Of a stretch of DNA of 64,000 nucleotides, positions 1 through 64,000 are shown one piece after another. Position 1 is the stretch's first letter. Each line of letters begins with the position of its first letter. Made by a program: the position numbers and the translations under genes. The notes under the pieces were generated by a model, which was not told the origin of the DNA, searched no databases, and was given only the letters and a program-made list of their open reading frames with translations. The stretch spans positions 41,307 to 105,306 of the forward strand of contig SVKL01000005.1 in NCBI GenBank assembly GCA_015068495.1, given 5' to 3'. Origin of the DNA: Oscillospiraceae bacterium (lineage in GTDB: Bacteria > Bacillota > Clostridia > Oscillospirales > Oscillospiraceae).

Positions 1-19
1 CAGCCAAAGGAGGAGCAAA

Positions 20-553
20 ATGGATAAAAAGGCTCTGCGTCAGCAGATACGGCAGCGGAAACAGGCAATGACTCAGGAGGAGATTGTCCTTCGCAGCGAG
101 AAGCTGAAACAGCTGTTTGTAACGTCTGCGGCTTACCAAAATGCAAAAACCGTCTATGGCTACCTGCCCTATAATCAAGAGGTACGCACTGTGCCCATAT
201 TGCAGCAGGCGCTCCGGGACGGAAAGCGGGTAGCTGTCCCCAAAATCTATGGGGATACAATGAAATTTCTGTACTTAGATGACCTTTCCAAGGTAGAGAA
301 AAACGCTATGGGAATCCCCGAGCCGGTGGCGGACGAGCCGGTGGCAGAGGATAAGACGGCGCTGGTATTGATGCCCGGTGTTGCTTTTACCAAAAACGGT
401 GACCGCATCGGCTACGGCGGCGGCTTTTATGACCGCTTTTTGGCAGATGAGCCGGCGCATCCCACCTTGGCGCTGTGCTACGATTTTCAGATTGTAGAAA
501 GTCTGCCCACGGAGGAATTTGATATTCCTGTGGATACCGTTTTGTGGGCATAA
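20..553 (+). CDS. 5-formyltetrahydrofolate cyclo-ligase
   Basis: This enzyme converts 5-formyl-tetrahydrofolate to 5,10-methenyl-tetrahydrofolate using ATP, returning a stable folate to the one-carbon pool in the cytoplasm. The 177-residue length is normal for the family. The C-terminal hallmark is clear: a MPGVAF stretch followed by DRIGYGGGFYDRF, the ATP/substrate loop. The N-terminus is the usual basic helix (MDKKALRQQIRQRK). An AAGGAGG ribosome site ends a few bases before the ATG, at the very start of the window, so upstream operon members may be cut off. It is followed 13 bp later by the DUF1643 gene on the same strand. The family is also called MTHFS, FthC or YgfA. Confidence 0.95.
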   Translation: MDKKALRQQIRQRKQAMTQEEIVLRSEKLKQLFVTSAAYQNAKTVYGYLPYNQEVRTVPILQQALRDGKRVAVPKIYGDTMKFLYLDDLSKVEKNAMGIPEPVADEPVAEDKTALVLMPGVAFTKNGDRIGYGGGFYDRFLADEPAHPTLALCYDFQIVESLPTEEFDIPVDTVLWA

Positions 554-566
554 ATAGGAGAAAGCT

Positions 567-1190
567 ATGCACATTCCCTCTGACACAACCCACACGCTGG
601 AGCTGGTGCGTTTTCAGCAGGCGCTGGAAATGGCAAATACCCCCAACGAAAGCTACGATGTAAGCCGCTGGATTTACGCCCCCAATTTTTATGCCGACTA
701 TCGGTATATTTTGGGCACCCGGGGTAAGAATCCCTTGATTTGCATCGGCATTAACCCCTCCACCGCCCAGCCGGGGGACTTGGATAATACATTAAAATCT
801 GTGGAGCGGATTGCCCTTGGCAACGGCTTTGACAGCTTTATTATGTTCAACGTCTATGCCCAAAGGGCAACAGACCCGGATACAATGGAAAGAACCTGTA
901 ATCTGCAGCTCCACAAGGAGAATTTAGAGGCGTTTCGCTACGTGCTGTCTATCTCTCCCCGGCCTGCCGTTTGGGCGGCGTGGGGCACGATTATTGAGAA
1001 ACGGGACTATCTGCCCCGATGCCTGCAGGATATGCTGGCTGTGGGACAGGAATACGGCGCCAGTTGGTACTGCGCAGGCCGTACCAGCAAAAAAGGACAC
1101 CCCCACCACCCGCTGTATTTGCGGAAGGATGAGGTTATACGCCCCTTTGATGTGGATGCTTACTTAAGGAGCTTTGATTATGGAAAATGA
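567..1190 (+). CDS. DUF1643 domain-containing protein
   Basis: This 207-residue cytoplasmic protein of unknown function matches the DUF1643 pattern: a GTRGKNPLICIGINPSTA segment near residues 50-67, then a MFNVYAQRATDPD segment near residue 95. These are the conserved family motifs as I recall them. No signal peptide or membrane segment is seen. An AGGAG ribosome site lies 6 bp before the ATG. The gene overlaps the start of the next small ORF by 11 bp, so the two are probably translated together. Its biochemical role is not known, and I do not infer one from the neighbours. Confidence 0.85.
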   Translation: MHIPSDTTHTLELVRFQQALEMANTPNESYDVSRWIYAPNFYADYRYILGTRGKNPLICIGINPSTAQPGDLDNTLKSVERIALGNGFDSFIMFNVYAQRATDPDTMERTCNLQLHKENLEAFRYVLSISPRPAVWAAWGTIIEKRDYLPRCLQDMLAVGQEYGASWYCAGRTSKKGHPHHPLYLRKDEVIRPFDVDAYLRSFDYGK

Positions 1191-1353
1191 GTGCGAAACC
1201 TGTTGGTACTACGATTACGATGAAGAGTATGACGAATATTACTGCAAGATGGATTTAGACGAGGACGAGGTGTACCGGCTGTACACCCGGCCCAAGGAGC
1301 ACTGCCCCTACTATCGGCAGGGCGATGACTATACATTGGCAAGGAGACAGTAA
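1180..1353 (+). CDS. small Cys-rich acidic protein, DUF6472-like
   Basis: This 57-codon ORF is too short for the supplied track. It starts with ATG inside the last codons of the DUF1643 gene and ends with TAA directly before the ATG of the lipoprotein. The product is acidic and rich in Tyr and Cys, with a CETCWYYDYDEEYDEYYC head, a MDLDEDEV centre and an EHCPYYRQGDDY tail. The Cys spacing (CxxC, C, C) suggests a small metal site. The layout resembles the DUF6472 family of Clostridia, from memory. Its final codons contain the AAGGAG that serves as ribosome site for the next gene, which supports a true operon. Function unknown. Confidence 0.8.
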   Translation: MENECETCWYYDYDEEYDEYYCKMDLDEDEVYRLYTRPKEHCPYYRQGDDYTLARRQ

Positions 1354-3156
1354 ATGAGACGATTATGGCTATTTCTGCTGGTAGCTTTGCTGCTGGTTGG
1401 CTGTGGGAGGCGACAGCCCCAACCGGAAGCCACGGAAAGCACACCCCCGGCAGAAGAAACCCAAGGCTTATATGTGCCGGACAGCCCGGTGGAGCAGCAA
1501 ACCGGCGGCGCGGTGCGACCCTATAGCCTGCGTGCAGATACCTACTTTGACCTTGCCGGTATGGGAGCAAACCTGCTGGTTGTGGGACAAAAGGGACTGA
1601 TGGTTTTGGCAGGGGAACAGGGAGAGGTGATGGCATCCTTGGAAACGGGAGACATTACGCCGGTTTCCGTGGTGGACACTGCCGTCACCGGTATGGCATA
1701 CTACGTAACCACCACCCGTCAGGTAAATGTGCTCAATCCCCAGCTGAAAAGTGTCACACAGCTGACACTGCCTGAGACCATTGTGGGTAAGCCGGTGATC
1801 AGCCTTACAAAGAATGAAATCTACTATTCTACCGGCAATGAAATTCGCGCCTTGCATATGAATACCGGCATTTCCCGTCTGCTGCGCCAGCAGACTGTAG
1901 CGAAGCAATCCCTGATGGGAGCGTATTTTGACGGCGCGGTGCTGCTGTGCCAGATGACAGACGAATCCGGCAACACAAAGCTGGAGTATATCTCCTCGGA
2001 ATCCGGTCAGACCCTTAGCAGCGGCCAAGGACTTTCCAACCTGCAAACCCACGGAAATGAGTACTTTGTCTACTGGCAGGACGGCGTTGTGCACCAGTCT
2101 GTTTACGGAACAAGAGGGGCAGAGGCCAAAAGCTTTTTGCCGCCCGCTCAGCCGGAGGGTAAAACTGTAGGCCGCGTAAGCCTGCCGGCTATGCACGGCA
2201 TAGTGGAGTATGTGGAAACAGAAAGCGGATTAGAGCTTACCTATTACGATATGCAATCCGGCAAACGCACCGCGCAGGTTACTGTTCCGGGTATGCAGCT
2301 TCCCACCAAGCTCCATACCGACGGTACGTATATTTGGATTCTGACAGCGGATGAAAGCTATGCGCTGTACCGGTGGGATATTACCAAATCCCCGGTGGAA
2401 GATGAGACTGTCTATACGGGAACGCTTTACACCGCCCAAAATCCGGACACCCAAGGCCTTGCCGAATGCCGTCTGTTGGCAGACGAATATGAGAAGCTCT
2501 ACGGTGTCAAGCTTTTGCTTTGGGAGGATGCGGTGAAGCGTACAGGCAGCCATAGCCTTACTGCTGAGTATCACACCCACATCATAAAGGGTATGCTGGA
2601 AAAGCTGCAGCCGCTGATCAGCCAGTTCCCCGAAAAATTCCTGCAAAAAACCGTAGAAAAAGGCTGGATTCAAATCGCCTTTGTGCAGACCATCGACGGC
2701 GACAAAGACTGGGTGCAATTCTGGGAAGAAGGAGACAGCTGGGTGCTGGTGTCTGCGAAAGCAGATGTGGTGGATGCTGTTTTGCAGGGAATGGCCTACG
2801 CCATTGACAGCCGTGTGCTGGGAAACAGCCGGGACTTTGACAACTGGGATCAGCTGAATCCGGAAGGCTTTGCCTATTCTTATGCCGCTGCCGCAGAAGA
2901 AAAACCCGAATATCTGGAAGGTGAAGGAAAGGCCTTTGCCGATGTCTTGTCCATGACCTATCCCCACGAGGACCGCTGCCGGATTTTCTACAATGCTATG
3001 CTGCCGGACAATGCCGCAATGTTCACATCGCCCATTATGAAGGAGAAATTGCTGCGGCTGTGTACGGGTATCCGCGAAGCTTATAATCTGGAAAAGAAAA
3101 CAGAAGTCTACCCGTGGGAGCAGTATTTGGAGACCTCCATTGCGTATGTAAAGTAA
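1354..3156 (+). CDS. lipoprotein with a degenerate zinc-metallopeptidase-like C-terminal domain
   Basis: The 600-residue product starts with a lipoprotein signal (hydrophobic core, then LLVGC with the lipidated Cys at 17) and a Pro/Glu-rich linker, so it should be anchored outside the membrane. Residues of roughly 45-365 form repeated short strand-like segments, possibly a beta-propeller. Residues of roughly 370-600 resemble secreted zinc peptidases of Clostridia: a long helical lead, a segment QGMAYAID at 478-485 where an active relative would read HExxH, and a later HEDRCRIF where the third metal ligand often lies. The two His and the Glu of HExxH are all missing, so I expect a non-catalytic binding protein. 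It is the last gene of the short operon. Confidence 0.75.
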   Translation: MRRLWLFLLVALLLVGCGRRQPQPEATESTPPAEETQGLYVPDSPVEQQTGGAVRPYSLRADTYFDLAGMGANLLVVGQKGLMVLAGEQGEVMASLETGDITPVSVVDTAVTGMAYYVTTTRQVNVLNPQLKSVTQLTLPETIVGKPVISLTKNEIYYSTGNEIRALHMNTGISRLLRQQTVAKQSLMGAYFDGAVLLCQMTDESGNTKLEYISSESGQTLSSGQGLSNLQTHGNEYFVYWQDGVVHQSVYGTRGAEAKSFLPPAQPEGKTVGRVSLPAMHGIVEYVETESGLELTYYDMQSGKRTAQVTVPGMQLPTKLHTDGTYIWILTADESYALYRWDITKSPVEDETVYTGTLYTAQNPDTQGLAECRLLADEYEKLYGVKLLLWEDAVKRTGSHSLTAEYHTHIIKGMLEKLQPLISQFPEKFLQKTVEKGWIQIAFVQTIDGDKDWVQFWEEGDSWVLVSAKADVVDAVLQGMAYAIDSRVLGNSRDFDNWDQLNPEGFAYSYAAAAEEKPEYLEGEGKAFADVLSMTYPHEDRCRIFYNAMLPDNAAMFTSPIMKEKLLRLCTGIREAYNLEKKTEVYPWEQYLETSIAYVK

Positions 3157-3226
3157 AAGTAGCGTATATTTCAATTTTACCAAAAAAACGTGGTGTATTT
3201 TGGCGAAATCAACCAATCGAAATTAC

Positions 3227-3255
3227 TTGCAAGCGCAAAGGGTTTATGGTATCAT
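3227..3255 (+). promoter_or_regulatory. SigA-type promoter for the Cys-repeat surface protein
   Basis: TTGCAA and TATCAT are separated by 17 bp. Transcription would start near 3262 and give a leader of about 120 nt. The leader contains a GCTTTTG/CAAAAGC stem and a C-run/G-run pair before the AAAGGAG ribosome site. No known riboswitch was recognised. Confidence 0.6.
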
Positions 3256-3381
3256 AAACCTATGTATAAAGAAGGCTTTTGTTGAGCCCAAAAGCTTTTC
3301 TGTGTGCAGAATTCCCCGTACTTTAGGGTGGGGGTTTTACGATCTCTGCCCAACAAAAAATTTATCAAAGGAGAATGAAAA

Positions 3382-5148
3382 ATGAAGAAGAAAATCTTAG
3401 GCTTACTGTTGGCTCTGTGTCTGGTTGTAGGTCTGCTGCCCGTTACCGCTTTCGCAGCAGCCGAGACAATTACTGTAACAATGACCGGCCTTGAGTGGAA
3501 GGACATTGCAGAGGGCACCCACAAGTACGCCACCACCAACGATGCCGGTTCCGCTACCGAGTGTACTGAGTCCGACGCATGGAACATCCATCTGGATTAC
3601 ACCGCCGGTCAGACTCCCACTTTGTACCTGAAGAACGCTAAGCTGACTGCTGCAGCAGGTGTTGCAGCTCTGAAAGTTGAAACAAAAGGTGCTTTCGTTC
3701 TGAGCTCTGTAGAAGGCACAACCAACACTTTCACTAACACCAATGGTACTTATAACTCCTATCCCTTGTACTTTGCCGCAGTTGGCGGTACTACTGTAAC
3801 CGGTGCTGGTAAACTGGTTGGTACAAGTGATAATGCCTCCAGCAACACTGCAGCCGTCATTGGTACAAAGTACAATTTGACTATTAAGGATGCAGATTTG
3901 GATTTGACTATGAGCGCAAGATACCACGCTTGTATTACCCTCGCCGGCTCCAACGACACCGAGGCACAGCTGCCCGGTTTGTTGGTCATCGACGGCGCTA
4001 AGGTAAAGCTGACCAACATGACTAACGGTCGTGGTATCGCTTACATTACAAGCGCTTGGGGTCAGGGCACAAGCAACAACAGTGCAATGACCTCCAAGAC
4101 TGTGACCATCAAGAATGGCGCTAACGTGCAGATTTCCGGTAACGGTAACGCTCACCCCATCGGCGCAGCTGGCGGCGTAATTGTTGACAAGGCTACACTG
4201 GAAATCAGCATGAACGCAACCAATGGCCAGACTGGTTGGACCGGCGCAGAGCTGCCTAAGTTCCCCCAGACCGTTGGTGCACACACAGTTGAGTACAAGT
4301 ACGCTAAGGGCGACACTGCATTGAAGAGCTTCCTGTCCACCGATACCGCAGATGCAGATTACATCGCTGCAGACACCGATATGACTGCTGTTGATGGCTA
4401 CATTAAATACCTGAAGATCTCCTACAACTGCATCCACAAGTTCGATAATGACTGCACCACTGCTGACAAGTGCGCATATTGTAATGAAGTAGCTGAGGCT
4501 AAGACCGCTCACGTATTCGATACCGATTGCACCACTGCTGATACTTGCCAGAACGCTGGCTGTGAGGCAAAGGCTGACGCTAAGGCTGCTCACGTGTTCG
4601 ACAATGACTGCACCACTGCTGACAAGTGCGCAAACTGCGAAACAAAGGCTGCTGCAAATCCTGTTCACGCATTCGATAAGGACTGCAAGACTGCTGACAA
4701 GTGCGCTAACTGCGATGTAGTTGCAACTGCTGGCACTCACGTATTCGATACCGATTGCACCACCGCTGACAAGTGCGCTACCTGTGATGCTGTTGCTGAA
4801 GCTAAGTCTGCTCACGTGTTCGACAAGGACTGCACCACTGCTGATACCTGTCAGAACGCTGGCTGCGCAGTAAAGGCTACTGCAGGCGCTCACATCTTCG
4901 ACAAGGACTGCACCACTGCTGACAAGTGCACAAGCTGTGGCACTGCTGCTACTGCAGAAAAGGCTCATAAGTACACCGACAATGCAGACACCACCTGTGA
5001 CAACCCTGGCTGTGAGCACACCCGTAAGGTAGAAGCAGGCGGCAAGAACCCCCAGACCGGCGATAACACCGCTCTGGTTCTGTGCATCGTTGTTATGCTG
5101 ACCTCTGCTGCAGCATTCGTCTTCACCAAGAAGAGAATCGCTCTGTAA
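3382..5148 (+). CDS. sortase-anchored surface protein with Cys/His-rich tandem repeats
   Basis: The 588-residue protein has a Sec signal peptide ending around TAFAAA (residue 26) and a sorting signal at the end: NPQTGD, a hydrophobic helix and a KKR tail. It should therefore be linked to the cell wall by a sortase. Residues of about 27-345 look like a beta-rich adhesin module with many Thr, Asn and Gly. From residue 352 there are seven repeats of about 25 residues built on H-x-FD-x-DC-TTAD-x-C-xx-C, plus one divergent copy; in two of them the last Cys is shifted (CQNAGC). The H/C/C/C pattern suggests one metal ion per repeat. Codon use is heavily biased toward GCT, AAG and GAC, typical of a highly expressed gene. 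Ligand unknown. Confidence 0.85.
   Translation: MKKKILGLLLALCLVVGLLPVTAFAAAETITVTMTGLEWKDIAEGTHKYATTNDAGSATECTESDAWNIHLDYTAGQTPTLYLKNAKLTAAAGVAALKVETKGAFVLSSVEGTTNTFTNTNGTYNSYPLYFAAVGGTTVTGAGKLVGTSDNASSNTAAVIGTKYNLTIKDADLDLTMSARYHACITLAGSNDTEAQLPGLLVIDGAKVKLTNMTNGRGIAYITSAWGQGTSNNSAMTSKTVTIKNGANVQISGNGNAHPIGAAGGVIVDKATLEISMNATNGQTGWTGAELPKFPQTVGAHTVEYKYAKGDTALKSFLSTDTADADYIAADTDMTAVDGYIKYLKISYNCIHKFDNDCTTADKCAYCNEVAEAKTAHVFDTDCTTADTCQNAGCEAKADAKAAHVFDNDCTTADKCANCETKAAANPVHAFDKDCKTADKCANCDVVATAGTHVFDTDCTTADKCATCDAVAEAKSAHVFDKDCTTADTCQNAGCAVKATAGAHIFDKDCTTADKCTSCGTAATAEKAHKYTDNADTTCDNPGCEHTRKVEAGGKNPQTGDNTALVLCIVVMLTSAAAFVFTKKRIAL
4435..5036 (+). repeat. tandem repeat block encoding Cys/His modules
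   Basis: Eight consecutive coding units of roughly 72-81 bp share the nucleotide core GACTGCACCACTGCTGACAA or close variants. Each encodes His, then DC, then a CxxC or CxxxxC. High nucleotide identity between units makes copy number change by slippage or recombination likely. Confidence 0.85.
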
Positions 5149-5163
5149 GCAAACCGAATAATT

Positions 5164-5195
5164 AAAAGCAGGCATCCTCGGATGCCTGCTTTTTT
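5164..5195 (+). terminator. intrinsic terminator of the surface protein gene
   Basis: A perfect AGCAGGCATCC/GGATGCCTGCT stem with a two-base loop is followed by a T run, 15 bp after the stop codon. Confidence 0.9.
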
Positions 5196-5372
5196 ATGTT
5201 GTACAGGGTCCGCCACCAGCAGGAAAAATACACATCCCACGACCAAAGGGGGAAATGTATAAACAAAGCCAAAAACAACTTATTCTACATTTCCCCCTTC
5301 GGAAAACCCAATTCTTTGCGGTATAAAATGTGTTTCATTTTTCAGCACTAAAAAAGAAGGGCCCGGGGGATT

Positions 5373-5462
5373 CTTAAGGGGCACGGCGTCTCGAGCGGGA
5401 GCTCGAGTGATCCCCTTAAGCCGGTTCTTTGGTAACTTTCTTGCCGGAACAAGAAAGTTACC
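5373..5462. repeat. two adjacent long palindromes (repetitive extragenic type)
   Basis: The first palindrome (5373-5420) pairs CTTAAGGGG with CCCCTTAAG, with nested CTCGAG pairs inside. The second (5431-5462) pairs GGTAACTTTCTT with AAGAAAGTTACC around an 8-base loop. Neither lies in a gene, and the second is too AT-rich and lacks a T run, so it is not a standard terminator. They look like dispersed palindromic elements. No transposase is nearby. Confidence 0.75.
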
Positions 5463-5481
5463 CGCCGGAGGCATACCTATT

Positions 5482-5539
5482 CTCTTGCCGGTGAAAAAGT
5501 ATGGCGTCTTCTCTTGCCGGTGAAAAAGTATGGCGTCTT
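5482..5539 (+). repeat. 29-bp perfect direct repeat, two copies
   Basis: The unit begins CTCTTGCCGGTGAAAAAGTA and ends TGGCGTCTT. The two copies are directly abutted, and the start of a third (TCTTGCCGG) follows at 5541. The unit shares CTTGCCGG with the loop of the neighbouring palindrome, so it probably derives from it. There are no spacers, so this is not a CRISPR. Confidence 0.85.
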
Positions 5540-5556
5540 ATCTTGCCGGAGTTTCT

Positions 5557-5630
5557 GTAGGAGCGAGCAGTGCTCGTCCGCTTCTAATGAATTCGCTCGC
5601 GGTAACGGACGGCCAATGGCTGCCCCTATA
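5557..5630. repeat. GTAGGAGCG-type extragenic palindrome remnant
   Basis: The stretch holds GAGCAGTGCTC and GGCCAATGGC dyads and resembles the elements near 17.4 and 20.7 kb. The rest of the 5149-5789 gap holds the palindromes and repeats listed separately and the ktrB promoter. The two small ORFs listed here by the track look spurious. Confidence 0.5.
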
Positions 5631-5729
5631 TGCAATCCTTAAACATTTCTCCGCAACGAAGCAGAGAAGCTTGTTGCCTGCTTTTTTATATGTAAAACAC
5701 CGCAAAAAGGGTCTTTGGGAAAAACTAGC

Positions 5730-5757
5730 TTGCAAAGAAGCGTAAAGCTGTTATAAT
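5730..5757 (+). promoter_or_regulatory. SigA-type promoter of the ktrB-rnc operon
   Basis: TTGCAA and a consensus TATAAT are separated by 16 bp, about 30 bp before the GTG start of ktrB. Confidence 0.65.
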
Positions 5758-5789
5758 AAGGTAAACTACAATTGTCAGGGGGGAGTCTT

Positions 5790-7175
5790 GTGTCCGGTGA
5801 AAAAAGCTGGCTGCGGCTATGGAAGAAAATCCGAAAACTGCATTTAAGTACCACGCAGATTATTGCGCTGGCATTTCTTGGCATCATTCTTTTGGGCACG
5901 GTTTTGCTGGCGCTGCCCGTATCTTCACGGGACGGAAACTCCTGCGGCATTTTTCCGGCGCTGTTTACCGCCACCTCTGCCACCTGTGTAACGGGCTTGG
6001 TGCTGTTTGATACGTGGAGTCAATTCAGCGGCTTTGGACAAGGGGTACTTCTGCTGCTTATTGAGTTGGGCGGCTTGGGCTTTATGTCCGCGGCATCCTT
6101 GGTGATTTTTATGCTGCGCCGGAAGGTAGGGCTGAAGCAGCGGATGGTAATGGCGCAGGCTATGAGCCTTAACGATATGCAAGGCGTTGTCCGCTTGCAG
6201 CGGATTGTTATTTTTGGCTCGTTAGGCATCCAATTTGCCGGCGCGCTGGTGCTGACAATCCATTTCCTGCCAATGTACGGCCTCCGTCAGGCGGCAATTT
6301 GGGGCGTGTTCCACGCGGTATCCGCCTTCTGTAATGCAGGCTTTGATATTTTTGGAAGCATTGCTCCCGGACAGAGTCTGATTCCCCTTCAAAATGATGC
6401 AGTAGTGCTAATAACACTGATGGGGCTCATTACCGTAGGCGGTTTGGGCTTCTTTGTGTGGGAGGAGCTGATCAGAGTACGCTCCTTCAAAAGATTAAGC
6501 GTCTATTCAAAATTGGTGCTGCTCACAACCACGGTTATTATTCTTTTGGGCACCGGTCTGATTCTGCTGCTGGAGTGGAATAACCCCGATACATTGGGAA
6601 ATATGACCCCGTTGCAGAAGGTACTCAATGCCTTTTTCCAGACAGTGACCCTGCGGACAGCCGGCTTTGTATCCTTGGATCAAGGACTGCTGAAGGACAG
6701 TACAAAGGCGCTGTCTATAGTGATTATGCTCATCGGCGGCTCCTCCGGTTCTACTGCCGGTGGCTTAAAGACCGTCACCTTTGTGGTGCTGGTGCTGTTT
6801 ATTTGGGCAAAGGCCCGGGGCAAAAGCACAGTGCACGTATTCCGCCGAACCATTCCCAACGCAAAAGCCACAGATGCGATGACCATTTTCTTTATTATGA
6901 CTGCGCTGGCGTTCTTTGGCGGATTCTTTGTTGCAGCTACTGCGCCGGCAGCGATAAGCTTTACAGACGGGCTGTTTGAGGCGGTGTCTGCATTGGCAAC
7001 GGTGGGTGTGTCTACCGGTATCACGTCGGCAATGGGCATTCCCGCGCAGCTTTTGATGATTGCATTTATGTATTTTGGCCGCGTAGGTGTGCTGACCATC
7101 AGCTTAGGATTTTTGATGGGGAATAAAGCGGAGGACCGCTTCCGCTATGCAGATACCAATTTGTTGATTGGGTAG
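5790..7175 (+). CDS. ktrB: TrkH/KtrB-type potassium uptake membrane subunit
   Basis: This is the membrane-spanning, ion-conducting subunit of a Ktr potassium system. The protein of about 461 residues has the expected alternation of membrane helices and four pore loops with conserved Gly, visible as ATCVTGL, SAFCNAGFD, LRTAGF and ATVGVSTG. The track starts at a TTG (5772); I prefer the GTG at 5790, which has a GGGGGAG ribosome site at proper distance and yields a typical short basic N-terminus. It is followed 11 bp later by ktrA, which encodes its regulatory partner. Uptake is expected to be driven by the membrane potential with Na+ coupling, by family knowledge. Confidence 0.93.
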   Translation: MSGEKSWLRLWKKIRKLHLSTTQIIALAFLGIILLGTVLLALPVSSRDGNSCGIFPALFTATSATCVTGLVLFDTWSQFSGFGQGVLLLLIELGGLGFMSAASLVIFMLRRKVGLKQRMVMAQAMSLNDMQGVVRLQRIVIFGSLGIQFAGALVLTIHFLPMYGLRQAAIWGVFHAVSAFCNAGFDIFGSIAPGQSLIPLQNDAVVLITLMGLITVGGLGFFVWEELIRVRSFKRLSVYSKLVLLTTTVIILLGTGLILLLEWNNPDTLGNMTPLQKVLNAFFQTVTLRTAGFVSLDQGLLKDSTKALSIVIMLIGGSSGSTAGGLKTVTFVVLVLFIWAKARGKSTVHVFRRTIPNAKATDAMTIFFIMTALAFFGGFFVAATAPAAISFTDGLFEAVSALATVGVSTGITSAMGIPAQLLMIAFMYFGRVGVLTISLGFLMGNKAEDRFRYADTNLLIG

Positions 7176-7186
7176 GAGGTAAAACA

Positions 7187-7834
7187 ATGAAATCATATAT
7201 TGTTGTAGGCTTGGGACGTTTCGGCAGTGAAGCAGCCAAACGTCTGTGTGAATTGGGCTGCGAGGTGCTGGCGCTGGATTGCAACAGCGAATTGGTGCAG
7301 CAAATCAGTGCAGAGGTGACACAGGCGGTGGTGGCAGATGCCCGGGATAAAGAGGTACTCAAGGCCCTTGGCGCATCAGAGTTTGACTGCGCAATTGTGG
7401 CAATTGGCGACAGCTTGGGCGATTCCGTTTTGGCAACGATGAATCTGAAGGAACTGGGCATTGGCTATGTGGTATGCAAAGCCCACGATGAAGTGCACCG
7501 GCAGGTACTGCTGAAGCTTGGAGCAGACAGGGTGGTCATTCCGGAACAGGAGCAGGCAAATCGCTTGGCGCGGAATCTGTCCAGCCGGAATGTGTTGGAT
7601 TATATTGAACTGTCTGACGATTATGGCATCATTGAAGTGCCCGCTCCCGCTTCTTGGGTAGGGAAGAGCCTTAAGGATTTGAATGTACGGGCAAAAATGG
7701 GCGTGAATATTATTGCGGTCAAGCACGGCAAAGCCATTAACGTAGCGCCCGGCGCGGATTATGAGATTCTGCCGGGGGATATAATGGTCATTTTGGGGGG
7801 CACGGATGCGCTCAACGCCGTGCAAAAGCTATGA
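7187..7834 (+). CDS. ktrA: KtrA/TrkA-type potassium uptake regulatory subunit
   Basis: This 215-residue cytoplasmic RCK protein gates KtrB in response to bound nucleotides. The N-terminal Rossmann domain has the GLGRFGSEAAKRL dinucleotide loop at residues 7-19 and an acidic residue at the end of the second strand (ALD). The C-terminal half (about 140-215) fits a TrkA-C domain, which in relatives binds c-di-AMP. A ribosome site AGGAGG precedes the ATG. The stop codon overlaps the ATG of the next gene (ATGA), implying coupled translation with the methyltransferase gene. Confidence 0.93.
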   Translation: MKSYIVVGLGRFGSEAAKRLCELGCEVLALDCNSELVQQISAEVTQAVVADARDKEVLKALGASEFDCAIVAIGDSLGDSVLATMNLKELGIGYVVCKAHDEVHRQVLLKLGADRVVIPEQEQANRLARNLSSRNVLDYIELSDDYGIIEVPAPASWVGKSLKDLNVRAKMGVNIIAVKHGKAINVAPGADYEILPGDIMVILGGTDALNAVQKL

Positions 7835-8577
7835 GGGAACACATTACCTCTCGAAAAAATCCTCTGCTGCAGCAAGTAAGAAAGCTTTTAACCTCCCGGA
7901 AAGAACGGGAAGCTACAGGCCTGTTTGTGGCGGACGGCACCAAGCTTTTGCAGGAAGCAATTCGCTGGTGGCCGGGTCTTCACACGGTTATTCTGTCCCA
8001 AGATGTGGATGCGGAAATTCCTCAGAACGTGCGGACAGTGACGGTGCCCCGGGATGTGATGGAGTCGATTTCTCCTATGCAAAGCCCTCAAGGCGCTCTG
8101 TTTCTGTGCCGGCTTCCTGAGAAAAAATCCTTTGTACCCAAAGCGGGGATGCTCCTGTTGGATGGTATTCAGGACCCGGGCAATCTGGGCACAATCCTTC
8201 GCACTGCGGATGCTTTGCAAATTCCCGTAGCGCTGCTGGAGGGCTGCGCTGACCCCTATAATCATAAGGTCATCCGCGCCAGTATGGGGGCGGTGTTCCG
8301 TATGGATGTGGTGCAGACCACGTGGGCAGAGGCCTGCCAAGCTTGCACCCAAGCAGGAATCCCCGTAGGTGTAACCGCGCTGAATGCCACAGCCAAGGAT
8401 TTGCGGGAAGCGCCTTTGAAGACGATGGCAGTGGTCATCGGCAGCGAGGGACAGGGGGTACGGCAGGAGATTTTGGATAGCGCCAAGCAGGCGCTGATTA
8501 TCCCAATGAATCCCAATTGCGAGTCTCTCAATGCGGCGATTGCCGCGGCCATTGTGATGTGGCAAATGAAAGAATAA
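7831..8577 (+). CDS. SpoU/TrmH-family RNA 2'-O-methyltransferase
   Basis: The 248-residue protein has the three SpoU motifs of AdoMet-dependent knotted methyltransferases: LLLDGIQDPGNLGTILRTAD (motif 1), VIGSEGQGV (motif 2) and IPMNPNCESLNAAIAAAI (motif 3). An N-terminal substrate-binding domain of about 90 residues precedes them. The target, 23S rRNA or tRNA 2'-OH, cannot be told from sequence. Its ATG overlaps the ktrA stop. Placement next to trmFO and rnc suits an RNA maturation role. Confidence 0.92.
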   Translation: MREHITSRKNPLLQQVRKLLTSRKEREATGLFVADGTKLLQEAIRWWPGLHTVILSQDVDAEIPQNVRTVTVPRDVMESISPMQSPQGALFLCRLPEKKSFVPKAGMLLLDGIQDPGNLGTILRTADALQIPVALLEGCADPYNHKVIRASMGAVFRMDVVQTTWAEACQACTQAGIPVGVTALNATAKDLREAPLKTMAVVIGSEGQGVRQEILDSAKQALIIPMNPNCESLNAAIAAAIVMWQMKE

Positions 8578-8595
8578 CAGGAAAGGGAAAGGCAT

Positions 8596-9771
8596 ATGCT
8601 GCTGCATTGGATTTGGTTTGCAGAATTAAAGAGTATAACCCTAATGGAAAAGCATCGGCTGCTGGAGCGGTTCGGTGATCCGGAGGAGCTATACAATACT
8701 GCCGACGAAGTGTTGGAAAAACTGAAAATCGTCGATAAGAATTTAATGCCGGCAGAACAGATTTTGCGGAGATGCGCCCAAAAAGGGATTCAGCTTCTGC
8801 CGATAAAGGACAGCAGCTATCCCTATCGATTGCGCAATACTCCCGATGCCCCTGTGCTTCTATATTATAAAGGTATCCTGCCGGAGTGGGAAAAGCAGCC
8901 GGCAATCGGTATCGTGGGCACAAGAAAGGCCTCTACATACGGCCTGCAGGCGGCCCGTCAGTTAAGCTGCGAGATTGCTGCCTCCGGCGGCATTGTGGTT
9001 TCCGGCGGCGCGTCGGGAATCGATACCGCAGCAATGCAGGGCAGCGTGGATGTGGGCTGCCCTGTGGTAGGCGTTTTGGGCTGCGGTGTGGACGTGGTAT
9101 ATCCCCGCAGCAACCGTAAGCTTTTTGAGGCAGTGGTGGAAAAGGGCTGCCTGATTTCGGAATATGCTCCGGGGGAAGAAGGAATCCCTTGGCATTTTCC
9201 TGCCAGAAACCGCATCATCAGTGGCATCAGTGACGGTGTGCTGGTGGTGGAAGCGCCTAAGAGAAGCGGCGCGCTGATTACTGCGCAGCGGGCATTGGAA
9301 CAGGGCAGAGATGTATTTGTTGTGCCGGGGAATATCAATGCCGATTCCTTTGTAGGCAGCAATACGCTGCTGAAAGAGGGCGCAATTCCGGCCTTGTCCG
9401 GCTGGGATGTGCTGAGCTGCTATGAATTTCTCTATCCCGATAGGGTGAAGAAAAACGGAAAAATGTTGCCGGCAAACGGGACGGAAAAACAGGACGCATT
9501 ACCGGAATTTTCGGAAAAAATAGAAACGGCTCGGAAAAAATCCGTTGACAATCGAGTAAATAGCACGTATATTGAATTAAAAAATAGCCATCCTGCTCTC
9601 AATGCCGATGAGCAGGCTGTTTTAGCGCAGTTGACCCGCCATCCCCAAGAGCCGGCGGAGATAATTGCCAAATTGGATATGCCATCGGGAAAGGTGCTGT
9701 CGGCGCTGACTATGCTGACGGTAAAAGGCTTAGTGCTGAAGCATCCCGGCGGGCGTGTCAGTCTAAAATAA
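8596..9771 (+). CDS. dprA: DNA-processing protein DprA
   Basis: DprA binds incoming single-stranded DNA and loads RecA during natural transformation. The 391-residue product has an N-terminal helical SAM-like domain, then the Rossmann core beginning IGIVGTRKASTYG near residue 105, with VSGGASGIDTAAM and FPARNRIISG motifs. A C-terminal winged-helix segment lies at about 325-391. A low-complexity Lys/Glu-rich linker (about 285-320) separates core and tail. It sits directly before topA, a conserved Firmicute order. Presence of dprA alone does not prove competence. Confidence 0.95.
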   Translation: MLLHWIWFAELKSITLMEKHRLLERFGDPEELYNTADEVLEKLKIVDKNLMPAEQILRRCAQKGIQLLPIKDSSYPYRLRNTPDAPVLLYYKGILPEWEKQPAIGIVGTRKASTYGLQAARQLSCEIAASGGIVVSGGASGIDTAAMQGSVDVGCPVVGVLGCGVDVVYPRSNRKLFEAVVEKGCLISEYAPGEEGIPWHFPARNRIISGISDGVLVVEAPKRSGALITAQRALEQGRDVFVVPGNINADSFVGSNTLLKEGAIPALSGWDVLSCYEFLYPDRVKKNGKMLPANGTEKQDALPEFSEKIETARKKSVDNRVNSTYIELKNSHPALNADEQAVLAQLTRHPQEPAEIIAKLDMPSGKVLSALTMLTVKGLVLKHPGGRVSLK

Positions 9772-9788
9772 TCATTGCGGAGGAAATT

Positions 9789-11999
9789 ATGAGCTCCAAT
9801 CTTGTAATTGTGGAGTCGCCTTCTAAGGCGAAGACCATTGGAAAATATCTGGGACCGGACTATGTGGTAAAAGCCAGTATGGGTCACCTGCGTGATCTGC
9901 CCAAAAGCACGATGGGTGTGGATATTGAAAGCGGTTTTGTGCCGGAATACGTCCCGCTGCCCAATAAAGGCGATGTAATCAGCGAACTGAAAAAACTGGC
10001 AAAAAAAGCAGATACCGTGTATCTGGCAACTGACCCGGACCGGGAGGGCGAAGCAATTTCCTGGCATTTGCAGGAGCTTTTGGAACTGCCGTTGGAGAAA
10101 ACCCACCGGGTCACCTTTAACGAGATTACCCAAAATGTGGTCAAGGAGGCCATTGCCAACCCCAGAGCCATTGACGGAAATCTGGTGGATGCCCAGCAGG
10201 CACGGCGCATTTTGGACAGAATTGTGGGCTACCAGCTTTCTCCGCTACTGTGGAAGAAGGTCCGCAGAGGTCTGTCTGCCGGCAGAGTGCAGTCGGTGGC
10301 AACCCGCCTTGTGGTGGACAGAGAAAATGAAATTCGCGCCTTTGTTCCCAAGGAATACTGGTCGCTGGATGTAAAGCTGAATTTGATCGGCAAGCCCGGC
10401 AGCTTTGTGGCTCGCTATTACGGCAGCCCCAAGAAAAAAGAGTTGGCAAATGAAGAACAGGTGCAGGCCATCGTCAAGGATATTACTGACGGTGAATTTG
10501 CCGTTGTGGGCGTAAAACGGGCAGACAAAAAACGTTCTGCCGCCCCTCCCTTTACCACCTCTACCTTGCAGCAGGAGGCTGCCCGCAAGCTGAATATGAC
10601 GCCGAAACGCACAATGGCCATTGCCCAGCAGCTGTATGAAGGCGTGGACGTGGCAGGTGAGGGCACCTTGGGTCTCATCACCTATATGCGTACCGACTCC
10701 TTGCGCCTGTCTAACGAGGCGATGGATGCTGCGGCGGCGTTTATCACAAACCGCTATGGCAAGAACTATCACTACGGCTCCCGCCACGTATTCAAGACCA
10801 AGTCCGGCGCACAGGATGCCCACGAGGCAATCCGCCCCACTCACGTGGAGTTAGACCCGGAGAGAATCGAAAAGAGCCTGACAAAGGAACAGTATCGGCT
10901 CTACAAGCTGATTTGGAGCCGTTTTTTGGCATCCCAAATGGCAAATGCGGTGTATGACACAGTGGCAATCGATACCCAGTGCGCCGGCCACATTTTCCGT
11001 GCAACACATCAGAGCGTAAAGTTTGCCGGCTTCCTTGCCGTCTATGAGGAGGGCAGAGATGAGGAAGCAGAGGCAACCGGCGCACCTCTGCCGGATTTGC
11101 AGGAGGGGGATAAAGCTAAGGCTGCGGAAATGAAGCCGGAGCAGCACTTTACCCAGCCCCCTGTGCGCTATAACGAGGCAAGCCTCGTAAAGGCAATGGA
11201 GGAAAAGGGCATCGGCAGACCTTCTACCTATGCTACCATTGTGTCCACCATTCAGGACAGAGAATATGTCAATAAGGTGGATAAGCGCCTGCAGCCCACA
11301 GCCTTGGGCGAGGTGGTTACAGCGCTGATGATGGAGCGGTTTAACGACATCATCGACGTGGAATTTACCGCCAATATGGAAACCCGTCTGGACGAAGTGG
11401 AAGCAGGCAACCAAAACTGGAAAGCGCTGCTTACTGAATTCTATAAGGACTTCCATCAGGAATTGGTGGATGCAGAGAAGGCGCTGGAGGGCACACGTAT
11501 TAAAGTTCCCGATGAGGTAAGCGAGGAAATCTGCGAGGTTTGCGGCAGAAATATGGTGGTAAAAATCGGCAGATTCGGTAAATTCCTTGCCTGCCCCGGA
11601 TTCCCCGAGTGTAAGAACACCAAGCCCATTGTGGAAAAAATGCCGGGCAGATGCCCCAAGTGCGGCAGTACGATTCTGAAGCGGAAATCCAAGCGCGGCT
11701 ATGCCTATTACGGCTGCGAGCGTGGCGCAGAGTGTGGCTTTATGACTTGGGACGTGCCCACGGCTGAGGATTGCCCCAAGTGCGGACAGACTATGTTCAA
11801 AAAATCCGGACGGGGCAGAATGAAGCCCTTCTGTATCAACGAAGCCTGTGAAAACTTCCTGCCGGAGGACAAACGGGGTTACTATAAGAAGAACACCGAA
11901 GAGCCGGCAGAGGACAAAGAAACTGCAAAAAAGACAGCGGCGAAAAAGACCGCTGCAAAAACAACAAAGAAGTCTACAAAAACCAAGGAGACCAAATGA
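9789..11999 (+). CDS. topA: DNA topoisomerase I
   Basis: This type IA topoisomerase relaxes negative supercoils. The 736-residue protein opens with the TOPRIM domain (VIVESPSKAKTIGKYLG, and later DPDREGEAISWH) and has the catalytic tyrosine in YMRTDS at residue 299. After the core come three C-terminal zinc-finger modules with CxxC pairs (CEVCGRN, CPKCGST, CPKCGQT). A Lys/Thr-rich tail (AAKKTAAK type) is probably for DNA binding. It is preceded by a GGAGG ribosome site and overlaps trmFO by 4 bp, so the two are coupled. Confidence 0.97.
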   Translation: MSSNLVIVESPSKAKTIGKYLGPDYVVKASMGHLRDLPKSTMGVDIESGFVPEYVPLPNKGDVISELKKLAKKADTVYLATDPDREGEAISWHLQELLELPLEKTHRVTFNEITQNVVKEAIANPRAIDGNLVDAQQARRILDRIVGYQLSPLLWKKVRRGLSAGRVQSVATRLVVDRENEIRAFVPKEYWSLDVKLNLIGKPGSFVARYYGSPKKKELANEEQVQAIVKDITDGEFAVVGVKRADKKRSAAPPFTTSTLQQEAARKLNMTPKRTMAIAQQLYEGVDVAGEGTLGLITYMRTDSLRLSNEAMDAAAAFITNRYGKNYHYGSRHVFKTKSGAQDAHEAIRPTHVELDPERIEKSLTKEQYRLYKLIWSRFLASQMANAVYDTVAIDTQCAGHIFRATHQSVKFAGFLAVYEEGRDEEAEATGAPLPDLQEGDKAKAAEMKPEQHFTQPPVRYNEASLVKAMEEKGIGRPSTYATIVSTIQDREYVNKVDKRLQPTALGEVVTALMMERFNDIIDVEFTANMETRLDEVEAGNQNWKALLTEFYKDFHQELVDAEKALEGTRIKVPDEVSEEICEVCGRNMVVKIGRFGKFLACPGFPECKNTKPIVEKMPGRCPKCGSTILKRKSKRGYAYYGCERGAECGFMTWDVPTAEDCPKCGQTMFKKSGRGRMKPFCINEACENFLPEDKRGYYKKNTEEPAEDKETAKKTAAKKTAAKTTKKSTKTKETK

Positions 12000-13300
12000 C
12001 AACAGTGAAAGTCATCGGCGCGGGCTTGGCCGGAGCGGAAGCCGCTTGGCAGCTTGCCCAAAGAGGGCTGCAGGTGGAGCTGCACGAAATGAAGCCCCAC
12101 AAAAAGACGCCTGCCCATCACGTAGATACCTTTGCCGAGTTGGTATGCTCCAATTCGCTGCGGGGTGACAAAATTGAAAATGCGGTGGGCCTTCTGAAAG
12201 AAGAGCTGCGCCGGTTGGGAAGCTTGATTATCTCCTGCGCCGACGAAACCCGTGTGGAAGCAGGGGGGTGCTTGGCGGTGGATCGCCAAGGCTTTTCTGA
12301 TTTGGTTACGGAGAAAATCCGGAATCACCCCAACATTACGGTGATTGCCGGTGAGGTGACAGAGGTTCCGACCGGGCCTGTGATTATTGCCACAGGACCG
12401 CTGACCTCGGATAGCCTGTCCAAGGCAATCGGGGAATACTTCGGCAGCGACTATCTCCACTTTTTTGATGCGGCGGCGCCTCTGATAACCGCAGAATCTG
12501 TGGATATGGATGAGGCTTGGTGGCAGAGCCGTTATGACCGGGGAACACCGGATTATGTAAACTGCCCAATGAACAAAGAGCAGTATGAAAGCTTTGTAAA
12601 GGAATTGATTGCCGCAGAGGAAGCGGAGGTTCACGGCTTTGAGGATAAACGGATTTTTGAGGGCTGTATACCTGTGGAGGTAATGGCGCGCCGTGGGCAG
12701 GATACGCTGCGCTACGGTCCGCTGAAGCCTGTGGGTCTTACAAATCCCAAGACCGGCAAAGAGCCCTATGCGGTTGTTCAGCTGCGGCAGGACAATGCGG
12801 CAAAGAGTGTGTATAATCTGGTGGGCTTCCAAACGCACCTGAAATTCGGCGAGCAAAAACGGGTGTTTTCTATGATTCCAGCCCTGAAGAACGCAGAGTT
12901 CGTCCGATACGGCGTTATGCACCAAAATACGTTCCTGCAAAGCCCGAAGCTTTTGGACAGATACTATGCAGACAGACGCAATCCGCTGGTGGCCTTTGCC
13001 GGACAGATGACCGGCGTAGAGGGCTATGTGGAAAGCGCCGCATCCGGCTTTTTGGCAAGCGTTGCTATGGCGGCTAAGGTGCAGGGAAGAGAGATTCCCG
13101 AATTCCCCAAGGAAACGGCAATCGGCGCGTTGGGGCTGTATATCAGCGACGAGCGGATTGAAAATTTCCAGCCGATGAACATCAATTTCAGTATCATTGC
13201 TCCCTTGGAGCAGCGTATAAAGAAGAAAGCAGAGAAAAACCTTGCCATTGCAAACCGTGCGTTGGCGTGGATTGATGCTTTTGCAGAAAAGGGTATATAA
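11996..13300 (+). CDS. trmFO: tRNA (uracil-54-C5)-methyltransferase, folate-dependent
   Basis: TrmFO makes ribothymidine at position 54 of tRNA with methylenetetrahydrofolate and FAD. The 434-residue length and the FAD-binding start VIGAGLAGAEAAWQLA are typical, as are the VCSNSLRGD and AGQMTGVEGY motifs. The folate supply connects in function to the cyclo-ligase at the start of the window. Start overlaps topA by ATGA; the AAGGAG ribosome site is within the topA tail. plsX follows after 2 bp. Confidence 0.96.
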   Translation: MTTVKVIGAGLAGAEAAWQLAQRGLQVELHEMKPHKKTPAHHVDTFAELVCSNSLRGDKIENAVGLLKEELRRLGSLIISCADETRVEAGGCLAVDRQGFSDLVTEKIRNHPNITVIAGEVTEVPTGPVIIATGPLTSDSLSKAIGEYFGSDYLHFFDAAAPLITAESVDMDEAWWQSRYDRGTPDYVNCPMNKEQYESFVKELIAAEEAEVHGFEDKRIFEGCIPVEVMARRGQDTLRYGPLKPVGLTNPKTGKEPYAVVQLRQDNAAKSVYNLVGFQTHLKFGEQKRVFSMIPALKNAEFVRYGVMHQNTFLQSPKLLDRYYADRRNPLVAFAGQMTGVEGYVESAASGFLASVAMAAKVQGREIPEFPKETAIGALGLYISDERIENFQPMNINFSIIAPLEQRIKKKAEKNLAIANRALAWIDAFAEKGI

Positions 13301-13302
13301 AT

Positions 13303-14340
13303 ATGAAGATTATTTTAGATGCAATGGGCGGTGACCTTGCGCCCTTGGCGCCTGTAATGGGTGCAGTGGAGGCAGCGAAGGCATTTGGTGCCCAAATTGT
13401 GTTGGTAGGCAGGGGAGATGAAATTCTTCAGGTGCTTCGCCAGCAGGGAATTGAAACCCTCCCCAAGGGAATCGAGATTGTCCACGCTGACGGAGTGGTG
13501 GATATCCACGAGGACCCTACCGCGGCGGTGCGAAAGCAAAAGGACTCCTCTATGATGATAGGTCTGAAAATGCTCTCTGGCGGTGAGGGGGATGCCTTTA
13601 TCTCCGCCGGCTCAACCGGCGCGTTGCTTACCGGCGCAACCTTGCTTGTAAAGCGTGTGAAGGGAATCCGCCGGGCGGCAATGGGCCCTGTGATGCCCAA
13701 CAAAGCCGGCGGCAAAACCGTAATTCTGGACTGCGGCGCCAACGCCGAATGTACCGCAGAATTCTTGCTGCAGTTTGGTATCGTCGGCTCGCTGTATGCC
13801 AAAAAGTACTTAGGTGTGGAGAATCCCAAGGTGGGACTTCTGAACATTGGCGCAGAGGAAACCAAGGGGACACCCCTGCAGAAAGAGGCCTATGCCCTTT
13901 TGCAGCAGGCAAGCGATAAGGGACTTATCAACTTCGTGGGCAACGCCGAGGCACGGGATGTGCCTTTGGGAATGGTGGACGTGGTGGTGTGTGACGGCTT
14001 TGCCGGCAACGTGCTGCTCAAATCCATCGAAGGCACGGCAATGTTTATGGGCAGCCTTATGAAGCACAAGATTTTCAAGCGCAGCTTCTTGTCGAAAATC
14101 GGCTATCTGTTCTGTAAGCCGGGGGTGGACGAGGTGATGGGAATGCTGGATTACCGCACCATCGGCGGCACCCAGTTTTTGGGTATCCGTAAGCCCGTTA
14201 TCAAGGCCCACGGTTCCTCCGATGCTCTTGCGTTCCGCAATGCAGTGCGTCAGGCAATGGAAGCAGCCAAGACGGATTTCTCTGCCGAATTGGAGGAAAG
14301 CCTGTCTGCGCTGACGGAAAAGGAGTCTGAGAATGATTAA
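13303..14340 (+). CDS. plsX: phosphate acyltransferase PlsX
   Basis: PlsX converts acyl-ACP to acyl-phosphate, the donor for PlsY in phospholipid synthesis. The 345-residue protein begins IILDAMGGD, the family signature, with STGALLTGATLLVKR and DCGANAE further in. A clear SD site is lacking before the ATG, which lies 2 bp after the trmFO stop, so translation probably depends on coupling. It overlaps rnc by 8 bp. The acpP gene often found between plsX and rnc is absent here. Confidence 0.96.
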   Translation: MKIILDAMGGDLAPLAPVMGAVEAAKAFGAQIVLVGRGDEILQVLRQQGIETLPKGIEIVHADGVVDIHEDPTAAVRKQKDSSMMIGLKMLSGGEGDAFISAGSTGALLTGATLLVKRVKGIRRAAMGPVMPNKAGGKTVILDCGANAECTAEFLLQFGIVGSLYAKKYLGVENPKVGLLNIGAEETKGTPLQKEAYALLQQASDKGLINFVGNAEARDVPLGMVDVVVCDGFAGNVLLKSIEGTAMFMGSLMKHKIFKRSFLSKIGYLFCKPGVDEVMGMLDYRTIGGTQFLGIRKPVIKAHGSSDALAFRNAVRQAMEAAKTDFSAELEESLSALTEKESEND

Positions 14341-15016
14341 GGATTTAGAAGCTGCAATCGGCTATAAGTTCAAGAATATTACCCATTTGCAAAGAGCGTT
14401 GACCCATTCCTCCTATGCCAACGAGCATTGGCACGATAGCCTGAAAAGCAACGAGCGACTGGAGTTTTTGGGCGATTCTGTTTTGGGAATGGTGGTTGCC
14501 GAGTTTCTGTTCCGGAGTTTCCCCGACCGTTTGGAGGGAGATTTGACCCGTATGCGGGCAGATATGGTCTGCGAAAAGAGCCTTGCGCAGATTGCCCAGC
14601 AGCTGGATTTGGGAAAGTATTTGCTGTTGGGACACGGCGAGGAGCAAAACGGCGGCAGACAACGCCCCTCCATTCTCTCCGATGCGGTGGAGGCGGTGCT
14701 GGCGGCTTGCTTTATGGATGGCGGTATGGCGGCGGCGGAGAGCTTTATCCGCAAGTTTGTGCTGTGCAAAGTGCCTGAGACCAAGCTCCATAATGAGGAT
14801 TACAAAACCGCTCTGCAGGAGCTGGTGCAGCAGAAAAAGGACCAGCAAATCAGCTACCAGCCGGTAGAGGAATTTGGCCCCGACCACGACAAAACCTTTG
14901 TTGTGGAAGTGAAGCTCAACGGCGCGGTTGTGGGAAAAGGCAAAGGCTCCAGCAAAAAACGCGCGGAGCAGGATGCTGCCCGCTTGGCAATCGAAAAGCT
15001 GTTCCCCAACAAATAA
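14333..15016 (+). CDS. rnc: ribonuclease III
   Basis: RNase III cuts double-stranded RNA in rRNA precursors and mRNAs. The 227-residue product has the signature SNERLEFLGDSVLG near residue 38 with the catalytic acidic residues. A dsRNA-binding domain lies at about 155-225, ending in the KGKGSSKKRAEQDAA pattern. AAAGGAG lies 7 bp before the ATG inside plsX. It is the last gene of the long operon, followed by a strong hairpin. Confidence 0.96.
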   Translation: MIKDLEAAIGYKFKNITHLQRALTHSSYANEHWHDSLKSNERLEFLGDSVLGMVVAEFLFRSFPDRLEGDLTRMRADMVCEKSLAQIAQQLDLGKYLLLGHGEEQNGGRQRPSILSDAVEAVLAACFMDGGMAAAESFIRKFVLCKVPETKLHNEDYKTALQELVQQKKDQQISYQPVEEFGPDHDKTFVVEVKLNGAVVGKGKGSSKKRAEQDAARLAIEKLFPNK

Positions 15017-15028
15017 AAATTGCATAAA

Positions 15029-15068
15029 CCCTCCTGTGCCGGAAAAAATAGCACAGGAGGGATTTTTT
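15029..15068 (+). terminator. terminator of the rnc operon that also contains the spoVAC ribosome site
   Basis: CCCTCCTGTGC pairs perfectly with GCACAGGAGGG (11 bp) around an 11-base loop, followed by ATTTTTT and then directly the ATG of spoVAC. The right arm contains AGGAGG, so the only good SD for spoVAC lies in the stem. Confidence 0.9.
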
Positions 15069-15506
15069 ATGACGGAAAAGGAATACGGAAAGCTGATAAA
15101 AAATATGGCGCCTAAATCGCCCATCAAAAAGGACTGCTTGAATGCTTTTTGGATTGGCGGATTGATTTGCTGTATCGGACAGCTGCTGCTCAACGGCTAC
15201 ACCGCGTTGGGACTGGATAAAGAAAACGCAGGCACGGCAACCTCAATGACCCTTGTGGCAATGTCTGCGCTGCTTACGGGGCTGAGCCTGTATGACAACA
15301 TTGCCAAGCACGCAGGGGCAGGCACGCTGGTTCCCATTACCGGCTTTGCCAATTCTGTCGCCGCCCCTGCCGTAGAATTCAAAACTGAGGGGTTCATATT
15401 AGGCGTCGGTGCAAAGATGTTTACCATTGCAGGCCCCGTAATAGTTTACGGAACACTTGCAAGTGTGGCGTATGGACTGATTTATTGGGTAACGAAATTG
15501 TTTTAG
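15069..15506 (+). CDS. spoVAC: stage V sporulation protein AC
   Basis: SpoVAC is a membrane channel component for dipicolinic acid movement in spores, made in the forespore. The 145-residue protein has the expected cytoplasmic start, then LICCIGQLLLNGYTALGL, GAGTLVPITGFANSV and TEGFILGVGAKMF segments, with about four membrane helices. The track extends the ORF back to 14928; the ATG at 15069 with its AGGAGGG is the right start. The usual partners spoVAD and spoVAE do not follow. A C-terminal fragment of a second copy lies at 17.2 kb. Confidence 0.92.
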   Translation: MTEKEYGKLIKNMAPKSPIKKDCLNAFWIGGLICCIGQLLLNGYTALGLDKENAGTATSMTLVAMSALLTGLSLYDNIAKHAGAGTLVPITGFANSVAAPAVEFKTEGFILGVGAKMFTIAGPVIVYGTLASVAYGLIYWVTKLF

Positions 15507-15511
15507 AGAAA

Positions 15512-15624
15512 AGGCCCCCTCTGACGAGGGGCTGGATTTTGCGAAGCAAAAGACTGGGGGAGAGAATCTCTCCCTCCGTCAAAACTTCGTTTTGCCACCT
15601 CCCTCGTCAGAAGGAGGCTTTATA
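15512..15624. repeat. MITE-like palindromic intergenic element
   Basis: About 110 bp with nested inverted repeats: CCCTCTGACGAGGGG at one end and CCTCCCTCGTCAGAAGGAGG at the other. Internal TTTTGCGAAGCAAAA, GAGAGAATCTCTC and AAAACTTCGTTTT dyads lie between. It does not code. Parts resemble the element at 43.2 kb. It sits between spoVAC and the inverted tannase gene. Confidence 0.7.
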
Positions 15625-15654
15625 AAAAGGCTTGACCGAGCGGTCAAGCCTTTT
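15625..15654 (-). terminator. GGCTTGACC-family terminator, copy 1
   Basis: AAAAGGCTTGACCG pairs with CGGTCAAGCCTTTT. It lies 6 bp beyond the stop of the tannase-like gene and can act in both directions. The same stem recurs at 17.5, 20.7 and 23.6 kb with different loops. Confidence 0.85.
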
Positions 15655-15660
15655 ACAGTA

Positions 15661-17121
15661 TTATTGATTTTTTGCTTTCCGCATTAGATAGTGGTCTGAG
15701 CAGGCAGGTGTGTCTGCAGAGGAATCCGGAGAGGTGGAATAGGCGAATAAACGTCGATATCCTTTAGAATGCTGTGTAGGAAGAAAGTCGAAACAATCCG
15801 GAGCGAGCCCATCTTCGCACCACTTCCTTATTACGGATATGTTGTCGCTAAGTTCGATGTTCCCATTTAGCATCGCCGAGCCATAACGGAAAATATTCGC
15901 CCCGTGGTCGTGACCCGGTATCAGAAAATAGCGGCAACTATCTGACAGGTTGTCATATCGCCGGGCAAGTCGCTGCACATAGCCCACGGCATCGGGGAAG
16001 GGGACGCAGGGATCTGCTGTACCGGAATATAGAAACAGTTTGCCGCCTCTGGCGAAAAATGCGTCTAGGTTTATATCGTTGGCATTCAAGTCTTCTGCCA
16101 AACAGTCGTCTATCATCTGCATGTCGTTATTGAAATCAAAATCACGCCCATTGTAGTTGCTGCCAAAGGCCCAAAGGAAGGGATAAAAATGGGGTGCTTC
16201 CGGTGCTTGGCAGTTGCGGATTCCACAGTCGTATTTTTCTGAACCCATAGGCATACCGTTGTAGATCCGCCGGTGGGTTACGGGGTCTACAGGACCGGTA
16301 TAAATGCTACGAAGCGCGCAAAGTTGCGGATGAGAAAAATGGGGGAATCTTTGGGATAAAAACGACAGAAACGCCTCGATGATTTCCGGGGTTGCTTTCG
16401 GTGCGGTGATAAAGGTGTCTCCCGTCTCGCCATCGCCGCACTGCTGGTAAAAGGCAACGGCAGTGTCGGTGATGTCTTCGATTTCCTTGTTGGTAAACAG
16501 GCATTCACCTGCAGGGGTTCTTAAATGAATGTGATTCCACAGAAAATACGTGTGTAAATGTGTACGGTTGTTCGCTGGAACACCGGCTATGATGCCGTCA
16601 TAATATTCTGGAAACCGCTGGGCCATGGCCAGAGCTTGCTGTCCGCCGGTAGATGTTCCGTAAAAGTATGATTTAAATTGATTTGTTTCGTAAAATGCAC
16701 AAACAAGTTGTCTGCCGATAACGCTCATAAAATAGGTTGCCCGCCAACCAAAGTCTTTCCAAACTTCCGGATTTCCAATGCCTCCGGTTCTACCATTGGC
16801 GGTTCCCATGTCGGTTTGTGCGACAGCATATCCACTCCGTATTCCTTCCGCCAGCGTATGATACGGAATAGCACCGGCCATGCCTCCGTTTCCTCTTGCA
16901 ATAAACACGCCGTTCCAATTTTCCGGTAGCCATACTTCCACGTTGATTTTGGATTGCGCAGAAGGCGTGACCAATAGGGCAACACGCACAAAGGCCGGTA
17001 AATCTGTGAAGGTTTTCTCATCTGTTGCAAAAGTTCCCGCGCTTTCATAACGGATGCTTGTAATGGCAGTGTTCGAGGGGATGACCTGTGACAGGGTCTC
17101 TATTTTCTGCAAGATATTCAT
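15661..17121 (-). CDS. tannase/feruloyl esterase-family alpha/beta hydrolase
   Basis: The 486-residue protein fits the tannase/feruloyl esterase family that cleaves ester bonds of plant phenolics. The nucleophile lies in FYGTSTGGQQA (Ser157 in GxSxG), preceded by a GNGGMAGAI oxyanion-type loop. Later DPCVPF and HDHGANIF supply probable Asp and His of the triad. No signal peptide is seen, so it is likely intracellular and would act on imported small esters. The precise substrate is not predictable. It lies alone, opposite to spoVAC, between a MITE-like element and a spoVAC fragment, which suggests insertion of this gene into an older sporulation locus. Confidence 0.85.
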   Translation of the reverse strand: MNILQKIETLSQVIPSNTAITSIRYESAGTFATDEKTFTDLPAFVRVALLVTPSAQSKINVEVWLPENWNGVFIARGNGGMAGAIPYHTLAEGIRSGYAVAQTDMGTANGRTGGIGNPEVWKDFGWRATYFMSVIGRQLVCAFYETNQFKSYFYGTSTGGQQALAMAQRFPEYYDGIIAGVPANNRTHLHTYFLWNHIHLRTPAGECLFTNKEIEDITDTAVAFYQQCGDGETGDTFITAPKATPEIIEAFLSFLSQRFPHFSHPQLCALRSIYTGPVDPVTHRRIYNGMPMGSEKYDCGIRNCQAPEAPHFYPFLWAFGSNYNGRDFDFNNDMQMIDDCLAEDLNANDINLDAFFARGGKLFLYSGTADPCVPFPDAVGYVQRLARRYDNLSDSCRYFLIPGHDHGANIFRYGSAMLNGNIELSDNISVIRKWCEDGLAPDCFDFLPTQHSKGYRRLFAYSTSPDSSADTPACSDHYLMRKAKNQ

Positions 17122-17174
17122 TGAGTAAGTCCTTTCATATACATCGAACAGCTTTTTACAATATGGTTTGCGTT

Positions 17175-17203
17175 ATTATACCACACTGCCGATGTAATGT
17201 AAA
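17175..17203 (-). promoter_or_regulatory. promoter of the tannase-like gene
   Basis: On the minus strand TTTACA and TATAAT are separated by 17 bp, about 55 bp upstream of the ATG. Confidence 0.6.
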
Positions 17204-17232
17204 TAATTTTGCCCAAAAAGGTGTGTCCTATA

Positions 17233-17373
17233 TTGACAGCAGCAGAAGGCTTTGTCCTCGGCGTGGGCGCGAAGATGTTCACAATAGCAGGACCTGTGAT
17301 TGTATATGGCGTAAGCGCCAGCGTAGTCTATGACCTAATTTATTGGCTTGTTCAAATGATATCGGGCGGTTAA
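17233..17373 (+). pseudogene. C-terminal fragment of a second SpoVAC-like gene
   Basis: The frame ending in TAA at 17373 reads AEGFVLGVGAKMFTIAGPVI and on to LIYWLVQMISGG, aligning closely with the last 40 residues of the intact SpoVAC upstream. There is no start codon or N-terminal part. The nucleotide sequence is clearly diverged from the intact copy, so this is an old paralogue truncated at its 5' side, not a recent duplication. Confidence 0.8.
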
Positions 17374-17483
17374 TAACCGCCCCTACAAGGCAGATGCTAT
17401 CTTCGGTAGGGGCAAGCATTGCTCGTCCGCTTGTAGGGGAGGCGTTTCGCCTCCCACGGGACGGGTAACCCGTCCCCTACAAC
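17371..17483. repeat. cluster of GTAGGGG-type palindromes
   Basis: Several short dyads follow each other: GGGCGGTTAATAACCGCCC, a GGGAGGCGTTTCGCCTCCC pair and GGGACGGGTAACCCGTCCC, each bordered by GTAGGGG or CCCCTAC. This is a composite of dispersed extragenic palindromes. No coding potential is seen. Confidence 0.75.
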
Positions 17484-17515
17484 AAAAAGGCTTGACCTCT
17501 CGGTCAAGCCTTTTT
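17484..17515 (-). terminator. GGCTTGACC-family terminator, copy 2
   Basis: AAAAAGGCTTGACC and GGTCAAGCCTTTTT pair around TCTC, directly beyond the stop codon of the ornithine cyclodeaminase-like gene. Confidence 0.88.
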
Positions 17516-17516
17516 C

Positions 17517-18635
17517 TCAATTCAAATAGGGGTCATCCCACAGCTTTAATGTTTGTCCAAGCCCCAGCTTCAAGGCGTTCTGATAGATGTCGTAAGAATA
17601 GCCCACATCCCACACAGGCAGACCGCCGGTGACAAAGCAGATTCGGTCTGTGTCAGATTCCCGTCCGCTGCGTGTGCCGTTGATCACATCGCCCAAACTG
17701 GTGGCCTCGGTGATGGGGGAGAGCTTGCCTTCGTACATCATCCGGTAGATTTGCACGCCGATGCCGTTGACAAACCGCTCGTTTTCCGGCAGCAAAAGGT
17801 GCTCGTCGTAGTAAACCTCGTGCATAGGCGCGTGATCCCAAATAATCTTTGCGTCAGTATAGTAGTCCTGCCCAATGGTGCCCCGGCCGGTGAAAATGAT
17901 AAGGCTGCCGGGCTTGAGCCAAGTGTCATCAATGTGAATGGGCTTCACAGAGGAGGCAGCCACACTGACGATATCAGCCGCTTTGACAGCATCCTCTAAG
18001 CAGGTCGTACCCCTTGCTTTCAGATGGTACTTTTCAGACATTTCCTTGGCAAAGGCCTCTGCTTTTTCCAAAAACAAGTCGCAGACAATGACCTCTTCTA
18101 ATTTCTTTGCCTCAAGGGCGATGGCATCGAAACAAGCCTTGCTGACAGGGCCTGCGCCAATGCAGGCGCACACCTTTGCGTCTTTTTGCGCCAAATACCG
18201 GGTGGCAACACCGGGGACACAGCCGGTGCGGACAGAGCTTACAAGATTGGCGGACATAAGGGCCAAAGGCTCGCAGGTGTCTGCGTCATTGAGCATAACC
18301 ATCAGGATGGAACGGGGAAGACCCCGCTGGGGGTTGATAATGTTGGAGCCATACCATTTTTGACCGGCAACGTTAAAGCGGCCTCCTACGTAGGCGGGCA
18401 TGGCCATAAAACGGCGGTCAGGCGCATCCAGCGGCATATTGGGGAAGGGGCTTTCCTTGGGGAACTTCAGCGCGATGCCATGGGCGTTGTGCTTGTCACC
18501 GCCCATTACATAGTCGCCCTTGCTCAGCAGACCAAACAGCTCTTCCTCCACATCAATGCAGTGGGCAACGTCCAACACACCTGCCTTGATCATATCCTCT
18601 TCGTTCAAATAAAGAAAACTGGTTTCCTTGCCCAT
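17517..18635 (-). CDS. ornithine cyclodeaminase/mu-crystallin-family protein
   Basis: The 372-residue protein matches the ornithine cyclodeaminase/mu-crystallin family of NAD(P)-binding enzymes. The Rossmann loop ACIGAGPVSKACFDAI is near residue 155, preceded by the substrate region RFMAMPAYVGG and KWYGSN. Its sequence is closest in my memory to proteins named tyramine oxidase subunit B, but I cannot verify substrate or redox partner, and no large oxidase subunit is nearby. A SD (AGGGAG) lies 9 bp before the ATG. It is divergent from an RpiR regulator and an EamA-type exporter, which may serve the same pathway. Confidence 0.8.
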   Translation of the reverse strand: MGKETSFLYLNEEDMIKAGVLDVAHCIDVEEELFGLLSKGDYVMGGDKHNAHGIALKFPKESPFPNMPLDAPDRRFMAMPAYVGGRFNVAGQKWYGSNIINPQRGLPRSILMVMLNDADTCEPLALMSANLVSSVRTGCVPGVATRYLAQKDAKVCACIGAGPVSKACFDAIALEAKKLEEVIVCDLFLEKAEAFAKEMSEKYHLKARGTTCLEDAVKAADIVSVAASSVKPIHIDDTWLKPGSLIIFTGRGTIGQDYYTDAKIIWDHAPMHEVYYDEHLLLPENERFVNGIGVQIYRMMYEGKLSPITEATSLGDVINGTRSGRESDTDRICFVTGGLPVWDVGYSYDIYQNALKLGLGQTLKLWDDPYLN

Positions 18636-18679
18636 AGTGCTTGTCTCCCTTCAAAATGTAGTGTTTATTTCTTGGCATT

Positions 18680-18709
18680 ATTATAGAAAACAGAGGATAT
18701 TTGTGTCAA
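18680..18709 (-). promoter_or_regulatory. promoter of the ornithine cyclodeaminase-like gene
   Basis: On the minus strand a perfect TTGACA and a perfect TATAAT are 18 bp apart, about 45 bp upstream of the start codon. Confidence 0.7.
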
Positions 18710-18760
18710 TAGATTCCGGGAAGTGTATTAAAATAACAGGAAAATGTAGTAAAAAATACA

Positions 18761-18789
18761 TTGACACAGACTTGCTCGTATCGTATCCT
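18761..18789 (+). promoter_or_regulatory. promoter of the RpiR regulator gene
   Basis: TTGACA and TATCCT are separated by 17 bp, close before the GGAG ribosome site of the regulator. The 50-bp gap to the divergent promoter would let one bound regulator affect both sides. Confidence 0.6.
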
Positions 18790-18809
18790 TAAGGAAAGGA
18801 GAGATGGGT

Positions 18810-19655
18810 ATGGGAATTGTAGAGCAGATTCGATGCAAGATGGAACAGATGACCCGTTCAGAGCAGCGGGTGGCGCTGTATGCCCTTGGACATATGAACG
18901 ATATTGCTTTCTTCACGCTGGAGGATTTTGCCCGCCAAGTGGACGTCAGTACCACAACGGCGCTGCGATTCTGCCGCAGATTGGATTTTGACGGCTTCAA
19001 GCAGTTTCAGCAGGCGGTTCGGACGGATTTGAAGTACAGCCCGGACCTTTTGGATAAATTCCATCGCACCGCGGACAATCAGCTGGAGGACACCCTACTG
19101 GCGCAGACCGTGCAGCAGGGAATCCGCTGCATCCAGCAGACCTTCCGGGAGCTGCCTTTTGAAGCGGTTGAGGATGCCGTAAAGCGCATTGCCGGCGCAC
19201 GCCGGGTCTATACCTTCGGTATGCGGGAGTCGCAAGCGCTGGCAGCCTATGCCTACAGCCGATTGCTCACCGTACGGGGAGACGTGTTCTTGTATCAGGA
19301 CGGCTACACCGGCAATGTGGAGGCACTGCTGAGCGCAACGAAAGAGGATGTCTTTGTGGTGTTTCTGTTCCACCGATATACCCGCCAGACACTGCGAACC
19401 TTGGAAGCCTTAAAAGAACGGAACGTGCAGGTGATTCTGATTACCTCTCCGCCGGTGGAGCAGGTGGCACGGTTTGCAACGGTGCTGCTGCCCTGTCAGG
19501 TGGATGGGGTTGGCATCAAAAACTCTGCCTTGGCGCCAATTTGCCTTTCGGATTATTTGTGTAACGCCGTGGCAATGGCTAATGGGGAAGCCACAATGCA
19601 ACGAATGAGCCAGTCGGAAGCGCTGTTTGCCAGCAATGAGATTATAGAAAACTGA
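18810..19655 (+). CDS. MurR/RpiR-family transcriptional regulator
   Basis: The 281-residue protein has an N-terminal RpiR helix-turn-helix (segment DFARQVDVSTTTALRFCRRL at about residues 40-60). A C-terminal SIS sugar-phosphate domain follows from about residue 125 (VYTFGMRESQALAAYAYSRL). Such regulators usually sense sugar phosphates. The track starts at 18804, but the GGAG site is only 2 bp from that ATG and 8 bp from the ATG at 18810, so I use the latter. It is cotranscribed with the DMT exporter 9 bp downstream, and may also control the divergent cyclodeaminase-like gene. Confidence 0.9.
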   Translation: MGIVEQIRCKMEQMTRSEQRVALYALGHMNDIAFFTLEDFARQVDVSTTTALRFCRRLDFDGFKQFQQAVRTDLKYSPDLLDKFHRTADNQLEDTLLAQTVQQGIRCIQQTFRELPFEAVEDAVKRIAGARRVYTFGMRESQALAAYAYSRLLTVRGDVFLYQDGYTGNVEALLSATKEDVFVVFLFHRYTRQTLRTLEALKERNVQVILITSPPVEQVARFATVLLPCQVDGVGIKNSALAPICLSDYLCNAVAMANGEATMQRMSQSEALFASNEIIEN

Positions 19656-19664
19656 GGAAAGTCA

Positions 19665-20552
19665 ATGAAAAACAAAGTATTGATAAAAGGCAGCATACTG
19701 GTGATTGTAAGCGCCTTTTTGTTTGGGTGTATGCCCCTTATCACGCGGTATATTTATGCCGCAGGGGTCAATCGGGAAAGTGTGGTTTTGCTGCGGAATT
19801 TGCTGGCGCTGCCGCTGCTGGCACTGCTTACCTACAGACAGGAAAAATCCTTCAAAATTCCTGCTAAGGCAATTCCTGCAATCGTGGCGATTGCACTGAT
19901 GGGCTGCTGCATCACGCCGCTGCTGCTTTACGGCTCCTATCAGCACATTGCCACCGGCACGGCAACGGTGTTCCATTTTGTATACCCGGCTGTGGTGGTG
20001 TTGATCGGACTGGTGTTTTTGCGAAAAAGAATAAACGCCGGCACGCTTTTGGCGGTGCTGCTGTGCGTTGGAGGATTGTGCCTGTTTTATAATCCCGACC
20101 AGCAGCTGGATTGGCGTGGCTGCGCCCTTGCGTTGGCTTCCGGTGTTACTTACGCAATCTATGTGGTGCTGCTCTCCGTGTTTCGGTATAGTGAAGTTTC
20201 CGGCTTTCGGCTGAGCTTTTATGTTTCGGCTGTGTGTTCCGCCGCGATGCTGGCGGTGTGCCTGCTGACCGGACGGCTGACCTTGCCTGCAAGGGTAAGC
20301 GGCTGGCTGTTATGCGTGCTGCTTGCCTTGGTGATTGGCGTGGGGGCGGTGGTTATGTTTCAGCGGGGAACATTTCTCATTGGCGGTGAACGCGCCTCTG
20401 TCTTGAGCACAGTAGAGCCGCTGACCGGCGTGCTGATGGGCGTTGTGGCGTTTCAGGAGCAGCTTACCCCGGCTATGTGCGTGGGCTCTGTGTTGGTGAT
20501 TTCCGCCTGCGTTTTAATTACAGTTTTCGATAAAAAACACGCAGCGGTGTGA
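19665..20552 (+). CDS. EamA/DMT-family transporter
   Basis: The 295-residue product shows ten predicted membrane helices in two repeats of five, the drug/metabolite transporter (EamA) layout. The repeats begin ILVIVSAFLFGCMPLITRYI and GCALALASGVTYAIYVVLLS. Members export amino acids, nucleosides or drugs; the substrate here is unknown. It forms a two-gene unit with the RpiR regulator and ends at a strong terminator. Confidence 0.88.
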   Translation: MKNKVLIKGSILVIVSAFLFGCMPLITRYIYAAGVNRESVVLLRNLLALPLLALLTYRQEKSFKIPAKAIPAIVAIALMGCCITPLLLYGSYQHIATGTATVFHFVYPAVVVLIGLVFLRKRINAGTLLAVLLCVGGLCLFYNPDQQLDWRGCALALASGVTYAIYVVLLSVFRYSEVSGFRLSFYVSAVCSAAMLAVCLLTGRLTLPARVSGWLLCVLLALVIGVGAVVMFQRGTFLIGGERASVLSTVEPLTGVLMGVVAFQEQLTPAMCVGSVLVISACVLITVFDKKHAAV

Positions 20553-20569
20553 TTTTCTGCTTGCACGTA

Positions 20570-20596
20570 AAAAGGCACCGTTTTACGGTGCCTTTT
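20570..20596 (+). terminator. terminator of the DMT transporter gene
   Basis: AAAAGGCACCG and CGGTGCCTTTT pair around TTTTA, 17 bp after the stop codon. Confidence 0.9.
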
Positions 20597-20665
20597 ATAG
20601 TAAATATTTCAATGGCTTTGCCGACCTGTTTGGATACCCACTGTTTCATAGACCCAACCACAGTT

Positions 20666-20696
20666 GACACAGTAGGGGCGGATACCATCCGCCCGA
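20666..20696. repeat. GTAGGGGCGG extragenic palindrome
   Basis: GGGCGGAT and ATCCGCCC pair around ACC, preceded by GTAGG. This belongs to the same dispersed class as the elements at 17.4, 39.2 and 43.9 kb. The rest of the 20597-20698 gap shows nothing else. Confidence 0.65.
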
Positions 20697-20698
20697 AA

Positions 20699-20729
20699 AA
20701 AAGGCTTGACCAAAACGGTCAAGCCTTTT
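20699..20729 (-). terminator. GGCTTGACC-family terminator, copy 3
   Basis: AAAAGGCTTGACC and GGTCAAGCCTTTT pair around AAAAC, just beyond the stop codon of the minus-strand lipoprotein gene. Confidence 0.88.
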
Positions 20730-20732
20730 AAT

Positions 20733-21323
20733 TTAGTGACACCGTTTGCACGGTGTAAAGCCACGCGATTCTGCTTCGGATTGTGTTACTTTTTCAGGAT
20801 CGTTCATATTGCTACAACCTGCACTGGTATGATATTTGGTGCCACCATTTGTGGGAATCCAGACCATAGTTTCATGGTTGTAGTCGGGATCTTCCTTTCC
20901 ACATGTTGTGCAGTTTCCGTTTGAAAAATTGTGTCCGGCAGTCAAGCCACTTGTTGTACCGCATACAGTACATGTTTTGGGATCAGAACAAGTTGCCTCT
21001 TTCCAGTTATGTCCATTGGCGCTGCCTTCTGTTGCACCGCAAGAACAAATTTTGGGTGAAGTGCAGGTAGCCGCACTAAAGCTATGCGTGTGTGGAGGCT
21101 TTGTGGTGGATGCGGTAGTAGGTGCAGTAGTAGGTGCGGTAGTAGGTTTCTCAGTGGAAGCTTGCGTGTCCTCAGTGTTGCTATCAGTAAGTTTTTCTGT
21201 GTTGTTGGTGGTGATTTGACTAGGGGTGGTGCTGGGGTTGGTGTTTTGTATGCTGCCCCCGTCGCAAGCACACAGGCTCAGCAGTAGAACAATCACAAGT
21301 AGCAAGGATAATACTTTTTTCAT
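20733..21323 (-). CDS. Cys/His-repeat lipoprotein with an Ada-type metal-binding end
   Basis: The product of about 196 residues begins with a lipoprotein signal (MKKVLSLLLVIVLLLSLCAC), followed by a long Thr/Ser/Pro linker. Three modules of the form H-x6-C-x5-C-xx-C come next (HNWKEATCSDPKTCTVCG is the clearest). The C-terminus reads YHTSAGC, about 20 residues, then EAESRGFTPCKRC, which resembles Ada-like metal-binding domains found on Firmicute surface proteins. The track start at 21386 is too far upstream; ATG 21323 has an AAGGG site 7 bp away. Its Cys modules resemble those of the surface protein at 3.4-5.1 kb. The gene follows a structured leader with its own terminator. Function unknown; metal binding is inferred. 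Confidence 0.8.
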   Translation of the reverse strand: MKKVLSLLLVIVLLLSLCACDGGSIQNTNPSTTPSQITTNNTEKLTDSNTEDTQASTEKPTTAPTTAPTTASTTKPPHTHSFSAATCTSPKICSCGATEGSANGHNWKEATCSDPKTCTVCGTTSGLTAGHNFSNGNCTTCGKEDPDYNHETMVWIPTNGGTKYHTSAGCSNMNDPEKVTQSEAESRGFTPCKRCH

Positions 21324-21344
21324 AGTCATTCCCTTTCTCTCTAA

Positions 21345-21372
21345 ATAAAAAAGCGCGCAGCCGAGGCTACGC
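21345..21372 (-). terminator. leader terminator upstream of the Cys-repeat lipoprotein
   Basis: On the minus strand GCGTAGCC pairs with GGCTGCGC (one G-T pair), followed by GCTTTTTT. It lies between the predicted promoter and the ribosome site, so read-through is needed for expression. Confidence 0.75.
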
Positions 21373-21398
21373 ACTGAAAAACACATAACCCCGATTGC

Positions 21399-21511
21399 TG
21401 CGACACAACTTCTGACAAACTACAAGAGAACGTCAAAACTGGAGAATGTGTTTTTGCCGAAACAAAAAAACGTTTCCCCTGTAGTTTGTCCAAATATAAA
21501 GTTGTGTCGCA
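21399..21511 (-). promoter_or_regulatory. structured 5' leader element (riboswitch-like or long inverted repeat)
   Basis: TGCGACACAACTT and AAGTTGTGTCGCA pair perfectly at the ends, and GACAAACTACA pairs with TGTAGTTTGTC inside. An asymmetric bulge separates the two helices and a head of about 55 nt closes the structure. It begins at the predicted transcript start and is followed by an intrinsic terminator before the gene. I do not recognise a known riboswitch. A MITE-like inverted repeat is the alternative. Confidence 0.6.
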
Positions 21512-21516
21512 GGAAT

Positions 21517-21545
21517 ACTTTAGCACGAGCTAGTAAACAATGCAA
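21517..21545 (-). promoter_or_regulatory. promoter of the Cys-repeat lipoprotein
   Basis: On the minus strand TTGCAT and TAAAGT are 17 bp apart. The predicted start falls at about 21510, the first base pair of the leader structure. Confidence 0.55.
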
Positions 21546-21558
21546 CAGTTTTTGCAAA

Positions 21559-22257
21559 TTATTCTATTTCAATGATGTTGCAGCTATCGGTGTTGGGCTC
21601 TTGGATGCAGAGCCTTTTTCTTTCGGGGGACAGCAGGTATGTCCGCAAATCCTTATAGTCTTTGACGGTGGCGGGGATATACATACCGCATTTGGGGCGG
21701 TAGGTATCCGCGTGGTAATCGCCGCCGCAGGTAACGATTAAATCCTTGCTTTGGGCGATTTCCAGCAGCTCCTTTGAAAAGGATTTTCCGTACAAAGGAT
21801 GGCAGTTGATTTCCACACCGTCCATATAATCCGTGTCCAAAACCGTAGTGCCGTTGCGAAAGGGATGCGCCTGAATCAGAACACCGTCGTTGGCTTTGAC
21901 CAGTTCATACAGCTGCTTTTGAGTGTAATCGAAAACATAGGGATGCTGCCGCAGAAAATCCGGCGCGACTCCGTAAATGAGCATATGCACGCGGGGGTAT
22001 CGCTCTGCAGTTACTTCAATTCCGAAATAGACCTTGCACCCAATCTCTTTGCCGCATTGCTCCGCGGCATAGAATTCTGCAATATAGTCTTCGATAAATT
22101 CATCCATACGGCCAGATGGAATGTAGGATTTTTGATAGTGGTTGGTCAGCGCAACCCCGTCCATACCGTGCTGCAGGGTTTGCTCCAACGCCTGTTTATA
22201 AGAAACAGCGCAGCAAGGGCTGATTTTGGAAGAATGTGCGTGTAAATCAATTAGCAT
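21559..22257 (-). CDS. PHP-domain metal-dependent phosphoesterase
   Basis: The 232-residue protein starts with the PHP motif LIDLHAHSS and has GMDGVALTNHY near residue 33, IEVTAERYPRVHMLIYG near 100 and a GGDYHAD motif near 180. These are the metal-binding His/Asp motifs of the family. Substrates of such stand-alone proteins range from 5'-3' exonuclease products to histidinol phosphate; none can be chosen here. It follows sdaA by 31 bp on the same strand, probably in one transcript. Confidence 0.85.
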   Translation of the reverse strand: MLIDLHAHSSKISPCCAVSYKQALEQTLQHGMDGVALTNHYQKSYIPSGRMDEFIEDYIAEFYAAEQCGKEIGCKVYFGIEVTAERYPRVHMLIYGVAPDFLRQHPYVFDYTQKQLYELVKANDGVLIQAHPFRNGTTVLDTDYMDGVEINCHPLYGKSFSKELLEIAQSKDLIVTCGGDYHADTYRPKCGMYIPATVKDYKDLRTYLLSPERKRLCIQEPNTDSCNIIEIE

Positions 22258-22288
22258 ATGGATATCTCCTCAGGTGTAATGAACCTTT

Positions 22289-23494
22289 TCAGCTTTTGTT
22301 TGTGTATAGCTTTGCAAGACCACCCTCAGATGTTTCCCGGTAAAGATGGGATAAATCCTTTCCCGTTTGGTACATCGTCTCCACGACCACATCGAAAGAC
22401 ACTTTTCTGCTGGCAAACAGGAAATTTGCAAGGCTGAGAGCATTGATGGCGCGCATTGCCGCAACCGCGTTTCGCTCAATGCAGGGAATTTGCACAAGAC
22501 CGCAAACGGGGTCACAAGTAAGCCCCAAATGATGCTCCATAGCCACCTCGGCAGCATATTCAATTTGGTCAATTCCCATTTCAAACAGTTCACCCAAAGC
22601 GGCAGCGGCCATACTGCAGGCAGTGCCAACCTCGGCCTGACATCCGCATTCTGCACCGCTTATGGATGCGTTGGTAGCGACAACATTTCCCACAAGCCCT
22701 GCAACTGCAAGCCCGCGGATCATATCATCATCTGTGAAGCGGTTTTTATCCTGCATATATTTCAAAACGGCAGGCAGAACGCCGCAAGAGCCACAGGTAG
22801 GCGCGGTAACAATAACGCCGCAGTCTGCGTTTTGCTCACTGACCGCAAAGGCATAAGAGCAAACCAAGCGATTTTCTCTGGTTTGCGGACTTTCATCGAT
22901 GTGCTTCTGATTGAACAGAAATTGCGCTTTTCTCTCAACGGAAAGACCGCCCGGCAACGTTCCGCTTTTGCTCAAACCTTCGTTGATTGCATTCTGCATG
23001 GTTTTCCAAACGGTCAACAGGTATTGTTTGATGTCAGGGCCCTCGTTTTCGAACACATAGTCAGAAAGCCGGATGTTTTGCGCCTTGCAGAAGTCGGCAA
23101 TATCGCTGAATTTGTTGTGGGGGTAAACTTGGCTTTCTGCATGGGAAACGGCATCGTCAGATTTTATTTCCCCGCCACCGATACTGTAATAGAATTTTCT
23201 ACCCAGCTCCAAATTGTTTTGGAAAGCGATAAATTCAATGGTGTTGGGATGGACAGTGGTTTCGGTTTCATAGTCAAAAATGATTTGATGCTTGACATTT
23301 TTTAATGTTTCTGAAATTGCTCTGTCGGTGCCGTGTCCTTTTCCTGTTTTGGAAAGGGAGCCGAACAGTGTCGCTTGGATGAAATCAGCTTGCGGATATA
23401 AGCTTAAAAATGTAGCGGCAGCAAAGGACGGTCCCATTGTGTGGGAGCTGGAAGGGCCAAAACCGATTTTATATAAAGTTTTAATAGATTTCAT
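22289..23494 (-). CDS. sdaA: L-serine ammonia-lyase, iron-sulfur-dependent, single-chain
   Basis: This enzyme deaminates L-serine to pyruvate and ammonia with a 4Fe-4S cluster. The 401-residue single-chain form holds the beta-like part first (GFGPSSSHTMGPSFAA) and the alpha-like catalytic part later, with cluster cysteines in APTCGSCGVLP, AECGCQ and CDPVCGLVQIPC. The oxygen-sensitive cluster fits an anaerobe. A GCGAGGT ribosome site precedes the ATG. It is first in a unit with the PHP gene. Confidence 0.94.
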   Translation of the reverse strand: MKSIKTLYKIGFGPSSSHTMGPSFAAATFLSLYPQADFIQATLFGSLSKTGKGHGTDRAISETLKNVKHQIIFDYETETTVHPNTIEFIAFQNNLELGRKFYYSIGGGEIKSDDAVSHAESQVYPHNKFSDIADFCKAQNIRLSDYVFENEGPDIKQYLLTVWKTMQNAINEGLSKSGTLPGGLSVERKAQFLFNQKHIDESPQTRENRLVCSYAFAVSEQNADCGVIVTAPTCGSCGVLPAVLKYMQDKNRFTDDDMIRGLAVAGLVGNVVATNASISGAECGCQAEVGTACSMAAAALGELFEMGIDQIEYAAEVAMEHHLGLTCDPVCGLVQIPCIERNAVAAMRAINALSLANFLFASRKVSFDVVVETMYQTGKDLSHLYRETSEGGLAKLYTNKS

Positions 23495-23517
23495 ATTGGT
23501 TACCTCGCTTTTCGTTT

Positions 23518-23545
23518 ATTATACCACATTACCGGCGTTATGCAA
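23518..23545 (-). promoter_or_regulatory. promoter of sdaA
   Basis: On the minus strand TTGCAT and TATAAT are 16 bp apart, about 24 bp before the start codon. Confidence 0.65.
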
Positions 23546-23559
23546 TGTTTTCTAACACA

Positions 23560-23587
23560 AAAGGCTTGACCAATCGGTCAAGCCTTG
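23560..23587 (-). terminator. GGCTTGACC-family terminator, copy 4, containing a stop codon
   Basis: AAGGCTTGACC and GGTCAAGCCTT pair around AATC. The TGA stop of the YitT gene is the TGA inside the first arm read on the minus strand, so the coding region runs into the hairpin. Confidence 0.85.
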
Positions 23588-24459
23588 TTTACGTGCTGTT
23601 TTATGTTTTTGAAATTGCCGTAGGTTTCGTTGACAACCTCAAAATACGAGAAGGTGTTGTCATATTTCGCCACGATTTTTTGGAAGTCGTTCAGCTGATG
23701 CTTGTTAATTACGCAAATCAGCACAGACCGCTGGATACCTGTAAAAGTACCGATGGCATCAATCTGCGTGCAGCCGTGGTGCAGATTTTGGGTAATCTCT
23801 TCGATGAATTCATCCTTATGGGTGGTGATGATGGTGAATTTGTAAGCGGTTTTTGTGGTTTTCAGAAGCAGGTTTCCAACAAATGTGGAAATAAAGCAAT
23901 ACATAATGCACAGCGCCATAGGCTTGTAATTCAGCTTGCCTTCCGAGTACACAAAGATGGATGCAATTGCCACAATGGCGTTTAAGGTGAAGGTAACTAC
24001 AAAGAAATTGGTATCCGGGCGGCGCTTGTTTATGTAACGGGAGATAATGTCGGTGCCGCCGGTGGAGGCGTTGCTCCGGAAGCACACGCCGTAAACTGCG
24101 CCGGCAAGAACGCCGCTGAGGATTACGGGATAGATGGTGTCGTGTCCCAGCGCGTTATACTGAATAAAAGAAAGACCTGATTTTTGCAGGAACAGGAAGG
24201 AAAACGAATACACAAGGGAAAACAGCAGCGTTTTCACCGCAAAATCCTTTTGCACCAGAAAATAAGCCAGTATGGACAGCGGAATGTTAATCAGCAGGGA
24301 CATATAGCTGATACTGAAGCCGGTTTTGTACTGAATCATCGTTGCAATGCCGTTAAGACCGGCAGGCGCGAAATTGTTGGTAACGATAAAAATATAGTAG
24401 ACAAAAGCCAGCAAGACCGCAACCAAAACGATGCTTACATATTCCAAGCTCTTCTTCAT
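23578..24459 (-). CDS. YitT-family membrane protein
   Basis: The 293-residue protein has five to six membrane helices in the first 200 residues (DUF161), with the ASTGGTDIISRYINKRRP loop typical of the family. A soluble C-terminal DUF2179 domain follows (from ITTHKDEFIEEI to about 285). Its transport role is not established. The SD is weak (GGGGGA). The C-terminus ends HVNKA within the terminator stem. Confidence 0.9.
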   Translation of the reverse strand: MKKSLEYVSIVLVAVLLAFVYYIFIVTNNFAPAGLNGIATMIQYKTGFSISYMSLLINIPLSILAYFLVQKDFAVKTLLFSLVYSFSFLFLQKSGLSFIQYNALGHDTIYPVILSGVLAGAVYGVCFRSNASTGGTDIISRYINKRRPDTNFFVVTFTLNAIVAIASIFVYSEGKLNYKPMALCIMYCFISTFVGNLLLKTTKTAYKFTIITTHKDEFIEEITQNLHHGCTQIDAIGTFTGIQRSVLICVINKHQLNDFQKIVAKYDNTFSYFEVVNETYGNFKNIKQHVNKA

Positions 24460-24529
24460 TTACAAATTCCCCCATTTTTCTTAACCAAGACGAATTATAC
24501 TGCTGTTAGCAAGAGAAATCAAGAAGCGT

Positions 24530-25399
24530 TTATAAGCACCGCTCTTTCACAGCCTTGATATGCGCTGGGGTTGTGCCGCAGCAGCCGCCGAAAACGGTGG
24601 CGCCCATACCGGCGCAGTCGGCAACAATTCGCGCAAATTCCTCCGGCTGCATAGGGTAGTGGGGGAGCTTGTCCTCGCCGATTACAGGGATTCCGGCGTT
24701 GGGTTTACATACAAGCGGCCCTTTTACATACCGGCGGAGTCTGCTGACCAAGCCTGCCGTCATATTGTCCGCAGCAACACAGTTAAAGCCCACGGCGCAG
24801 GCGCCGGCATCCTCCAGCTCCCGCAACACAGGGGCTGCGTCCATTCCGGAGAACAGGCTGCCGTCCGGCTGCATCGTAAAGGTAAACAGCATAGCCTCTG
24901 CGCCTTCTAATTCTGCAGCGGTGAAGATGGCTTCTGCCTCTTGGGGGTACATCAGGGTTTCTGCCGCCAGCAGGTCAGCGCCGCCGGACAAAAGACCGCC
25001 GATCTGCACCCGGTAGTTCTCCACCAAAAGGTCAAAGGTGGCGGGGTCAAAGCTGTCACAGTAGGTGGCGAGGGTGGTCAGATTTCCCGCAACCAGCGCG
25101 TCCGGCACAGCGGATTTGCTCAATGCCACCAAATGGGCATTGATTGCCTCTGCCTGTTTGGCAAGCCCCACCCGATCCAAAGCGATGGGCTGGGCCTGAA
25201 AGGTAGGCGCATAGAGAATTTGGCTGCCCGCGGCAGCATATTGCCGCTGCAGGGAGACCAGTGCATCGGGATTGGCAAGAATCCACTCCTCGGTGCAGCA
25301 GCCCCGGGGCATACCCGCTGCTTGCAGGTTGGAGCCGGTGGCGCCGTCTAAAAGCACGCACTTTTGGAGATATGCAGACAGTTCTTCTCTTGTGAGCAT
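24530..25399 (-). CDS. homocysteine S-methyltransferase family protein
   Basis: The 289-residue TIM-barrel protein resembles homocysteine/selenocysteine methyltransferases and the N-terminal module of MetH. It shows LLDGATGSNLQAAGMPRG at the start, FNCVAAD near residue 205 and the zinc pair in GGCCGTTPAHI at the end. The first zinc Cys is that of the FNC motif. It lacks cobalamin and folate modules, so it could use a small methyl donor such as S-methylmethionine or cooperate with separate MetH parts. AAAGGAAG lies before the ATG. Confidence 0.88.
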   Translation of the reverse strand: MLTREELSAYLQKCVLLDGATGSNLQAAGMPRGCCTEEWILANPDALVSLQRQYAAAGSQILYAPTFQAQPIALDRVGLAKQAEAINAHLVALSKSAVPDALVAGNLTTLATYCDSFDPATFDLLVENYRVQIGGLLSGGADLLAAETLMYPQEAEAIFTAAELEGAEAMLFTFTMQPDGSLFSGMDAAPVLRELEDAGACAVGFNCVAADNMTAGLVSRLRRYVKGPLVCKPNAGIPVIGEDKLPHYPMQPEEFARIVADCAGMGATVFGGCCGTTPAHIKAVKERCL

Positions 25400-25456
25400 A
25401 GCATCACTTCCTTTTCTCCTTTATTATATCTGCTCTTGCAAAAAAATCAACATACA

Positions 25457-25485
25457 TTGACGAAGCCGGGGAATTCTGTTAAAAT
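25457..25485 (+). promoter_or_regulatory. promoter of the M29 aminopeptidase gene
   Basis: TTGACG and TAAAAT are separated by 17 bp, 30 bp before the ATG. Confidence 0.65.
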
Positions 25486-25515
25486 AAAGGAACTTTCAAA
25501 TAAGGAGCGAACCTA

Positions 25516-26739
25516 ATGAAAAAATCTGTTTTAAGAGCCTACGCAGAGCTGATTGTCCGCTGCGGTGTGAATGTGCAAAAGGGACAGGAAGTTTTGATTT
25601 ATGCAGAGCTGGACCAGCCGGAGTTTGTAAAGCTGGTGGTAGAGGAGGCCTATAAGGCGAAGGCCAAGAAGGTCACCGTAGAATGGAACTACCAGCCATT
25701 GGAAAAGCTGCATGTGCGGTATCAGTCTGTGAAGACGATGGGCACAGTCACCGATTTCCAAAAAGCCCGTCAGCAGCACTACTGCGACACCATGCCTGCC
25801 CGTATCCATTTGATTTCCGAAGACCCGGACGGATTAAAGGGTATGAATATGGAAAAAGTGGCAAAGGCACGGAAAATGAGCTATCCCATTTTGAAGCCGT
25901 ATATCGATATGCGTGAGGGAAATCAGCAGTGGTGTATCGCCGCTGTGCCCGGCGCCGCTTGGGCAAAGAAGGTGTTCCCCGGCGTGCGGACAAGTGTGGC
26001 TATGGAAAAGCTGTGGGAGGCTATCTTGTATACCTCCCGTGTCACGGAAGACCCCATCGGGGAATGGGAAAAGCACAATCAAAATATCCACGCAAGATGC
26101 GATTACCTCAATAGCTTGGGCATCGCAAAGCTCCACTATACTGCCGACAACGGCACGGATTTTACCGTGGGTATGATTCCCGAGGCGATTTTCTGCGGCG
26201 GCAGCGAGGTTTCCCGTCCGGGCGTGGTGTTCAACCCCAACATTCCCAGCGAGGAATGCTTCATTTCTCCCAAACGGGGAGAGGCAGAGGGAATCGTGTA
26301 TTCCACAAAGCCCCTTTCCTATCAGGGTCAGCTGATTGACAACTTCTCCATCCGCTTTGAAAAGGGCAAGGCAGTGGAGGCAAAGGCAGAGGTAGGCGAA
26401 GAGCTGCTCAACACCATGATTTCTATGGACGAGGGTGCAGCCTACTTGGGCGAATGTGCATTGGTTCCCGAGAAAAGCCCCATTGCAGAAAGCGGCCTGC
26501 TGTTTTATAACACCCTGTTCGATGAAAATGCCGCCTGCCATTTGGCGTTGGGTATGGGCTATGTGGATACCATCCGCGACCATCATAATAAGACCCTTGA
26601 GGAGTGCCGCCAGCTGGGCGTCAACGACTCTATGATTCACGAGGACTTTATGATTGGCTGCCCCAGTATGAACATCGATGCCATCACCCGTGACGGCAAG
26701 GTAATCCCCATTTTCAGAAACGGAAACTGGGCTTTCTGA
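25516..26739 (+). CDS. M29-family aminopeptidase (AmpS/aminopeptidase T type)
   Basis: This 407-residue cytoplasmic metalloaminopeptidase removes N-terminal residues from peptides. Family metal ligands are visible: PSEECFISP (Glu), YLGECALVPE (Glu), ENAACHLALG (His) and NDSMIHEDFMIG (His and Asp). The N-terminal half carries the typical VEWNYQPLEKL region. Full length. A weak AAGGAG-type site precedes the ATG. It is monocistronic, with its own promoter and a promoter for rpmE following. Confidence 0.92.
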   Translation: MKKSVLRAYAELIVRCGVNVQKGQEVLIYAELDQPEFVKLVVEEAYKAKAKKVTVEWNYQPLEKLHVRYQSVKTMGTVTDFQKARQQHYCDTMPARIHLISEDPDGLKGMNMEKVAKARKMSYPILKPYIDMREGNQQWCIAAVPGAAWAKKVFPGVRTSVAMEKLWEAILYTSRVTEDPIGEWEKHNQNIHARCDYLNSLGIAKLHYTADNGTDFTVGMIPEAIFCGGSEVSRPGVVFNPNIPSEECFISPKRGEAEGIVYSTKPLSYQGQLIDNFSIRFEKGKAVEAKAEVGEELLNTMISMDEGAAYLGECALVPEKSPIAESGLLFYNTLFDENAACHLALGMGYVDTIRDHHNKTLEECRQLGVNDSMIHEDFMIGCPSMNIDAITRDGKVIPIFRNGNWAF

Positions 26740-26768
26740 TAAAAAATCAAAAAATTTCAAAAAAACCC

Positions 26769-26797
26769 TTGCATTATGGAATTAGTTGTGGTATCAT
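26769..26797 (+). promoter_or_regulatory. promoter of rpmE
   Basis: TTGCAT and TATCAT are 17 bp apart. Transcription would begin near 26804, about 60 nt before the start codon. Confidence 0.65.
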
Positions 26798-26816
26798 ATC
26801 CAAGCGATTAAGAATT

Positions 26817-26841
26817 GCTAGGGTAATTATGCCCTTTTAGC
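26817..26841 (+). promoter_or_regulatory. small hairpin in the rpmE leader (possible L31 leader)
   Basis: GCTA and TAGC enclose a GGGT/GCCC stem with loop AATTAT and a TTT bulge. L31 genes in Firmicutes are known to carry autoregulatory leader RNAs; whether this fits that model was not tested. Confidence 0.4.
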
Positions 26842-26863
26842 TTACTTGAAAGAGGTGAACAAC

Positions 26864-27064
26864 ATGAAGGAAGGCATCCATCCCAATTACGAACAGACAA
26901 CGATTCGTTGTGCTTGTGGCAACGTCTTTACGACCGGCTCCACCAAGAAGGACATCAAGGTTGAAATCTGCTCCAAGTGCCACCCTTTCTATACCGGCAA
27001 GCAGAAGCTGGTTGACACCGGTGGACGTGTTGACCGTTTCAATAAGAGATTCGGCTTGAAGTAA
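26864..27064 (+). CDS. rpmE: 50S ribosomal protein L31
   Basis: This 66-residue protein of the large ribosomal subunit is the zinc-binding (C+) type. It has CACGN near residue 16 and [10 protein letters not shown] near residue 36, ending [10 protein letters not shown]. The track starts 18 bp upstream at 26846; the AGAGGTG site favours the ATG at 26864, which gives the normal MKEGIHPNY start. It is monocistronic with its own terminator. Confidence 0.97.
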
Positions 27065-27069
27065 GATTT

Positions 27070-27104
27070 AAGTCCGTGCTACGCATCGTAGTACGGACTT
27101 TTTT
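27070..27104 (+). terminator. terminator of rpmE
   Basis: AAGTCCGTGCTACG and CGTAGTACGGACTT pair with one G-T wobble, followed by a T run. Confidence 0.92.
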
Positions 27105-27126
27105 CTTTCCTTTTTTAAGAATAAGG

Positions 27127-27156
27127 TTGTGTGCAGGCGGTATGATGTGGTATAAT
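27127..27156 (+). promoter_or_regulatory. promoter of the hflX operon
   Basis: TTGTGT and a consensus TATAAT are 18 bp apart, about 30 bp before the hflX start. Confidence 0.55.
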
Positions 27157-27186
27157 ATAAGATAACGATGAAATAGGGGAGTCACG

Positions 27187-28455
27187 ATGGAACAGAATTT
27201 TGAGGAAAACAAGGTAGAACGGGCAGTGCTTGTCGGCTTAAACGCCGATACCTTTTCTTTGCAGCAGACCGCTACCGACGAAACGCTGGAGGAGCTGGAG
27301 GCGCTGTTAGAGACCGCCGGCGGCTTCTGCACGGGAAAAGTTCTGCAAAACCGCCACGCCCCCGATGCCCATAGCTTCATTGGCGAGGGAAAAGCGCAGG
27401 AAGTGAAAATGCTCTGTGAGTTTACCGAAGCCACAATGGTGGTGTTCGATAATGAGTTGTCTCCCGGCCATATCCGTGCATTGGAAGAGATTTTAGGCGT
27501 AACTGTCCTTGACAGAAGCGCATTGATTTTGGATATCTTTGCCCAGCGAGCCAAGACCAAGGAAGGCCGTCTGCAGGTGGAGCTGGCGCAGTATAAATAC
27601 TTGCTTCCCCGCCTGTCCGGTATGGGCAAAAGCTTGTCCCGTCAAGGCGGCGGCATCGGCACCCGGGGTCCGGGTGAAACCAAGCTGGAGTCGGATAAGC
27701 GGCACATCCGTGAACGGATTGCCCGCCTGCAGTCAGAGCTGGAGCAGGTGCGGCAGGTGCGCAGCGTCCAGCGGGAGCGCCGGCAGAAGAATTCTGTGCC
27801 GGTGGTGGCAATCGTGGGCTACACCAATGCAGGCAAATCCACCCTGTTAAATCACCTGACAGATGCAGGTATCCCCGCCAACAACCGCCTGTTTGATACC
27901 TTGGATACCACCTCCCGTCAGCTTACTGTGTCTGATAATCTGGACGTGATTTTGTCCGACACCGTTGGCTTTATTGCGAAGCTGCCCCACCATTTGGTGG
28001 ATGCTTTCCGCGCCACGCTGGAGGAGCTGGAGTATGCAGATTTGCTGCTTCACGTAATCGACTCCGCTGACCCCAACCGGCAGGAGCATATCGATGTGGT
28101 GGATAGCTTGATTGCCAAATTGGCAAAGCCGGAAACCAAGGTGCTCCGGTGCTATAACAAGGCGGATTTGGTCAGCCCCGAGGAGATTCCCGTGGGGCAG
28201 GACGTGGTAAAGATTTCCGCCAAAAAGGGCTATGGAATGGACGCCCTGTTGAAAGCCATAGAGGATGCGCTGGGCCACAGCCGGCACCATATTGAAGTGA
28301 CACTGCCTTATTCTATGGGCGGTATGGTAGAAACCCTTCACAGCAGCGCGCAGGTGCTCAGCACCGACTATACTGCCGAGGGGATTGTGGTGGAAACCGT
28401 TGTAGACCCGATTTTGTACGGCAGGCTGAAAGAGTATATCACAAAGGAGTGTTAA
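27187..28455 (+). CDS. hflX: GTPase HflX
   Basis: HflX is a GTPase that binds the 50S subunit and splits stalled ribosomes under stress. The 422-residue protein has the HflX N-domain ending in GGIGTRGPGETKLE, a coiled helix pair, then the G domain. Its P-loop is VGYTNAGKSTL near residue 205, followed by DTVGF and NKADL motifs. AGGGGA-type SD precedes the ATG. The next gene begins 3 bp after its stop. Confidence 0.96.
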   Translation: MEQNFEENKVERAVLVGLNADTFSLQQTATDETLEELEALLETAGGFCTGKVLQNRHAPDAHSFIGEGKAQEVKMLCEFTEATMVVFDNELSPGHIRALEEILGVTVLDRSALILDIFAQRAKTKEGRLQVELAQYKYLLPRLSGMGKSLSRQGGGIGTRGPGETKLESDKRHIRERIARLQSELEQVRQVRSVQRERRQKNSVPVVAIVGYTNAGKSTLLNHLTDAGIPANNRLFDTLDTTSRQLTVSDNLDVILSDTVGFIAKLPHHLVDAFRATLEELEYADLLLHVIDSADPNRQEHIDVVDSLIAKLAKPETKVLRCYNKADLVSPEEIPVGQDVVKISAKKGYGMDALLKAIEDALGHSRHHIEVTLPYSMGGMVETLHSSAQVLSTDYTAEGIVVETVVDPILYGRLKEYITKEC

Positions 28456-28458
28456 GCC

Positions 28459-29088
28459 TTGGAGGAATACTTGGTACCTTCCGGTTACGGTGAGGACGAG
28501 TTTGTTGAAAAAAAGTCAAGGTTTATCGGCAGGGTCTGGCCCGTTGAGACGGAGGAAGAGGCTCTTGCCAAAATAGCAGAAATGAAAAAGCAGCACTATG
28601 ACGCCACCCATAATTGCTGGGCATATGTGCTGAAAAGCGGCGCTATGCGGTTTTCTGACGATGGTGAGCCGGGAGGTACTGCCGGCAACCCGATGATGCA
28701 GGTGCTGCAAAAGGAAAACCTGTTCAATGTGTGCTGTGTGGTCACCCGCTATTTCGGCGGCACACTTTTGGGCGCCGGCGGTTTGGTCAGAGCCTATACC
28801 AAAGGCGCAAAAATTGCCATAGACGCCGCAGGCAAATCTATGAAACGGGTGTGGAGCGTGCTGTACATACCTTGCCCCTACAGCTTTTACGAGCGGGTGA
28901 AGCTGGAGGCAGAGGCGTTTGGGGGCGTTATTCGGGACACACAGTTCGGCGCGGAAGTGGAGCTGGAAATTCTGGTTGCCCAGCCAAAAGCGCAGGAATT
29001 TTTGGATAAGATTTTGGATATGACCTCCGGTACTGTGGAGGGAATGGAGACAAGTCAGGAATACAGAGCATTTCCCGTAGAGGAGTGA
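28459..29088 (+). CDS. YigZ/IMPACT-family protein
   Basis: The 209-residue protein has the UPF0029 N-terminal domain (KKSRFIGRVWPVETEEEALA, then DDGEPGGTAGNPM near residue 74, TRYFGGTLLGAGGLVRAY near 95). A small C-terminal ferredoxin-like domain (DUF1949) follows. It begins with TTG; AAAGGAG at the end of hflX is well spaced (9 bp) for this codon, and no ATG fits. Role in translation control is known only for eukaryotic relatives. Confidence 0.9.
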   Translation: MEEYLVPSGYGEDEFVEKKSRFIGRVWPVETEEEALAKIAEMKKQHYDATHNCWAYVLKSGAMRFSDDGEPGGTAGNPMMQVLQKENLFNVCCVVTRYFGGTLLGAGGLVRAYTKGAKIAIDAAGKSMKRVWSVLYIPCPYSFYERVKLEAEAFGGVIRDTQFGAEVELEILVAQPKAQEFLDKILDMTSGTVEGMETSQEYRAFPVEE

Positions 29089-29093
29089 ATGTA

Positions 29094-30107
29094 ATGACCA
29101 TTCGTGAAGAATTGGAAAAACTGGAACACGAGCAATTGGATAAACGGGCAGCCTTTGCCGACGAAACCAAGGGCAGACTCCATCCGGAGGAAGCCAAGGT
29201 GGAGGACGTGCGTACCGCTTATCAGCGGGATACGGACAAAATTGTCCACAGCAAGGCCTTTCGCCGGCTGATGCACAAGACACAGGTGTTTTTAAGCCCG
29301 GAGGGTGACCACTACCGTACCCGTATGACCCACACCCTTGAGGTGGCGCGAATTGCCCGCACCATTGCCAAAGCCCTTGACCTGAACGAGGATTTGGCAG
29401 AGGCGGTGGCAATGGGCCACGATTTGGGACATACCCCCTTCGGCCACGCCGGTGAGGTTGCGCTGTCTGAAGCGATGGGACAACCCTTCCGCCATAATGA
29501 GCAAAGCCTGCGGGTGGTGGATGTGTTGGAAAACGGCGGTGAGGGTTTGAACCTCACCTACGAAGTACGTATGGGTATTTTGGGTCACACCGGCCCCCGG
29601 ATTCCGGAAACTATGGAAGGACAGATTGTCCGCTGGGCAGACCGGATGGCTTACGTAAACCACGATATTGACGATGCGATTCGGGCAGGAATTCTGCAAA
29701 ACAGTGATATTCCCAAGTTTGTGCTGAAGACACTGGGAGCAACCCATTCTGCCAGAATCAACACCTTGGTGTGCGATATGATTACTGCTTCCCGGGAGGC
29801 AGGTGCCATTACCCTGTCCGGCCACGTGGAAAAAGCCCTGCAGGAGCTGCGGGAATTTATGTTTGAGCGGGTTTACCGCAATCCCGTTGCCAAGGGTGAG
29901 GAAACCAAGGCAAAGGAAATGCTGAAACGGCTCTATGATTACTACTACCGCAATCCCCAGGCGTTACCGTCAGACTTCCAGCCCCAGATGTCTCTGGAGG
30001 GGATGGAGCGTACGGTCTGCGACTATATTGCCGGTATGACCGATAACTACGCAGTGGACAAATACACCGAGATTTTTATCCCGTCCGGCTGGAATGTCCG
30101 GGGATAA
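29094..30107 (+). CDS. dgt: deoxyguanosinetriphosphate triphosphohydrolase-like HD protein
   Basis: This HD-domain enzyme hydrolyses dNTPs to the nucleoside and triphosphate. The 337-residue length is that of the shorter, dGTPase-like group. Motifs are RRLMHKTQVF, RTRMTHTLEVA (metal His), MGHDLGHTPFGHAGE (HD pair and His cluster) and AYVNHDIDDA. The track begins at GTG 29085; the AGGAG site is 8 bp from ATG 29094, which I prefer. It follows yigZ in the same operon. Confidence 0.93.
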   Translation: MTIREELEKLEHEQLDKRAAFADETKGRLHPEEAKVEDVRTAYQRDTDKIVHSKAFRRLMHKTQVFLSPEGDHYRTRMTHTLEVARIARTIAKALDLNEDLAEAVAMGHDLGHTPFGHAGEVALSEAMGQPFRHNEQSLRVVDVLENGGEGLNLTYEVRMGILGHTGPRIPETMEGQIVRWADRMAYVNHDIDDAIRAGILQNSDIPKFVLKTLGATHSARINTLVCDMITASREAGAITLSGHVEKALQELREFMFERVYRNPVAKGEETKAKEMLKRLYDYYYRNPQALPSDFQPQMSLEGMERTVCDYIAGMTDNYAVDKYTEIFIPSGWNVRG

Positions 30108-30132
30108 TTGCGTATCAAAGGAGTTGACTGCT

Positions 30133-30789
30133 ATGTGTGAACAATGGAGCGGGAAGAAGTGGTACTGCTACGGTACCTCTATGACAGATAATCGCGGCGA
30201 CATCAAATCCGGCTACTATTCCGGCTTTTTGGCGGAAATGGCTGGCTTGGAGGAGCATAACTTCGGCAAGGGCGGCAGCGGTGTCGTACCGTCCATCCAC
30301 GGGCAGGACAGCATTAAATCCCGGGTTATGACCTTGGAGGACGGGAAAGCAGAAGCGGATCTTATCACTGTGGAAATCATTCCCAATGATATGGCAGCGC
30401 CGCTGGGCGCAGTTACGGACTGGGAAGATGATACCTTCTGCGGCAACGTGAACCAAATGTTGGCATACCTGCAGGAAAATACAAAAGCGGCAATTGCGGT
30501 CTTGATTGCCACAAGAAGCCGTTACAATTATCAGAACAAAGAAGAACAATATACTCCCAACAGTGAATTTGTACAGGAAAGACTGGTTTGGGAAGAGGCT
30601 GTGGAAACCATCTGCCGAATGCACGGCATCCCTTGCTGGAACGGCGCGGCAGAGGGTGGTCTCGGCTATTACCGTATGGGTAAGGATAATGAATATGTGC
30701 AGGACCAAATCCACCTGACAGCAAAAGGCGGCAAAGTCCTTGCGCAATACTATTGGGGAAAGCTGCAAAATCTTTACCCCGTCAAATGA
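30133..30789 (+). CDS. SGNH/GDSL-type hydrolase
   Basis: This protein of about 218 residues shows the four SGNH blocks: YGTSMTD (nucleophile Ser, a GTS variant of GDS), FGKGGSG (Gly), IPND (Asn) and DQIHLTAKGG (catalytic Asp and His). It has no signal peptide, so it should act inside the cell as an esterase or deacetylase of unknown substrate. The track start at 30094 lies in the dgt gene; ATG 30133 has AAAGGAG 9 bp upstream. Its place between dgt and dnaG is unusual and looks like an insertion into a conserved operon. Confidence 0.82.
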   Translation: MCEQWSGKKWYCYGTSMTDNRGDIKSGYYSGFLAEMAGLEEHNFGKGGSGVVPSIHGQDSIKSRVMTLEDGKAEADLITVEIIPNDMAAPLGAVTDWEDDTFCGNVNQMLAYLQENTKAAIAVLIATRSRYNYQNKEEQYTPNSEFVQERLVWEEAVETICRMHGIPCWNGAAEGGLGYYRMGKDNEYVQDQIHLTAKGGKVLAQYYWGKLQNLYPVK

Positions 30790-30818
30790 TTTGAAATTTC
30801 ACGAAAGGAGGCAAAATA

Positions 30819-32570
30819 ATGGCTTTTCCGCAGTCGTTTATCGATGAACTTGTGGCTCGCAACCCCATTGAAGAAGTGGTGGGTCAGTATGTGAGTCTGA
30901 AGCGCTCCGGCGCCAATATGTTTGGACTGTGTCCGTTCCACGGGGAGAAGACAGCCTCCTTTTCTGTAGCCCCCGATAAGGGCATCTATTACTGCTTCGG
31001 TTGCCATAAAGGCGGCGGCGCCATCAACTTTATGATGGAGCTGGAGGGCTTAAGCTATCCGGACGCTGTCCGTTCCCTTGCCAAACGGGTGGGAATGGAA
31101 GTGCCGGAGGATGAGCAGTACCAAAGTCGCTACCGCGCGCAGGAGCGCCTATGGGCATTGCATAAGGAGGCGGCTCGCTTCTTCCACAGCCAGCTGTATG
31201 CGCCTGTGGGAAAACACGCATTGGAATATGCGCTGGGACGGGGAATGTCCAAAGGCATCCTCACCACCTTCGGCGTGGGCTACGCCCCGGACTCTTGGGA
31301 TTCTATGATCAAGGCGATGAAAGCCAAGGGCTATACGGAGCAGGAGCTGATTGATTCCGGCTTGGTGACCAAATCCCAGAAAAACGGCAGCATTTTTGAT
31401 AGATTCCGGGACAGACTGATGTTCCCCATTATCGATGTGCGTGGCAATGTCATCGCCTTTGGCGGCCGTACACTGAAAAACGATAAGGATACTGCCAAGT
31501 ACTTAAATTCCCCGGAAACCATTATCTTCAATAAGCGGAAAAATCTGTTCGGCTTGAACCTTGCCAAAAAGAGCAAGGAAAACAGCTTGATTTTGGTAGA
31601 GGGCAATATCGATGTGGTGGCGCTGCATCAATACGGATTTGACAATGCAGTGGCATCTTTGGGAACAAGCCTTACAGAGGAGCAGGCGGCGCTGATGACC
31701 CGGTACGCCGAGCAGATTATTCTTCTCTACGACAGCGATCAGGCAGGGCAAAATGCAACCGCCCGGGCAATTCCCATTTTGGAAAAGGCAGGCCTGCAGG
31801 TGAAGGTTTTGCACGTGAAAGGGGCAAAAGACCCGGACGAATTTTTGAAAAAATTCGGTGCAGACAGATTCCGGCTTCTGCTGGAGGAGTCCTCCAATCG
31901 GGTAGAGTATCAGTTAAACGCCATTCGCAAAAAGTACGATTTGTCTGTGGACGACCAGAAAATCCGTTATGTCCACGAGGCGGCAGAGCTGATTTGTACG
32001 CTGGACAGCTCCATTAAGCGGGAGGTCTACGGCGGCCGTGTGGCGGAGTCTGCCGGCATCAGTATGGACGCTATGAAGCTGGAGGTCAACAAGGCCTTTA
32101 AGCGGCGTATTGCCATTGAGAAAAAGAAACAGGAAAAGGTAGACTTGGCGCCTATGAAGGCGTTGCAGCCAAAGGACCGGTCTATCCGTTATGAGAATAT
32201 GAAATCCGCATTGGCAGAGGAAGGCATTATCGTCCAAGCTCTGCGGGAGCCGGCGCTGCTGGACCTTTGCCGGAATCTGACACCGGCGCATTTTTCTGTG
32301 GACCTTTTGGGTCGGGTGTACGGTCAGCTGCAAGACCGGCACAGCAAGGGAATGGAGCTGTCTGTTGGTGTGTTGGCGGATTTGACACCGGAGGAAAGCG
32401 CACATATTGCCGGCATCTGCCAAAGACAGACAGGGCCTGTGAATGAAACCGCTTTCCGGGATTGTGTCAAAACCATTCTCTCAGAGAATCAGAGCCGTGG
32501 AATCCAATCTGACGATGATTTGATGGCGCTGCGAAATAAGCTGAAGGAAAGTAAGGGAACGAAAGTATGA
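30819..32570 (+). CDS. dnaG: DNA primase
   Basis: DnaG makes RNA primers for replication. The 583-residue protein has the CHC2 zinc finger ([11 protein letters not shown] and [10 protein letters not shown]), the primase core and the TOPRIM acidic motif [10 protein letters not shown] near residue 260 with [12 protein letters not shown] further on. A C-terminal helicase-interaction domain is present but short. Its ATG follows a GAAAGGAGG site. It overlaps the downstream sigma gene by 4 bp (ATGA). Confidence 0.96.
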
Positions 32571-33427
32571 CCCTACTGGAAAAACAGGAGATTCCCGTCA
32601 GCCACGGGGAGGACGAGGTGCAGCAGTATCTGCAGCAGATTCGCACAATCCCCCGCCTGACGGTCCAAGAGGAACGGGAATTGGCGAAGCTGTGCGCTGA
32701 CGGAGACGAAGAGGCAATCCGTAAAATGGTCAGCGCAAATTTGCGACTGGTGGTGTCTGTAGCAAAGGAATATGCCGGACGGGGCGTCCCGCTGTTGGAT
32801 TTGATTCAAGAGGGGAGTATCGGTCTGCTGATTGCCGCGAAAAAGTTTGATTATACCTTGGATTATCGGTTTTCCACCTATGCCACCAAATGGATTCGGC
32901 AGGGTGTGAGCCGATGCATCCTAAACCACGCGGGCCTGATTCGTGTGCCGGTACATACCGCGGAGCGAATCCGCAAGGTGTTCGCGGTGAAGACGGCGCT
33001 GCAGCAGGAGCAGGGGCGGGAGCCGCTGCCGGAGGAGATTGCGGAAAAAACGGGTTTTTCTCTGAAAAAGGTCAAGGAATATATGTCCTTGGTCCCGGAA
33101 ATTTGCTCCTTGGATGCGCCTGCCGGTGAAGAGGATGGTACGCTGGGGCTTTTCTTGGAGGATTTGCAAGCGCCGCAACCCCAGGAAGCGCTGATTCGTC
33201 GGGAACTGGAGCATACAATGGACGCCCTTTTGGGACAGCTGACGGAGCGGCAGCGACTCCTTCTGCGGCTGCGGTTTGGTATGGAGGATGACGTTTGCTA
33301 TTCTTTGGAAGCAATCGGTGAGAAACTGGGTGTTTCCAAGGAGCGTGCTCGTCAAATCGAGCATCAGGCGATGAACAAGCTGCAGGCGCTTAGCGCTGGC
33401 TTGGGATTGGAGGACTTTTTAAGCTGA
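32567..33427 (+). CDS. RpoD-like sigma-70 factor, divergent, no region 1.1
   Basis: The 286-residue protein has sigma regions 1.2 (about 16-45), 2 (55-130), 3 (150-195) and 4 (220-285). Region 2.1-2.2 reads [18 protein letters not shown] and [12 protein letters not shown]. Region 2.3-2.4 is [20 protein letters not shown], where housekeeping factors read YATWWIRQAITRAIAD; the first of the paired melting tryptophans is Lys108. Region 4.2 reads [14 protein letters not shown]. It occupies the place of sigA after dnaG, yet its core differs more than expected for a housekeeping factor, so I call it RpoD-like only. It is followed directly by a second sigma-like gene. Confidence 0.82.
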
Positions 33428-34455
33428 TGGAATTTACGTTTGAGCCATCCCCTTGGGAATTGGCTGTGGATAAGCTGCGTGCCGGCGACAAAATTTCAGC
33501 AATGCAGTGCCTGCATCTGCTGGAGGAGCTGTCGGAAGCGGAAGGGGAGGAAGCGCTGCTTTCTCTGGAGGAAAAGGGTGTCGCCTTGGACATATCCGAC
33601 CTTCCGAAGAGCAGCGGCACCGGCGCAGCTGCGGTGCGTCTGAATTTAGAGCAAAAGCTGGTAGAAAAAGGGGAATTATTGACCGGATTGGCAGAAACCG
33701 ATCCTTTGCGGCTCTACTTGGAAGAACTGGCAGATATGCAGTCCACGGAAGATGCAGAGCAGTTGGCAGCCCAGTATGCCGCAGGTGACGATTCCGTGAC
33801 CCAGCAGCTTGTGAATCTGTCACTCAATCGGGTGGTGGAAAGCGCCTGCCAAATGACCGGCCGGGGCGTTCTGCTGCTGGACTTGATTCAAGAGGGCAGC
33901 TTGGGACTGTGGCAAGGCCTGCTCCATTACCAAGGCGGAAATTATGTAAACCATATAACGTGGTGGATTCACCAGTACTTGGCCAAGGCTGTGCTGCTGC
34001 AGGCCAGTTCCTCTGACATCGGCCAAAAGCTGCGTCGGGGAATGGAGGACTATCAGGATATGGATCAGAAGCTCCTTGTGGAACTGGGCAGAAATCCCAC
34101 CGTTGAGGAAATTGCCGAGGCAATCCACGTAACAGTGGAGGAGGCAAATACCTATGCTTCCGTGCTGGCGCAGGCAAGGCTTCGCCAACAGGTAGACAGC
34201 GTCCGGGCACCTAAGGAAGAAACGCCGGACGATCAGCACGCGGTAGAGGATACCGCCTATTTTCAGATGCGTCAGCGGATTTTGGAGCTGCTGTCCACCT
34301 TGAGCCAGCAAGAGGCAAAGCTGCTGACCTTGCGTTTTGGCTTGGAAGGTGGCGCGCCTATGACGCCGCAACAGACCGGGGAGGCTTTGGGGCTGACTCC
34401 GGACGAGGTTGTTCAAATAGAAACCGCCGCGCTGCAAAAACTGCGGCAGCAGTGA
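33427..34455 (+). CDS. degenerate sigma-70-like protein with region 1.1-like N-terminus
   Basis: The 342-residue protein overlaps the upstream sigma gene by one base. Residues 10-60 look like region 1.1 (a DKISAMQCLHLL helix, then GVALDISDLP). Residues 90-130 match region 1.2 (TDPLRLYLEEL), and [20 protein letters not shown] at 145-164 is a clear region 2.2. Region 2.3-2.4 is poorly conserved: NYVNHITWWIHQYLAKAVLL replaces the FSTYATWWIRQAITRAI consensus. A region 4-like tail (LSQQEAKLLTLRFGLEGG, 292-309) ends with IETAALQKLRQQ. It may bind core RNA polymerase without ordinary promoter recognition. No functional name is justified. Confidence 0.75.
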   Translation: MEFTFEPSPWELAVDKLRAGDKISAMQCLHLLEELSEAEGEEALLSLEEKGVALDISDLPKSSGTGAAAVRLNLEQKLVEKGELLTGLAETDPLRLYLEELADMQSTEDAEQLAAQYAAGDDSVTQQLVNLSLNRVVESACQMTGRGVLLLDLIQEGSLGLWQGLLHYQGGNYVNHITWWIHQYLAKAVLLQASSSDIGQKLRRGMEDYQDMDQKLLVELGRNPTVEEIAEAIHVTVEEANTYASVLAQARLRQQVDSVRAPKEETPDDQHAVEDTAYFQMRQRILELLSTLSQQEAKLLTLRFGLEGGAPMTPQQTGEALGLTPDEVVQIETAALQKLRQQ

Positions 34456-34473
34456 TTATGAGGAGGAAATAAA

Positions 34474-35154
34474 ATGGCAAAGACATACGCAATTGCGATT
34501 GACGGTCCTGCCGGCGCAGGTAAAAGCACCATTGCAAAGCGCCTTGCGGCAGAATTGGGATATTACTACGTGGATACCGGTGCGATTTACCGTACCGTGG
34601 CGTATTTTTTGGACCTGCTGGGCGTTAGCCCCAAGGATGTAGATGGGGTTGAGCGGTACATCGACGAATTGACCATTGAAATTGAGTACGATGCCGAGGG
34701 CAAGCAGCATATGCTGATGAACGGTATGGATGTGACGGGTGAAATCCGTACACAGGACATTTCTCAAAAGGCAAGTCTGGTATCCGCCCACGCAGTTGTC
34801 CGCGAGGTGCTGCTGGATATGCAGCGGGATGTGGCAAAGGCCCATAATGTGATTATGGACGGACGGGATATCGGCACAGTGGTGCTGCCCAAGGCAGATG
34901 TGAAAATCTTTCTTACTGCTTCAGCAGAGGTGCGTGCAAAACGCCGTACAGACGAGCTGATTGCCAAGGGACAAAAGGCTGAATTTGATGTGGTGCTGAA
35001 GGAAATCCAGCAGCGGGATTATCAGGATACCCATCGGGAAATCGCTCCCCTGAAAATGGCAAGAGATTCCATTAAGCTGGACACTTCCGAGCTGGATATT
35101 GAGGGCGTTGTGGCGGCAATGAAAAAGATTATCGGGGAGAAGATTCCTCTATGA
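34474..35154 (+). CDS. cmk: (d)CMP kinase
   Basis: Cmk phosphorylates CMP and dCMP. The 226-residue protein starts AIDGPAGAGKSTIAKRLA (P-loop) with YYVDTGAIYRTVAY next and a MDGRDIGTVVLP motif near residue 128, all standard. GAGGAAAT lies before the ATG. It overlaps ispH-rpsA by 4 bp, a conserved order in Clostridia. Confidence 0.96.
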   Translation: MAKTYAIAIDGPAGAGKSTIAKRLAAELGYYYVDTGAIYRTVAYFLDLLGVSPKDVDGVERYIDELTIEIEYDAEGKQHMLMNGMDVTGEIRTQDISQKASLVSAHAVVREVLLDMQRDVAKAHNVIMDGRDIGTVVLPKADVKIFLTASAEVRAKRRTDELIAKGQKAEFDVVLKEIQQRDYQDTHREIAPLKMARDSIKLDTSELDIEGVVAAMKKIIGEKIPL

Positions 35155-37157
35155 GCATTCGTGTAGCAGAAAGCGCCGGGTTTTGCTTTGGTGTCAATCG
35201 GGCGGTGGAGCTGGTGGAGCAGGCGGCGCAATCCGGAAAAAAGGTTTGCACCTTAGGGCCGATTATCCACAACCGCCACGCAGTTGCTCATTTTCAGGAA
35301 ATGGGTGTGGAGGTAATTGACACCCCCGCGCAAGCGCAGCCCGGACAGACGGTGATTATCCGCTCCCACGGTGTGACGAGAGCAACCCAAGAGGCGCTGG
35401 AGGCAAGGGGCGTAGAGGTAATTGACGCCACGTGCCCCTTTGTGAAGCGGATTCACAGCATTGTCAGCAAGGCAGAGCAAGAGGGCAGACTTCCGGTGAT
35501 TATCGGCACCCGCGCACACCCCGAGGTAGAGGGAATTGCCGGCTGGTGTCGGGAATGCAAGATTTTTGAGAACGCGGAAGAACTGGCTGCGTGGGCAAAA
35601 TCCGGAGAAATTTCCCCAGATTTTCCCATCAGTATGGTGTGTCAGACCACTTCCACGGAATCTTTATGGATTTCTTGCGAAAATTTTGCAAAAAAAGTGT
35701 TTACTAATTTGAAAATCTTTGATACAATATGCAAAGCTACTGAATTTCGGCAAAGCGAGGCGGCGAGCTTAAGTAAAGTTTGTCAGGCCATGGTCGTTGT
35801 AGGTGACACCCACTCTTCCAACACAGGCCGTCTGGCGATGATTTGCCGAGAACACTGCGACAGGGTCGCTTTGGTGGACAATGCATCGGAGTTGGATCCT
35901 GAGCTGTTCCGCGGTGTGGCTGATGTTGGAATCACGGCTGGCGCATCAACGCCGGCGTGGATTATAAAGGAGGTCAATAAGACTATGAGCGAAATTACGA
36001 AAGTTGAGACTGTGCAGGAGGATTTTGAAGCGCTCCTCGAGCAGTCCATCAAGACTTTAAATACAGGAGATAAGGTTACCGGCATTGTGACCGGTATTGG
36101 CACCACTGAAGTCCAGATCGACCTGGGCACCAAGCACGCCGGTTATATTCCGTATGATGAAGTCAGCGCAGATCCCACTGTAAAGCCCGAGGATGTTCTG
36201 AAGGTTGGCGACGAAATCGAAGTATTCGTTGTCCGCGTGAACGATCAGGAGGGCGTATGCCAGCTGTCCAGAAAGAAGCTGGAGGGCATGAAGGTTTGGG
36301 ACGATATGGCTACCTGGTGTGAGGAAAAGACCACCATCGAGGGTACCATTACCGAGGAGAACAAGGGCGGCTTGGTTGCTACCGTTAAGGGCATCCGCGT
36401 CTTTATCCCTGCTTCTCAGTCCGGCATCGCCAAGGGCGGCGATATGGCTTCTTTGGTTGGCAAGACCACTGAGCTGAGAATTACCGAGGTTAACCGTGCA
36501 CGTCGCCGTGTCATCGGTTCTATCCGCGCTGTAAATGCTGAGGCCCGCAAGGCTGCTCAGGAGAAGATTTGGAGCGAAATCGAGGTTGGCGCAAAGTACC
36601 ACGGCACCGTTAAGTCCCTGACTTCCTACGGCGCATTTGTGGACATCGGCGGTGTGGACGGAATGGTTCACGTTTCCGAGCTGAGCTGGAACCGTATCAA
36701 GACACCTGCTGAGGTTGTTTCCGTTGGTGATGAGATCGATGTTTACGTCATCTCCTTGGATGCTGAGAAGCGCAAGATTTCTCTGGGCTACAAGACCGCA
36801 GAGATGAACCCCTGGAACAAGTTTATGACTGCCTACAGCGTAGGTGATGTTGTAGATGCTAAGATTGTCAAGCTGATGACCTTCGGCGCATTTGCCGAAA
36901 TCATTCCCGGTGTGGACGGCTTGATTCACATCTCTCAGATTGCCAATAAGCGTATCGGCAAGCCCGAGGACGTTTTGGCAGAGGGTCAGGAAGTACAGGT
37001 AAAGATTACCGAGGTTGACGCTGAGAATAAGCGTATCTCCCTGTCCATCCGTGCTCTGTTGGAGCCCGAAGAGGAAGTAGCTGAGGAAGCTGAAGCAGTT
37101 GCAGAAGAGACTGAGGCAGTTGCAGAAGAGACCGAAGCTGTGGCAGAAGAGGCTTAA
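35151..37157 (+). CDS. ispH: IspH-RpsA fusion: HMBPP reductase joined to ribosomal protein S1
   Basis: Residues of about 1-280 are 4-hydroxy-3-methylbut-2-enyl diphosphate reductase, the last step of the MEP isoprenoid pathway, with the three 4Fe-4S cysteines at 12 (GFCFGV), 95 (DATCPFV) and 194 (DTICKATEF). Residues of about 295-645 hold four S1 RNA-binding domains, the last two well conserved (SYGAFVDIGGVDGMVHVSEL, FGAFAEIIPGVDGLIHISQI). The tail is an acidic Val-Ala-Glu-Glu repeat. Such fusions are known in Clostridia. At codon 279 an in-frame ATG with AAAGGAGG upstream could also give free S1. Codon bias becomes stronger from that point. Confidence 0.95.
   Translation: MSIRVAESAGFCFGVNRAVELVEQAAQSGKKVCTLGPIIHNRHAVAHFQEMGVEVIDTPAQAQPGQTVIIRSHGVTRATQEALEARGVEVIDATCPFVKRIHSIVSKAEQEGRLPVIIGTRAHPEVEGIAGWCRECKIFENAEELAAWAKSGEISPDFPISMVCQTTSTESLWISCENFAKKVFTNLKIFDTICKATEFRQSEAASLSKVCQAMVVVGDTHSSNTGRLAMICREHCDRVALVDNASELDPELFRGVADVGITAGASTPAWIIKEVNKTMSEITKVETVQEDFEALLEQSIKTLNTGDKVTGIVTGIGTTEVQIDLGTKHAGYIPYDEVSADPTVKPEDVLKVGDEIEVFVVRVNDQEGVCQLSRKKLEGMKVWDDMATWCEEKTTIEGTITEENKGGLVATVKGIRVFIPASQSGIAKGGDMASLVGKTTELRITEVNRARRRVIGSIRAVNAEARKAAQEKIWSEIEVGAKYHGTVKSLTSYGAFVDIGGVDGMVHVSELSWNRIKTPAEVVSVGDEIDVYVISLDAEKRKISLGYKTAEMNPWNKFMTAYSVGDVVDAKIVKLMTFGAFAEIIPGVDGLIHISQIANKRIGKPEDVLAEGQEVQVKITEVDAENKRISLSIRALLEPEEEVAEEAEAVAEETEAVAEETEAVAEEA
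35966..35987 (+). promoter_or_regulatory. rpsA: possible internal ribosome site and start for free S1
   Basis: AAAGGAGG lies 11 bp before an in-frame ATG (codon 279). The codons also encode the conserved IspH ending IIKEVNKTM, so the match may be forced by the protein sequence. Confidence 0.4.
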
Positions 37158-37167
37158 GTCACACTAC

Positions 37168-37204
37168 ATACCGGGGCCGGCGAACCGGTCCCGGTATTTG
37201 TTTT
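37168..37204 (+). terminator. terminator after ispH-rpsA
   Basis: ATACCGGG and CCCGGTAT pair, with an inner CCGG/CCGG stem and CGAA loop, followed by TTTGTTTT. Confidence 0.85.
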
Positions 37205-37216
37205 AGGAGAAAAACA

Positions 37217-37501
37217 ATGGTAAAGCATATTGTGTTATATACATTAAAAGACGGTGTGGATAAGGCAGAGGCAATTGCGATAATCAAAGCCCAGTTAGAG
37301 CCGCTGGTGGGCGTGATTCCCGGCCTTACCCATATGGAAATCCGTGGCGCATACCAAGGCGGTATGGACTATGCCCTGTATTCAGAATTTGAAAGCCGGG
37401 AGGCACTGAAAAACTATGCCACCCATCCGGCGCACTTGGCAGCCAAAGAGCATTTTTGGGATTTTTTGGATACCCGCGTATGTGCGGATTATGACCTGTG
37501 A
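37217..37501 (+). CDS. Dabb-family (stress-responsive alpha/beta barrel) protein
   Basis: The 94-residue protein starts VKHIVLYTLKDG and contains EFESREALKNYATHPAHLA, the usual ends of the Dabb dimeric barrel domain. Members range from cyclases to proteins of unknown role. TAGGAG precedes the ATG. It sits 13 bp upstream of the ACT protein on the same strand. Confidence 0.87.
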   Translation: MVKHIVLYTLKDGVDKAEAIAIIKAQLEPLVGVIPGLTHMEIRGAYQGGMDYALYSEFESREALKNYATHPAHLAAKEHFWDFLDTRVCADYDL

Positions 37502-37513
37502 GGAGAAAGAAAA

Positions 37514-37783
37514 ATGAAAGCAATTCTAACAGTGGTCGGTAAGGACCGGGTAGGCATTATTGCGGCAGTTTGTGTGGATTTGGCGAAATACAATGTGAAC
37601 GTGCTGGATATCAGCCAGACGGTTATGCAGGGCTACTTTACAATGATGATGGTAGTAGACGTGTCGGGCAGCAACTGCCCGCTAACAGAGCTTGCCCAAA
37701 AGCTGGAGGAAAAGGGTAAGGAAATGGGTCTGTCCATCAGATTGCAGCGGGAAGAGATTTTTGAAGCGATGCATCGGGTGTAA
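37514..37783 (+). CDS. ACT domain-containing protein (UPF0237)
   Basis: The 89-residue protein is a single ACT domain starting AILTVVGKDRVGIIAAVCVDLA. UPF0237 proteins are nearly always next to the PFL/UPF0210 gene, as here (10 bp), so they probably act together. The ligand is unknown; ACT domains usually bind amino acids. Confidence 0.92.
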   Translation: MKAILTVVGKDRVGIIAAVCVDLAKYNVNVLDISQTVMQGYFTMMMVVDVSGSNCPLTELAQKLEEKGKEMGLSIRLQREEIFEAMHRV

Positions 37784-37792
37784 GGAGAGAAT

Positions 37793-39151
37793 ATGCTGAA
37801 TTTTAAGGATATTTTGTCTACTCAGGATATGATTGACAAGCGGCATTTGGATATCCGCACCATCACGATGGGTATCTCCTTGCTGGATTGCGCTCACGAG
37901 GATGTAAATGTATGCGCCCAGCGGATTTACGATAAAATCACCCGCAAGGCAGAGAATCTCGTAAAGGTGGGACAGGAGATTGAGTGGGAATACGGTATTC
38001 CCATTGTGAATAAGCGGATTTCCGTCACCCCCATTGCCATTGTTGGCAATTCCTGCAATACCGATTCCTATGTGCCCTTGGCAATCGCAATGGATAAGGC
38101 AGCGCAGGAATGCGGCGTCAACTTTATCGGCGGTTTCTCTGCTTTGGTGCAGAAAGGCTGTACCAAAGGCGACTGGATTTTGATGGATTCCATTCCTGAA
38201 GCTATGCGGCAGACCAATCTGGTCTGCTCCAGTGTAAACGTTGGCTCCACCAAGGCAGGCATCAATATGGATGCGGTTGCCAAAATGGGCGAAATCATTA
38301 AAAAAACCGCCGAACTCACCGCTGATAATGACGGTCTGGGCTGCGCAAAGTTGGTGGTATTCGCCAATGCAGTGGAGGATAACCCCTTTATGGCAGGCGC
38401 ATTTCACGGCGTAGGTGAGCCGGAAGTAGAGCTGAACGTGGGCGTTTCCGGCCCGGGCGTGGTTTACCACGCCTTGCAGAAGGTGAAGGGGCAGCCCTTC
38501 GACGTGGTGGCGGAAACCATTAAAAAGACCGCCTTCCGCATTACCCGTATGGGTCAGATGGTGGGTGTGGAGGCCGGCAAACGGTTGGACGTGCCCTTTG
38601 GTATTGTGGATTTGAGCCTTGCGCCTACTCCCGCGGTGGGTGACTCCGTTGCCCGTATTTTGGAAGAAATGGGCTTGGAAACCTGTGGTACTCACGGCAC
38701 AACCGCTGCCTTGGCGCTGCTGAACGACGCAGTGAAGAAAGGCGGCGTGATGGCAAGTAATCACGTTGGCGGCCTGTCCGGCGCATTTATCCCTGTGTCC
38801 GAGGACGAGGGAATGATTGCCGCCGCCGAGTCCGGCGTGCTGACCTTGGACAAATTGGAGGCTATGACCTGCGTGTGCTCCGTGGGCTTGGATATGATTG
38901 CAGTTCCCGGGGATACCAGCGCGGCAACCGTTTCCGCCATCATTGCAGACGAAGCAGCCATTGGTATGGTCAATTCCAAGACCACCGCGGTCCGTATCAT
39001 TCCTGCCCCCGGCAAGACCGTGGGTGACCGGGTAGAGATGGGTGGCTTGCTTGGCAGCGCGCCGGTAATGCCGGTGCACGGTGAGTCTGCGGCGGACTTT
39101 ATCGCCCGCGGCGGCAGAATCCCCGCTCCCTTGCAGAGCCTAAAGAACTAA
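37793..39151 (+). CDS. PFL family protein (UPF0210/DUF711)
   Basis: The 452-residue protein matches UPF0210: a [14 protein letters not shown] segment near residue 25, then [13 protein letters not shown] and [12 protein letters not shown], and [20 protein letters not shown] near residue 275. It belongs structurally to the pyruvate formate-lyase-like group by name, but lacks a C-terminal glycyl radical motif that I can see, so no PFL activity is inferred. It forms a unit with the ACT protein. Confidence 0.9.
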
Positions 39152-39159
39152 TTATAAAA

Positions 39160-39188
39160 TGTAGGGCGGGGGCTTGCTCCCGCCGTGG
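39160..39188. repeat. GTAGGGCGGG extragenic palindrome
   Basis: GGCGGG and CCCGCC pair around GGCTTGCT. Same dispersed class as at 17.4 and 43.9 kb. Confidence 0.55.
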
Positions 39189-39201
39189 CGGATAAGGTGT
39201 A

Positions 39202-39233
39202 AAAAAGCGTGCAACTGTCGTTGCACGCTTTTT
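39202..39233. terminator. bidirectional terminator between PFL gene and gltX
   Basis: AAAAAGCGTGCAA and TTGCACGCTTTTT pair around CTGTCG, between two converging genes. Confidence 0.92.
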
Positions 39234-39236
39234 GTT

Positions 39237-40880
39237 TTACATATTCTCCATAACCGCCTTGATTCTGGCTACCGTTCTGTCATAGCCAAGAATCTGCATC
39301 ACGGTGTACAGGTCGGGGGAGTTGGTCTTTCCGGTGACGGCCTGCCGGATAAAGGTACTGATATCTGCCACTGTGCCGGGGAAGGCATCAGGGTCAGCCT
39401 TGTAGGCCTTCATATCGGTGGTAAAGCCCATCTCCTCGGTGATGGCCTTTACCTTGTCAAACCAAACAGAGGAATCATCGGAAATGTCAAACTTCTCCAA
39501 GAACTTGGCAAGGGCGGTTTTTACGGTATCGGCGCTGAACTTCTCGTCAAATACCGGCTTTTCCAGATATTCGTCGTAGAAGAAGCCCATATATGCCTTT
39601 GCCTCTTTCCAAACGGCAATGTCCTTTCTGGGCTTCTTGCCGCCGCGGCCAATTGCCAAAACAGCCTTGGCAAGCTCCGGATTGCCTTCCAGCTTTTCTG
39701 CAAAATCGCTGTCGAACTCCTTTGCCCACTGCAAAAGAAGTGCGTAAACCTTGTCTGCATCCATCGTGGCAATCACGTTCTTGGAAACGTCTGTCAGCTT
39801 AGCATAGTCAAACAGATTGCCCGCGGGATTCAGCTTCTTGGCGCTGAACTTAAACTCCGTTGCCGGCGCGGTGGGATTTGCCCGCCGCCAATCCTCGTAG
39901 TTGGAGTTCAGCAGGGTCATAATATACTCATATACCGCCTCCACAGGGAAGCCCTCTGCCTTGTAGAAGGTCAGCGCCAGCTCCGGGTCTTTCCGCTTAC
40001 TGAGCTTCCGCTTGGAAGTGCCGTCCATCTTCATCAGCGGTCCGATGTGGACATACTTGGGCAGCTTAAAGCCCAAAGCCTTGAACAGCTGAATGTGGAA
40101 GGGCAGGGTAGCCATCCATTCGTCGCCCCGTACCACGTGGGTGGTGTGCATCAAATGGTCATCCACTGCGTGGGCGAAGTGATAGGTGGGAATGCCGTCG
40201 GACTTGAGTAGCACGTGGTCAATGTCATTTTCCGTGATGGTCAGCTTGCCTTTCACCACATCGTCAAACTTATACTGATTCTCAATGGAGCCGGTGGAGC
40301 GGAAACGAAGCACCCAAGGCTTGCCTGCATCCAACTCTGCCTTGATGTCCTCGATGGAACGGTCACGCCAAACGGCATACTTGCCGTAGTAACCGAAATT
40401 CTCCTTGGCTGCTTCCTGCTTTTCACGCATAGAAGTCAGCTCTTCCTCGGTGCAGAAGCAGGGGTATGCCTGTCCTTCCGCAACCAGCTTCTTGGCAAAA
40501 ACGTGGTAAATGTCCGCTCTCTGCCGCTGACGGTAAGGGCCGTATGCGCCGCTGTCACCGGTGTGGGTAGCACCCTCGTCAAATACAATGCCGTAGTGCT
40601 TTAAGGTGTCAATCAGCACCTCTACCGCGCCGGGCACTTCCCGCTTGGCATCGGTGTCCTCCACCCGCAAAAACAGCACGCCGCCGCTCTGATGGGCCAT
40701 TCTTTCAGAAATCAGACCCTGTACCAGATTGCCCAAGTGGACAAAGCCGGTGGGGGAAGGCGCCATACGGGAAACCACCGCACCCTCAGGAAGCTCTCTG
40801 GGAGGGAATTTCGCCTCCACATCCGCGGGGGTGTCGGTTACATTGGGAAATAATAAATCAGCTAATACCTGATAATCCAT
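39237..40880 (-). CDS. gltX: glutamate--tRNA ligase
   Basis: GltX charges tRNA with glutamate. The 547-residue class I synthetase has SRMAPSPTGFVHLGN (HIGH motif as HLGN) at about residue 37 and KRKLSKRKDPE (KMSKS motif). A helical anticodon-binding domain follows. It is longer than typical GltX (about 480). With no gatCAB in view, one cannot say whether it also charges tRNA-Gln. It lies 10 bp after the M20 gene on the same strand. GAGGT precedes the ATG. Confidence 0.95.
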   Translation of the reverse strand: MDYQVLADLLFPNVTDTPADVEAKFPPRELPEGAVVSRMAPSPTGFVHLGNLVQGLISERMAHQSGGVLFLRVEDTDAKREVPGAVEVLIDTLKHYGIVFDEGATHTGDSGAYGPYRQRQRADIYHVFAKKLVAEGQAYPCFCTEEELTSMREKQEAAKENFGYYGKYAVWRDRSIEDIKAELDAGKPWVLRFRSTGSIENQYKFDDVVKGKLTITENDIDHVLLKSDGIPTYHFAHAVDDHLMHTTHVVRGDEWMATLPFHIQLFKALGFKLPKYVHIGPLMKMDGTSKRKLSKRKDPELALTFYKAEGFPVEAVYEYIMTLLNSNYEDWRRANPTAPATEFKFSAKKLNPAGNLFDYAKLTDVSKNVIATMDADKVYALLLQWAKEFDSDFAEKLEGNPELAKAVLAIGRGGKKPRKDIAVWKEAKAYMGFFYDEYLEKPVFDEKFSADTVKTALAKFLEKFDISDDSSVWFDKVKAITEEMGFTTDMKAYKADPDAFPGTVADISTFIRQAVTGKTNSPDLYTVMQILGYDRTVARIKAVMENM

Positions 40881-40890
40881 CGTCTATACC

Positions 40891-42036
40891 TCATTTGTTC
40901 ATTTGATCTAAAATGTATTGGACGTACACCTTGGGCGCAACATCAAGAGCGTCCTCGTCCACAATCAGCTTTTCGTTGTGCAGGGGGATGTAGGGGGTGT
41001 CGGGCTTGGTAATGCCCAAATTAAACAGACAACCGGGCTTGTGCTCTAAGTAGTAAGCAAAATCCTCGCCGCCCATACTCTCACTTTTATCTGTTACATT
41101 TTCTGCGCCGATAACCTTGGCGGCTGCGGCCTGTACGTGGTCGCTGACCGTCAAATCGTTGCGCAGCGCCGGGGTAAACTTTAGCGGCTCAAATTCGGCT
41201 CTGCCGCCCATATCAGATGCCACATTGTTGGCAATTTCCTGAATCCGCTCATAAATATGGTTGTTAAGCGGCGTGCTTTGGGTGCGAAGTGAGAAGCTCA
41301 TCTCCACGTGGTCGCAGACAATGTTGTTTACACTGCCGCCGTGAATGGTGCCCACGCCGATGACAATCTTTTCCAAGGGACTCAGCTGCCGGGTACGCAA
41401 AAACTGCACATCGGTATATACACGCACCGCCATCGCAATGGCATCCACACCGTGTTGGGGGGAAGCCATATGGCTGGCCTTTCCGTACAGATGCAGCTTG
41501 AAGCCCCGACTGCAGGCACTGTCACAGGTGCGGTTGATGCTGATTTTGCCGGTGGGGCTGCCCGGACGAATATGGCAGCCGAGAATGGTATCCACCCCAT
41601 CCATAAAGCCGGTTTCACAAATGCTCTTTGCGCCGCCCAAAATTTCCTCTGCAGACTGGAAAATGAACTTGACGCAGCAAGTAATGTCCTTTTCCATCGC
41701 CTTAAGCGCCTTTGCAGCGCCCAACAGCATTGCCGCGTGGCAATCGTGACCGCAGGCATGCATTTTGCCGGGGTGCCGGGAGGAAAATTCCAAACCGGTG
41801 TTTTCCGCAATGGGCAGCGCATCAAAATCCGCTCGGAGGGCAATGGTCTTGTTGCCCACACCTTCATTCAATGTGGCGATAATGCAAGACTTTCCGATGC
41901 TTTCTGTGTAGGGAAGACCGATTGCATCCAGCTCCCGGCGAATCACAGCCATTGACTTTTCCAGCTCAAAGCCCAATTCGGGGATTTGGTGAAGCTCTCG
42001 GCGTATCCGGATAATATAATCCTTGTCTACATACAT
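40891..42036 (-). CDS. M20-family amidohydrolase
   Basis: The 381-residue protein resembles N-acyl-amino-acid or N-acetyl-diaminopimelate amidohydrolases. The metal motif HACGHDCHAAMLLGAAKAL is near residue 95, followed by FQSAEE and, near the end, GGEDFAYYLEHKPG. The track start (42066) is 30 bp too far upstream; AAGGAG is 9 bp from ATG 42036. Substrate is unknown. It is upstream of gltX in one transcript. Confidence 0.9.
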   Translation of the reverse strand: MYVDKDYIIRIRRELHQIPELGFELEKSMAVIRRELDAIGLPYTESIGKSCIIATLNEGVGNKTIALRADFDALPIAENTGLEFSSRHPGKMHACGHDCHAAMLLGAAKALKAMEKDITCCVKFIFQSAEEILGGAKSICETGFMDGVDTILGCHIRPGSPTGKISINRTCDSACSRGFKLHLYGKASHMASPQHGVDAIAMAVRVYTDVQFLRTRQLSPLEKIVIGVGTIHGGSVNNIVCDHVEMSFSLRTQSTPLNNHIYERIQEIANNVASDMGGRAEFEPLKFTPALRNDLTVSDHVQAAAAKVIGAENVTDKSESMGGEDFAYYLEHKPGCLFNLGITKPDTPYIPLHNEKLIVDEDALDVAPKVYVQYILDQMNK

Positions 42037-42104
42037 AGGACAATACTCCTTATATAAATTCCCCAATATTATAGCACGGGGAGAATGGAAAAGTCAATTT
42101 TTCA

Positions 42105-42133
42105 TTGCCTTTTTGTATGCGATATGGTAAGAT
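42105..42133 (+). promoter_or_regulatory. promoter of trpS
   Basis: TTGCCT and TAAGAT are 17 bp apart, 30 bp before the ATG. No T-box leader fits in this short space. Confidence 0.6.
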
Positions 42134-42163
42134 AGAAAGAACTTATGAAAAGAGGCGAATGAA

Positions 42164-43168
42164 ATGGAAGAAGTAGCTAAGAAAAGAATGTTATCCGGCA
42201 TCCAGCCCAGCGGCGATTTGCACTTGGGCAACTACTTGGGTGCTATTAAGAATTGGAGCAGCCGTGCCGAGCAGTACGATTGCTTCTATTTTATGGCGGA
42301 TATGCACACCATCACCGTCCGTCAGACCCCTGCGGATTTGCGCCGCCGGACCTTGGAGCAGCTGGCACAGTACATTGCCTGCGGCTTAGACCCGGAGAAG
42401 AACACCCTCTTTGTCCAAAGCCACGTGCATCAGCACGCGGAATTGGGTTGGGTGCTGAACTGCTACACAATGTTCGGTGAGCTGAGCCGTATGACCCAGT
42501 TTAAGGATAAATCTGCCAAGAATGCTGAGAATATCAACGGCGGCCTGTTTACCTATCCTGCATTGATGGCGGCAGATATTCTGCTGTATCAGCCGGATTT
42601 GGTGCCTGTAGGCCACGACCAGAAGCAGCATTGTGAGCTGACCCGTGACGTTGCTCAGCGGTTTAACAGCATTTACGGTGACGTGTTCAAGATTCCCGAG
42701 CCCTATATTCCCGAAACCGGTGCCCGTGTGATGAGCCTGAATGCACCCGACAGCAAAATGAGCAAATCTATGCCCGAGGGCTGTGTGTTCTTGATGGAGC
42801 GCCCCGAGGACATTCAGCGGAAGTTCAAGCGTGCGATTACCGACTCCGACACAGAAAACTGCGTCCGTTTCGACCCGGAGAAGAAACCCGGCGTCGCCAA
42901 TTTGATGAGCATTTATTCTGCCGTCACCGGCAAGACCTATGCGGAAATCGAAACCGAGTTTGCAGGCTGCGGCTATGGCGCCTTTAAGCCCAAGGTGGGT
43001 GAGGCGGTTATTGAAACCCTCCGTCCCATCCGGGAGGAGGCAAGCCGCCTGCTGAAGGATAAGGCATACTTGGAGAGCGTCTACCGCAATGGTGCGGAGC
43101 GTGCCTCTTATGAAGCGGAAAAGACCCTCCGCAAGGTCTATAAGAAAGTCGGCTTCTTGGCAAGATAA
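42164..43168 (+). CDS. trpS: tryptophan--tRNA ligase
   Basis: The 334-residue class I synthetase shows SGIQPSGDLHLGNYLGAI (HIGH as HLGN) at residue 8 and KMSKSMPEG (KMSKS) near residue 199. VGHDQKQHCELTRD lies in between. Length is normal. AGAGG precedes the ATG. It is not followed by a clear terminator; a palindromic repeat lies downstream. Confidence 0.97.
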   Translation: MEEVAKKRMLSGIQPSGDLHLGNYLGAIKNWSSRAEQYDCFYFMADMHTITVRQTPADLRRRTLEQLAQYIACGLDPEKNTLFVQSHVHQHAELGWVLNCYTMFGELSRMTQFKDKSAKNAENINGGLFTYPALMAADILLYQPDLVPVGHDQKQHCELTRDVAQRFNSIYGDVFKIPEPYIPETGARVMSLNAPDSKMSKSMPEGCVFLMERPEDIQRKFKRAITDSDTENCVRFDPEKKPGVANLMSIYSAVTGKTYAEIETEFAGCGYGAFKPKVGEAVIETLRPIREEASRLLKDKAYLESVYRNGAERASYEAEKTLRKVYKKVGFLAR

Positions 43169-43180
43169 TTTTCTTTTCGC

Positions 43181-43275
43181 TTTGTAGGGACCGGCGTCCT
43201 CGACGGTCCGTTCTTGGCTCTCCCTTTGGGAGAGCTGGCAGCGGTGCGGAACAAGCCGCTGACTGAGAGGGTAGA
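43181..43275. repeat. composite extragenic palindromic element
   Basis: GTAGGGACCGGCGTCCTCGA joins a GGCTCTCCCTTTGGGAGAGC dyad and a GCAGCGGTG...CCGCTGACTGAGAGGG stretch. It resembles the element at 15.5 kb in part. The following gene starts 19 bp later. Confidence 0.65.
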
Positions 43276-43293
43276 AAGCGAGTTGTAAATAGT

Positions 43294-43845
43294 GTGAAAA
43301 TTTGGCAACATTTTAAGACCGTCACCAAGCACCGCTTTTTGGTAATGGCAGGCTGCTTCAAGGTGGGATTGTATTGGCAGGGGCTCACCCACGATTTGTC
43401 CAAATACTCTCCCACAGAATTCCTCACCGGCGCAAGATTCTATCAGGGAACACGTAGCCCCAACACCGCAGAGCGTGAGGAAAAGGGCTATAGTGAGGCG
43501 TGGATGCACCACAAAGGCAGAAACCGTCACCATTACGAATATTGGACGGATATCAACAAGGAAACCCGCCAGTATGAATCCCTGCATATGCCCAGGCGGT
43601 ATTTGGTAGAGATGGTTATGGACAGACGGGCTGCCTGTATGACCTATCAAGGGAAAAGCTATACTGACGGCGCGGCGCTTACCTATTTCCGCAACAGTAT
43701 GGAGCGTACCCGTATGCACCCCAACACGCAGAAGGAACTGGATTATATACTGGAAATGCTGCGGGATAAGGGCGAAAAAAGAACGTTTTCCTATATCAAG
43801 AAGCACGTTTTGAAGGGAAAACCCTTCCCTTGGGAAGAATCTTAA
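43294..43845 (+). CDS. DUF5662 family protein
   Basis: The 183-residue protein reads KIWQHFKTVTKHRFLVM at the start, then GLTHDLSKYSPTEF near residue 32 and AWMHHKGRNRHHYEYWTD near 68. The His/Asp pairs look like an HD-type metal site. The pattern is that of DUF5662, unknown function. It starts with GTG and has only a weak ribosome site. No membrane segment is seen. Confidence 0.82.
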   Translation: MKIWQHFKTVTKHRFLVMAGCFKVGLYWQGLTHDLSKYSPTEFLTGARFYQGTRSPNTAEREEKGYSEAWMHHKGRNRHHYEYWTDINKETRQYESLHMPRRYLVEMVMDRRAACMTYQGKSYTDGAALTYFRNSMERTRMHPNTQKELDYILEMLRDKGEKRTFSYIKKHVLKGKPFPWEES

Positions 43846-43857
43846 CCGTGGTTTGCT

Positions 43858-43895
43858 GTTGTAGGGACCGGCGCGAACGACGGTCCGCTCCCAAC
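43858..43895. repeat. GTAGGGACCGGCGC extragenic palindrome
   Basis: GGACCGGCGCGAACGACGGTCC forms an imperfect dyad beginning GTAGGG. Same class as at 43.2 kb. Confidence 0.55.
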
Positions 43896-43983
43896 GTAAC
43901 AATCTCCCGGGAATAAAAAATTTGCCCTTGGAAATACTACTTTCGGACGACTGATAAAAATCTGCAGGAAATGGAAAAAAGGC

Positions 43984-44011
43984 TTGACTTTTTCCATAAT
44001 TTGCGTATAAT
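43984..44011 (+). promoter_or_regulatory. promoter of tRNA-Gln
   Basis: TTGACT and a consensus TATAAT are 16 bp apart, 18 bp before the tRNA. Confidence 0.75.
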
Positions 44012-44029
44012 AAATCTCGTCCGTGTGAT

Positions 44030-44103
44030 AGAGGATTAGTGTAACGGTAGCACACCGGACTCTGACTCCGTTTGCGGGGGTTCGAATCCCTCATCCTCTG
44101 CCA
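44030..44103 (+). tRNA. tRNA-Gln (anticodon CUG)
   Basis: AGAGGAT pairs with ATCCTCT to form the acceptor stem. The D arm contains GTGTAACGGTAGCAC, the anticodon loop is CTCTGAC (anticodon CTG, reads CAG), and the T arm is GGGGGTTCGAATCCC. CCA is encoded. One mismatch appears at the far end of the anticodon stem (C opposite T). Confidence 0.95.
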
Positions 44104-44134
44104 AAAAATCCAACTCGTAAGAGTTGGATTTTTT
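44103..44134 (+). terminator. terminator of tRNA-Gln
   Basis: AAAAAATCCAACTC and GAGTTGGATTTTTT pair around GTAA, starting at the last base of the tRNA. Confidence 0.9.
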
Positions 44135-44139
44135 CATTT

Positions 44140-44400
44140 GTGCCGACAGGCACAACATCATTTGACCGAAGGTCAATATCATTTCGAGCAAAGAGAGAAC
44201 ATCGTTATTCATTTTCGGCACAACTGAACGAGGTTGAGGCGCTGCCTCAAATGATGTTGCAACAAGTTGCAAATGATGTGATGCTTCGCATCAATGATGT
44301 TGCGCTTCGCGCGTGAGGAGGCGGAACACATCACATCACTTTGCGACGAAGGAGCAATACATCACTGTGCGATAGCACTACATCACTTCGGCGCAGCCGA
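44140..44400. repeat. array of different short hairpins separated by a conserved ATGATGT/ACATCA spacer
   Basis: At least eight small palindromes follow each other: GTGCC/GGCAC, TGACC/GGTCA, TTGAGGC/GCCTCAA, TTGCAAC/GTTGCAA, GATGC/GCATC, GCGC/GCGC, GTGC/GCAC and TCGGC/GCCGA. Stem sequences differ but pairing is kept, while spacers repeat ACATCATT, AATGATGT or ACATCAC. This is the inverse of a CRISPR. No coding potential is seen in 44135-44481. Confidence 0.75.
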
Positions 44401-44481
44401 TGCTTCACTATTTGCAAACAAAGATTTTTATGCTATAATAATCTCAATAAATAATTTTCAAAAACTTTAAGGAGAGACCGC

Positions 44482-44862
44482 ATGATAAACAAAATTATTC
44501 AAAAGAAAAATCTGATATTGATTGTTTATGCCATTGTTTTGCTTGCTCTTTGGACTGTGGCGTTGATTTTTGGTAACAGAGAAGATAAAGTAATGGTTCT
44601 CATTCTTTCTCTTATTATACCGTTTGTTGTGTATGGTTTTGTTCGGTTGATGTATAGGGTTGTAAGTATCAATGCCTCTTTTAAAACAATGTGCTTTTTC
44701 TATTATTTTTTCTTGATAGGCGGATCGCTTGGAACTGTTATGATGTTTGTTGAATTCGTCGCTGGATTTCCAAACGGATTGTCCCCGACTCTTGGTGCTT
44801 GCGGTGCTTTGATCATTGCAACACTTGATAATGCAAAGAAAAGTTTTGAAAATAAAGATTGA
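44482..44862 (+). CDS. small four-helix membrane protein, hypothetical
   Basis: The 126-residue product has about four hydrophobic helices (for example LILIVYAIVLLALWTVALIF and MVLILSLIIPFVVYGFV) with a short charged tail (DNAKKSFENKD). I do not recognise a family. AGGAGAG precedes the ATG. The gene is clearly more AT-rich than the window average, as is the surrounding 44.4-45.1 kb, which suggests a different origin. A weak TATAAT is seen near 44435. Confidence 0.6.
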   Translation: MINKIIQKKNLILIVYAIVLLALWTVALIFGNREDKVMVLILSLIIPFVVYGFVRLMYRVVSINASFKTMCFFYYFFLIGGSLGTVMMFVEFVAGFPNGLSPTLGACGALIIATLDNAKKSFENKD

Positions 44863-44939
44863 AGTTAAATTAAAACCCGTTTGAGTTCAAAACCTTATTG
44901 CAAAACGCAAAAAATATCTTTTTTGCAGCCCATAGACAG

Positions 44940-44973
44940 AAAAAATCGAACACCAAAAGGTGTTCGATTTTTT
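44940..44973 (+). terminator. terminator hairpin after the small membrane protein
   Basis: AAAAAATCGAACACC and GGTGTTCGATTTTTT pair around AAAA, 77 bp after the stop codon. Confidence 0.85.
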
Positions 44974-45105
44974 CTTTTGTTGAGATGCGAATTTCGGAAA
45001 AACCAAAAAGGAAATATTCAGCAATTTTATTACCTACGTCTTCCTTTTTTTGCTTTGGGAGATTATAATGTATGAAGCATCGATGATTTTTACGAGGAAA
45101 GCCTT

Positions 45106-46302
45106 ATGACAAAACAAAGAAATTACAAAAGGACACTGACTGCTTGCTATCTTGGTTATATTACGCAAGCAATCACTGCCAATTTTACACCGCTTCTGTT
45201 TTTGACCTTTAAGAGCACATACGGAATTACGCTGGAAAAGATTGCAATCATCCCTTTGGTGTTCTATTTCACCCAATTGCTTGTTGATTTGGCGGCTACC
45301 AAGTATGCCGACAAAATCGGATACCGGGTGTGCATTGTGGTATCTCAGGTGGTGTCGGCGGTAGGCCTTGCCTCACTGGCAATTTTGCCGGAGCTTCTTC
45401 CTGTGCCGTTTATAGGTATTTTGATTTCAGTGGTGCTTTATGCTATGGGAAGCGGCCTCGTTGAGGTTTTGTTAAGTCCCATCGTTGAGGCCTGTCCTTT
45501 TGAAAATAAGGATGGTGTGATGAGCTTGCTGCATTCCTTCTTCTGTTGGGGTGCAGTGGGTGTTATTCTGGGTTCTACACTCTTTTTCTCCCTGTTTGGC
45601 GTGGAGAATTGGAAAATTCTTGCTTGTGTTTGGGCGTTGGTGCCGCTGTATAACACATTTAATTTTATCAAATGCCCCATTGAACGACTGGTGGAAGAGG
45701 GCGAAAGCCTGAGCGTTGGCAAACTGTTGAAAACGCCAATTTTTTGGCTGATGATAATCCTTATGGTGTGCGCGGGAGCATCAGAAGCAACGATGACGCA
45801 GTGGACATCAGCATTTACAGAAGCGGCGCTGGGCGTATCTAAAACCGTTGGTGATTTGGCAGGCCCGTGCTTGTTTGCGTTGTTTATGGGAATCGCCCGT
45901 ATGTTGTACGGCAAGCACAGCGAGAAAATTGATTTGACCAAAATGATGCTCATTTGCAGTGTTATGTGCGTGGGCTGCTATCTGCTGGCATCTCTGTCAG
46001 CGTCGCCGGCGCTGGGCCTTGCAGGTTGCGCCCTTTGCGGTTTGGCGGTTGGCATTATGTGGCCCGGTACAATCAGTATGTCTGCGCAGAGATGCCCGAG
46101 AGGCGGAACGGCAATGTTTGCCTTTTTGGCATTGGCCGGCGACTTGGGCGCATCGGCAAGCCCCACGATGGTGGGAAGCATTTCCGAAATGGCAGGGGGC
46201 AATCTGAAAACAGGACTGCTGGTGGCGACACTGTTTCCGGCTCTGCTGGTTGTTGGTTTGATCCTTTTAAGAAACGGGAAGAATAAGCCGACCTGCACCT
46301 AA
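45106..46302 (+). CDS. MFS transporter
   Basis: The 398-residue protein has twelve predicted membrane helices. The MFS loop after helix 2 reads TKYADKIGYRVCIV, a variant of the GxLaDrxGrr motif. It resembles the fucose/sugar permease-like group, but no substrate can be assigned. GAGGA lies before the ATG and a TATAAT is at 45064. It ends at a bidirectional terminator shared with the converging membrane genes. Confidence 0.85.
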   Translation: MTKQRNYKRTLTACYLGYITQAITANFTPLLFLTFKSTYGITLEKIAIIPLVFYFTQLLVDLAATKYADKIGYRVCIVVSQVVSAVGLASLAILPELLPVPFIGILISVVLYAMGSGLVEVLLSPIVEACPFENKDGVMSLLHSFFCWGAVGVILGSTLFFSLFGVENWKILACVWALVPLYNTFNFIKCPIERLVEEGESLSVGKLLKTPIFWLMIILMVCAGASEATMTQWTSAFTEAALGVSKTVGDLAGPCLFALFMGIARMLYGKHSEKIDLTKMMLICSVMCVGCYLLASLSASPALGLAGCALCGLAVGIMWPGTISMSAQRCPRGGTAMFAFLALAGDLGASASPTMVGSISEMAGGNLKTGLLVATLFPALLVVGLILLRNGKNKPTCT

Positions 46303-46306
46303 AAAC

Positions 46307-46338
46307 AAAAGAGACACACCATATGGTGTGTCTCTTTT
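46307..46338. terminator. bidirectional terminator between MFS gene and membrane protein gene
   Basis: AAAAGAGACACACC and GGTGTGTCTCTTTT pair around ATAT. Confidence 0.92.
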
Positions 46339-46339
46339 C

Positions 46340-47158
46340 TTATTTGCTTTCTTTCTTCAGTCTTGCCTTTGCTTCTTCCACGGTTTCTCCGTCCTTGGTG
46401 AGGTAGGCATCCACAAACTTGTCTTCCAGCTTGGTGTAGCCGCCTACAACCCCTTGTTCAATCTTTTTGTAGCCGTCTACAACGCCTTTTTCAATTTTCT
46501 TGTAACCGCCGGTTACTGCCTCAGCAATCTTCTCGTTTGTCTTTACAATTTTAGATTTTGCCATATTTGTATATTTTCCTCCAATCAAATTCATTCCAAG
46601 GGTTAGTACCACCAGCCATACGGCTGTTCCTGTAAAAATATTCAGCAGTAAAATATCCCCTGCTGCCATTCCCGGAAAAGACACGAGCATCGACCGCTGC
46701 ATAGTGTAAACAGAAACACAGGCATCTGCCAGCGCGATGTTGCGAAGCGTCTTTAATACCGGGGAGGGGGAGCGTTTTGCCTTTGCCATACCGGTAATTG
46801 CAACGGTGATTTTCGTAAAAGTGTATGTGGCAATGGTGATCATTACAATTTCGTGAAAGGCAGTGCCTCTGTCTTTCATAGCAGACAGAACGTTCACACC
46901 CACAATGCAGAAAGAAAGCACGACCAGCAAAACACCGGTAATCCGCCGGGCAAAGCCCTCTGTGTCATAATTGCCGTTTGCTTTCCGTTTCACCTGCAGC
47001 ACGGAAAACCTTGTGATTGCCAGCACTGTATAATACGCACCCACAGTAATAAACCACCAGGAATGGGAAATAAAGCCTAAAACGCAATTGCCAACTGCAT
47101 AGGCGGCGTTAAGCAAAAGGCTTGTATAGGGATTTTTTGCAAATTTGATGATTCTCAT
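46340..47158 (-). CDS. membrane protein with C-terminal amphipathic repeats, hypothetical
   Basis: The 272-residue protein has about five or six membrane helices in residues 10-200. A soluble tail follows with three near-repeats of GYKKIEKGVVD type (GYKKIEKGVVD, GYKKIEQGVVG, GYTKLEDKFVD), ending in a charged helix EEAKARLKKESK. Similar tails occur on small Clostridia membrane proteins from memory, but no function is known. Its start overlaps the stop of the upstream gene (ATGA), so both are in the operon controlled from the TetR intergenic region. Confidence 0.75.
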   Translation of the reverse strand: MRIIKFAKNPYTSLLLNAAYAVGNCVLGFISHSWWFITVGAYYTVLAITRFSVLQVKRKANGNYDTEGFARRITGVLLVVLSFCIVGVNVLSAMKDRGTAFHEIVMITIATYTFTKITVAITGMAKAKRSPSPVLKTLRNIALADACVSVYTMQRSMLVSFPGMAAGDILLLNIFTGTAVWLVVLTLGMNLIGGKYTNMAKSKIVKTNEKIAEAVTGGYKKIEKGVVDGYKKIEQGVVGGYTKLEDKFVDAYLTKDGETVEEAKARLKKESK

Positions 47159-47523
47159 TTGATGCCCTTAATCATCGGGATGAGGGCAATCAGCATTACA
47201 ATGCCAAGCAAGCCCACAAGTGTGCCCCAAATGATTTGCTCCCACACAAGGCACATACACATACCCACACCCAGCACCAAAGCGGCAACAATTGCATATA
47301 GGATGCGAAACACATTTTTGCCGTTCATCTTCGGCAGCTTCTTGTTTTCCATTTTGCACCAGACAAGGGTGGTGATAACACCCAGCACAATGCCGACAGC
47401 ACCGAAAACGACACCCTCTGTAAAGGCATTCCACTCAGGCAGAAGCGCCATACACATACCCAAAGCGAACAAAACGCCGCTCACCGTTCCCATAATGAGT
47501 GCAAAAAAACTGCTTTTTTTCAT
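47155..47523 (-). CDS. small membrane protein, hypothetical
   Basis: The product of 122 residues has about four hydrophobic segments (SFFALIMGTVSGVLFALGM, FGAVGIVLGVITTLVW and others) and a short basic loop KKLPKMNGKN. The track extends it upstream to 47784, across the regulator promoter; ATG 47523 with AAAGGAG at correct spacing is the real start. First gene of a two-gene operon divergent from a TetR regulator, so it is the likely regulated target. Function unknown. Confidence 0.75.
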   Translation of the reverse strand: MKKSSFFALIMGTVSGVLFALGMCMALLPEWNAFTEGVVFGAVGIVLGVITTLVWCKMENKKLPKMNGKNVFRILYAIVAALVLGVGMCMCLVWEQIIWGTLVGLLGIVMLIALIPMIKGIK

Positions 47524-47545
47524 ATTGAAATCTCCTTTCATTAAA

Positions 47546-47627
47546 CCAACACTTGTTTTTTTATTACGGCTACAGTATAATATTTTTCGCAAGGGAAAAC
47601 AATCAACAAAGAAACAACAAGTGTTGG
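47546..47627. promoter_or_regulatory. divergent promoter region with two TetR-type operators
   Basis: CCAACACTTGTT (47546-47557) and its exact reverse complement AACAAGTGTTGG (47616-47627) flank the region; each is itself an AACA-N2-TGTT dyad. Toward the regulator TTGTTT (47553-47558) and TATAAT (47576-47581) are 17 bp apart, so the first operator overlaps the -35. On the minus strand a TTGATT and TATTAT pair is available, 18 bp apart. Confidence 0.7.
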
Positions 47628-47644
47628 AATAATGGAGAAACACT

Positions 47645-48163
47645 ATGAACGTAAAGAACAATAAGCGGCGCAGAGAGTCGAGAGTAAAAATCGAAAAAGC
47701 GTTTATAGAGCTGCTGCAAACCCGTGAAATCAAGGATATTACGGTATCCGACATTATTAAAATAACGGGATTAAACCGCAGCACTTTCTATGCAAACTAC
47801 GTGGATATATTCGATTTGGCGGATCAGACAAGGGAAATACTCACAAAGGAGTTTAGTAATCTGTTTGCGGACTACGACTATTTTAATGAGCATACCGGCG
47901 CCCTGAAGATGTTTACCCATATTAAGGAAAACCAGCTTTTTTACAAGACCTATTTCAAGCTGTGTTACGATGAAAAGCATCTTGTCTCCATTTATGACAC
48001 CAAGCGCGCTGAAAAGGAACAGATAGACGGCAATATTAAATATCATATTGAGTTTTTCAGAAACGGACTCAATGCCATCATCAAGCTGTGGCTGACAGGC
48101 GGCTGTCAGGAATCCCCTGAGGAAATGGCAGAGGTGCTGAAATCAGAGTATCGCGGCAGATAG
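47645..48163 (+). CDS. TetR/AcrR-family regulator
   Basis: The 172-residue protein has the TetR helix-turn-helix at residues of about 15-60 (FIELLQTREIKDITVSDIIK, then GLNRSTFYANYVDIFDL). A C-terminal ligand domain of the short Firmicute type follows. It is divergent from the two membrane protein genes, with paired operators between, so it probably represses both them and itself. The following gene starts 21 bp downstream and may be cotranscribed. Confidence 0.88.
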   Translation: MNVKNNKRRRESRVKIEKAFIELLQTREIKDITVSDIIKITGLNRSTFYANYVDIFDLADQTREILTKEFSNLFADYDYFNEHTGALKMFTHIKENQLFYKTYFKLCYDEKHLVSIYDTKRAEKEQIDGNIKYHIEFFRNGLNAIIKLWLTGGCQESPEEMAEVLKSEYRGR

Positions 48164-48184
48164 AAAGACGAGGAGTAGGAGACA

Positions 48185-48538
48185 ATGAAACAGAAAATCA
48201 AAGCCTTCCTGCAATTTTTTACCAATCCCAGATTGCTGCTGTGTCTGGCTGTTGCGTGGATGATTACCAACGGCTGGTCCTATGTTGTGTTGGGAATGGG
48301 TACATTTTTTAAGATAAACTGGATGATTGCTGTGGGCAGTGCGTATATGGCGATTTTGTGGTTTCCCTTTTCACCGGAAAAGCTGTTGACAGTAGCCATA
48401 GCCGTGGCATTGCTGCGGTGGCTGTTTCCCAATGACCAAAAGACCCTTGCGGTGCTGTACGAAATGCGGGAAAAAGCCAAGGAAGCAATCCGAAAAAGGA
48501 AAAACAAAAAGAAAGCAGAGGAGCAGGCGCATAAATAG
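48185..48538 (+). CDS. small two-helix membrane protein, hypothetical
   Basis: The 117-residue product has two or three membrane helices (LLLCLAVAWMITNGWSYVVLG and WMIAVGSAYMAILWF) and a highly basic C-terminal helix (EAIRKRKNKKKAEEQ). GTAGGAG lies before the ATG. Similar short proteins are common in Clostridia; no function is known to me. Confidence 0.65.
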   Translation: MKQKIKAFLQFFTNPRLLLCLAVAWMITNGWSYVVLGMGTFFKINWMIAVGSAYMAILWFPFSPEKLLTVAIAVALLRWLFPNDQKTLAVLYEMREKAKEAIRKRKNKKKAEEQAHK

Positions 48539-48541
48539 TGC

Positions 48542-48569
48542 TTGCATTTTCCGGATTCTATGCTATAAT
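48542..48569 (+). promoter_or_regulatory. promoter of the CorC/HlyC gene
   Basis: TTGCAT and a consensus TATAAT are 16 bp apart. Transcription would begin near 48576, about 190 nt before the start codon. Confidence 0.7.
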
Positions 48570-48575
48570 TGGCAG

Positions 48576-48715
48576 TAATAATGCTGAAAGGAGCAGTTTA
48601 GACAACTATGGACGACGGCGACAGTAATCCCGATAATCCTCCTTTATGTCATAAGTTTGTACAGGCGAAGCGTAGTCCTCATTTTCGGATGTAGGATATA
48701 GGCTTTGCCTTTTTG
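48576..48715 (+). promoter_or_regulatory. structured leader with terminator-like hairpin ahead of the CorC/HlyC gene
   Basis: The first part can fold by pairing AAAGGAG with CTCCTTT and ACAACTATG with CATAAGTTTGT. The second part is a terminator-like stem, AGGCGAAGC with GCTTTGCCT and an inner TCCT/AGGA, followed by TTTTT. This is a riboswitch-like or attenuator layout. It does not match the M-box, yybP-ykoY or NiCo patterns as I remember them. Confidence 0.5.
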
Positions 48716-48766
48716 CGCGTTTTTTGAGGAAATTTATGGTATAAATGTGGAGGAAATAAACAGATT

Positions 48767-50089
48767 ATGGATAATATACTTTTGACATTAGGCTTGCAGG
48801 TGGTGCTGATAGCGCTTAACGCTGTGTTTGCCTGTGCGGAAATCGCAGTGATTTCTATGAACGATAATAAGCTTGCCAAAATGGCAGCGGAGGGAGATAA
48901 GCGCGCAGTGCGCTTGGCGCGGCTTACCAGCCAGCCTGCCCGTTTCTTGGCAACCATTCAGGTAGCCATCACCCTGTCCGGCTTCTTAGGCTCTGCATTT
49001 GCCGCAGAGAACTTTGCTGACAGATTGGCCTCTTGGCTGGTGCTGGGCTTGGGCGTTCCTCTGACAATGGAGGCAATGCACTCTGTTTCAGTGGTGGTTA
49101 TCACCATTGTGCTGTCCTACTTCACCTTGGTCTTTGGTGAGCTGGTGCCGAAGCAGGTAGCTATGCGAAAGGCAGAAGCCTTGGCGCTGGGTATGTCCGG
49201 ACTCATCAGCTTCATCTCCAAGCTTTGCGCGCCGCTGGTGGGCTTGCTGACAGTATCCACAAATGGCGTGCTCCGCCTGATGGGCATTGACCCCAACGCC
49301 CAGGAGGAGGAAGTCGGTGAGGAAGAGATTCGTATGATGGTGGATGTGGGCAACGAAAAAGGCACCATCGATAACGAAGAGCGGGAATTCATTCAGAACG
49401 TGTTTGAGTTTGATAATCTGCCCGTGGAAGAAATCATCACCCACAGAACCGATGTAACCTTCCTGTATTTGGAAGACGATTTGGAAGCTTGGGATAAGAT
49501 AATCCGGGAAACACGCTTTACATACTATCCGGTTTGCGATGAGACGCCCGACCAAATTACAGGTGTTCTGAACACAAAAATTTACTTCCGTATGCAGGAA
49601 AGAACCAAGGAATCGGTTTTGGAGCAAGCGGTGACGGAAGCCTATGTGGTGCCTGAATCCCTGAAGGCAGACGTGCTGTTCCGGAATATGAAGAAGGAAC
49701 ACGAGCAGATCGCAGTGGTATTGGATGAATACGGCGGTATGAGCGGTATCATTACAATCAAGGACTTGATTGAGGAGCTGGTAGGCGACCTGGAGGATGA
49801 TATCGCCGAAGAAGAGGTGGTTGAACCCATTGTGCCGCTGGAGGAGAACCTGTGGCAGGTTGACGGCAGCGTTCTGCTGGAGGAGCTGTCTGAGGTGCTG
49901 GAGATGTCCTTGGAGTCCGAGGAGTACGACACCTTAAACGGTCTGATTTTCCACCATTTGGGAACGTCCCCTGAAATAAATGATCAGGTGGAGCTGGAGG
50001 GCTTGCAAATAACCGTTACCGAGCTGCACAACTACCAAGTGGAAACTGCCACAATCCGCAAACTGCCTGTGCTTGCAGAAGAAGAATAA
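48767..50089 (+). CDS. CNNM/CorC/HlyC-type hemolysin-family transporter
   Basis: The 440-residue protein has an N-terminal DUF21/CNNM membrane domain of four helices (residues 1-180). A CBS pair follows (about 205-335, including VEEIITHRTDVTFL and EQIAVVLDEYGGMSGIITIKDL), then a C-terminal CorC/HlyC domain (WQVDGSVLLEEL). Such proteins are linked to magnesium or other divalent cation efflux. A GGAGG site lies 12 bp before the ATG. The leader upstream could make expression respond to an ion, but this is inference. Confidence 0.92.
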   Translation: MDNILLTLGLQVVLIALNAVFACAEIAVISMNDNKLAKMAAEGDKRAVRLARLTSQPARFLATIQVAITLSGFLGSAFAAENFADRLASWLVLGLGVPLTMEAMHSVSVVVITIVLSYFTLVFGELVPKQVAMRKAEALALGMSGLISFISKLCAPLVGLLTVSTNGVLRLMGIDPNAQEEEVGEEEIRMMVDVGNEKGTIDNEEREFIQNVFEFDNLPVEEIITHRTDVTFLYLEDDLEAWDKIIRETRFTYYPVCDETPDQITGVLNTKIYFRMQERTKESVLEQAVTEAYVVPESLKADVLFRNMKKEHEQIAVVLDEYGGMSGIITIKDLIEELVGDLEDDIAEEEVVEPIVPLEENLWQVDGSVLLEELSEVLEMSLESEEYDTLNGLIFHHLGTSPEINDQVELEGLQITVTELHNYQVETATIRKLPVLAEEE

Positions 50090-50092
50090 AAA

Positions 50093-50124
50093 AAGAGCCT
50101 TTTACCTGCCGGTAAAAGGCTCTT
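50093..50124. terminator. bidirectional terminator between CorC/HlyC and LysR genes
   Basis: AAGAGCCTTTTACC and GGTAAAAGGCTCTT pair around TGCC. Confidence 0.92.
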
Positions 50125-50127
50125 ATA

Positions 50128-51081
50128 TTATGCAAGACCGTTCAAGCTGTCAATTAAGGTCGTCATTGCTTTGGTGCAGAATTTGTTCCGCTTGTAATAG
50201 GCATAAATATTACGCTTGTTGTGCTTGGTAGGAAGCGCGTAAAAAACAATATGACTATGGTCTGCGCCGCGGATATTTCGCACAAGGGTATCGCTGACGA
50301 GGGATGCGGCAATGCCTTGCTCCACATAGGAATAAAGGGTGGTAAGCCGATCCATTTCAAGCAATACATTGGGGGAGAAACCCGTCTCTTGGAAGATAGC
50401 ATTGCTTTGCTTTCTGGTGTCGTTGTGCCGATTCATCAGGATAAACGGCGTATTGACAAAATGTTTCATAGGAACGGGCTGTGTGTCAGAGGTGTGCTTA
50501 TTCTCCATTACATCTTCATAGGAAAGGGCATAGTCCCGACAATTTTCATTTTCTGAAAAATGGCGTGGGACTGCCAGCAAAAGATGCTCCGAAGTCAAAT
50601 AAACCTGCTCAAAGATGTCTGTGGGCAGGATGCTGTTGTCAATCACAATGTCCAATGTGCCGGCAGTGATTTCATTTTCCAGTGTTCGGGAGTTGGCATC
50701 CATGAGGGTGAGCTGGATTTTGGGATGGGACAGTAGAAAGCGGGAGATGTACGTCGGAAGCACCAAGGACGACAGTAGCTGATTGCTTCCCACGGAAAGG
50801 GAGCCGGTTTCCAAATTGTTCAGCGCCAGAATATACTCCTCATATGCTCTCTCGATGGCTTGAATCTGCTCGGTGGCGCGGATGTATGCCTCGCCGGCCT
50901 CTGTCAGCCGGATGGGCTTGCAGCTTCTGTCAAATAAAGGCGTACCCAGTTCTTCTTCCAAGGCTTTTACCATCAGACTCAAAGAGGGCTGGGCGATAAA
51001 AAGCTTCTGCGCAGCTTTGGAGAAACTGCGCTCCTTGGCGATGGTGTAAATCAGATCCTTACGGTAAAATAAATTATCCAT
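50128..51081 (-). CDS. LysR-family transcriptional regulator
   Basis: The 317-residue protein has the LysR winged helix at residues 1-60 (ERSFSKAAQKLFIAQPSLSLMVKALEEEL type). A periplasmic-binding-like effector domain follows from about residue 90. GAGGGA precedes the ATG. It is divergent from aspA with a 184-bp AT-rich gap, so aspA is the likely target. The effector is unknown; an amino acid is plausible. Confidence 0.92.
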   Translation of the reverse strand: MDNLFYRKDLIYTIAKERSFSKAAQKLFIAQPSLSLMVKALEEELGTPLFDRSCKPIRLTEAGEAYIRATEQIQAIERAYEEYILALNNLETGSLSVGSNQLLSSLVLPTYISRFLLSHPKIQLTLMDANSRTLENEITAGTLDIVIDNSILPTDIFEQVYLTSEHLLLAVPRHFSENENCRDYALSYEDVMENKHTSDTQPVPMKHFVNTPFILMNRHNDTRKQSNAIFQETGFSPNVLLEMDRLTTLYSYVEQGIAASLVSDTLVRNIRGADHSHIVFYALPTKHNKRNIYAYYKRNKFCTKAMTTLIDSLNGLA

Positions 51082-51202
51082 AATAATCCCTCGCTTTATG
51101 GCGATTTATAGAAAAAATTGTAACACCGTGAAAAATGAAAGTCAACCGTTTACCGGAAAAATTATAATAAATAATAAATAAATCCTATAACAGTATATGT
51201 AT

Positions 51203-51231
51203 TTGAATATAAATAGCGGGGGTGTTATACT
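51203..51231 (+). promoter_or_regulatory. promoter of aspA
   Basis: TTGAAT and TATACT are 17 bp apart, 34 bp before the ATG. The AT-rich stretch upstream (51150-51200) would hold the LysR site; no clear T-N11-A pair is singled out. Confidence 0.6.
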
Positions 51232-51265
51232 CTCATTGAAATTACAAAAAAAGGATGGTTTGCAT

Positions 51266-52681
51266 ATGAGCACTTGCACTTGCGCTATGCGCACAGAGTC
51301 CGATTCTATCGGCACAAAAAATCTGCCTGCTGACGTTTACTATGGCGTTCAGTCCCTGCGTGCCGTGGAGAACTTTCCCATCACCGGCACACGGATGATT
51401 ACCCCGATGATTCATAGCTTGGCGCTGCTGAAAAAGGCCTGCGCCATTGCCAATAAGGAAGCAAACGTTCTGGAAGCCAAGGTTGCAGATGCAATCGTAG
51501 CAGCCTGTGACGATATTTGCGCCGGTAAATTCTTGGATCAGTTTATTGTCGACCCCATTCAGGGCAGCGCCGGCACTTCTATGAATATGAATGCCAATGA
51601 GGTAATTGCCAATGTTGCCATCGAGAAGCTGGGGGGCAAGCTGGGCGATTACAGTATTGTACACCCCAATGACCACGTAAACCAAGGTCAGTCCACCAAC
51701 GATATCGTGCCCACCGCCGGCAAGATGACCGTGATTGCTCTGCTGCAACCGCTGCTTGAGAGCCTCGGCAGACTGGAAAAGGCATTTTCCGCCAAGGCAG
51801 AGGAGTTTGACGGCGTGATTAAAATGGGCCGTACCCAGATGCAGGATGCTGTTCCTGTTCGCTTGGGTCAGGAATTTGCAGCTTACGCATCCGCTGTCCG
51901 CCGCAGCATCAAGCGGATTGATGCGGTGCAGGCAGAGATGTATGCGGTCAATATGGGCGGCACTGCCATCGGTACCGGCATCAACGCTGACCTTACTTAC
52001 TTCAACCGTGTTACCAAGGTGCTGGCAGAGCTTAGCGGCGTTCCTTTCTATCAGGCAGAGGATATGGTAGACGGCACACAGCATATTGATTGTTTTGCCG
52101 CTGTGTCCGGCGCATTGAAGCAGTGCGGCTTGGCGCTGTCCAAGATTTCCAATGACCTGCGTTTGATGTCCTCCGGCCCCAGAACCGGCTTTGGCGAAAT
52201 CAACCTGCCTTCCCGTCAGAATGGCTCTTCCATTATGCCCGGCAAGGTAAACCCCGTCATTCCCGAGGTGGTCACACAGGTGGCTTACCGAATCGTGGGT
52301 AACGATATGACCATCTCTATGGCTGTTGAAGCAGGTCAGCTGGAGCTGAATGCTTTCGAGCCTGTGGTGTTTGATGCACTGTTTCAGTCCATCACCACGC
52401 TAACCGGCGCTGTGAATACCTTCATCACCAACTGCGTAGAGGGCATCACCGCCAATGAGCAGCGCTGCTTGGATTTGTTGAATGCCAGCGTTGGTACCAT
52501 TACCGCTGTGTGTCCCTATATTGGCTACGCACAGGCTGCATCCTTGGCAAAGGAAGCCCTGAAGACCGGTGTTCCTGTTCGTACACTGCTGGTTGAAAGA
52601 GGCGTGCTCACCCCGGAGGAAATGGAAAACATCCTCAACGCTCACAATATGACAAAGCCCGGCGTTCCCGGCAAGAACTAA
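51266..52681 (+). CDS. aspA: aspartate ammonia-lyase
   Basis: Aspartase splits aspartate to fumarate and ammonia. The 471-residue protein has the superfamily signature GSSIMPGKVNPVIPE near residue 327 and VNQGQSTNDIVPTA near 138, with TSMNMNANEVIAN. The MPGKVNPVIPEVV form and size favour aspartase over class II fumarase, though this is not certain. The track start at 51197 precedes the promoter -10; ATG 51266 has AAGGA at 7 bp. A LysR gene lies divergent. With sdaA it indicates amino acid fermentation. Confidence 0.88.
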   Translation: MSTCTCAMRTESDSIGTKNLPADVYYGVQSLRAVENFPITGTRMITPMIHSLALLKKACAIANKEANVLEAKVADAIVAACDDICAGKFLDQFIVDPIQGSAGTSMNMNANEVIANVAIEKLGGKLGDYSIVHPNDHVNQGQSTNDIVPTAGKMTVIALLQPLLESLGRLEKAFSAKAEEFDGVIKMGRTQMQDAVPVRLGQEFAAYASAVRRSIKRIDAVQAEMYAVNMGGTAIGTGINADLTYFNRVTKVLAELSGVPFYQAEDMVDGTQHIDCFAAVSGALKQCGLALSKISNDLRLMSSGPRTGFGEINLPSRQNGSSIMPGKVNPVIPEVVTQVAYRIVGNDMTISMAVEAGQLELNAFEPVVFDALFQSITTLTGAVNTFITNCVEGITANEQRCLDLLNASVGTITAVCPYIGYAQAASLAKEALKTGVPVRTLLVERGVLTPEEMENILNAHNMTKPGVPGKN

Positions 52682-52691
52682 ACAGCAAAAG

Positions 52692-52722
52692 AAAACCCGC
52701 TTGCTTAGCAAGCGGGTTTTTT
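52692..52722. terminator. terminator between aspA and the CapA-like gene
   Basis: AAAACCCGCTTGC and GCAAGCGGGTTTT pair around TTA, followed by TTG. Confidence 0.92.
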
Positions 52723-52723
52723 G

Positions 52724-54028
52724 TTACAGATCAATGTAACCTACATTGTCCTGAATGGTAATCTTAGTGCCGAAAGGCGCGGAGAGCTCTGCTAAGTACT
52801 TCAGCACTTCGTCATTTTCTGCCAAATGGGGGATACCCATTTTGCTTCTGGCAGCTCCCATCTGCATATCAATGGGGTAGAGCTGAATCTGCGTGATTTT
52901 GCCGTCCTCTGCGGTAAAGCCCGCCATAACACTGCGCCAAATGTTCTCCAGCACGCAGTAGCCGCGGGTGCCGTCTGCGCTGCGCTGATTCATATAAGCG
53001 CCTACGAAGGTATCGTGGGGCATATTTTTGTTTGCATAGGCATCGGCAGGCTGATGGCTGACAGTTTCCGTTTGGAAAATGAAATCACCTAAGCTGTAGA
53101 AAATAGGCTTGCCCTTGTAAATCTCAATGCCCCGCAGCTCGTGGGGGCCGTGACCCAAAATGGCGTCTGCGCCGGCATCGATACAAGCCTTGGCAAAAAT
53201 CTTCAGATACTCAGCAGGGATGGTGGTATCCAAAGCATCAAAGGTGTGGGAGTGGATGCTGACCAGAACATAGTCAGCCTGACGGCGCGCCTCCTGAATG
53301 TTGGCGACCATACGCTCCATATCCTGTTCGTTAGGAGCGGTGTGCTTCTCGGTTTTGTCGTCCAGCTTGAAGCTGATGCCACCGAAGTTCAGTTTGTCTT
53401 CGGGCAGGGGGTTGGAGTAACCGCAGGCGATGGAGTAGAGCTGCGCGGCATTCATACAGGTGGTCTCCGCAACTTCCTTCAACATATCAAAGTACTTCTG
53501 CTCCACGTGGTAAGTGGTGACACGGCGCAACGGATTCAGCCCCGGACGGCCAACCTTCATACTGACGCTGCGGTCGCCGGCAATGGCGGAAGCGCCGGCC
53601 ACGCAGGAGTTGGCGGCAATCAGAGCAACACGGGCATTGGGGGTCTCCAGATAAGCGGGGGCAGCGGCATCCCGCAATGTCTCGCCTGTGCCGGCAAATA
53701 CCATATCCCGCTGGCGCAGATACTTAATCGTAGCCATTACACCGCCGCAGCCATAGTCGCCGGAGTGATTGTTGGCTGTGTTGTACAGATTGAAGCCATA
53801 CCGCTTCAAATCATCCAAAATTTCCGGCTCAGCCATAGCCCAAGTGCCGCCGGATACGGTGGCGGGGTAGCCCTCCTGATTGTGGATGGTAATCTCCAAA
53901 TTGTTAAAACGCACGTCGTATTGGCTTAGAATCTGCTGAATTTCCGCAAATCCCGGATAGCCGTCCTTGGGAAGTCTGCGTGTCATAAAGGAATCGCCGG
54001 TAGCAATAAATGTTGTTTTGTCAGCCAT
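52724..54028 (-). CDS. CapA-family metallophosphatase-like protein
   Basis: The 434-residue protein fits the CapA (poly-gamma-glutamate capsule) family of calcineurin-like folds. It shows FIATGDSFMTRRLP at the start, NNLEITI near 40, a NTANNHSGDYG motif near 95, and ADAILGHGPHELRGIEIYKG and IFYSLGDFIFQ late. No signal peptide is seen, and no capBC genes are nearby, so capsule synthesis is not implied. It lies 2 bp downstream of an M20 peptidase gene in one operon, so the two may process one peptide-like substrate. Confidence 0.85.
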   Translation of the reverse strand: MADKTTFIATGDSFMTRRLPKDGYPGFAEIQQILSQYDVRFNNLEITIHNQEGYPATVSGGTWAMAEPEILDDLKRYGFNLYNTANNHSGDYGCGGVMATIKYLRQRDMVFAGTGETLRDAAAPAYLETPNARVALIAANSCVAGASAIAGDRSVSMKVGRPGLNPLRRVTTYHVEQKYFDMLKEVAETTCMNAAQLYSIACGYSNPLPEDKLNFGGISFKLDDKTEKHTAPNEQDMERMVANIQEARRQADYVLVSIHSHTFDALDTTIPAEYLKIFAKACIDAGADAILGHGPHELRGIEIYKGKPIFYSLGDFIFQTETVSHQPADAYANKNMPHDTFVGAYMNQRSADGTRGYCVLENIWRSVMAGFTAEDGKITQIQLYPIDMQMGAARSKMGIPHLAENDEVLKYLAELSAPFGTKITIQDNVGYIDL

Positions 54029-54030
54029 CG

Positions 54031-55173
54031 TTATTCTCCTTTTATGTGGTGAAGCACCAATTCAAAGGCAACCTTTATGCCGTCAATCTGACTGTCGATT
54101 TCAATGTATTCTTCCCGGGTGTGAGCGCCAAAACCGCGACCGCAGGGCACCATCACGGAGGGAATTCCCATAGAAAGGGGAATGTTGCAGTCGGTGGAGG
54201 CGGAGCGAACACCGGGCTCCTCGTGCATATGGGTTCTCAGAGCATTTTTGGCCCGTGTAACCAAGTCGTCCAGCTTGTCTGCATCCACTGTGCTGCCGCA
54301 GGGACGCTCGCCCAGCAGCGTGCAGGTGACCTGAATCCCCTTGGTGGCATAAAAGGCAAGGGCGGCGTTTAAGTGGGCTTCCATTTCCACCAAATCCTCC
54401 CGGTCATCGGAGCGGAACTCATAGAGCATTTCTGCGTGCTGAGCAATGGTGTTCACGGAGGTGCCGCCGGAGATGGTGCCTACATTATAGGTGGTTTTGC
54501 CTCGGGTAGGCACCTTCAAGGCATACAGCGTATCAATCAAAGAGGCGAGATACACAATGGCATTCCGGTTGCCGAAACGGCTGTAGGAATGTCCGCCCTC
54601 GGTGTCAATTTCGATTTTGTATCGTTTGGAGCCCACCGCTTTGTTTACCACACTGCAGCCGGGGCCGTCAAAGGTGACAAATTCCGTCATACGGCTGCCG
54701 TATTGCTCTGCGATTTTCCGCACGCCCTTCAGATTGCCCAAGCCCTCCTCGCAGGAATTTGCCACAAACAGGATGCCTCCGTTTTCAGGCACCAGATTGT
54801 GCTGGGCAACATACTTGGCAACCATCAGCAGAGCTACCACGTGTATGGTATCGTCGCCGATGCCGGGGCAGTAAACTTTGCCGTCGGCAACGGTCATAGG
54901 CAGGGTTTCCGTGTCAGGGAACACCACATCCGTGTGGGCGGCAAACACAACCACAGGGTTATCATCGGTGCAGCCTACAGGATATACCACATTCAAAGCT
55001 TCGTCTATGTATACACCCTTTGCCCCTTGCTGAATCAGCCAGTTTTTGCAAAATTCTGCGCGCTTGTGCTCCTGATGGGAGGGGGCAGGAATTTTGCCCA
55101 GTTCAATCAGCAGGTCCAGCGCTTCTTGGGCGCTATCTTCAATTTCCTTTAAGATTTCGGCATTTAATTTCAT
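54031..55173 (-). CDS. M20-family peptidase
   Basis: The 380-residue protein shows the M20 metal motifs: FAAHTDVVFPDTE (His-x-Asp) near residue 80, CPGIGDDTIHVVALL (bridging Asp) near 108 and NSCEEGLGNLKG (Glu pair) near 148. A dimerisation domain with STEGG-like DTEGGHSYSRFG follows. This points to a di-, tri- or amino-peptidase of the peptidase T-like group. GGAGG precedes the ATG. It is upstream of the CapA-like gene. Confidence 0.88.
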   Translation of the reverse strand: MKLNAEILKEIEDSAQEALDLLIELGKIPAPSHQEHKRAEFCKNWLIQQGAKGVYIDEALNVVYPVGCTDDNPVVVFAAHTDVVFPDTETLPMTVADGKVYCPGIGDDTIHVVALLMVAKYVAQHNLVPENGGILFVANSCEEGLGNLKGVRKIAEQYGSRMTEFVTFDGPGCSVVNKAVGSKRYKIEIDTEGGHSYSRFGNRNAIVYLASLIDTLYALKVPTRGKTTYNVGTISGGTSVNTIAQHAEMLYEFRSDDREDLVEMEAHLNAALAFYATKGIQVTCTLLGERPCGSTVDADKLDDLVTRAKNALRTHMHEEPGVRSASTDCNIPLSMGIPSVMVPCGRGFGAHTREEYIEIDSQIDGIKVAFELVLHHIKGE

Positions 55174-55285
55174 AGCGGACCTCCATTTTTCGTAGCTTGG
55201 CTATAATATTGTAGTTTACCACCGTAAATCTGTAAAAGCAAGGCATTTGCCATAGGAAAAAGCAATAATATTTATAATAATTTAA

Positions 55286-55313
55286 TGGACAGACCAATTT
55301 TTTGTGATATAAT
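55286..55313 (+). promoter_or_regulatory. promoter of the acyltransferase-PAP2-AKR operon
   Basis: TGGACA and a consensus TATAAT are 16 bp apart, 33 bp before the ATG. Confidence 0.55.
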
Positions 55314-55346
55314 GCCTTTAGCTATACCGTTAAGAGGGAATGTGCA

Positions 55347-56108
55347 ATGAAAGATAAAAAAGGCTTTTCTTATATATGTTTTCGGGTCATCCGGTTTTTG
55401 ATATGGCTTTTTTACCCCAAAATAACCGTTGAGGGGCAGGAGAATCTGCCGGAAGAAGCCTGTATTGTGGTGGGAAATCATACCAAAATGAACGGTCCTA
55501 TCTGCGGCGAGCTGTATTTCCCCGGAAAGCGGAAAATCTGGTGTGCCCATCAGATGATGTATATAAAAGAGGTTCCTCAGTATGCCTTTACGGATTTTTG
55601 GAGCGAAAAGCCCAAGTGGAGCCATTGGTTTTATAAAATGCTTTCCTACATAATTGCCCCGGTTTCGGTGTGCGTGTTTACCAATGCCAAAACCATCCCT
55701 GTATTTCGGGATAACCGGCTGATAACCACCTTCAAAAAAACCATTGGCGCACTGGAAGAAGGTGAGAATGTCATCATTTACCCCGAGTGCTATACGCCCC
55801 ATAATCACATCGTCCATCAGTTTCAGGATAAATTCATCGATGTGGCAAAGCTCTATTATAAGCGTACCGGCAAAGCGGTTTGCTTTGTGCCGATGTATGT
55901 TGCGCCGGATCTGAAAAAAGTGTATCTCGGCGTGCCTACCCGATTCAATCCGGAAGCGCCTATGGAAGCAGAGCGGGAGCGGATTGTCAATTACCTGATG
56001 GACGAGGTTACAGCCATTGCAGTAAGCCTTCCCCGGCATCGGGTGGTACCCTATCCCAACATACCCAAGAAGGACTATCCGTATAACAAAGAGGAGACAG
56101 TATTATGA
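55347..56108 (+). CDS. lysophospholipid acyltransferase-like protein, atypical motif
   Basis: The 253-residue protein resembles PlsC-type acyltransferases: a hydrophobic N-terminal helix, VVGNHTKMNGP near residue 42, TNAKTIPVFRDNR near 113 and EEGENVIIYPEC near 139. The catalytic HX4D motif reads H-T-K-M-N-G, so the Asp is missing and an Asn stands one place earlier. Either the active site is shifted or the enzyme is inactive. It overlaps the PAP2 gene by 4 bp, which fits a lipid-related role. Confidence 0.75.
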   Translation: MKDKKGFSYICFRVIRFLIWLFYPKITVEGQENLPEEACIVVGNHTKMNGPICGELYFPGKRKIWCAHQMMYIKEVPQYAFTDFWSEKPKWSHWFYKMLSYIIAPVSVCVFTNAKTIPVFRDNRLITTFKKTIGALEEGENVIIYPECYTPHNHIVHQFQDKFIDVAKLYYKRTGKAVCFVPMYVAPDLKKVYLGVPTRFNPEAPMEAERERIVNYLMDEVTAIAVSLPRHRVVPYPNIPKKDYPYNKEETVL

Positions 56109-56782
56109 GAAAACCTGTGGTTGATTACCGCAAATTGCGGCTTTCCAACATTACAACGCCCCAGTACCGCCATCTTCTTTTGCTGTTGGGCTGGGTGGTT
56201 TACTTCTGCCTGTATTTCTTGACAGAGAACTTGATTCCGGCGGAAAAGTGCTATCCGGTATGGTGCAAGCTGGATGATTTGATTCCCTTTCACGAAGCAT
56301 TTGTGATTTTCTATGTGGGCTGGTATGTTTTGATTGTCCTCTCCTTGGGATACTTCCTGCTGTACAGCGTGGAAAGCTTCAAGGGCCTGCAAACCTATAT
56401 TATGGTGACTCAAGCGCTGGCAATGATATGCTATATTGCCTTTCCCACCCGTCAGGATTTGCGTCCGGAAACCTTTCCCCGGGAGAATTTTCTCACGTGG
56501 ATTATGGGGATTATCTATCAGTTTGACACCAATACAGGCGTCTGCCCGTCGCTGCACGTGGCATACTCCATCGGCATTGCATCCGCTTGGCTGAAAGAAA
56601 AGTCCGCCGCGTGGTATGTAAAGGTGCTGGTGACGGTGTTTGTGGTTGGCGTTTGCCTGTCGGTTGCCTTTACCAAGCAGCACTCTGTGGTGGATATTTT
56701 CGCAGCACTGCCCGTATGTGCAGTGGCGGAGCTGTTTGCTTTCAGAAAGTACTATCAGGCAAGGAAAAAGGTGAAGCTATGA
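56105..56782 (+). CDS. PAP2-family membrane phosphatase
   Basis: The 225-residue protein has about six membrane helices and the later PAP2 motifs: CPSLHVAYSIG (SxH) near residue 147 and TKQHSVVDIFAAL (His and Asp) near 190. An RxxLRPETF segment may serve as the first motif. It should remove phosphate from lipid phosphates at the membrane. Overlaps both neighbours by 4 bp (ATGA), so the three genes are translationally coupled. Confidence 0.85.
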   Translation: MRKPVVDYRKLRLSNITTPQYRHLLLLLGWVVYFCLYFLTENLIPAEKCYPVWCKLDDLIPFHEAFVIFYVGWYVLIVLSLGYFLLYSVESFKGLQTYIMVTQALAMICYIAFPTRQDLRPETFPRENFLTWIMGIIYQFDTNTGVCPSLHVAYSIGIASAWLKEKSAAWYVKVLVTVFVVGVCLSVAFTKQHSVVDIFAALPVCAVAELFAFRKYYQARKKVKL

Positions 56783-57957
56783 AATACCGTAAGGACAAAT
56801 ACGGCAATGAAATTTCTGCCCTAGGCTTCGGCTGTATGCGCTTTCAGCGCAGCGGTGGCGGCATTGATATGGCAGAGGCGGAGCGGGAATTGCTGGCGGC
56901 AATCGATGCCGGCGTGAATTATTTTGACACCGCCTACATCTATCCCGGCAGCGAGGCGGCAATCGGTGAGATTTTTGCCAAAAACAATGTCCGTGAAAAA
57001 GTTTATATTGCCACAAAGCTGCCCCACTACTTAATCAAATCCCGGGAGGGAATGGAGCGGCTGTTTGCTGAGCACCTGAAGCGGTTAAAGACCGACTACA
57101 TCGACTATTACCTGATGCATATGCTCACCGACGTGCACACGTGGGAAAAGCTGAAAAAATTGGGCATTTTGGAATTTTTGGAGGAAAAGAAAGCCTCCGG
57201 CGCCATTCGGCAGATTGGTTTTTCCTACCACGGAAACACGGATATGTTCTGTAAGCTGGTGGACGCCTACGATTGGGACTTCTGCCAGATTCAGTATAAT
57301 TATATGGACGAACATTCGCAGGCCGGCCGAAAAGGCTTGCAGTATGCCCACCAAAAGGGCCTGCCCGTGATTATTATGGAGCCACTGCGGGGCGGAAAGC
57401 TGGTAAACCGCCTGCCCCAAGAGGCGCTGGATATTTTTGACCGGTATCCTGTGAAGCGGACGCCTGCCCAGTGGGCATTTCGGTGGCTTTGGAATCAGAA
57501 AGAGGTTACCTGCGTTCTGTCCGGAATGAATTCTATGGAAATGCTTGCAGATAATGTGCAAACCGCTTCCACCACCCAAATCGGAGAGCTGGGCAGGGAA
57601 GAGGAACAGATGCTATCTCAGGTTGTGGCGGCAATCAATAGCAATATGAAAGTGGGCTGTACCGGCTGCGGCTACTGTATGCCCTGCCCCAAGGGGGTGG
57701 ATATCCCCGGCGCTTTTGCGGCCTATAACCGTATGGCATCCGAGGGGAAGTTTGCCGGCTTAAAGGAGCATTTTATGTGCAGCGCTGCAAGACAAAAATC
57801 CACGGCAGTGTCCAACTGCATCGGCTGCGGCAAGTGCGAAAGCCATTGCCCGCAAGGGATTCAGATTCGAAAGGAACTGAAAAACGTAGAAAAGGCCTTG
57901 GAAGGACCTTTGTATAAGACCGCCCGCAAAGTGGTGGAGCTTTTCAAACTGTATTAA
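56779..57957 (+). CDS. aldo/keto reductase with C-terminal 4Fe-4S domain
   Basis: The 392-residue protein has an aldo/keto reductase barrel (ISALGFGCMRF start, FDTAYIYPGSEAAIG near residue 50, IATKLPHY, and IDYYLMHM near 112). A C-terminal ferredoxin-like domain follows with CTGCGYCMPCPKGVDIP and CIGCGKCESHCPQGIQI, two 4Fe-4S sites (one with CxxCxxCxxxCP). Such fusions are common in anaerobes and may use ferredoxin electrons. The track start at 56587 is inside the PAP2 gene; ATG 56779 overlaps its stop. Confidence 0.9.
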   Translation: MKYRKDKYGNEISALGFGCMRFQRSGGGIDMAEAERELLAAIDAGVNYFDTAYIYPGSEAAIGEIFAKNNVREKVYIATKLPHYLIKSREGMERLFAEHLKRLKTDYIDYYLMHMLTDVHTWEKLKKLGILEFLEEKKASGAIRQIGFSYHGNTDMFCKLVDAYDWDFCQIQYNYMDEHSQAGRKGLQYAHQKGLPVIIMEPLRGGKLVNRLPQEALDIFDRYPVKRTPAQWAFRWLWNQKEVTCVLSGMNSMEMLADNVQTASTTQIGELGREEEQMLSQVVAAINSNMKVGCTGCGYCMPCPKGVDIPGAFAAYNRMASEGKFAGLKEHFMCSAARQKSTAVSNCIGCGKCESHCPQGIQIRKELKNVEKALEGPLYKTARKVVELFKLY

Positions 57958-58010
57958 AAAGTCGCGTTGTATTTTGCCGATTGCACCCAAAATTTACATA
58001 AAATTTATCG

Positions 58011-58045
58011 TTGCAATTGATGAAAAAGTATGCTATATTAGCATA
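58011..58045 (+). promoter_or_regulatory. promoter with overlapping operator for the GPH symporter-GH2 unit
   Basis: TTGCAA and TATATT are 17 bp apart. TATGCTA-TAT-TAGCATA, a perfect 7-bp dyad (58029-58045), covers the -10, so a repressor could block it. No regulator gene lies next to it. A further hairpin (AAGAAAC/GTTTCTT) is in the leader near 58099-58120. Confidence 0.65.
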
Positions 58046-58146
58046 GATATATGGTATAAATACACAAATTACATCTAAACATCCAAGAAATGTATATAAG
58101 AAACCAAAGTGAGTTTCTTGAATAAAATACTTAGGAGGTTTTCTTT

Positions 58147-59721
58147 GTGAAAGCGACAAAACAACTTCGTCCCTTCGGTATGCGGGACAAGCTGGCTTAT
58201 GCGGCCGGCGACGCAGGCTGCAACCTGAGCTTTGGCCTTAAGAGCACAGTGCAGACCTTCTGGTTGGTATTTATGATGTTGGAAACCGGTCTGTTCTCCA
58301 TCCTGCTGCTGCTGGTGCAGGCGTGGGATGCAATTAATGACCCTCTCATCGGCACCCTCATCGACAGCGATAAGCGGAAGTACAAGATGGGCAAGTATAA
58401 GACATACGTACTTATTGGTGCTATCGGTCTGGTTGTTGGCGGCGCAGCCGTGTTCCTTCCTTTCCCCAATGCCACTACTGTGGTTAAGGCTGTTCTGTTC
58501 GTTCTGGGCTATGTCATTTGGGATGCTGCTTACACTGTTGCCAATGTTCCTTACGGCACTATGCTGAACTTGGTTACCGAAAACAACGAAGAGCGTGCTT
58601 CTTTGTCTGTTTTCCGCTCTATCGGCGGCATTGTGGGCAATTTGGTTCCCGGCATCATCCTGCCGATGCTGATTTGGAACAAGGTTACATTTGATCCTGC
58701 CAACCCCACTTGGTTCTTGGACAAGATCGAGATTCCCGAGGGTGCAGAGAGTGCTTTCGCTCCCGAGAACTTCCTCAATAACCCCTTGACCGGTGAAGCT
58801 TATCAGGCTGGTGATAAGGTCCTCAGCCCTCTGACCGGTGGTCAGATCGAGGTCCTTTTGGGCGAAAATGTGTTCATTGCAGCTCTCATTATGGGTGTCA
58901 TTGCATTTTTGTTCTTCATCTTTATGATCAAGAATGTTACCATCCGCGGCAACGAGTATGCAGAGCTGAATTCTGAGGGCGAAAAGGTTAATCTCTTCAA
59001 GTCCTTCGGCACCTTTATGAAGAACCGTCCTGCTGTTGGCTGCACCGTCGCTGCTATGGGTATGTTCTTGGGTATGCAGTCCGCTACCACCGCAAACACC
59101 ATTATGTTCGCCACCCACTTCGGTAAGGCATCTATGTCTGGTTTGGTAACCGCCGTTGGTTTCCTGCCTATGTTCATTTTTATGCCCTTCGCCACCAAGC
59201 TGGTTAAGAAGTTTGGCAAGAAGGAAGTTGCTTCCATCGGCTCTATTGCAGGCTTGATTGGCGGCGCCATCCTTTGTGTGTTCCCCCTGTGCCCCAAGGA
59301 TGTACAGCTGATTGTTTATATGGTCGGTTTGATCTTCTTCGGCTTGGGTCTGGGCTTCTACAACTGCGTTTCCTGGGCTATGATGGGCGATGCTATCGAC
59401 TATCAGGAATGGAAGTTTGGCAAGCGTGAGGAGAGCGTTGTTTATGCACTGCACTCCTTCTTCCGCAAGCTGGCGCAGGGCGTTGGCCCCGCAGCAGTTA
59501 TTGCCATTATGGGTACTTCTCTGATCGGCTATGTTGAATCTCTGGGTACCATTGGTCAGTCTGCTCAGACTGCTCAGAATATGTGCTGGCTGGTTGCAAT
59601 TCTCTATGCCTTCAGCGCAGTTTGCCAGTTCGTTGGTGTTACCTTGATCTATAACATCGACAAGAAGACCTTGGCAAAGATGAACGAAGATTTGGCAGCA
59701 CGCCACGCTTCTGCTGAATAA
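58147..59721 (+). CDS. GPH-family sugar:cation symporter
   Basis: The 524-residue protein has about twelve membrane helices and the glycoside-pentoside-hexuronide motifs (WDAINDPLIGTLIDSD near residue 60, YVIWDAAYTVANVPYG near 120). It should import a glycoside with Na+ or H+. It starts with GTG, with TAGGAGG upstream. A large extra loop of about 45 residues (VTFDPANPTW to GGQIEVLLGE) precedes helix seven. Paired with the GH2 gene 69 bp downstream, it probably feeds the glycosidase. Confidence 0.9.
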   Translation: MKATKQLRPFGMRDKLAYAAGDAGCNLSFGLKSTVQTFWLVFMMLETGLFSILLLLVQAWDAINDPLIGTLIDSDKRKYKMGKYKTYVLIGAIGLVVGGAAVFLPFPNATTVVKAVLFVLGYVIWDAAYTVANVPYGTMLNLVTENNEERASLSVFRSIGGIVGNLVPGIILPMLIWNKVTFDPANPTWFLDKIEIPEGAESAFAPENFLNNPLTGEAYQAGDKVLSPLTGGQIEVLLGENVFIAALIMGVIAFLFFIFMIKNVTIRGNEYAELNSEGEKVNLFKSFGTFMKNRPAVGCTVAAMGMFLGMQSATTANTIMFATHFGKASMSGLVTAVGFLPMFIFMPFATKLVKKFGKKEVASIGSIAGLIGGAILCVFPLCPKDVQLIVYMVGLIFFGLGLGFYNCVSWAMMGDAIDYQEWKFGKREESVVYALHSFFRKLAQGVGPAAVIAIMGTSLIGYVESLGTIGQSAQTAQNMCWLVAILYAFSAVCQFVGVTLIYNIDKKTLAKMNEDLAARHASAE

Positions 59722-59739
59722 TCCTATTTTTAACTGCAC

Positions 59740-59767
59740 CCGGGCAGGCAGTATACTGCCTGTCCGG
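59740..59767 (+). terminator. hairpin between the symporter and the GH2 gene
   Basis: CCGGGCAGGCAG and CTGCCTGTCCGG pair around TATA (one G-T), followed by TATTTTAT. It may be a leaky terminator or an mRNA-stabilising hairpin. Confidence 0.65.
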
Positions 59768-59790
59768 TATTTTATCAAGGAGAATGATTT

Positions 59791-62034
59791 ATGAGAAATG
59801 TTTTGAATTTTAATGCTTCCTGGCTGTTTGCAAAGCAGGCCGAGGTACCTGCTGCACTGCCTGCAGACTGGGAGCAGGTGTGTGTTCCTCACTGCTGGAA
59901 CGCAGTGGACGGACAGGACGGCGGCAATGACTACTTCCGCGGCACTTGCCAGTACGCCAAGTCCTTTACGAAGGCAGAATTGCCCGCAGCCGACCGGTAT
60001 TATCTGGAAATCCGCGGCGCCAACTCCTCTGCCGACGTAACCTTAAACGGCGCTAAGCTTGCCCACCACGATGGCGGCTACTCCACTTGGCGCGTGGAGC
60101 TGACCGAAAGCCTGCAGGAAGAGAACCTGCTGGTGATCTCCGTGGACAATGCAGCCAACGAGACCGTTTATCCCCAAATGGCAGACTTTACCTTCTACGG
60201 CGGTCTGTACCGGGACGTAAATATCATCTGCGTCAGCGACTCCCACTTTGATTTGGACTACTACGGCGCTCCCGGCATCAAGGTCACCCCTGTGATGGAC
60301 GGCGACAACGCCAAGGTGGAAGTGGAAGTATTTGTCACCAACAAGAAGGACGGTCAGGAAATTTCCTACACCATCACTGACCGGGAGGGTAACTTGGTTG
60401 CCCAGACCGTCAGCGCAGACACCAAGGCCAATTTCACCATCGAAAATGTCAATAAGTGGCACGGCCGCAAGAATCCCTACCTGTACACCGCGCAGGCAGC
60501 TTTGCTGGAAGCAGGCAATGCCATCGACAGTGTAGATGCCCGTTTCGGCTGCCGCAGCTTTGAGATTGACCCCAATAACGGCTTTATCCTCAACGGCGAG
60601 GAGTACCCCCTGCGGGGCGTATCCCGCCATCAGGACCGTTGGGGCAAGGGCAATGCCCTGAGTCCCGAGGACCACAGGGAGGACATTGAGCTGATTTGCG
60701 AGGTAGGCGCAACCACCATCCGCTTGGCCCACTATCAGCATGATCAGTACTTCTATGACCTGTGTGACGAAAAGGGCCTTGTGATTTGGGCAGAAATTCC
60801 CTATATCTCCAAGCATATGCCCACCGGCCGGGAGAACACCGTCAGCCAGATGACTGAGCTGATTGCCCAAAACTACAACCACCCCTCTATCGTAGTTTGG
60901 GGTCTGTCCAATGAGATTTCCATTGGTGGCAGCGACGCTGATTTGCTGGAGAATCACCGCATCCTTAACGATTTGTGCCACGAGATGGATAAGACCAGAC
61001 TGACCACCATCGCAGCGGTTTCTATGTGTAAGATGGAAGATCCCTACCTGCAGATTCCCGACGTGGTTTCCTATAACCACTACTTCGGCTGGTATGGCGG
61101 CGACACCTCTATGAACGGCCCTTGGTTCGATAAGTTCCACGCAATGCACCCCAATATCCCCATCGGCTGCTCTGAGTACGGCTGCGAAGCGCTGAACTGG
61201 CACAATTCTGACCCCCGTCAGGGCGATTACACCGAGGAATATCAGGCATACTACCACGAAGAGCTGATTAAGCAGCTGTTCACCCGTAAGTATATGTGGG
61301 CAACCCACGTGTGGAATATGTTCGACTTCGGCGCCGATGCCCGTGCTGAAGGCGGCGAAAACGGCCAAAACCATAAGGGTCTGGTGACCTTCGACCGCAG
61401 CTACAAGAAGGATTCCTTCTATGCCTACAAGGCGTGGCTGTCCGATGAGCCCTTTGTCCACCTGTGCGGCAAGCGCTATGTTGATCGGGTGGAGGATGTG
61501 ACCAAGGTAACGGTCTACTCCAACCAGCCTGCAGTTGAGCTGTTTGCCAACGGCAAGAGCTTGGGCGTAAAGGAAGCAGCCGATCACTTCTTCTACTTTG
61601 ACGTTCCCAATAGCGGTGAAACCAAGCTGGAAGCCGTAGCAGGGGAGTGTAAGGACGAAAGCGTCATCCGTAAGGTAGATACCTTCAACGAGGACTACCG
61701 TTTGGTAGAGGTTGGCGCAATCCTCAACTGGTTTGACATTGAGGAGAAGCCCGGCAGACTGTCGCTGAACTCCAAGATGAGCGATGTAATCTCCACCCTT
61801 CGCGGCAAGCTCCTGTTTGCAAAGCTGATGGGCAAGATGCTTGGCGGCAAGAAGAAGGGAGAAAAGGCAAAGCCCATGGGCTTTGAGATGACCCCGGAGC
61901 TGATGAGTATGATGGGCGGCTTCACTGTGCTGCGTCTGCTGACCATGGCAGGCGGTATGATGGATGCCAAATTCACCAAGGAAGACCTGCTGAAGCTGAA
62001 CAAAAAACTCAGCAGAATCAAAGCGCCTAAATAA
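59791..62034 (+). CDS. glycoside hydrolase family 2 protein
   Basis: The 747-residue protein has the GH2 order: a sugar-binding jelly roll (FRGTCQYAKSF near residue 50, NGAKLAHHDGGYS near 87), an Ig-like middle, and a TIM barrel with GVSRHQDRWGKG near residue 275. The acid/base is Glu375 in GLSNEIS and the nucleophile Glu462 in CSEYG. It could be a beta-galactosidase or beta-glucuronidase; substrate not fixed. It has no signal peptide, matching import by the symporter. Residues of about 660-747 form an extra helical domain not usual in GH2. Confidence 0.9.
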   Translation: MRNVLNFNASWLFAKQAEVPAALPADWEQVCVPHCWNAVDGQDGGNDYFRGTCQYAKSFTKAELPAADRYYLEIRGANSSADVTLNGAKLAHHDGGYSTWRVELTESLQEENLLVISVDNAANETVYPQMADFTFYGGLYRDVNIICVSDSHFDLDYYGAPGIKVTPVMDGDNAKVEVEVFVTNKKDGQEISYTITDREGNLVAQTVSADTKANFTIENVNKWHGRKNPYLYTAQAALLEAGNAIDSVDARFGCRSFEIDPNNGFILNGEEYPLRGVSRHQDRWGKGNALSPEDHREDIELICEVGATTIRLAHYQHDQYFYDLCDEKGLVIWAEIPYISKHMPTGRENTVSQMTELIAQNYNHPSIVVWGLSNEISIGGSDADLLENHRILNDLCHEMDKTRLTTIAAVSMCKMEDPYLQIPDVVSYNHYFGWYGGDTSMNGPWFDKFHAMHPNIPIGCSEYGCEALNWHNSDPRQGDYTEEYQAYYHEELIKQLFTRKYMWATHVWNMFDFGADARAEGGENGQNHKGLVTFDRSYKKDSFYAYKAWLSDEPFVHLCGKRYVDRVEDVTKVTVYSNQPAVELFANGKSLGVKEAADHFFYFDVPNSGETKLEAVAGECKDESVIRKVDTFNEDYRLVEVGAILNWFDIEEKPGRLSLNSKMSDVISTLRGKLLFAKLMGKMLGGKKKGEKAKPMGFEMTPELMSMMGGFTVLRLLTMAGGMMDAKFTKEDLLKLNKKLSRIKAPK

Positions 62035-62038
62035 ACGG

Positions 62039-62071
62039 AAAGAGACACGTCTGAAGACGTGTCTCTTTTTT
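62039..62071 (+). terminator. terminator of the GH2 gene
   Basis: AAAGAGACACGTCT and AGACGTGTCTCTTT pair around GA, followed by T residues. Confidence 0.93.
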
Positions 62072-62091
62072 GCAAAATAGTCAAAAATTCA

Positions 62092-62120
62092 TTGACTTGC
62101 CAAGCTTTTTATAGTATAAG
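62092..62120 (+). promoter_or_regulatory. promoter of the secreted protein gene
   Basis: TTGACT and TATAAG are 17 bp apart. Downstream, TAAAC-GTAAT-GTTTA forms a small dyad that could be an operator. Confidence 0.6.
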
Positions 62121-62177
62121 TAACTAGACGTAAACGTAATGTTTATAGAACAATCTTTCGTAGATAGGAGATAAGAA

Positions 62178-64000
62178 ATGAAGAAGCTTTTTGCGATGCT
62201 TTTGGCGCTGGCTCTGTTGATCCCTATGGGAGCAGTGATGCCTGTCAGCGCCGCAAGCGTAGAAGTCGAACCGTTCTATTTTGTGAACTGGGACGATGAT
62301 ATTATAGATTTTGATAATATCTATAAGATGCCTAAATTTAACTGCAGCACAATCAATGAAAACACGACATCAGCACCGATGAACTGCACCTTTGACGGCC
62401 GTCCTGCCAATACGATTACCAGTTTGGCAAAGGGCTTAAAGGCGCAGTTTGACGAGTATCCGGAAGGTACGCGGTACATTAACTTTGCCTTGTTCATCGA
62501 GGCATTGGCGGAAAAATGTGTCTATCTGGACAAGGGCACAGACCTTTTCAACAAGTGGATCGACGAGTTCTTTGCGGAATATAAAAGAATCGGCGGTAAG
62601 ATTGACGGTCTGGTGGTGGACGTGGAGTACAACTACTGTCACGCGCATTACGTCAATTTGGCTGCCAACGATAAAACAAACGAGCACTATATGCCTGATT
62701 TGTTTAACGAAATCGTAAACGATCCCCGCTATGCAACGGAGATCCGTCCTCTGCTGGAAGAGCGTGGCTACATATTTGAGGGAGATCCCGAAATCTCCAC
62801 GATGAGAAGCAACTCCACCAACTATAGTATCTGGGGTGCAGTTGCCACAAACCGTCTCTGCGCATATATCAACGAGGCAGTTGCCCCCCTGTATAAGTAT
62901 TACCCCGATGCCCTGGTCAGCAACTACTGCTATCCCTCCAGCAAGGCTTGGAACAGCAACGTTGCCAATAACGGCAATGTGGGCAATGGCGGCAATACCG
63001 ATTACGCAGGCAACACAGCCAACCAGAACTTCTACTTAAGAAGACCCCATGATGATTACTATGTAAGTGGCGGTACCTATAAGTACGTGAAGCCCCCCGC
63101 ATATAATAACGCCGTATACGATATGAGCAAGTTCCACGCCTTCATGTTTGAAACGATGATGTTCAAAAACATGTACGATTCTGCAGACTGCAAGCGGATC
63201 AGCGCATGGATTGCCGGCTATAATTATAAGACAGCGGGTAATTCGAATTCAACGGATTATATTGGCGAAACACCCTATTATACAGAGGTTCTTTTCCATA
63301 TCGGTCTGCTGAATCCCCAGCCCTTTATTGGCTATACCCTGCAAAGGGACGTGGGTGATGAGCACTACGACGATGCTATGCAGATTATCTCCGAGTCCTT
63401 GGAGGAACTGACAAAGCTCGTTGGCGCAGCCGACCGGGAGCCCATCAGCATATTCAATGACTGGAACAGCGACTACGTGCTCTCCGGTATGTATGCCGGC
63501 GGTAGGAACGTGTGGCGTATCACACCCAACACAGATGAAGTGTCCCTTTCTCAGTTTAAGGTGAAGGATAAAGCGCCTACCTTCTCCGTTAACGGTCAGA
63601 CCGTTATCTTCCCCCAGGGCAGAATCATTGAAACCAGCGATATCCATATGATCGGTTCCTGCGGTTATTGGATTGAAACCCCTGCCAATGTGCAGCCGGT
63701 TATCATCAACGATACCGACCGCTTCAGCAAGTATCCCTCCTATATGGAAAACTTTGAATCCTATTCCGCCGGCACCACCTTCAATAGCACTGCGGCTAAG
63801 GATAAACAAACTTGGACAGTTGACGGTTCTGCTCTGAAGGTGCAGACCAACGTCGGCGACAAGGCCTTGGCAATGACCGGTACTTCCACTTTGACCCAAA
63901 AAACACTTCCCGGGAAAATTACTGCAGGCGACAGCTATGCAAAGCAGCAAATCTGGGAGGTTGCCGTTACAGTGTCTTCCGGCGGCGTGTTGAAGGTATT
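62178..64000 (+). CDS. secreted protein with probable glycosidase-like barrel, partial (3' end outside window)
   Basis: The ORF is open to the end of the window (about 607 codons) and so is absent from the track. It starts with a Sec signal peptide (MKKLFAMLLALALLIPMG, cut near VSAAS). The N-terminal half includes GGKIDGLVVDVEYN (residues of about 138-151), a DxE-like element like the catalytic strand of some glycosidases. Trp/Tyr-rich segments and a Gly/Asn-rich loop (NVANNGNVGNGG) follow. From about residue 525 a beta-sandwich-like domain begins (ENFESYSAGTTFNSTAA), such as a carbohydrate-binding module. TAGGAG precedes the ATG. I do not recognise the family; a link to the GH2 gene upstream is inference. 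Confidence 0.7.
   Translation, partial: MKKLFAMLLALALLIPMGAVMPVSAASVEVEPFYFVNWDDDIIDFDNIYKMPKFNCSTINENTTSAPMNCTFDGRPANTITSLAKGLKAQFDEYPEGTRYINFALFIEALAEKCVYLDKGTDLFNKWIDEFFAEYKRIGGKIDGLVVDVEYNYCHAHYVNLAANDKTNEHYMPDLFNEIVNDPRYATEIRPLLEERGYIFEGDPEISTMRSNSTNYSIWGAVATNRLCAYINEAVAPLYKYYPDALVSNYCYPSSKAWNSNVANNGNVGNGGNTDYAGNTANQNFYLRRPHDDYYVSGGTYKYVKPPAYNNAVYDMSKFHAFMFETMMFKNMYDSADCKRISAWIAGYNYKTAGNSNSTDYIGETPYYTEVLFHIGLLNPQPFIGYTLQRDVGDEHYDDAMQIISESLEELTKLVGAADREPISIFNDWNSDYVLSGMYAGGRNVWRITPNTDEVSLSQFKVKDKAPTFSVNGQTVIFPQGRIIETSDIHMIGSCGYWIETPANVQPVIINDTDRFSKYPSYMENFESYSAGTTFNSTAAKDKQTWTVDGSALKVQTNVGDKALAMTGTSTLTQKTLPGKITAGDSYAKQQIWEVAVTVSSGGVLKV

Follow-up and report, generated by a model that had tools for sequence, protein, structure and literature searches.

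A candidate new class of riboswitch-like leader RNA, with predicted competing terminator and antiterminator, in gut and rumen Clostridia

Organization of the locus

The window analysed here, a stretch of 64,000 nucleotides from an Oscillospiraceae bacterium, carries on its minus strand a promoter, a 113-nt hairpin, a terminator and then a lipoprotein gene whose ATG lies at 21323 (Table 1). Large surface proteins throughout the genus contain the CxxC and GHxW repeats of this lipoprotein as well, with up to 8 matches per genome.

A preliminary description of this DNA had proposed that a promoter at 21517-21545 starts a transcript exactly where a long hairpin with an asymmetric bulge begins, followed by an intrinsic terminator. 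All of these features hold. The predicted +1, at about 21511/21512, coincides with the first base of the hairpin, and in 117 homologues the spacing between the hairpin and a promoter of the form TTG...TGnTATAAT is the same. This fixed distance from P1, together with the extended -10 (TGnTATAAT), indicates that the RNA begins at P1. The hairpin has a minimum free energy of -51.8 kcal/mol (z = -8.1), which none of 200 shuffled sequences equalled. Two details had to be corrected. The helices, first given as 13 and 11 bp, are present but longer (about 14 bp for P1, about 17 bp or more for P2), and an apical P3 comes in addition. In the same way, a Shine-Dalgarno-like sequence does exist, but it sits at 21337-21330, whereas 21323, the position first given for it, is where the start codon begins.

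It should be noted that an ATG within the linker (21386, minus strand) is in frame with the lipoprotein and opens an ORF of 217 aa (MCFSVRSLGCALFYLERKGMTMKK...). Because of this codon, gene callers may wrongly extend the lipoprotein through the terminator into the leader.

Table 1. Features of the leader and of the gene that follows it (all on the minus strand; positions are those of the window)
Feature	Position	Remarks
Sigma-A type promoter	21517..21545	-35 TTGCAT 21545-21540, 17-nt spacer, -10 TAAAGT 21522-21517
Hairpin	21399..21511	113 nt
P1 5' strand TGCGACACAACTTT	21498..21511	begins at about +1; from folding
Asymmetric bulge between P1 and P2	21491..21497	AUAUUUG in the window; AAUA nearly invariant in homologues
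P2 5' arm	21474..21490	pairing constant, sequence variable among copies (arm-swap test)
P3 5' strand, U-rich	21463..21472	competes with the linker for the core
Core GGCAAAAACACAT	21446..21458	partner is the P3 5' strand or the linker (pseudoknot)
Core, short form AAAAACACAU		within the sensor core of the window element
P2 3' arm	21414..21430	from folding and arm-swap test
P1 3' strand AAGTTGTGTCGCA	21399..21411	from folding and covariation
Linker CGGGGTTATGTG	21382..21393	5' strand of the 12-bp antiterminator
Antiterminator	21393-21382 with 21373-21362	
Pseudoknot strand ATGTGTTTTT	21377..21386	fully complementary to core AAAAACACAT over 10 bp; shares bases with the antiterminator strand
Pseudoknot	21386-21377 with 21455-21446	perfect 10 bp
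Terminator 5' arm and loop (GTGCGTAGC CTCG)	21362..21374	arm 21374-21366; 21373-21362 is the antiterminator 3' strand
Terminator 3' arm GCTGCGCGC and U-tract	21347..21361	arm 21361-21353; U-tract from 21352
Shine-Dalgarno-like GAAAGGGA	21330..21337	of the downstream gene
Regulated gene, 196-aa lipoprotein (MKKVLSLLLVIVLLLSLCAC...)	20733..21323	CxxC / GHxW repeats; no Pfam family

Distribution of the family

In its own genome, the element is single-copy by DNA similarity, and a covariance model adds one further, divergent copy. Comparison by blastn with 99 relatives revealed copies that have their ends, linker and terminator in common. A search of genome contigs with a pattern of the 3' part (TGTGTCGCAGCAANNRGRGYTNTG) gave at least 120 matching stretches, and at least 120 loci retain the structure. 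Among the matches listed, all those with readable titles are assemblies of gut or rumen Clostridia (Oscillospiraceae, Ruminococcus, Ruminiclostridium and others), and only one of those listed is a viral contig.

With the covariance model R1 and a presence cut-off of E <= 1e-10, the RNA was found in 61 of the 247 genomes of the order (~25%) and in 58 of the 293 of the class (~20%); in a sample of 300 genomes of the phylum, no match was obtained except in the window's own genome. Some carriers have a single copy, others up to ten or more, sometimes in tandem with units 200-300 bp apart, and presence within the genus is patchy. The relatives that retain both neighbours of the window element are too few for synteny comparison to be of use.

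The second member of the own genome (L258:827-1047, minus strand, i.e., contig C9:42326-42545, with a P1 starting with TGCCAAACAAATCT...) precedes a membrane protein gene. Together with L168, L170, L171 and L172, it forms a subtype with an extra conserved hairpin, GGGGTAGTATACCC.

Structure and covariation of the sensor

A riboswitch or an attenuator would be expected to combine a conserved structured sensor backed by covariation, a terminator and an antiterminator that exclude each other and are about equally stable, and a position as 5' leader of a regulated gene. The first of these is found here. The compensatory base changes in homologous leaders, for which the preliminary description proposed to look, are massive. 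Double-sided changes occur at 12 of the 13 pairs of P1 in homologues (for example, GCGAC/GUCGC is replaced by GCCAC/GUGGC or GCCAA/UUGGC). The arms of P2 are unrelated in sequence between copies; in 115 copies, the two arms of the same copy pair with -24.5 kcal/mol versus -9.7 kcal/mol when arms are swapped. In the alignment A2 (85 sequences), 94.3% of the cells of P1, P2, the pseudoknot and the terminator are paired, versus 32-61% in slid controls. When all hits of the covariance model are considered, including distant members, 30 of 36 pairs display double-sided changes.

Some limits of these data should be kept in mind. The simulated tree-based null for covariation was so broad that its E-values were of no use, and the arm-swap, shuffle and slid-column controls took its place; its top-ranked pairs are nevertheless mostly real helix pairs, pseudoknot included. 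As A2 was preselected on the 3' consensus, the invariance that it displays in the P1 3' strand and in the linker is partly due to selection, a bias that A4 and A5 lift only partly since the model used to find them was itself derived from A2. Relatedness is not eliminated by shuffling, and the sequences come mostly from metagenome-assembled genomes. For P1, P2 and the pseudoknot, as far as comparison of sequences can tell, relatedness is immaterial, the arm-swap and slid-column results being too strong.

Two competing pairings of the linker

The strands of the pseudoknot and of the antiterminator, the most informative parts of the element, had been missed in the preliminary description. The sensor core AAAAAYGCAY has its complement in the linker strand RUGCRUUUUU, over 9 bp that covary and are 99.6% paired in 85 sequences (permutation p <= 0.0002). 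This pairing is kept in divergent members, with a mean run of 9.3 out of 10 versus 6.3 for shuffled sequences. At the centre of P3 and the pseudoknot, three strands consist almost purely of U, A and U, respectively, while the flanking pairs covary. By inference, this composition suggests a U.A-U triplex pseudoknot. Such pseudoknots occur in the SAM-II riboswitch and in telomerase RNA. At most 11 nt connect P1 with the pseudoknot strand, and the RNA must fold back past P1 and P2, so that a sharp turn is expected at the AAUA bulge.

In the second pairing, the linker (CGGRGYURUGCRU) binds the terminator over its whole 5' arm and loop, and an antiterminator of 12.2 bp on average results. Its calculated energy is -13.9 kcal/mol versus -14.3 kcal/mol for the terminator and -6.1 kcal/mol for dinucleotide-shuffled linkers (n = 119). 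Terminator and antiterminator are thus isoenergetic in the 119 copies (ddG of 0.4 +/- 2.5 kcal/mol), and the antiterminator is 96.8% paired versus 14-70% in slid controls. GGGG:CCUC in the window replaces the GGAG:CUUC of most copies, and both sides change together in distant members (UUGAG:CUUCAA, UCGAG:CUUGA and CAAGGC:GGCCUUG). Part of this conservation comes from that of the terminator arm, and few antiterminator pairs change on both sides in A2. Since the antiterminator strand overlaps the pseudoknot strand, the two pairings are mutually exclusive. As for a terminator and an antiterminator that exclude each other and have similar stability, this expectation is met by computation.

Two other roles were considered for this region and rejected. 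A leader peptide encoded by the linker (GGAGYT-NTG, where N is never C in 119 copies) does not fit, as the frame is interrupted by indels and the NTG is missing in distant members. Pairing of the P1 3' strand with the terminator 3' arm would not serve as antiterminator, because the resulting hairpin would itself end at the U-tract and should therefore terminate.

Downstream genes

The position expected of the 5' leader of a regulated gene is also found. An ORF start preceded by a Shine-Dalgarno sequence lies 10-40 nt past the U-tract in 89 of the 120 listed copies (74%), versus 6.8% at random positions. No start codon is present in this interval for the other 31 listed copies, some of which belong to tandem arrays (L236, L237, L121). 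According to simple heuristics, 67% of the genes that start 10-40 nt past the U-tract encode a signal- or anchor-like N-terminus and 23% a lipobox, versus 16% and 3% of the other genes of the same loci. The regulon consists mainly of cell-surface and secreted proteins.

Among 85 downstream proteins, Pfam identified BspA-type LRR_5 repeats (17 of 85), AMP-binding domains (4), HTH (3) and M23 peptidases (2), as well as zinc ribbons, SLH, CAP, subtilase and other domains. Neither Pfam nor PADLOC detected a defence or toxin pattern in these 85 proteins.

The Cys/His modules of the window lipoprotein had led to the idea of a metal or redox ligand, which finds no support since the downstream genes are diverse and mostly code for secreted or membrane proteins. 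Moreover, the best homologue of this lipoprotein (62% identity, genome G012) has no leader, whereas other Cys/His-repeat proteins are encoded downstream of predicted leaders (L190; genomes G040, G041 and G033). The leader is therefore tied neither to one gene nor to metal biology.

Relation with known RNAs

As stated in the preliminary description, no known class is recognized. Searches of Rfam 15 returned only chance matches below the gathering score for the window and none over the element for other members. No earlier description was found in the open literature searched, but large catalogues of candidates (e.g., PMC8040213) could hold fragments of it.

The organization is reminiscent of the preQ1, SAM-II and fluoride (crcB) riboswitches, i.e., a 5' leader with a sensor followed by a terminator, an exclusive terminator/antiterminator pair, and a strand common to the aptamer pseudoknot and to the expression platform. 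SAM-II also resembles the present family in having a U-rich loop next to an A-U helix. However, the family differs from them by its sequence and fold (without any Rfam match), its fixed promoter with +1 at P1, and a regulon made of surface proteins rather than of a pathway.

The c-di-GMP riboswitches (GEMM-I and c-di-GMP-II) occur in several copies per genome and control surface and secreted proteins in Clostridia, as may the present family, which nevertheless does not match these Rfam families. GGDEF genes are present in 29 of 61 RNA-positive genomes versus 107 of 186 RNA-negative ones (p = 0.18), and no GGDEF match (E <= 1e-10) was found either in the own genome or in G309, which has five copies of the RNA. 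This distribution, without association with carriers, disfavours c-di-GMP as a ligand.

Type III toxin-antitoxin RNAs (ToxI) likewise associate a promoter, a structured pseudoknotted RNA, a terminator and a gene, and form tandem units. Here, however, the downstream genes are not ToxN-like (no ToxN/AbiF-type toxin was found by Pfam and PADLOC among the 85 downstream proteins) and the units are not short repeats within one transcript. Gut-1 RNA (RF01706) is, like this family, an orphan structured RNA of gut bacteria, but it is a separate RNA of about 77 nt. One copy adjoins a member of the family in L256, without overlap (1905-1976 on the minus strand and 1794-1880 on the plus strand).

In sum, the RNA is predicted to behave like a riboswitch and every known family membership that was tested failed; in the absence of ligand-binding data, it is a strong candidate for a new class, pending a ligand.

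Proposed mechanism and alternative explanations

The order of sensor, terminator and gene had been read as that of a riboswitch or attenuator, a reading supported by the massive compensatory changes and by the conserved, energetically balanced terminator/antiterminator pair. Widespread folded leaders, in which a stop hairpin competes with a go hairpin before genes mostly encoding secreted or membrane proteins, look like a new class of gene switch. Although no expression, probing or ligand data are available, the element is most probably an attenuator that controls transcription of the downstream gene in cis and belongs to a new, riboswitch-like class.

The RNA started at the promoter would fold into the sensor (P1, the AAUA bulge, the variable P2, then P3 and the core), followed by the linker, which would take part in either of two overlapping pairings, with the sensor core (pseudoknot) or with the terminator 5' arm (antiterminator). 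When the pseudoknot forms, in a ligand-bound or equivalent state, the linker would be held, no antiterminator could form and the terminator would turn the gene off. Conversely, when P3 takes the core, the free linker would occupy the terminator 5' arm and the polymerase would read into the gene. The competing structures are supported by comparative data, whereas which state is on and which is off, what triggers the change and whether there is a ligand are matters of inference. As the energy gap between terminator and antiterminator is near zero, a small binding energy could decide.

A more specific scheme can be put forward only tentatively, although it is quite conceivable. The family would be a new class of riboswitch, present in several copies per genome and in two structural subtypes, which senses a general signal of gut Clostridia (other than c-di-GMP) through a U.A-U triplex pseudoknot. 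As an exchangeable unit of promoter, sensor and terminator, it would switch genes for lipoproteins, leucine-rich-repeat surface proteins and further envelope components.

Instead of a small molecule, the sensor of the cis attenuator could recognize a macromolecule, for instance an RNA-binding protein that acts as antiterminator or repressor. This remains possible but somewhat doubtful. The regulon does not correspond to one metabolic pathway, and the few conserved unpaired residues (AAUA, CUC) would suit a protein site; however, no partner gene is consistently adjacent, no linked regulator is obvious, the RNA is patchy across the genomes of one order, and the conserved pseudoknot with its triplex-like core resembles small-molecule aptamers.

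Besides being an attenuator, the module could mark a recombination or cassette boundary, so that it would be exchanged with the Shine-Dalgarno sequence and signal peptide as a 5' unit. Thus, L013 and L015, from two genomes, have a common upstream sequence and almost identical RNAs followed by different genes, as if the 5' unit had been rejoined, and the lipoprotein homologue of G012 lacks the leader. Nevertheless, some gene families repeatedly have a leader in different genomes (AMP-binding and MKCENYxCIYE proteins) and no recombination site is defined, which leaves this proposal rather unlikely, though not negligible.

That the module is a free-standing small RNA gene, the downstream genes being incidental, is improbable. 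It does have its own promoter and terminator, some tandem units lack intervening genes, and the terminated product would be a stable RNA of about 165 nt; but the closeness to start codons and the strong signal/anchor-like bias would then remain unexplained, and a constitutive terminator needs no conserved isoenergetic antiterminator.

Finally, insertion of a MITE- or REP-like inverted repeat (or of non-autonomous transposon ends) in the leader, the main alternative of the preliminary description, is scarcely credible and, in its simple form, refuted. In its favour, the element consists of a 113-bp inverted repeat with a patchy distribution, precedes unrelated genes and is missing before the G012 homologue. 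Against it, no scattered copies with target duplications were seen (none flanks the window copy), plasmids gave no match and phages only weak unrelated ones, the element is single-copy by similarity, the arms are unrelated between copies yet internally paired, the copies lie just before start codons with their own promoters at a fixed upstream distance, and conservation runs past the repeat into linker and terminator.

If the attenuator reading is correct, a common regulatory RNA without Rfam entry would govern which surface proteins uncultured gut and rumen bacteria produce. Its anatomy is defined down to the exact bases of three competing pairings, and its ligand, once found, could reveal the signal for surface remodelling in these bacteria.

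Arrays of 2-4 promoter-RNA-terminator units in tandem, without intervening genes, are seen in L236 (865-1833), L237, L121, L126 and L238. In the L236 array, only the last, gene-proximal unit is adjacent to an ORF (PIN/NYN-like by eye), and this unit has the strongest antiterminator.
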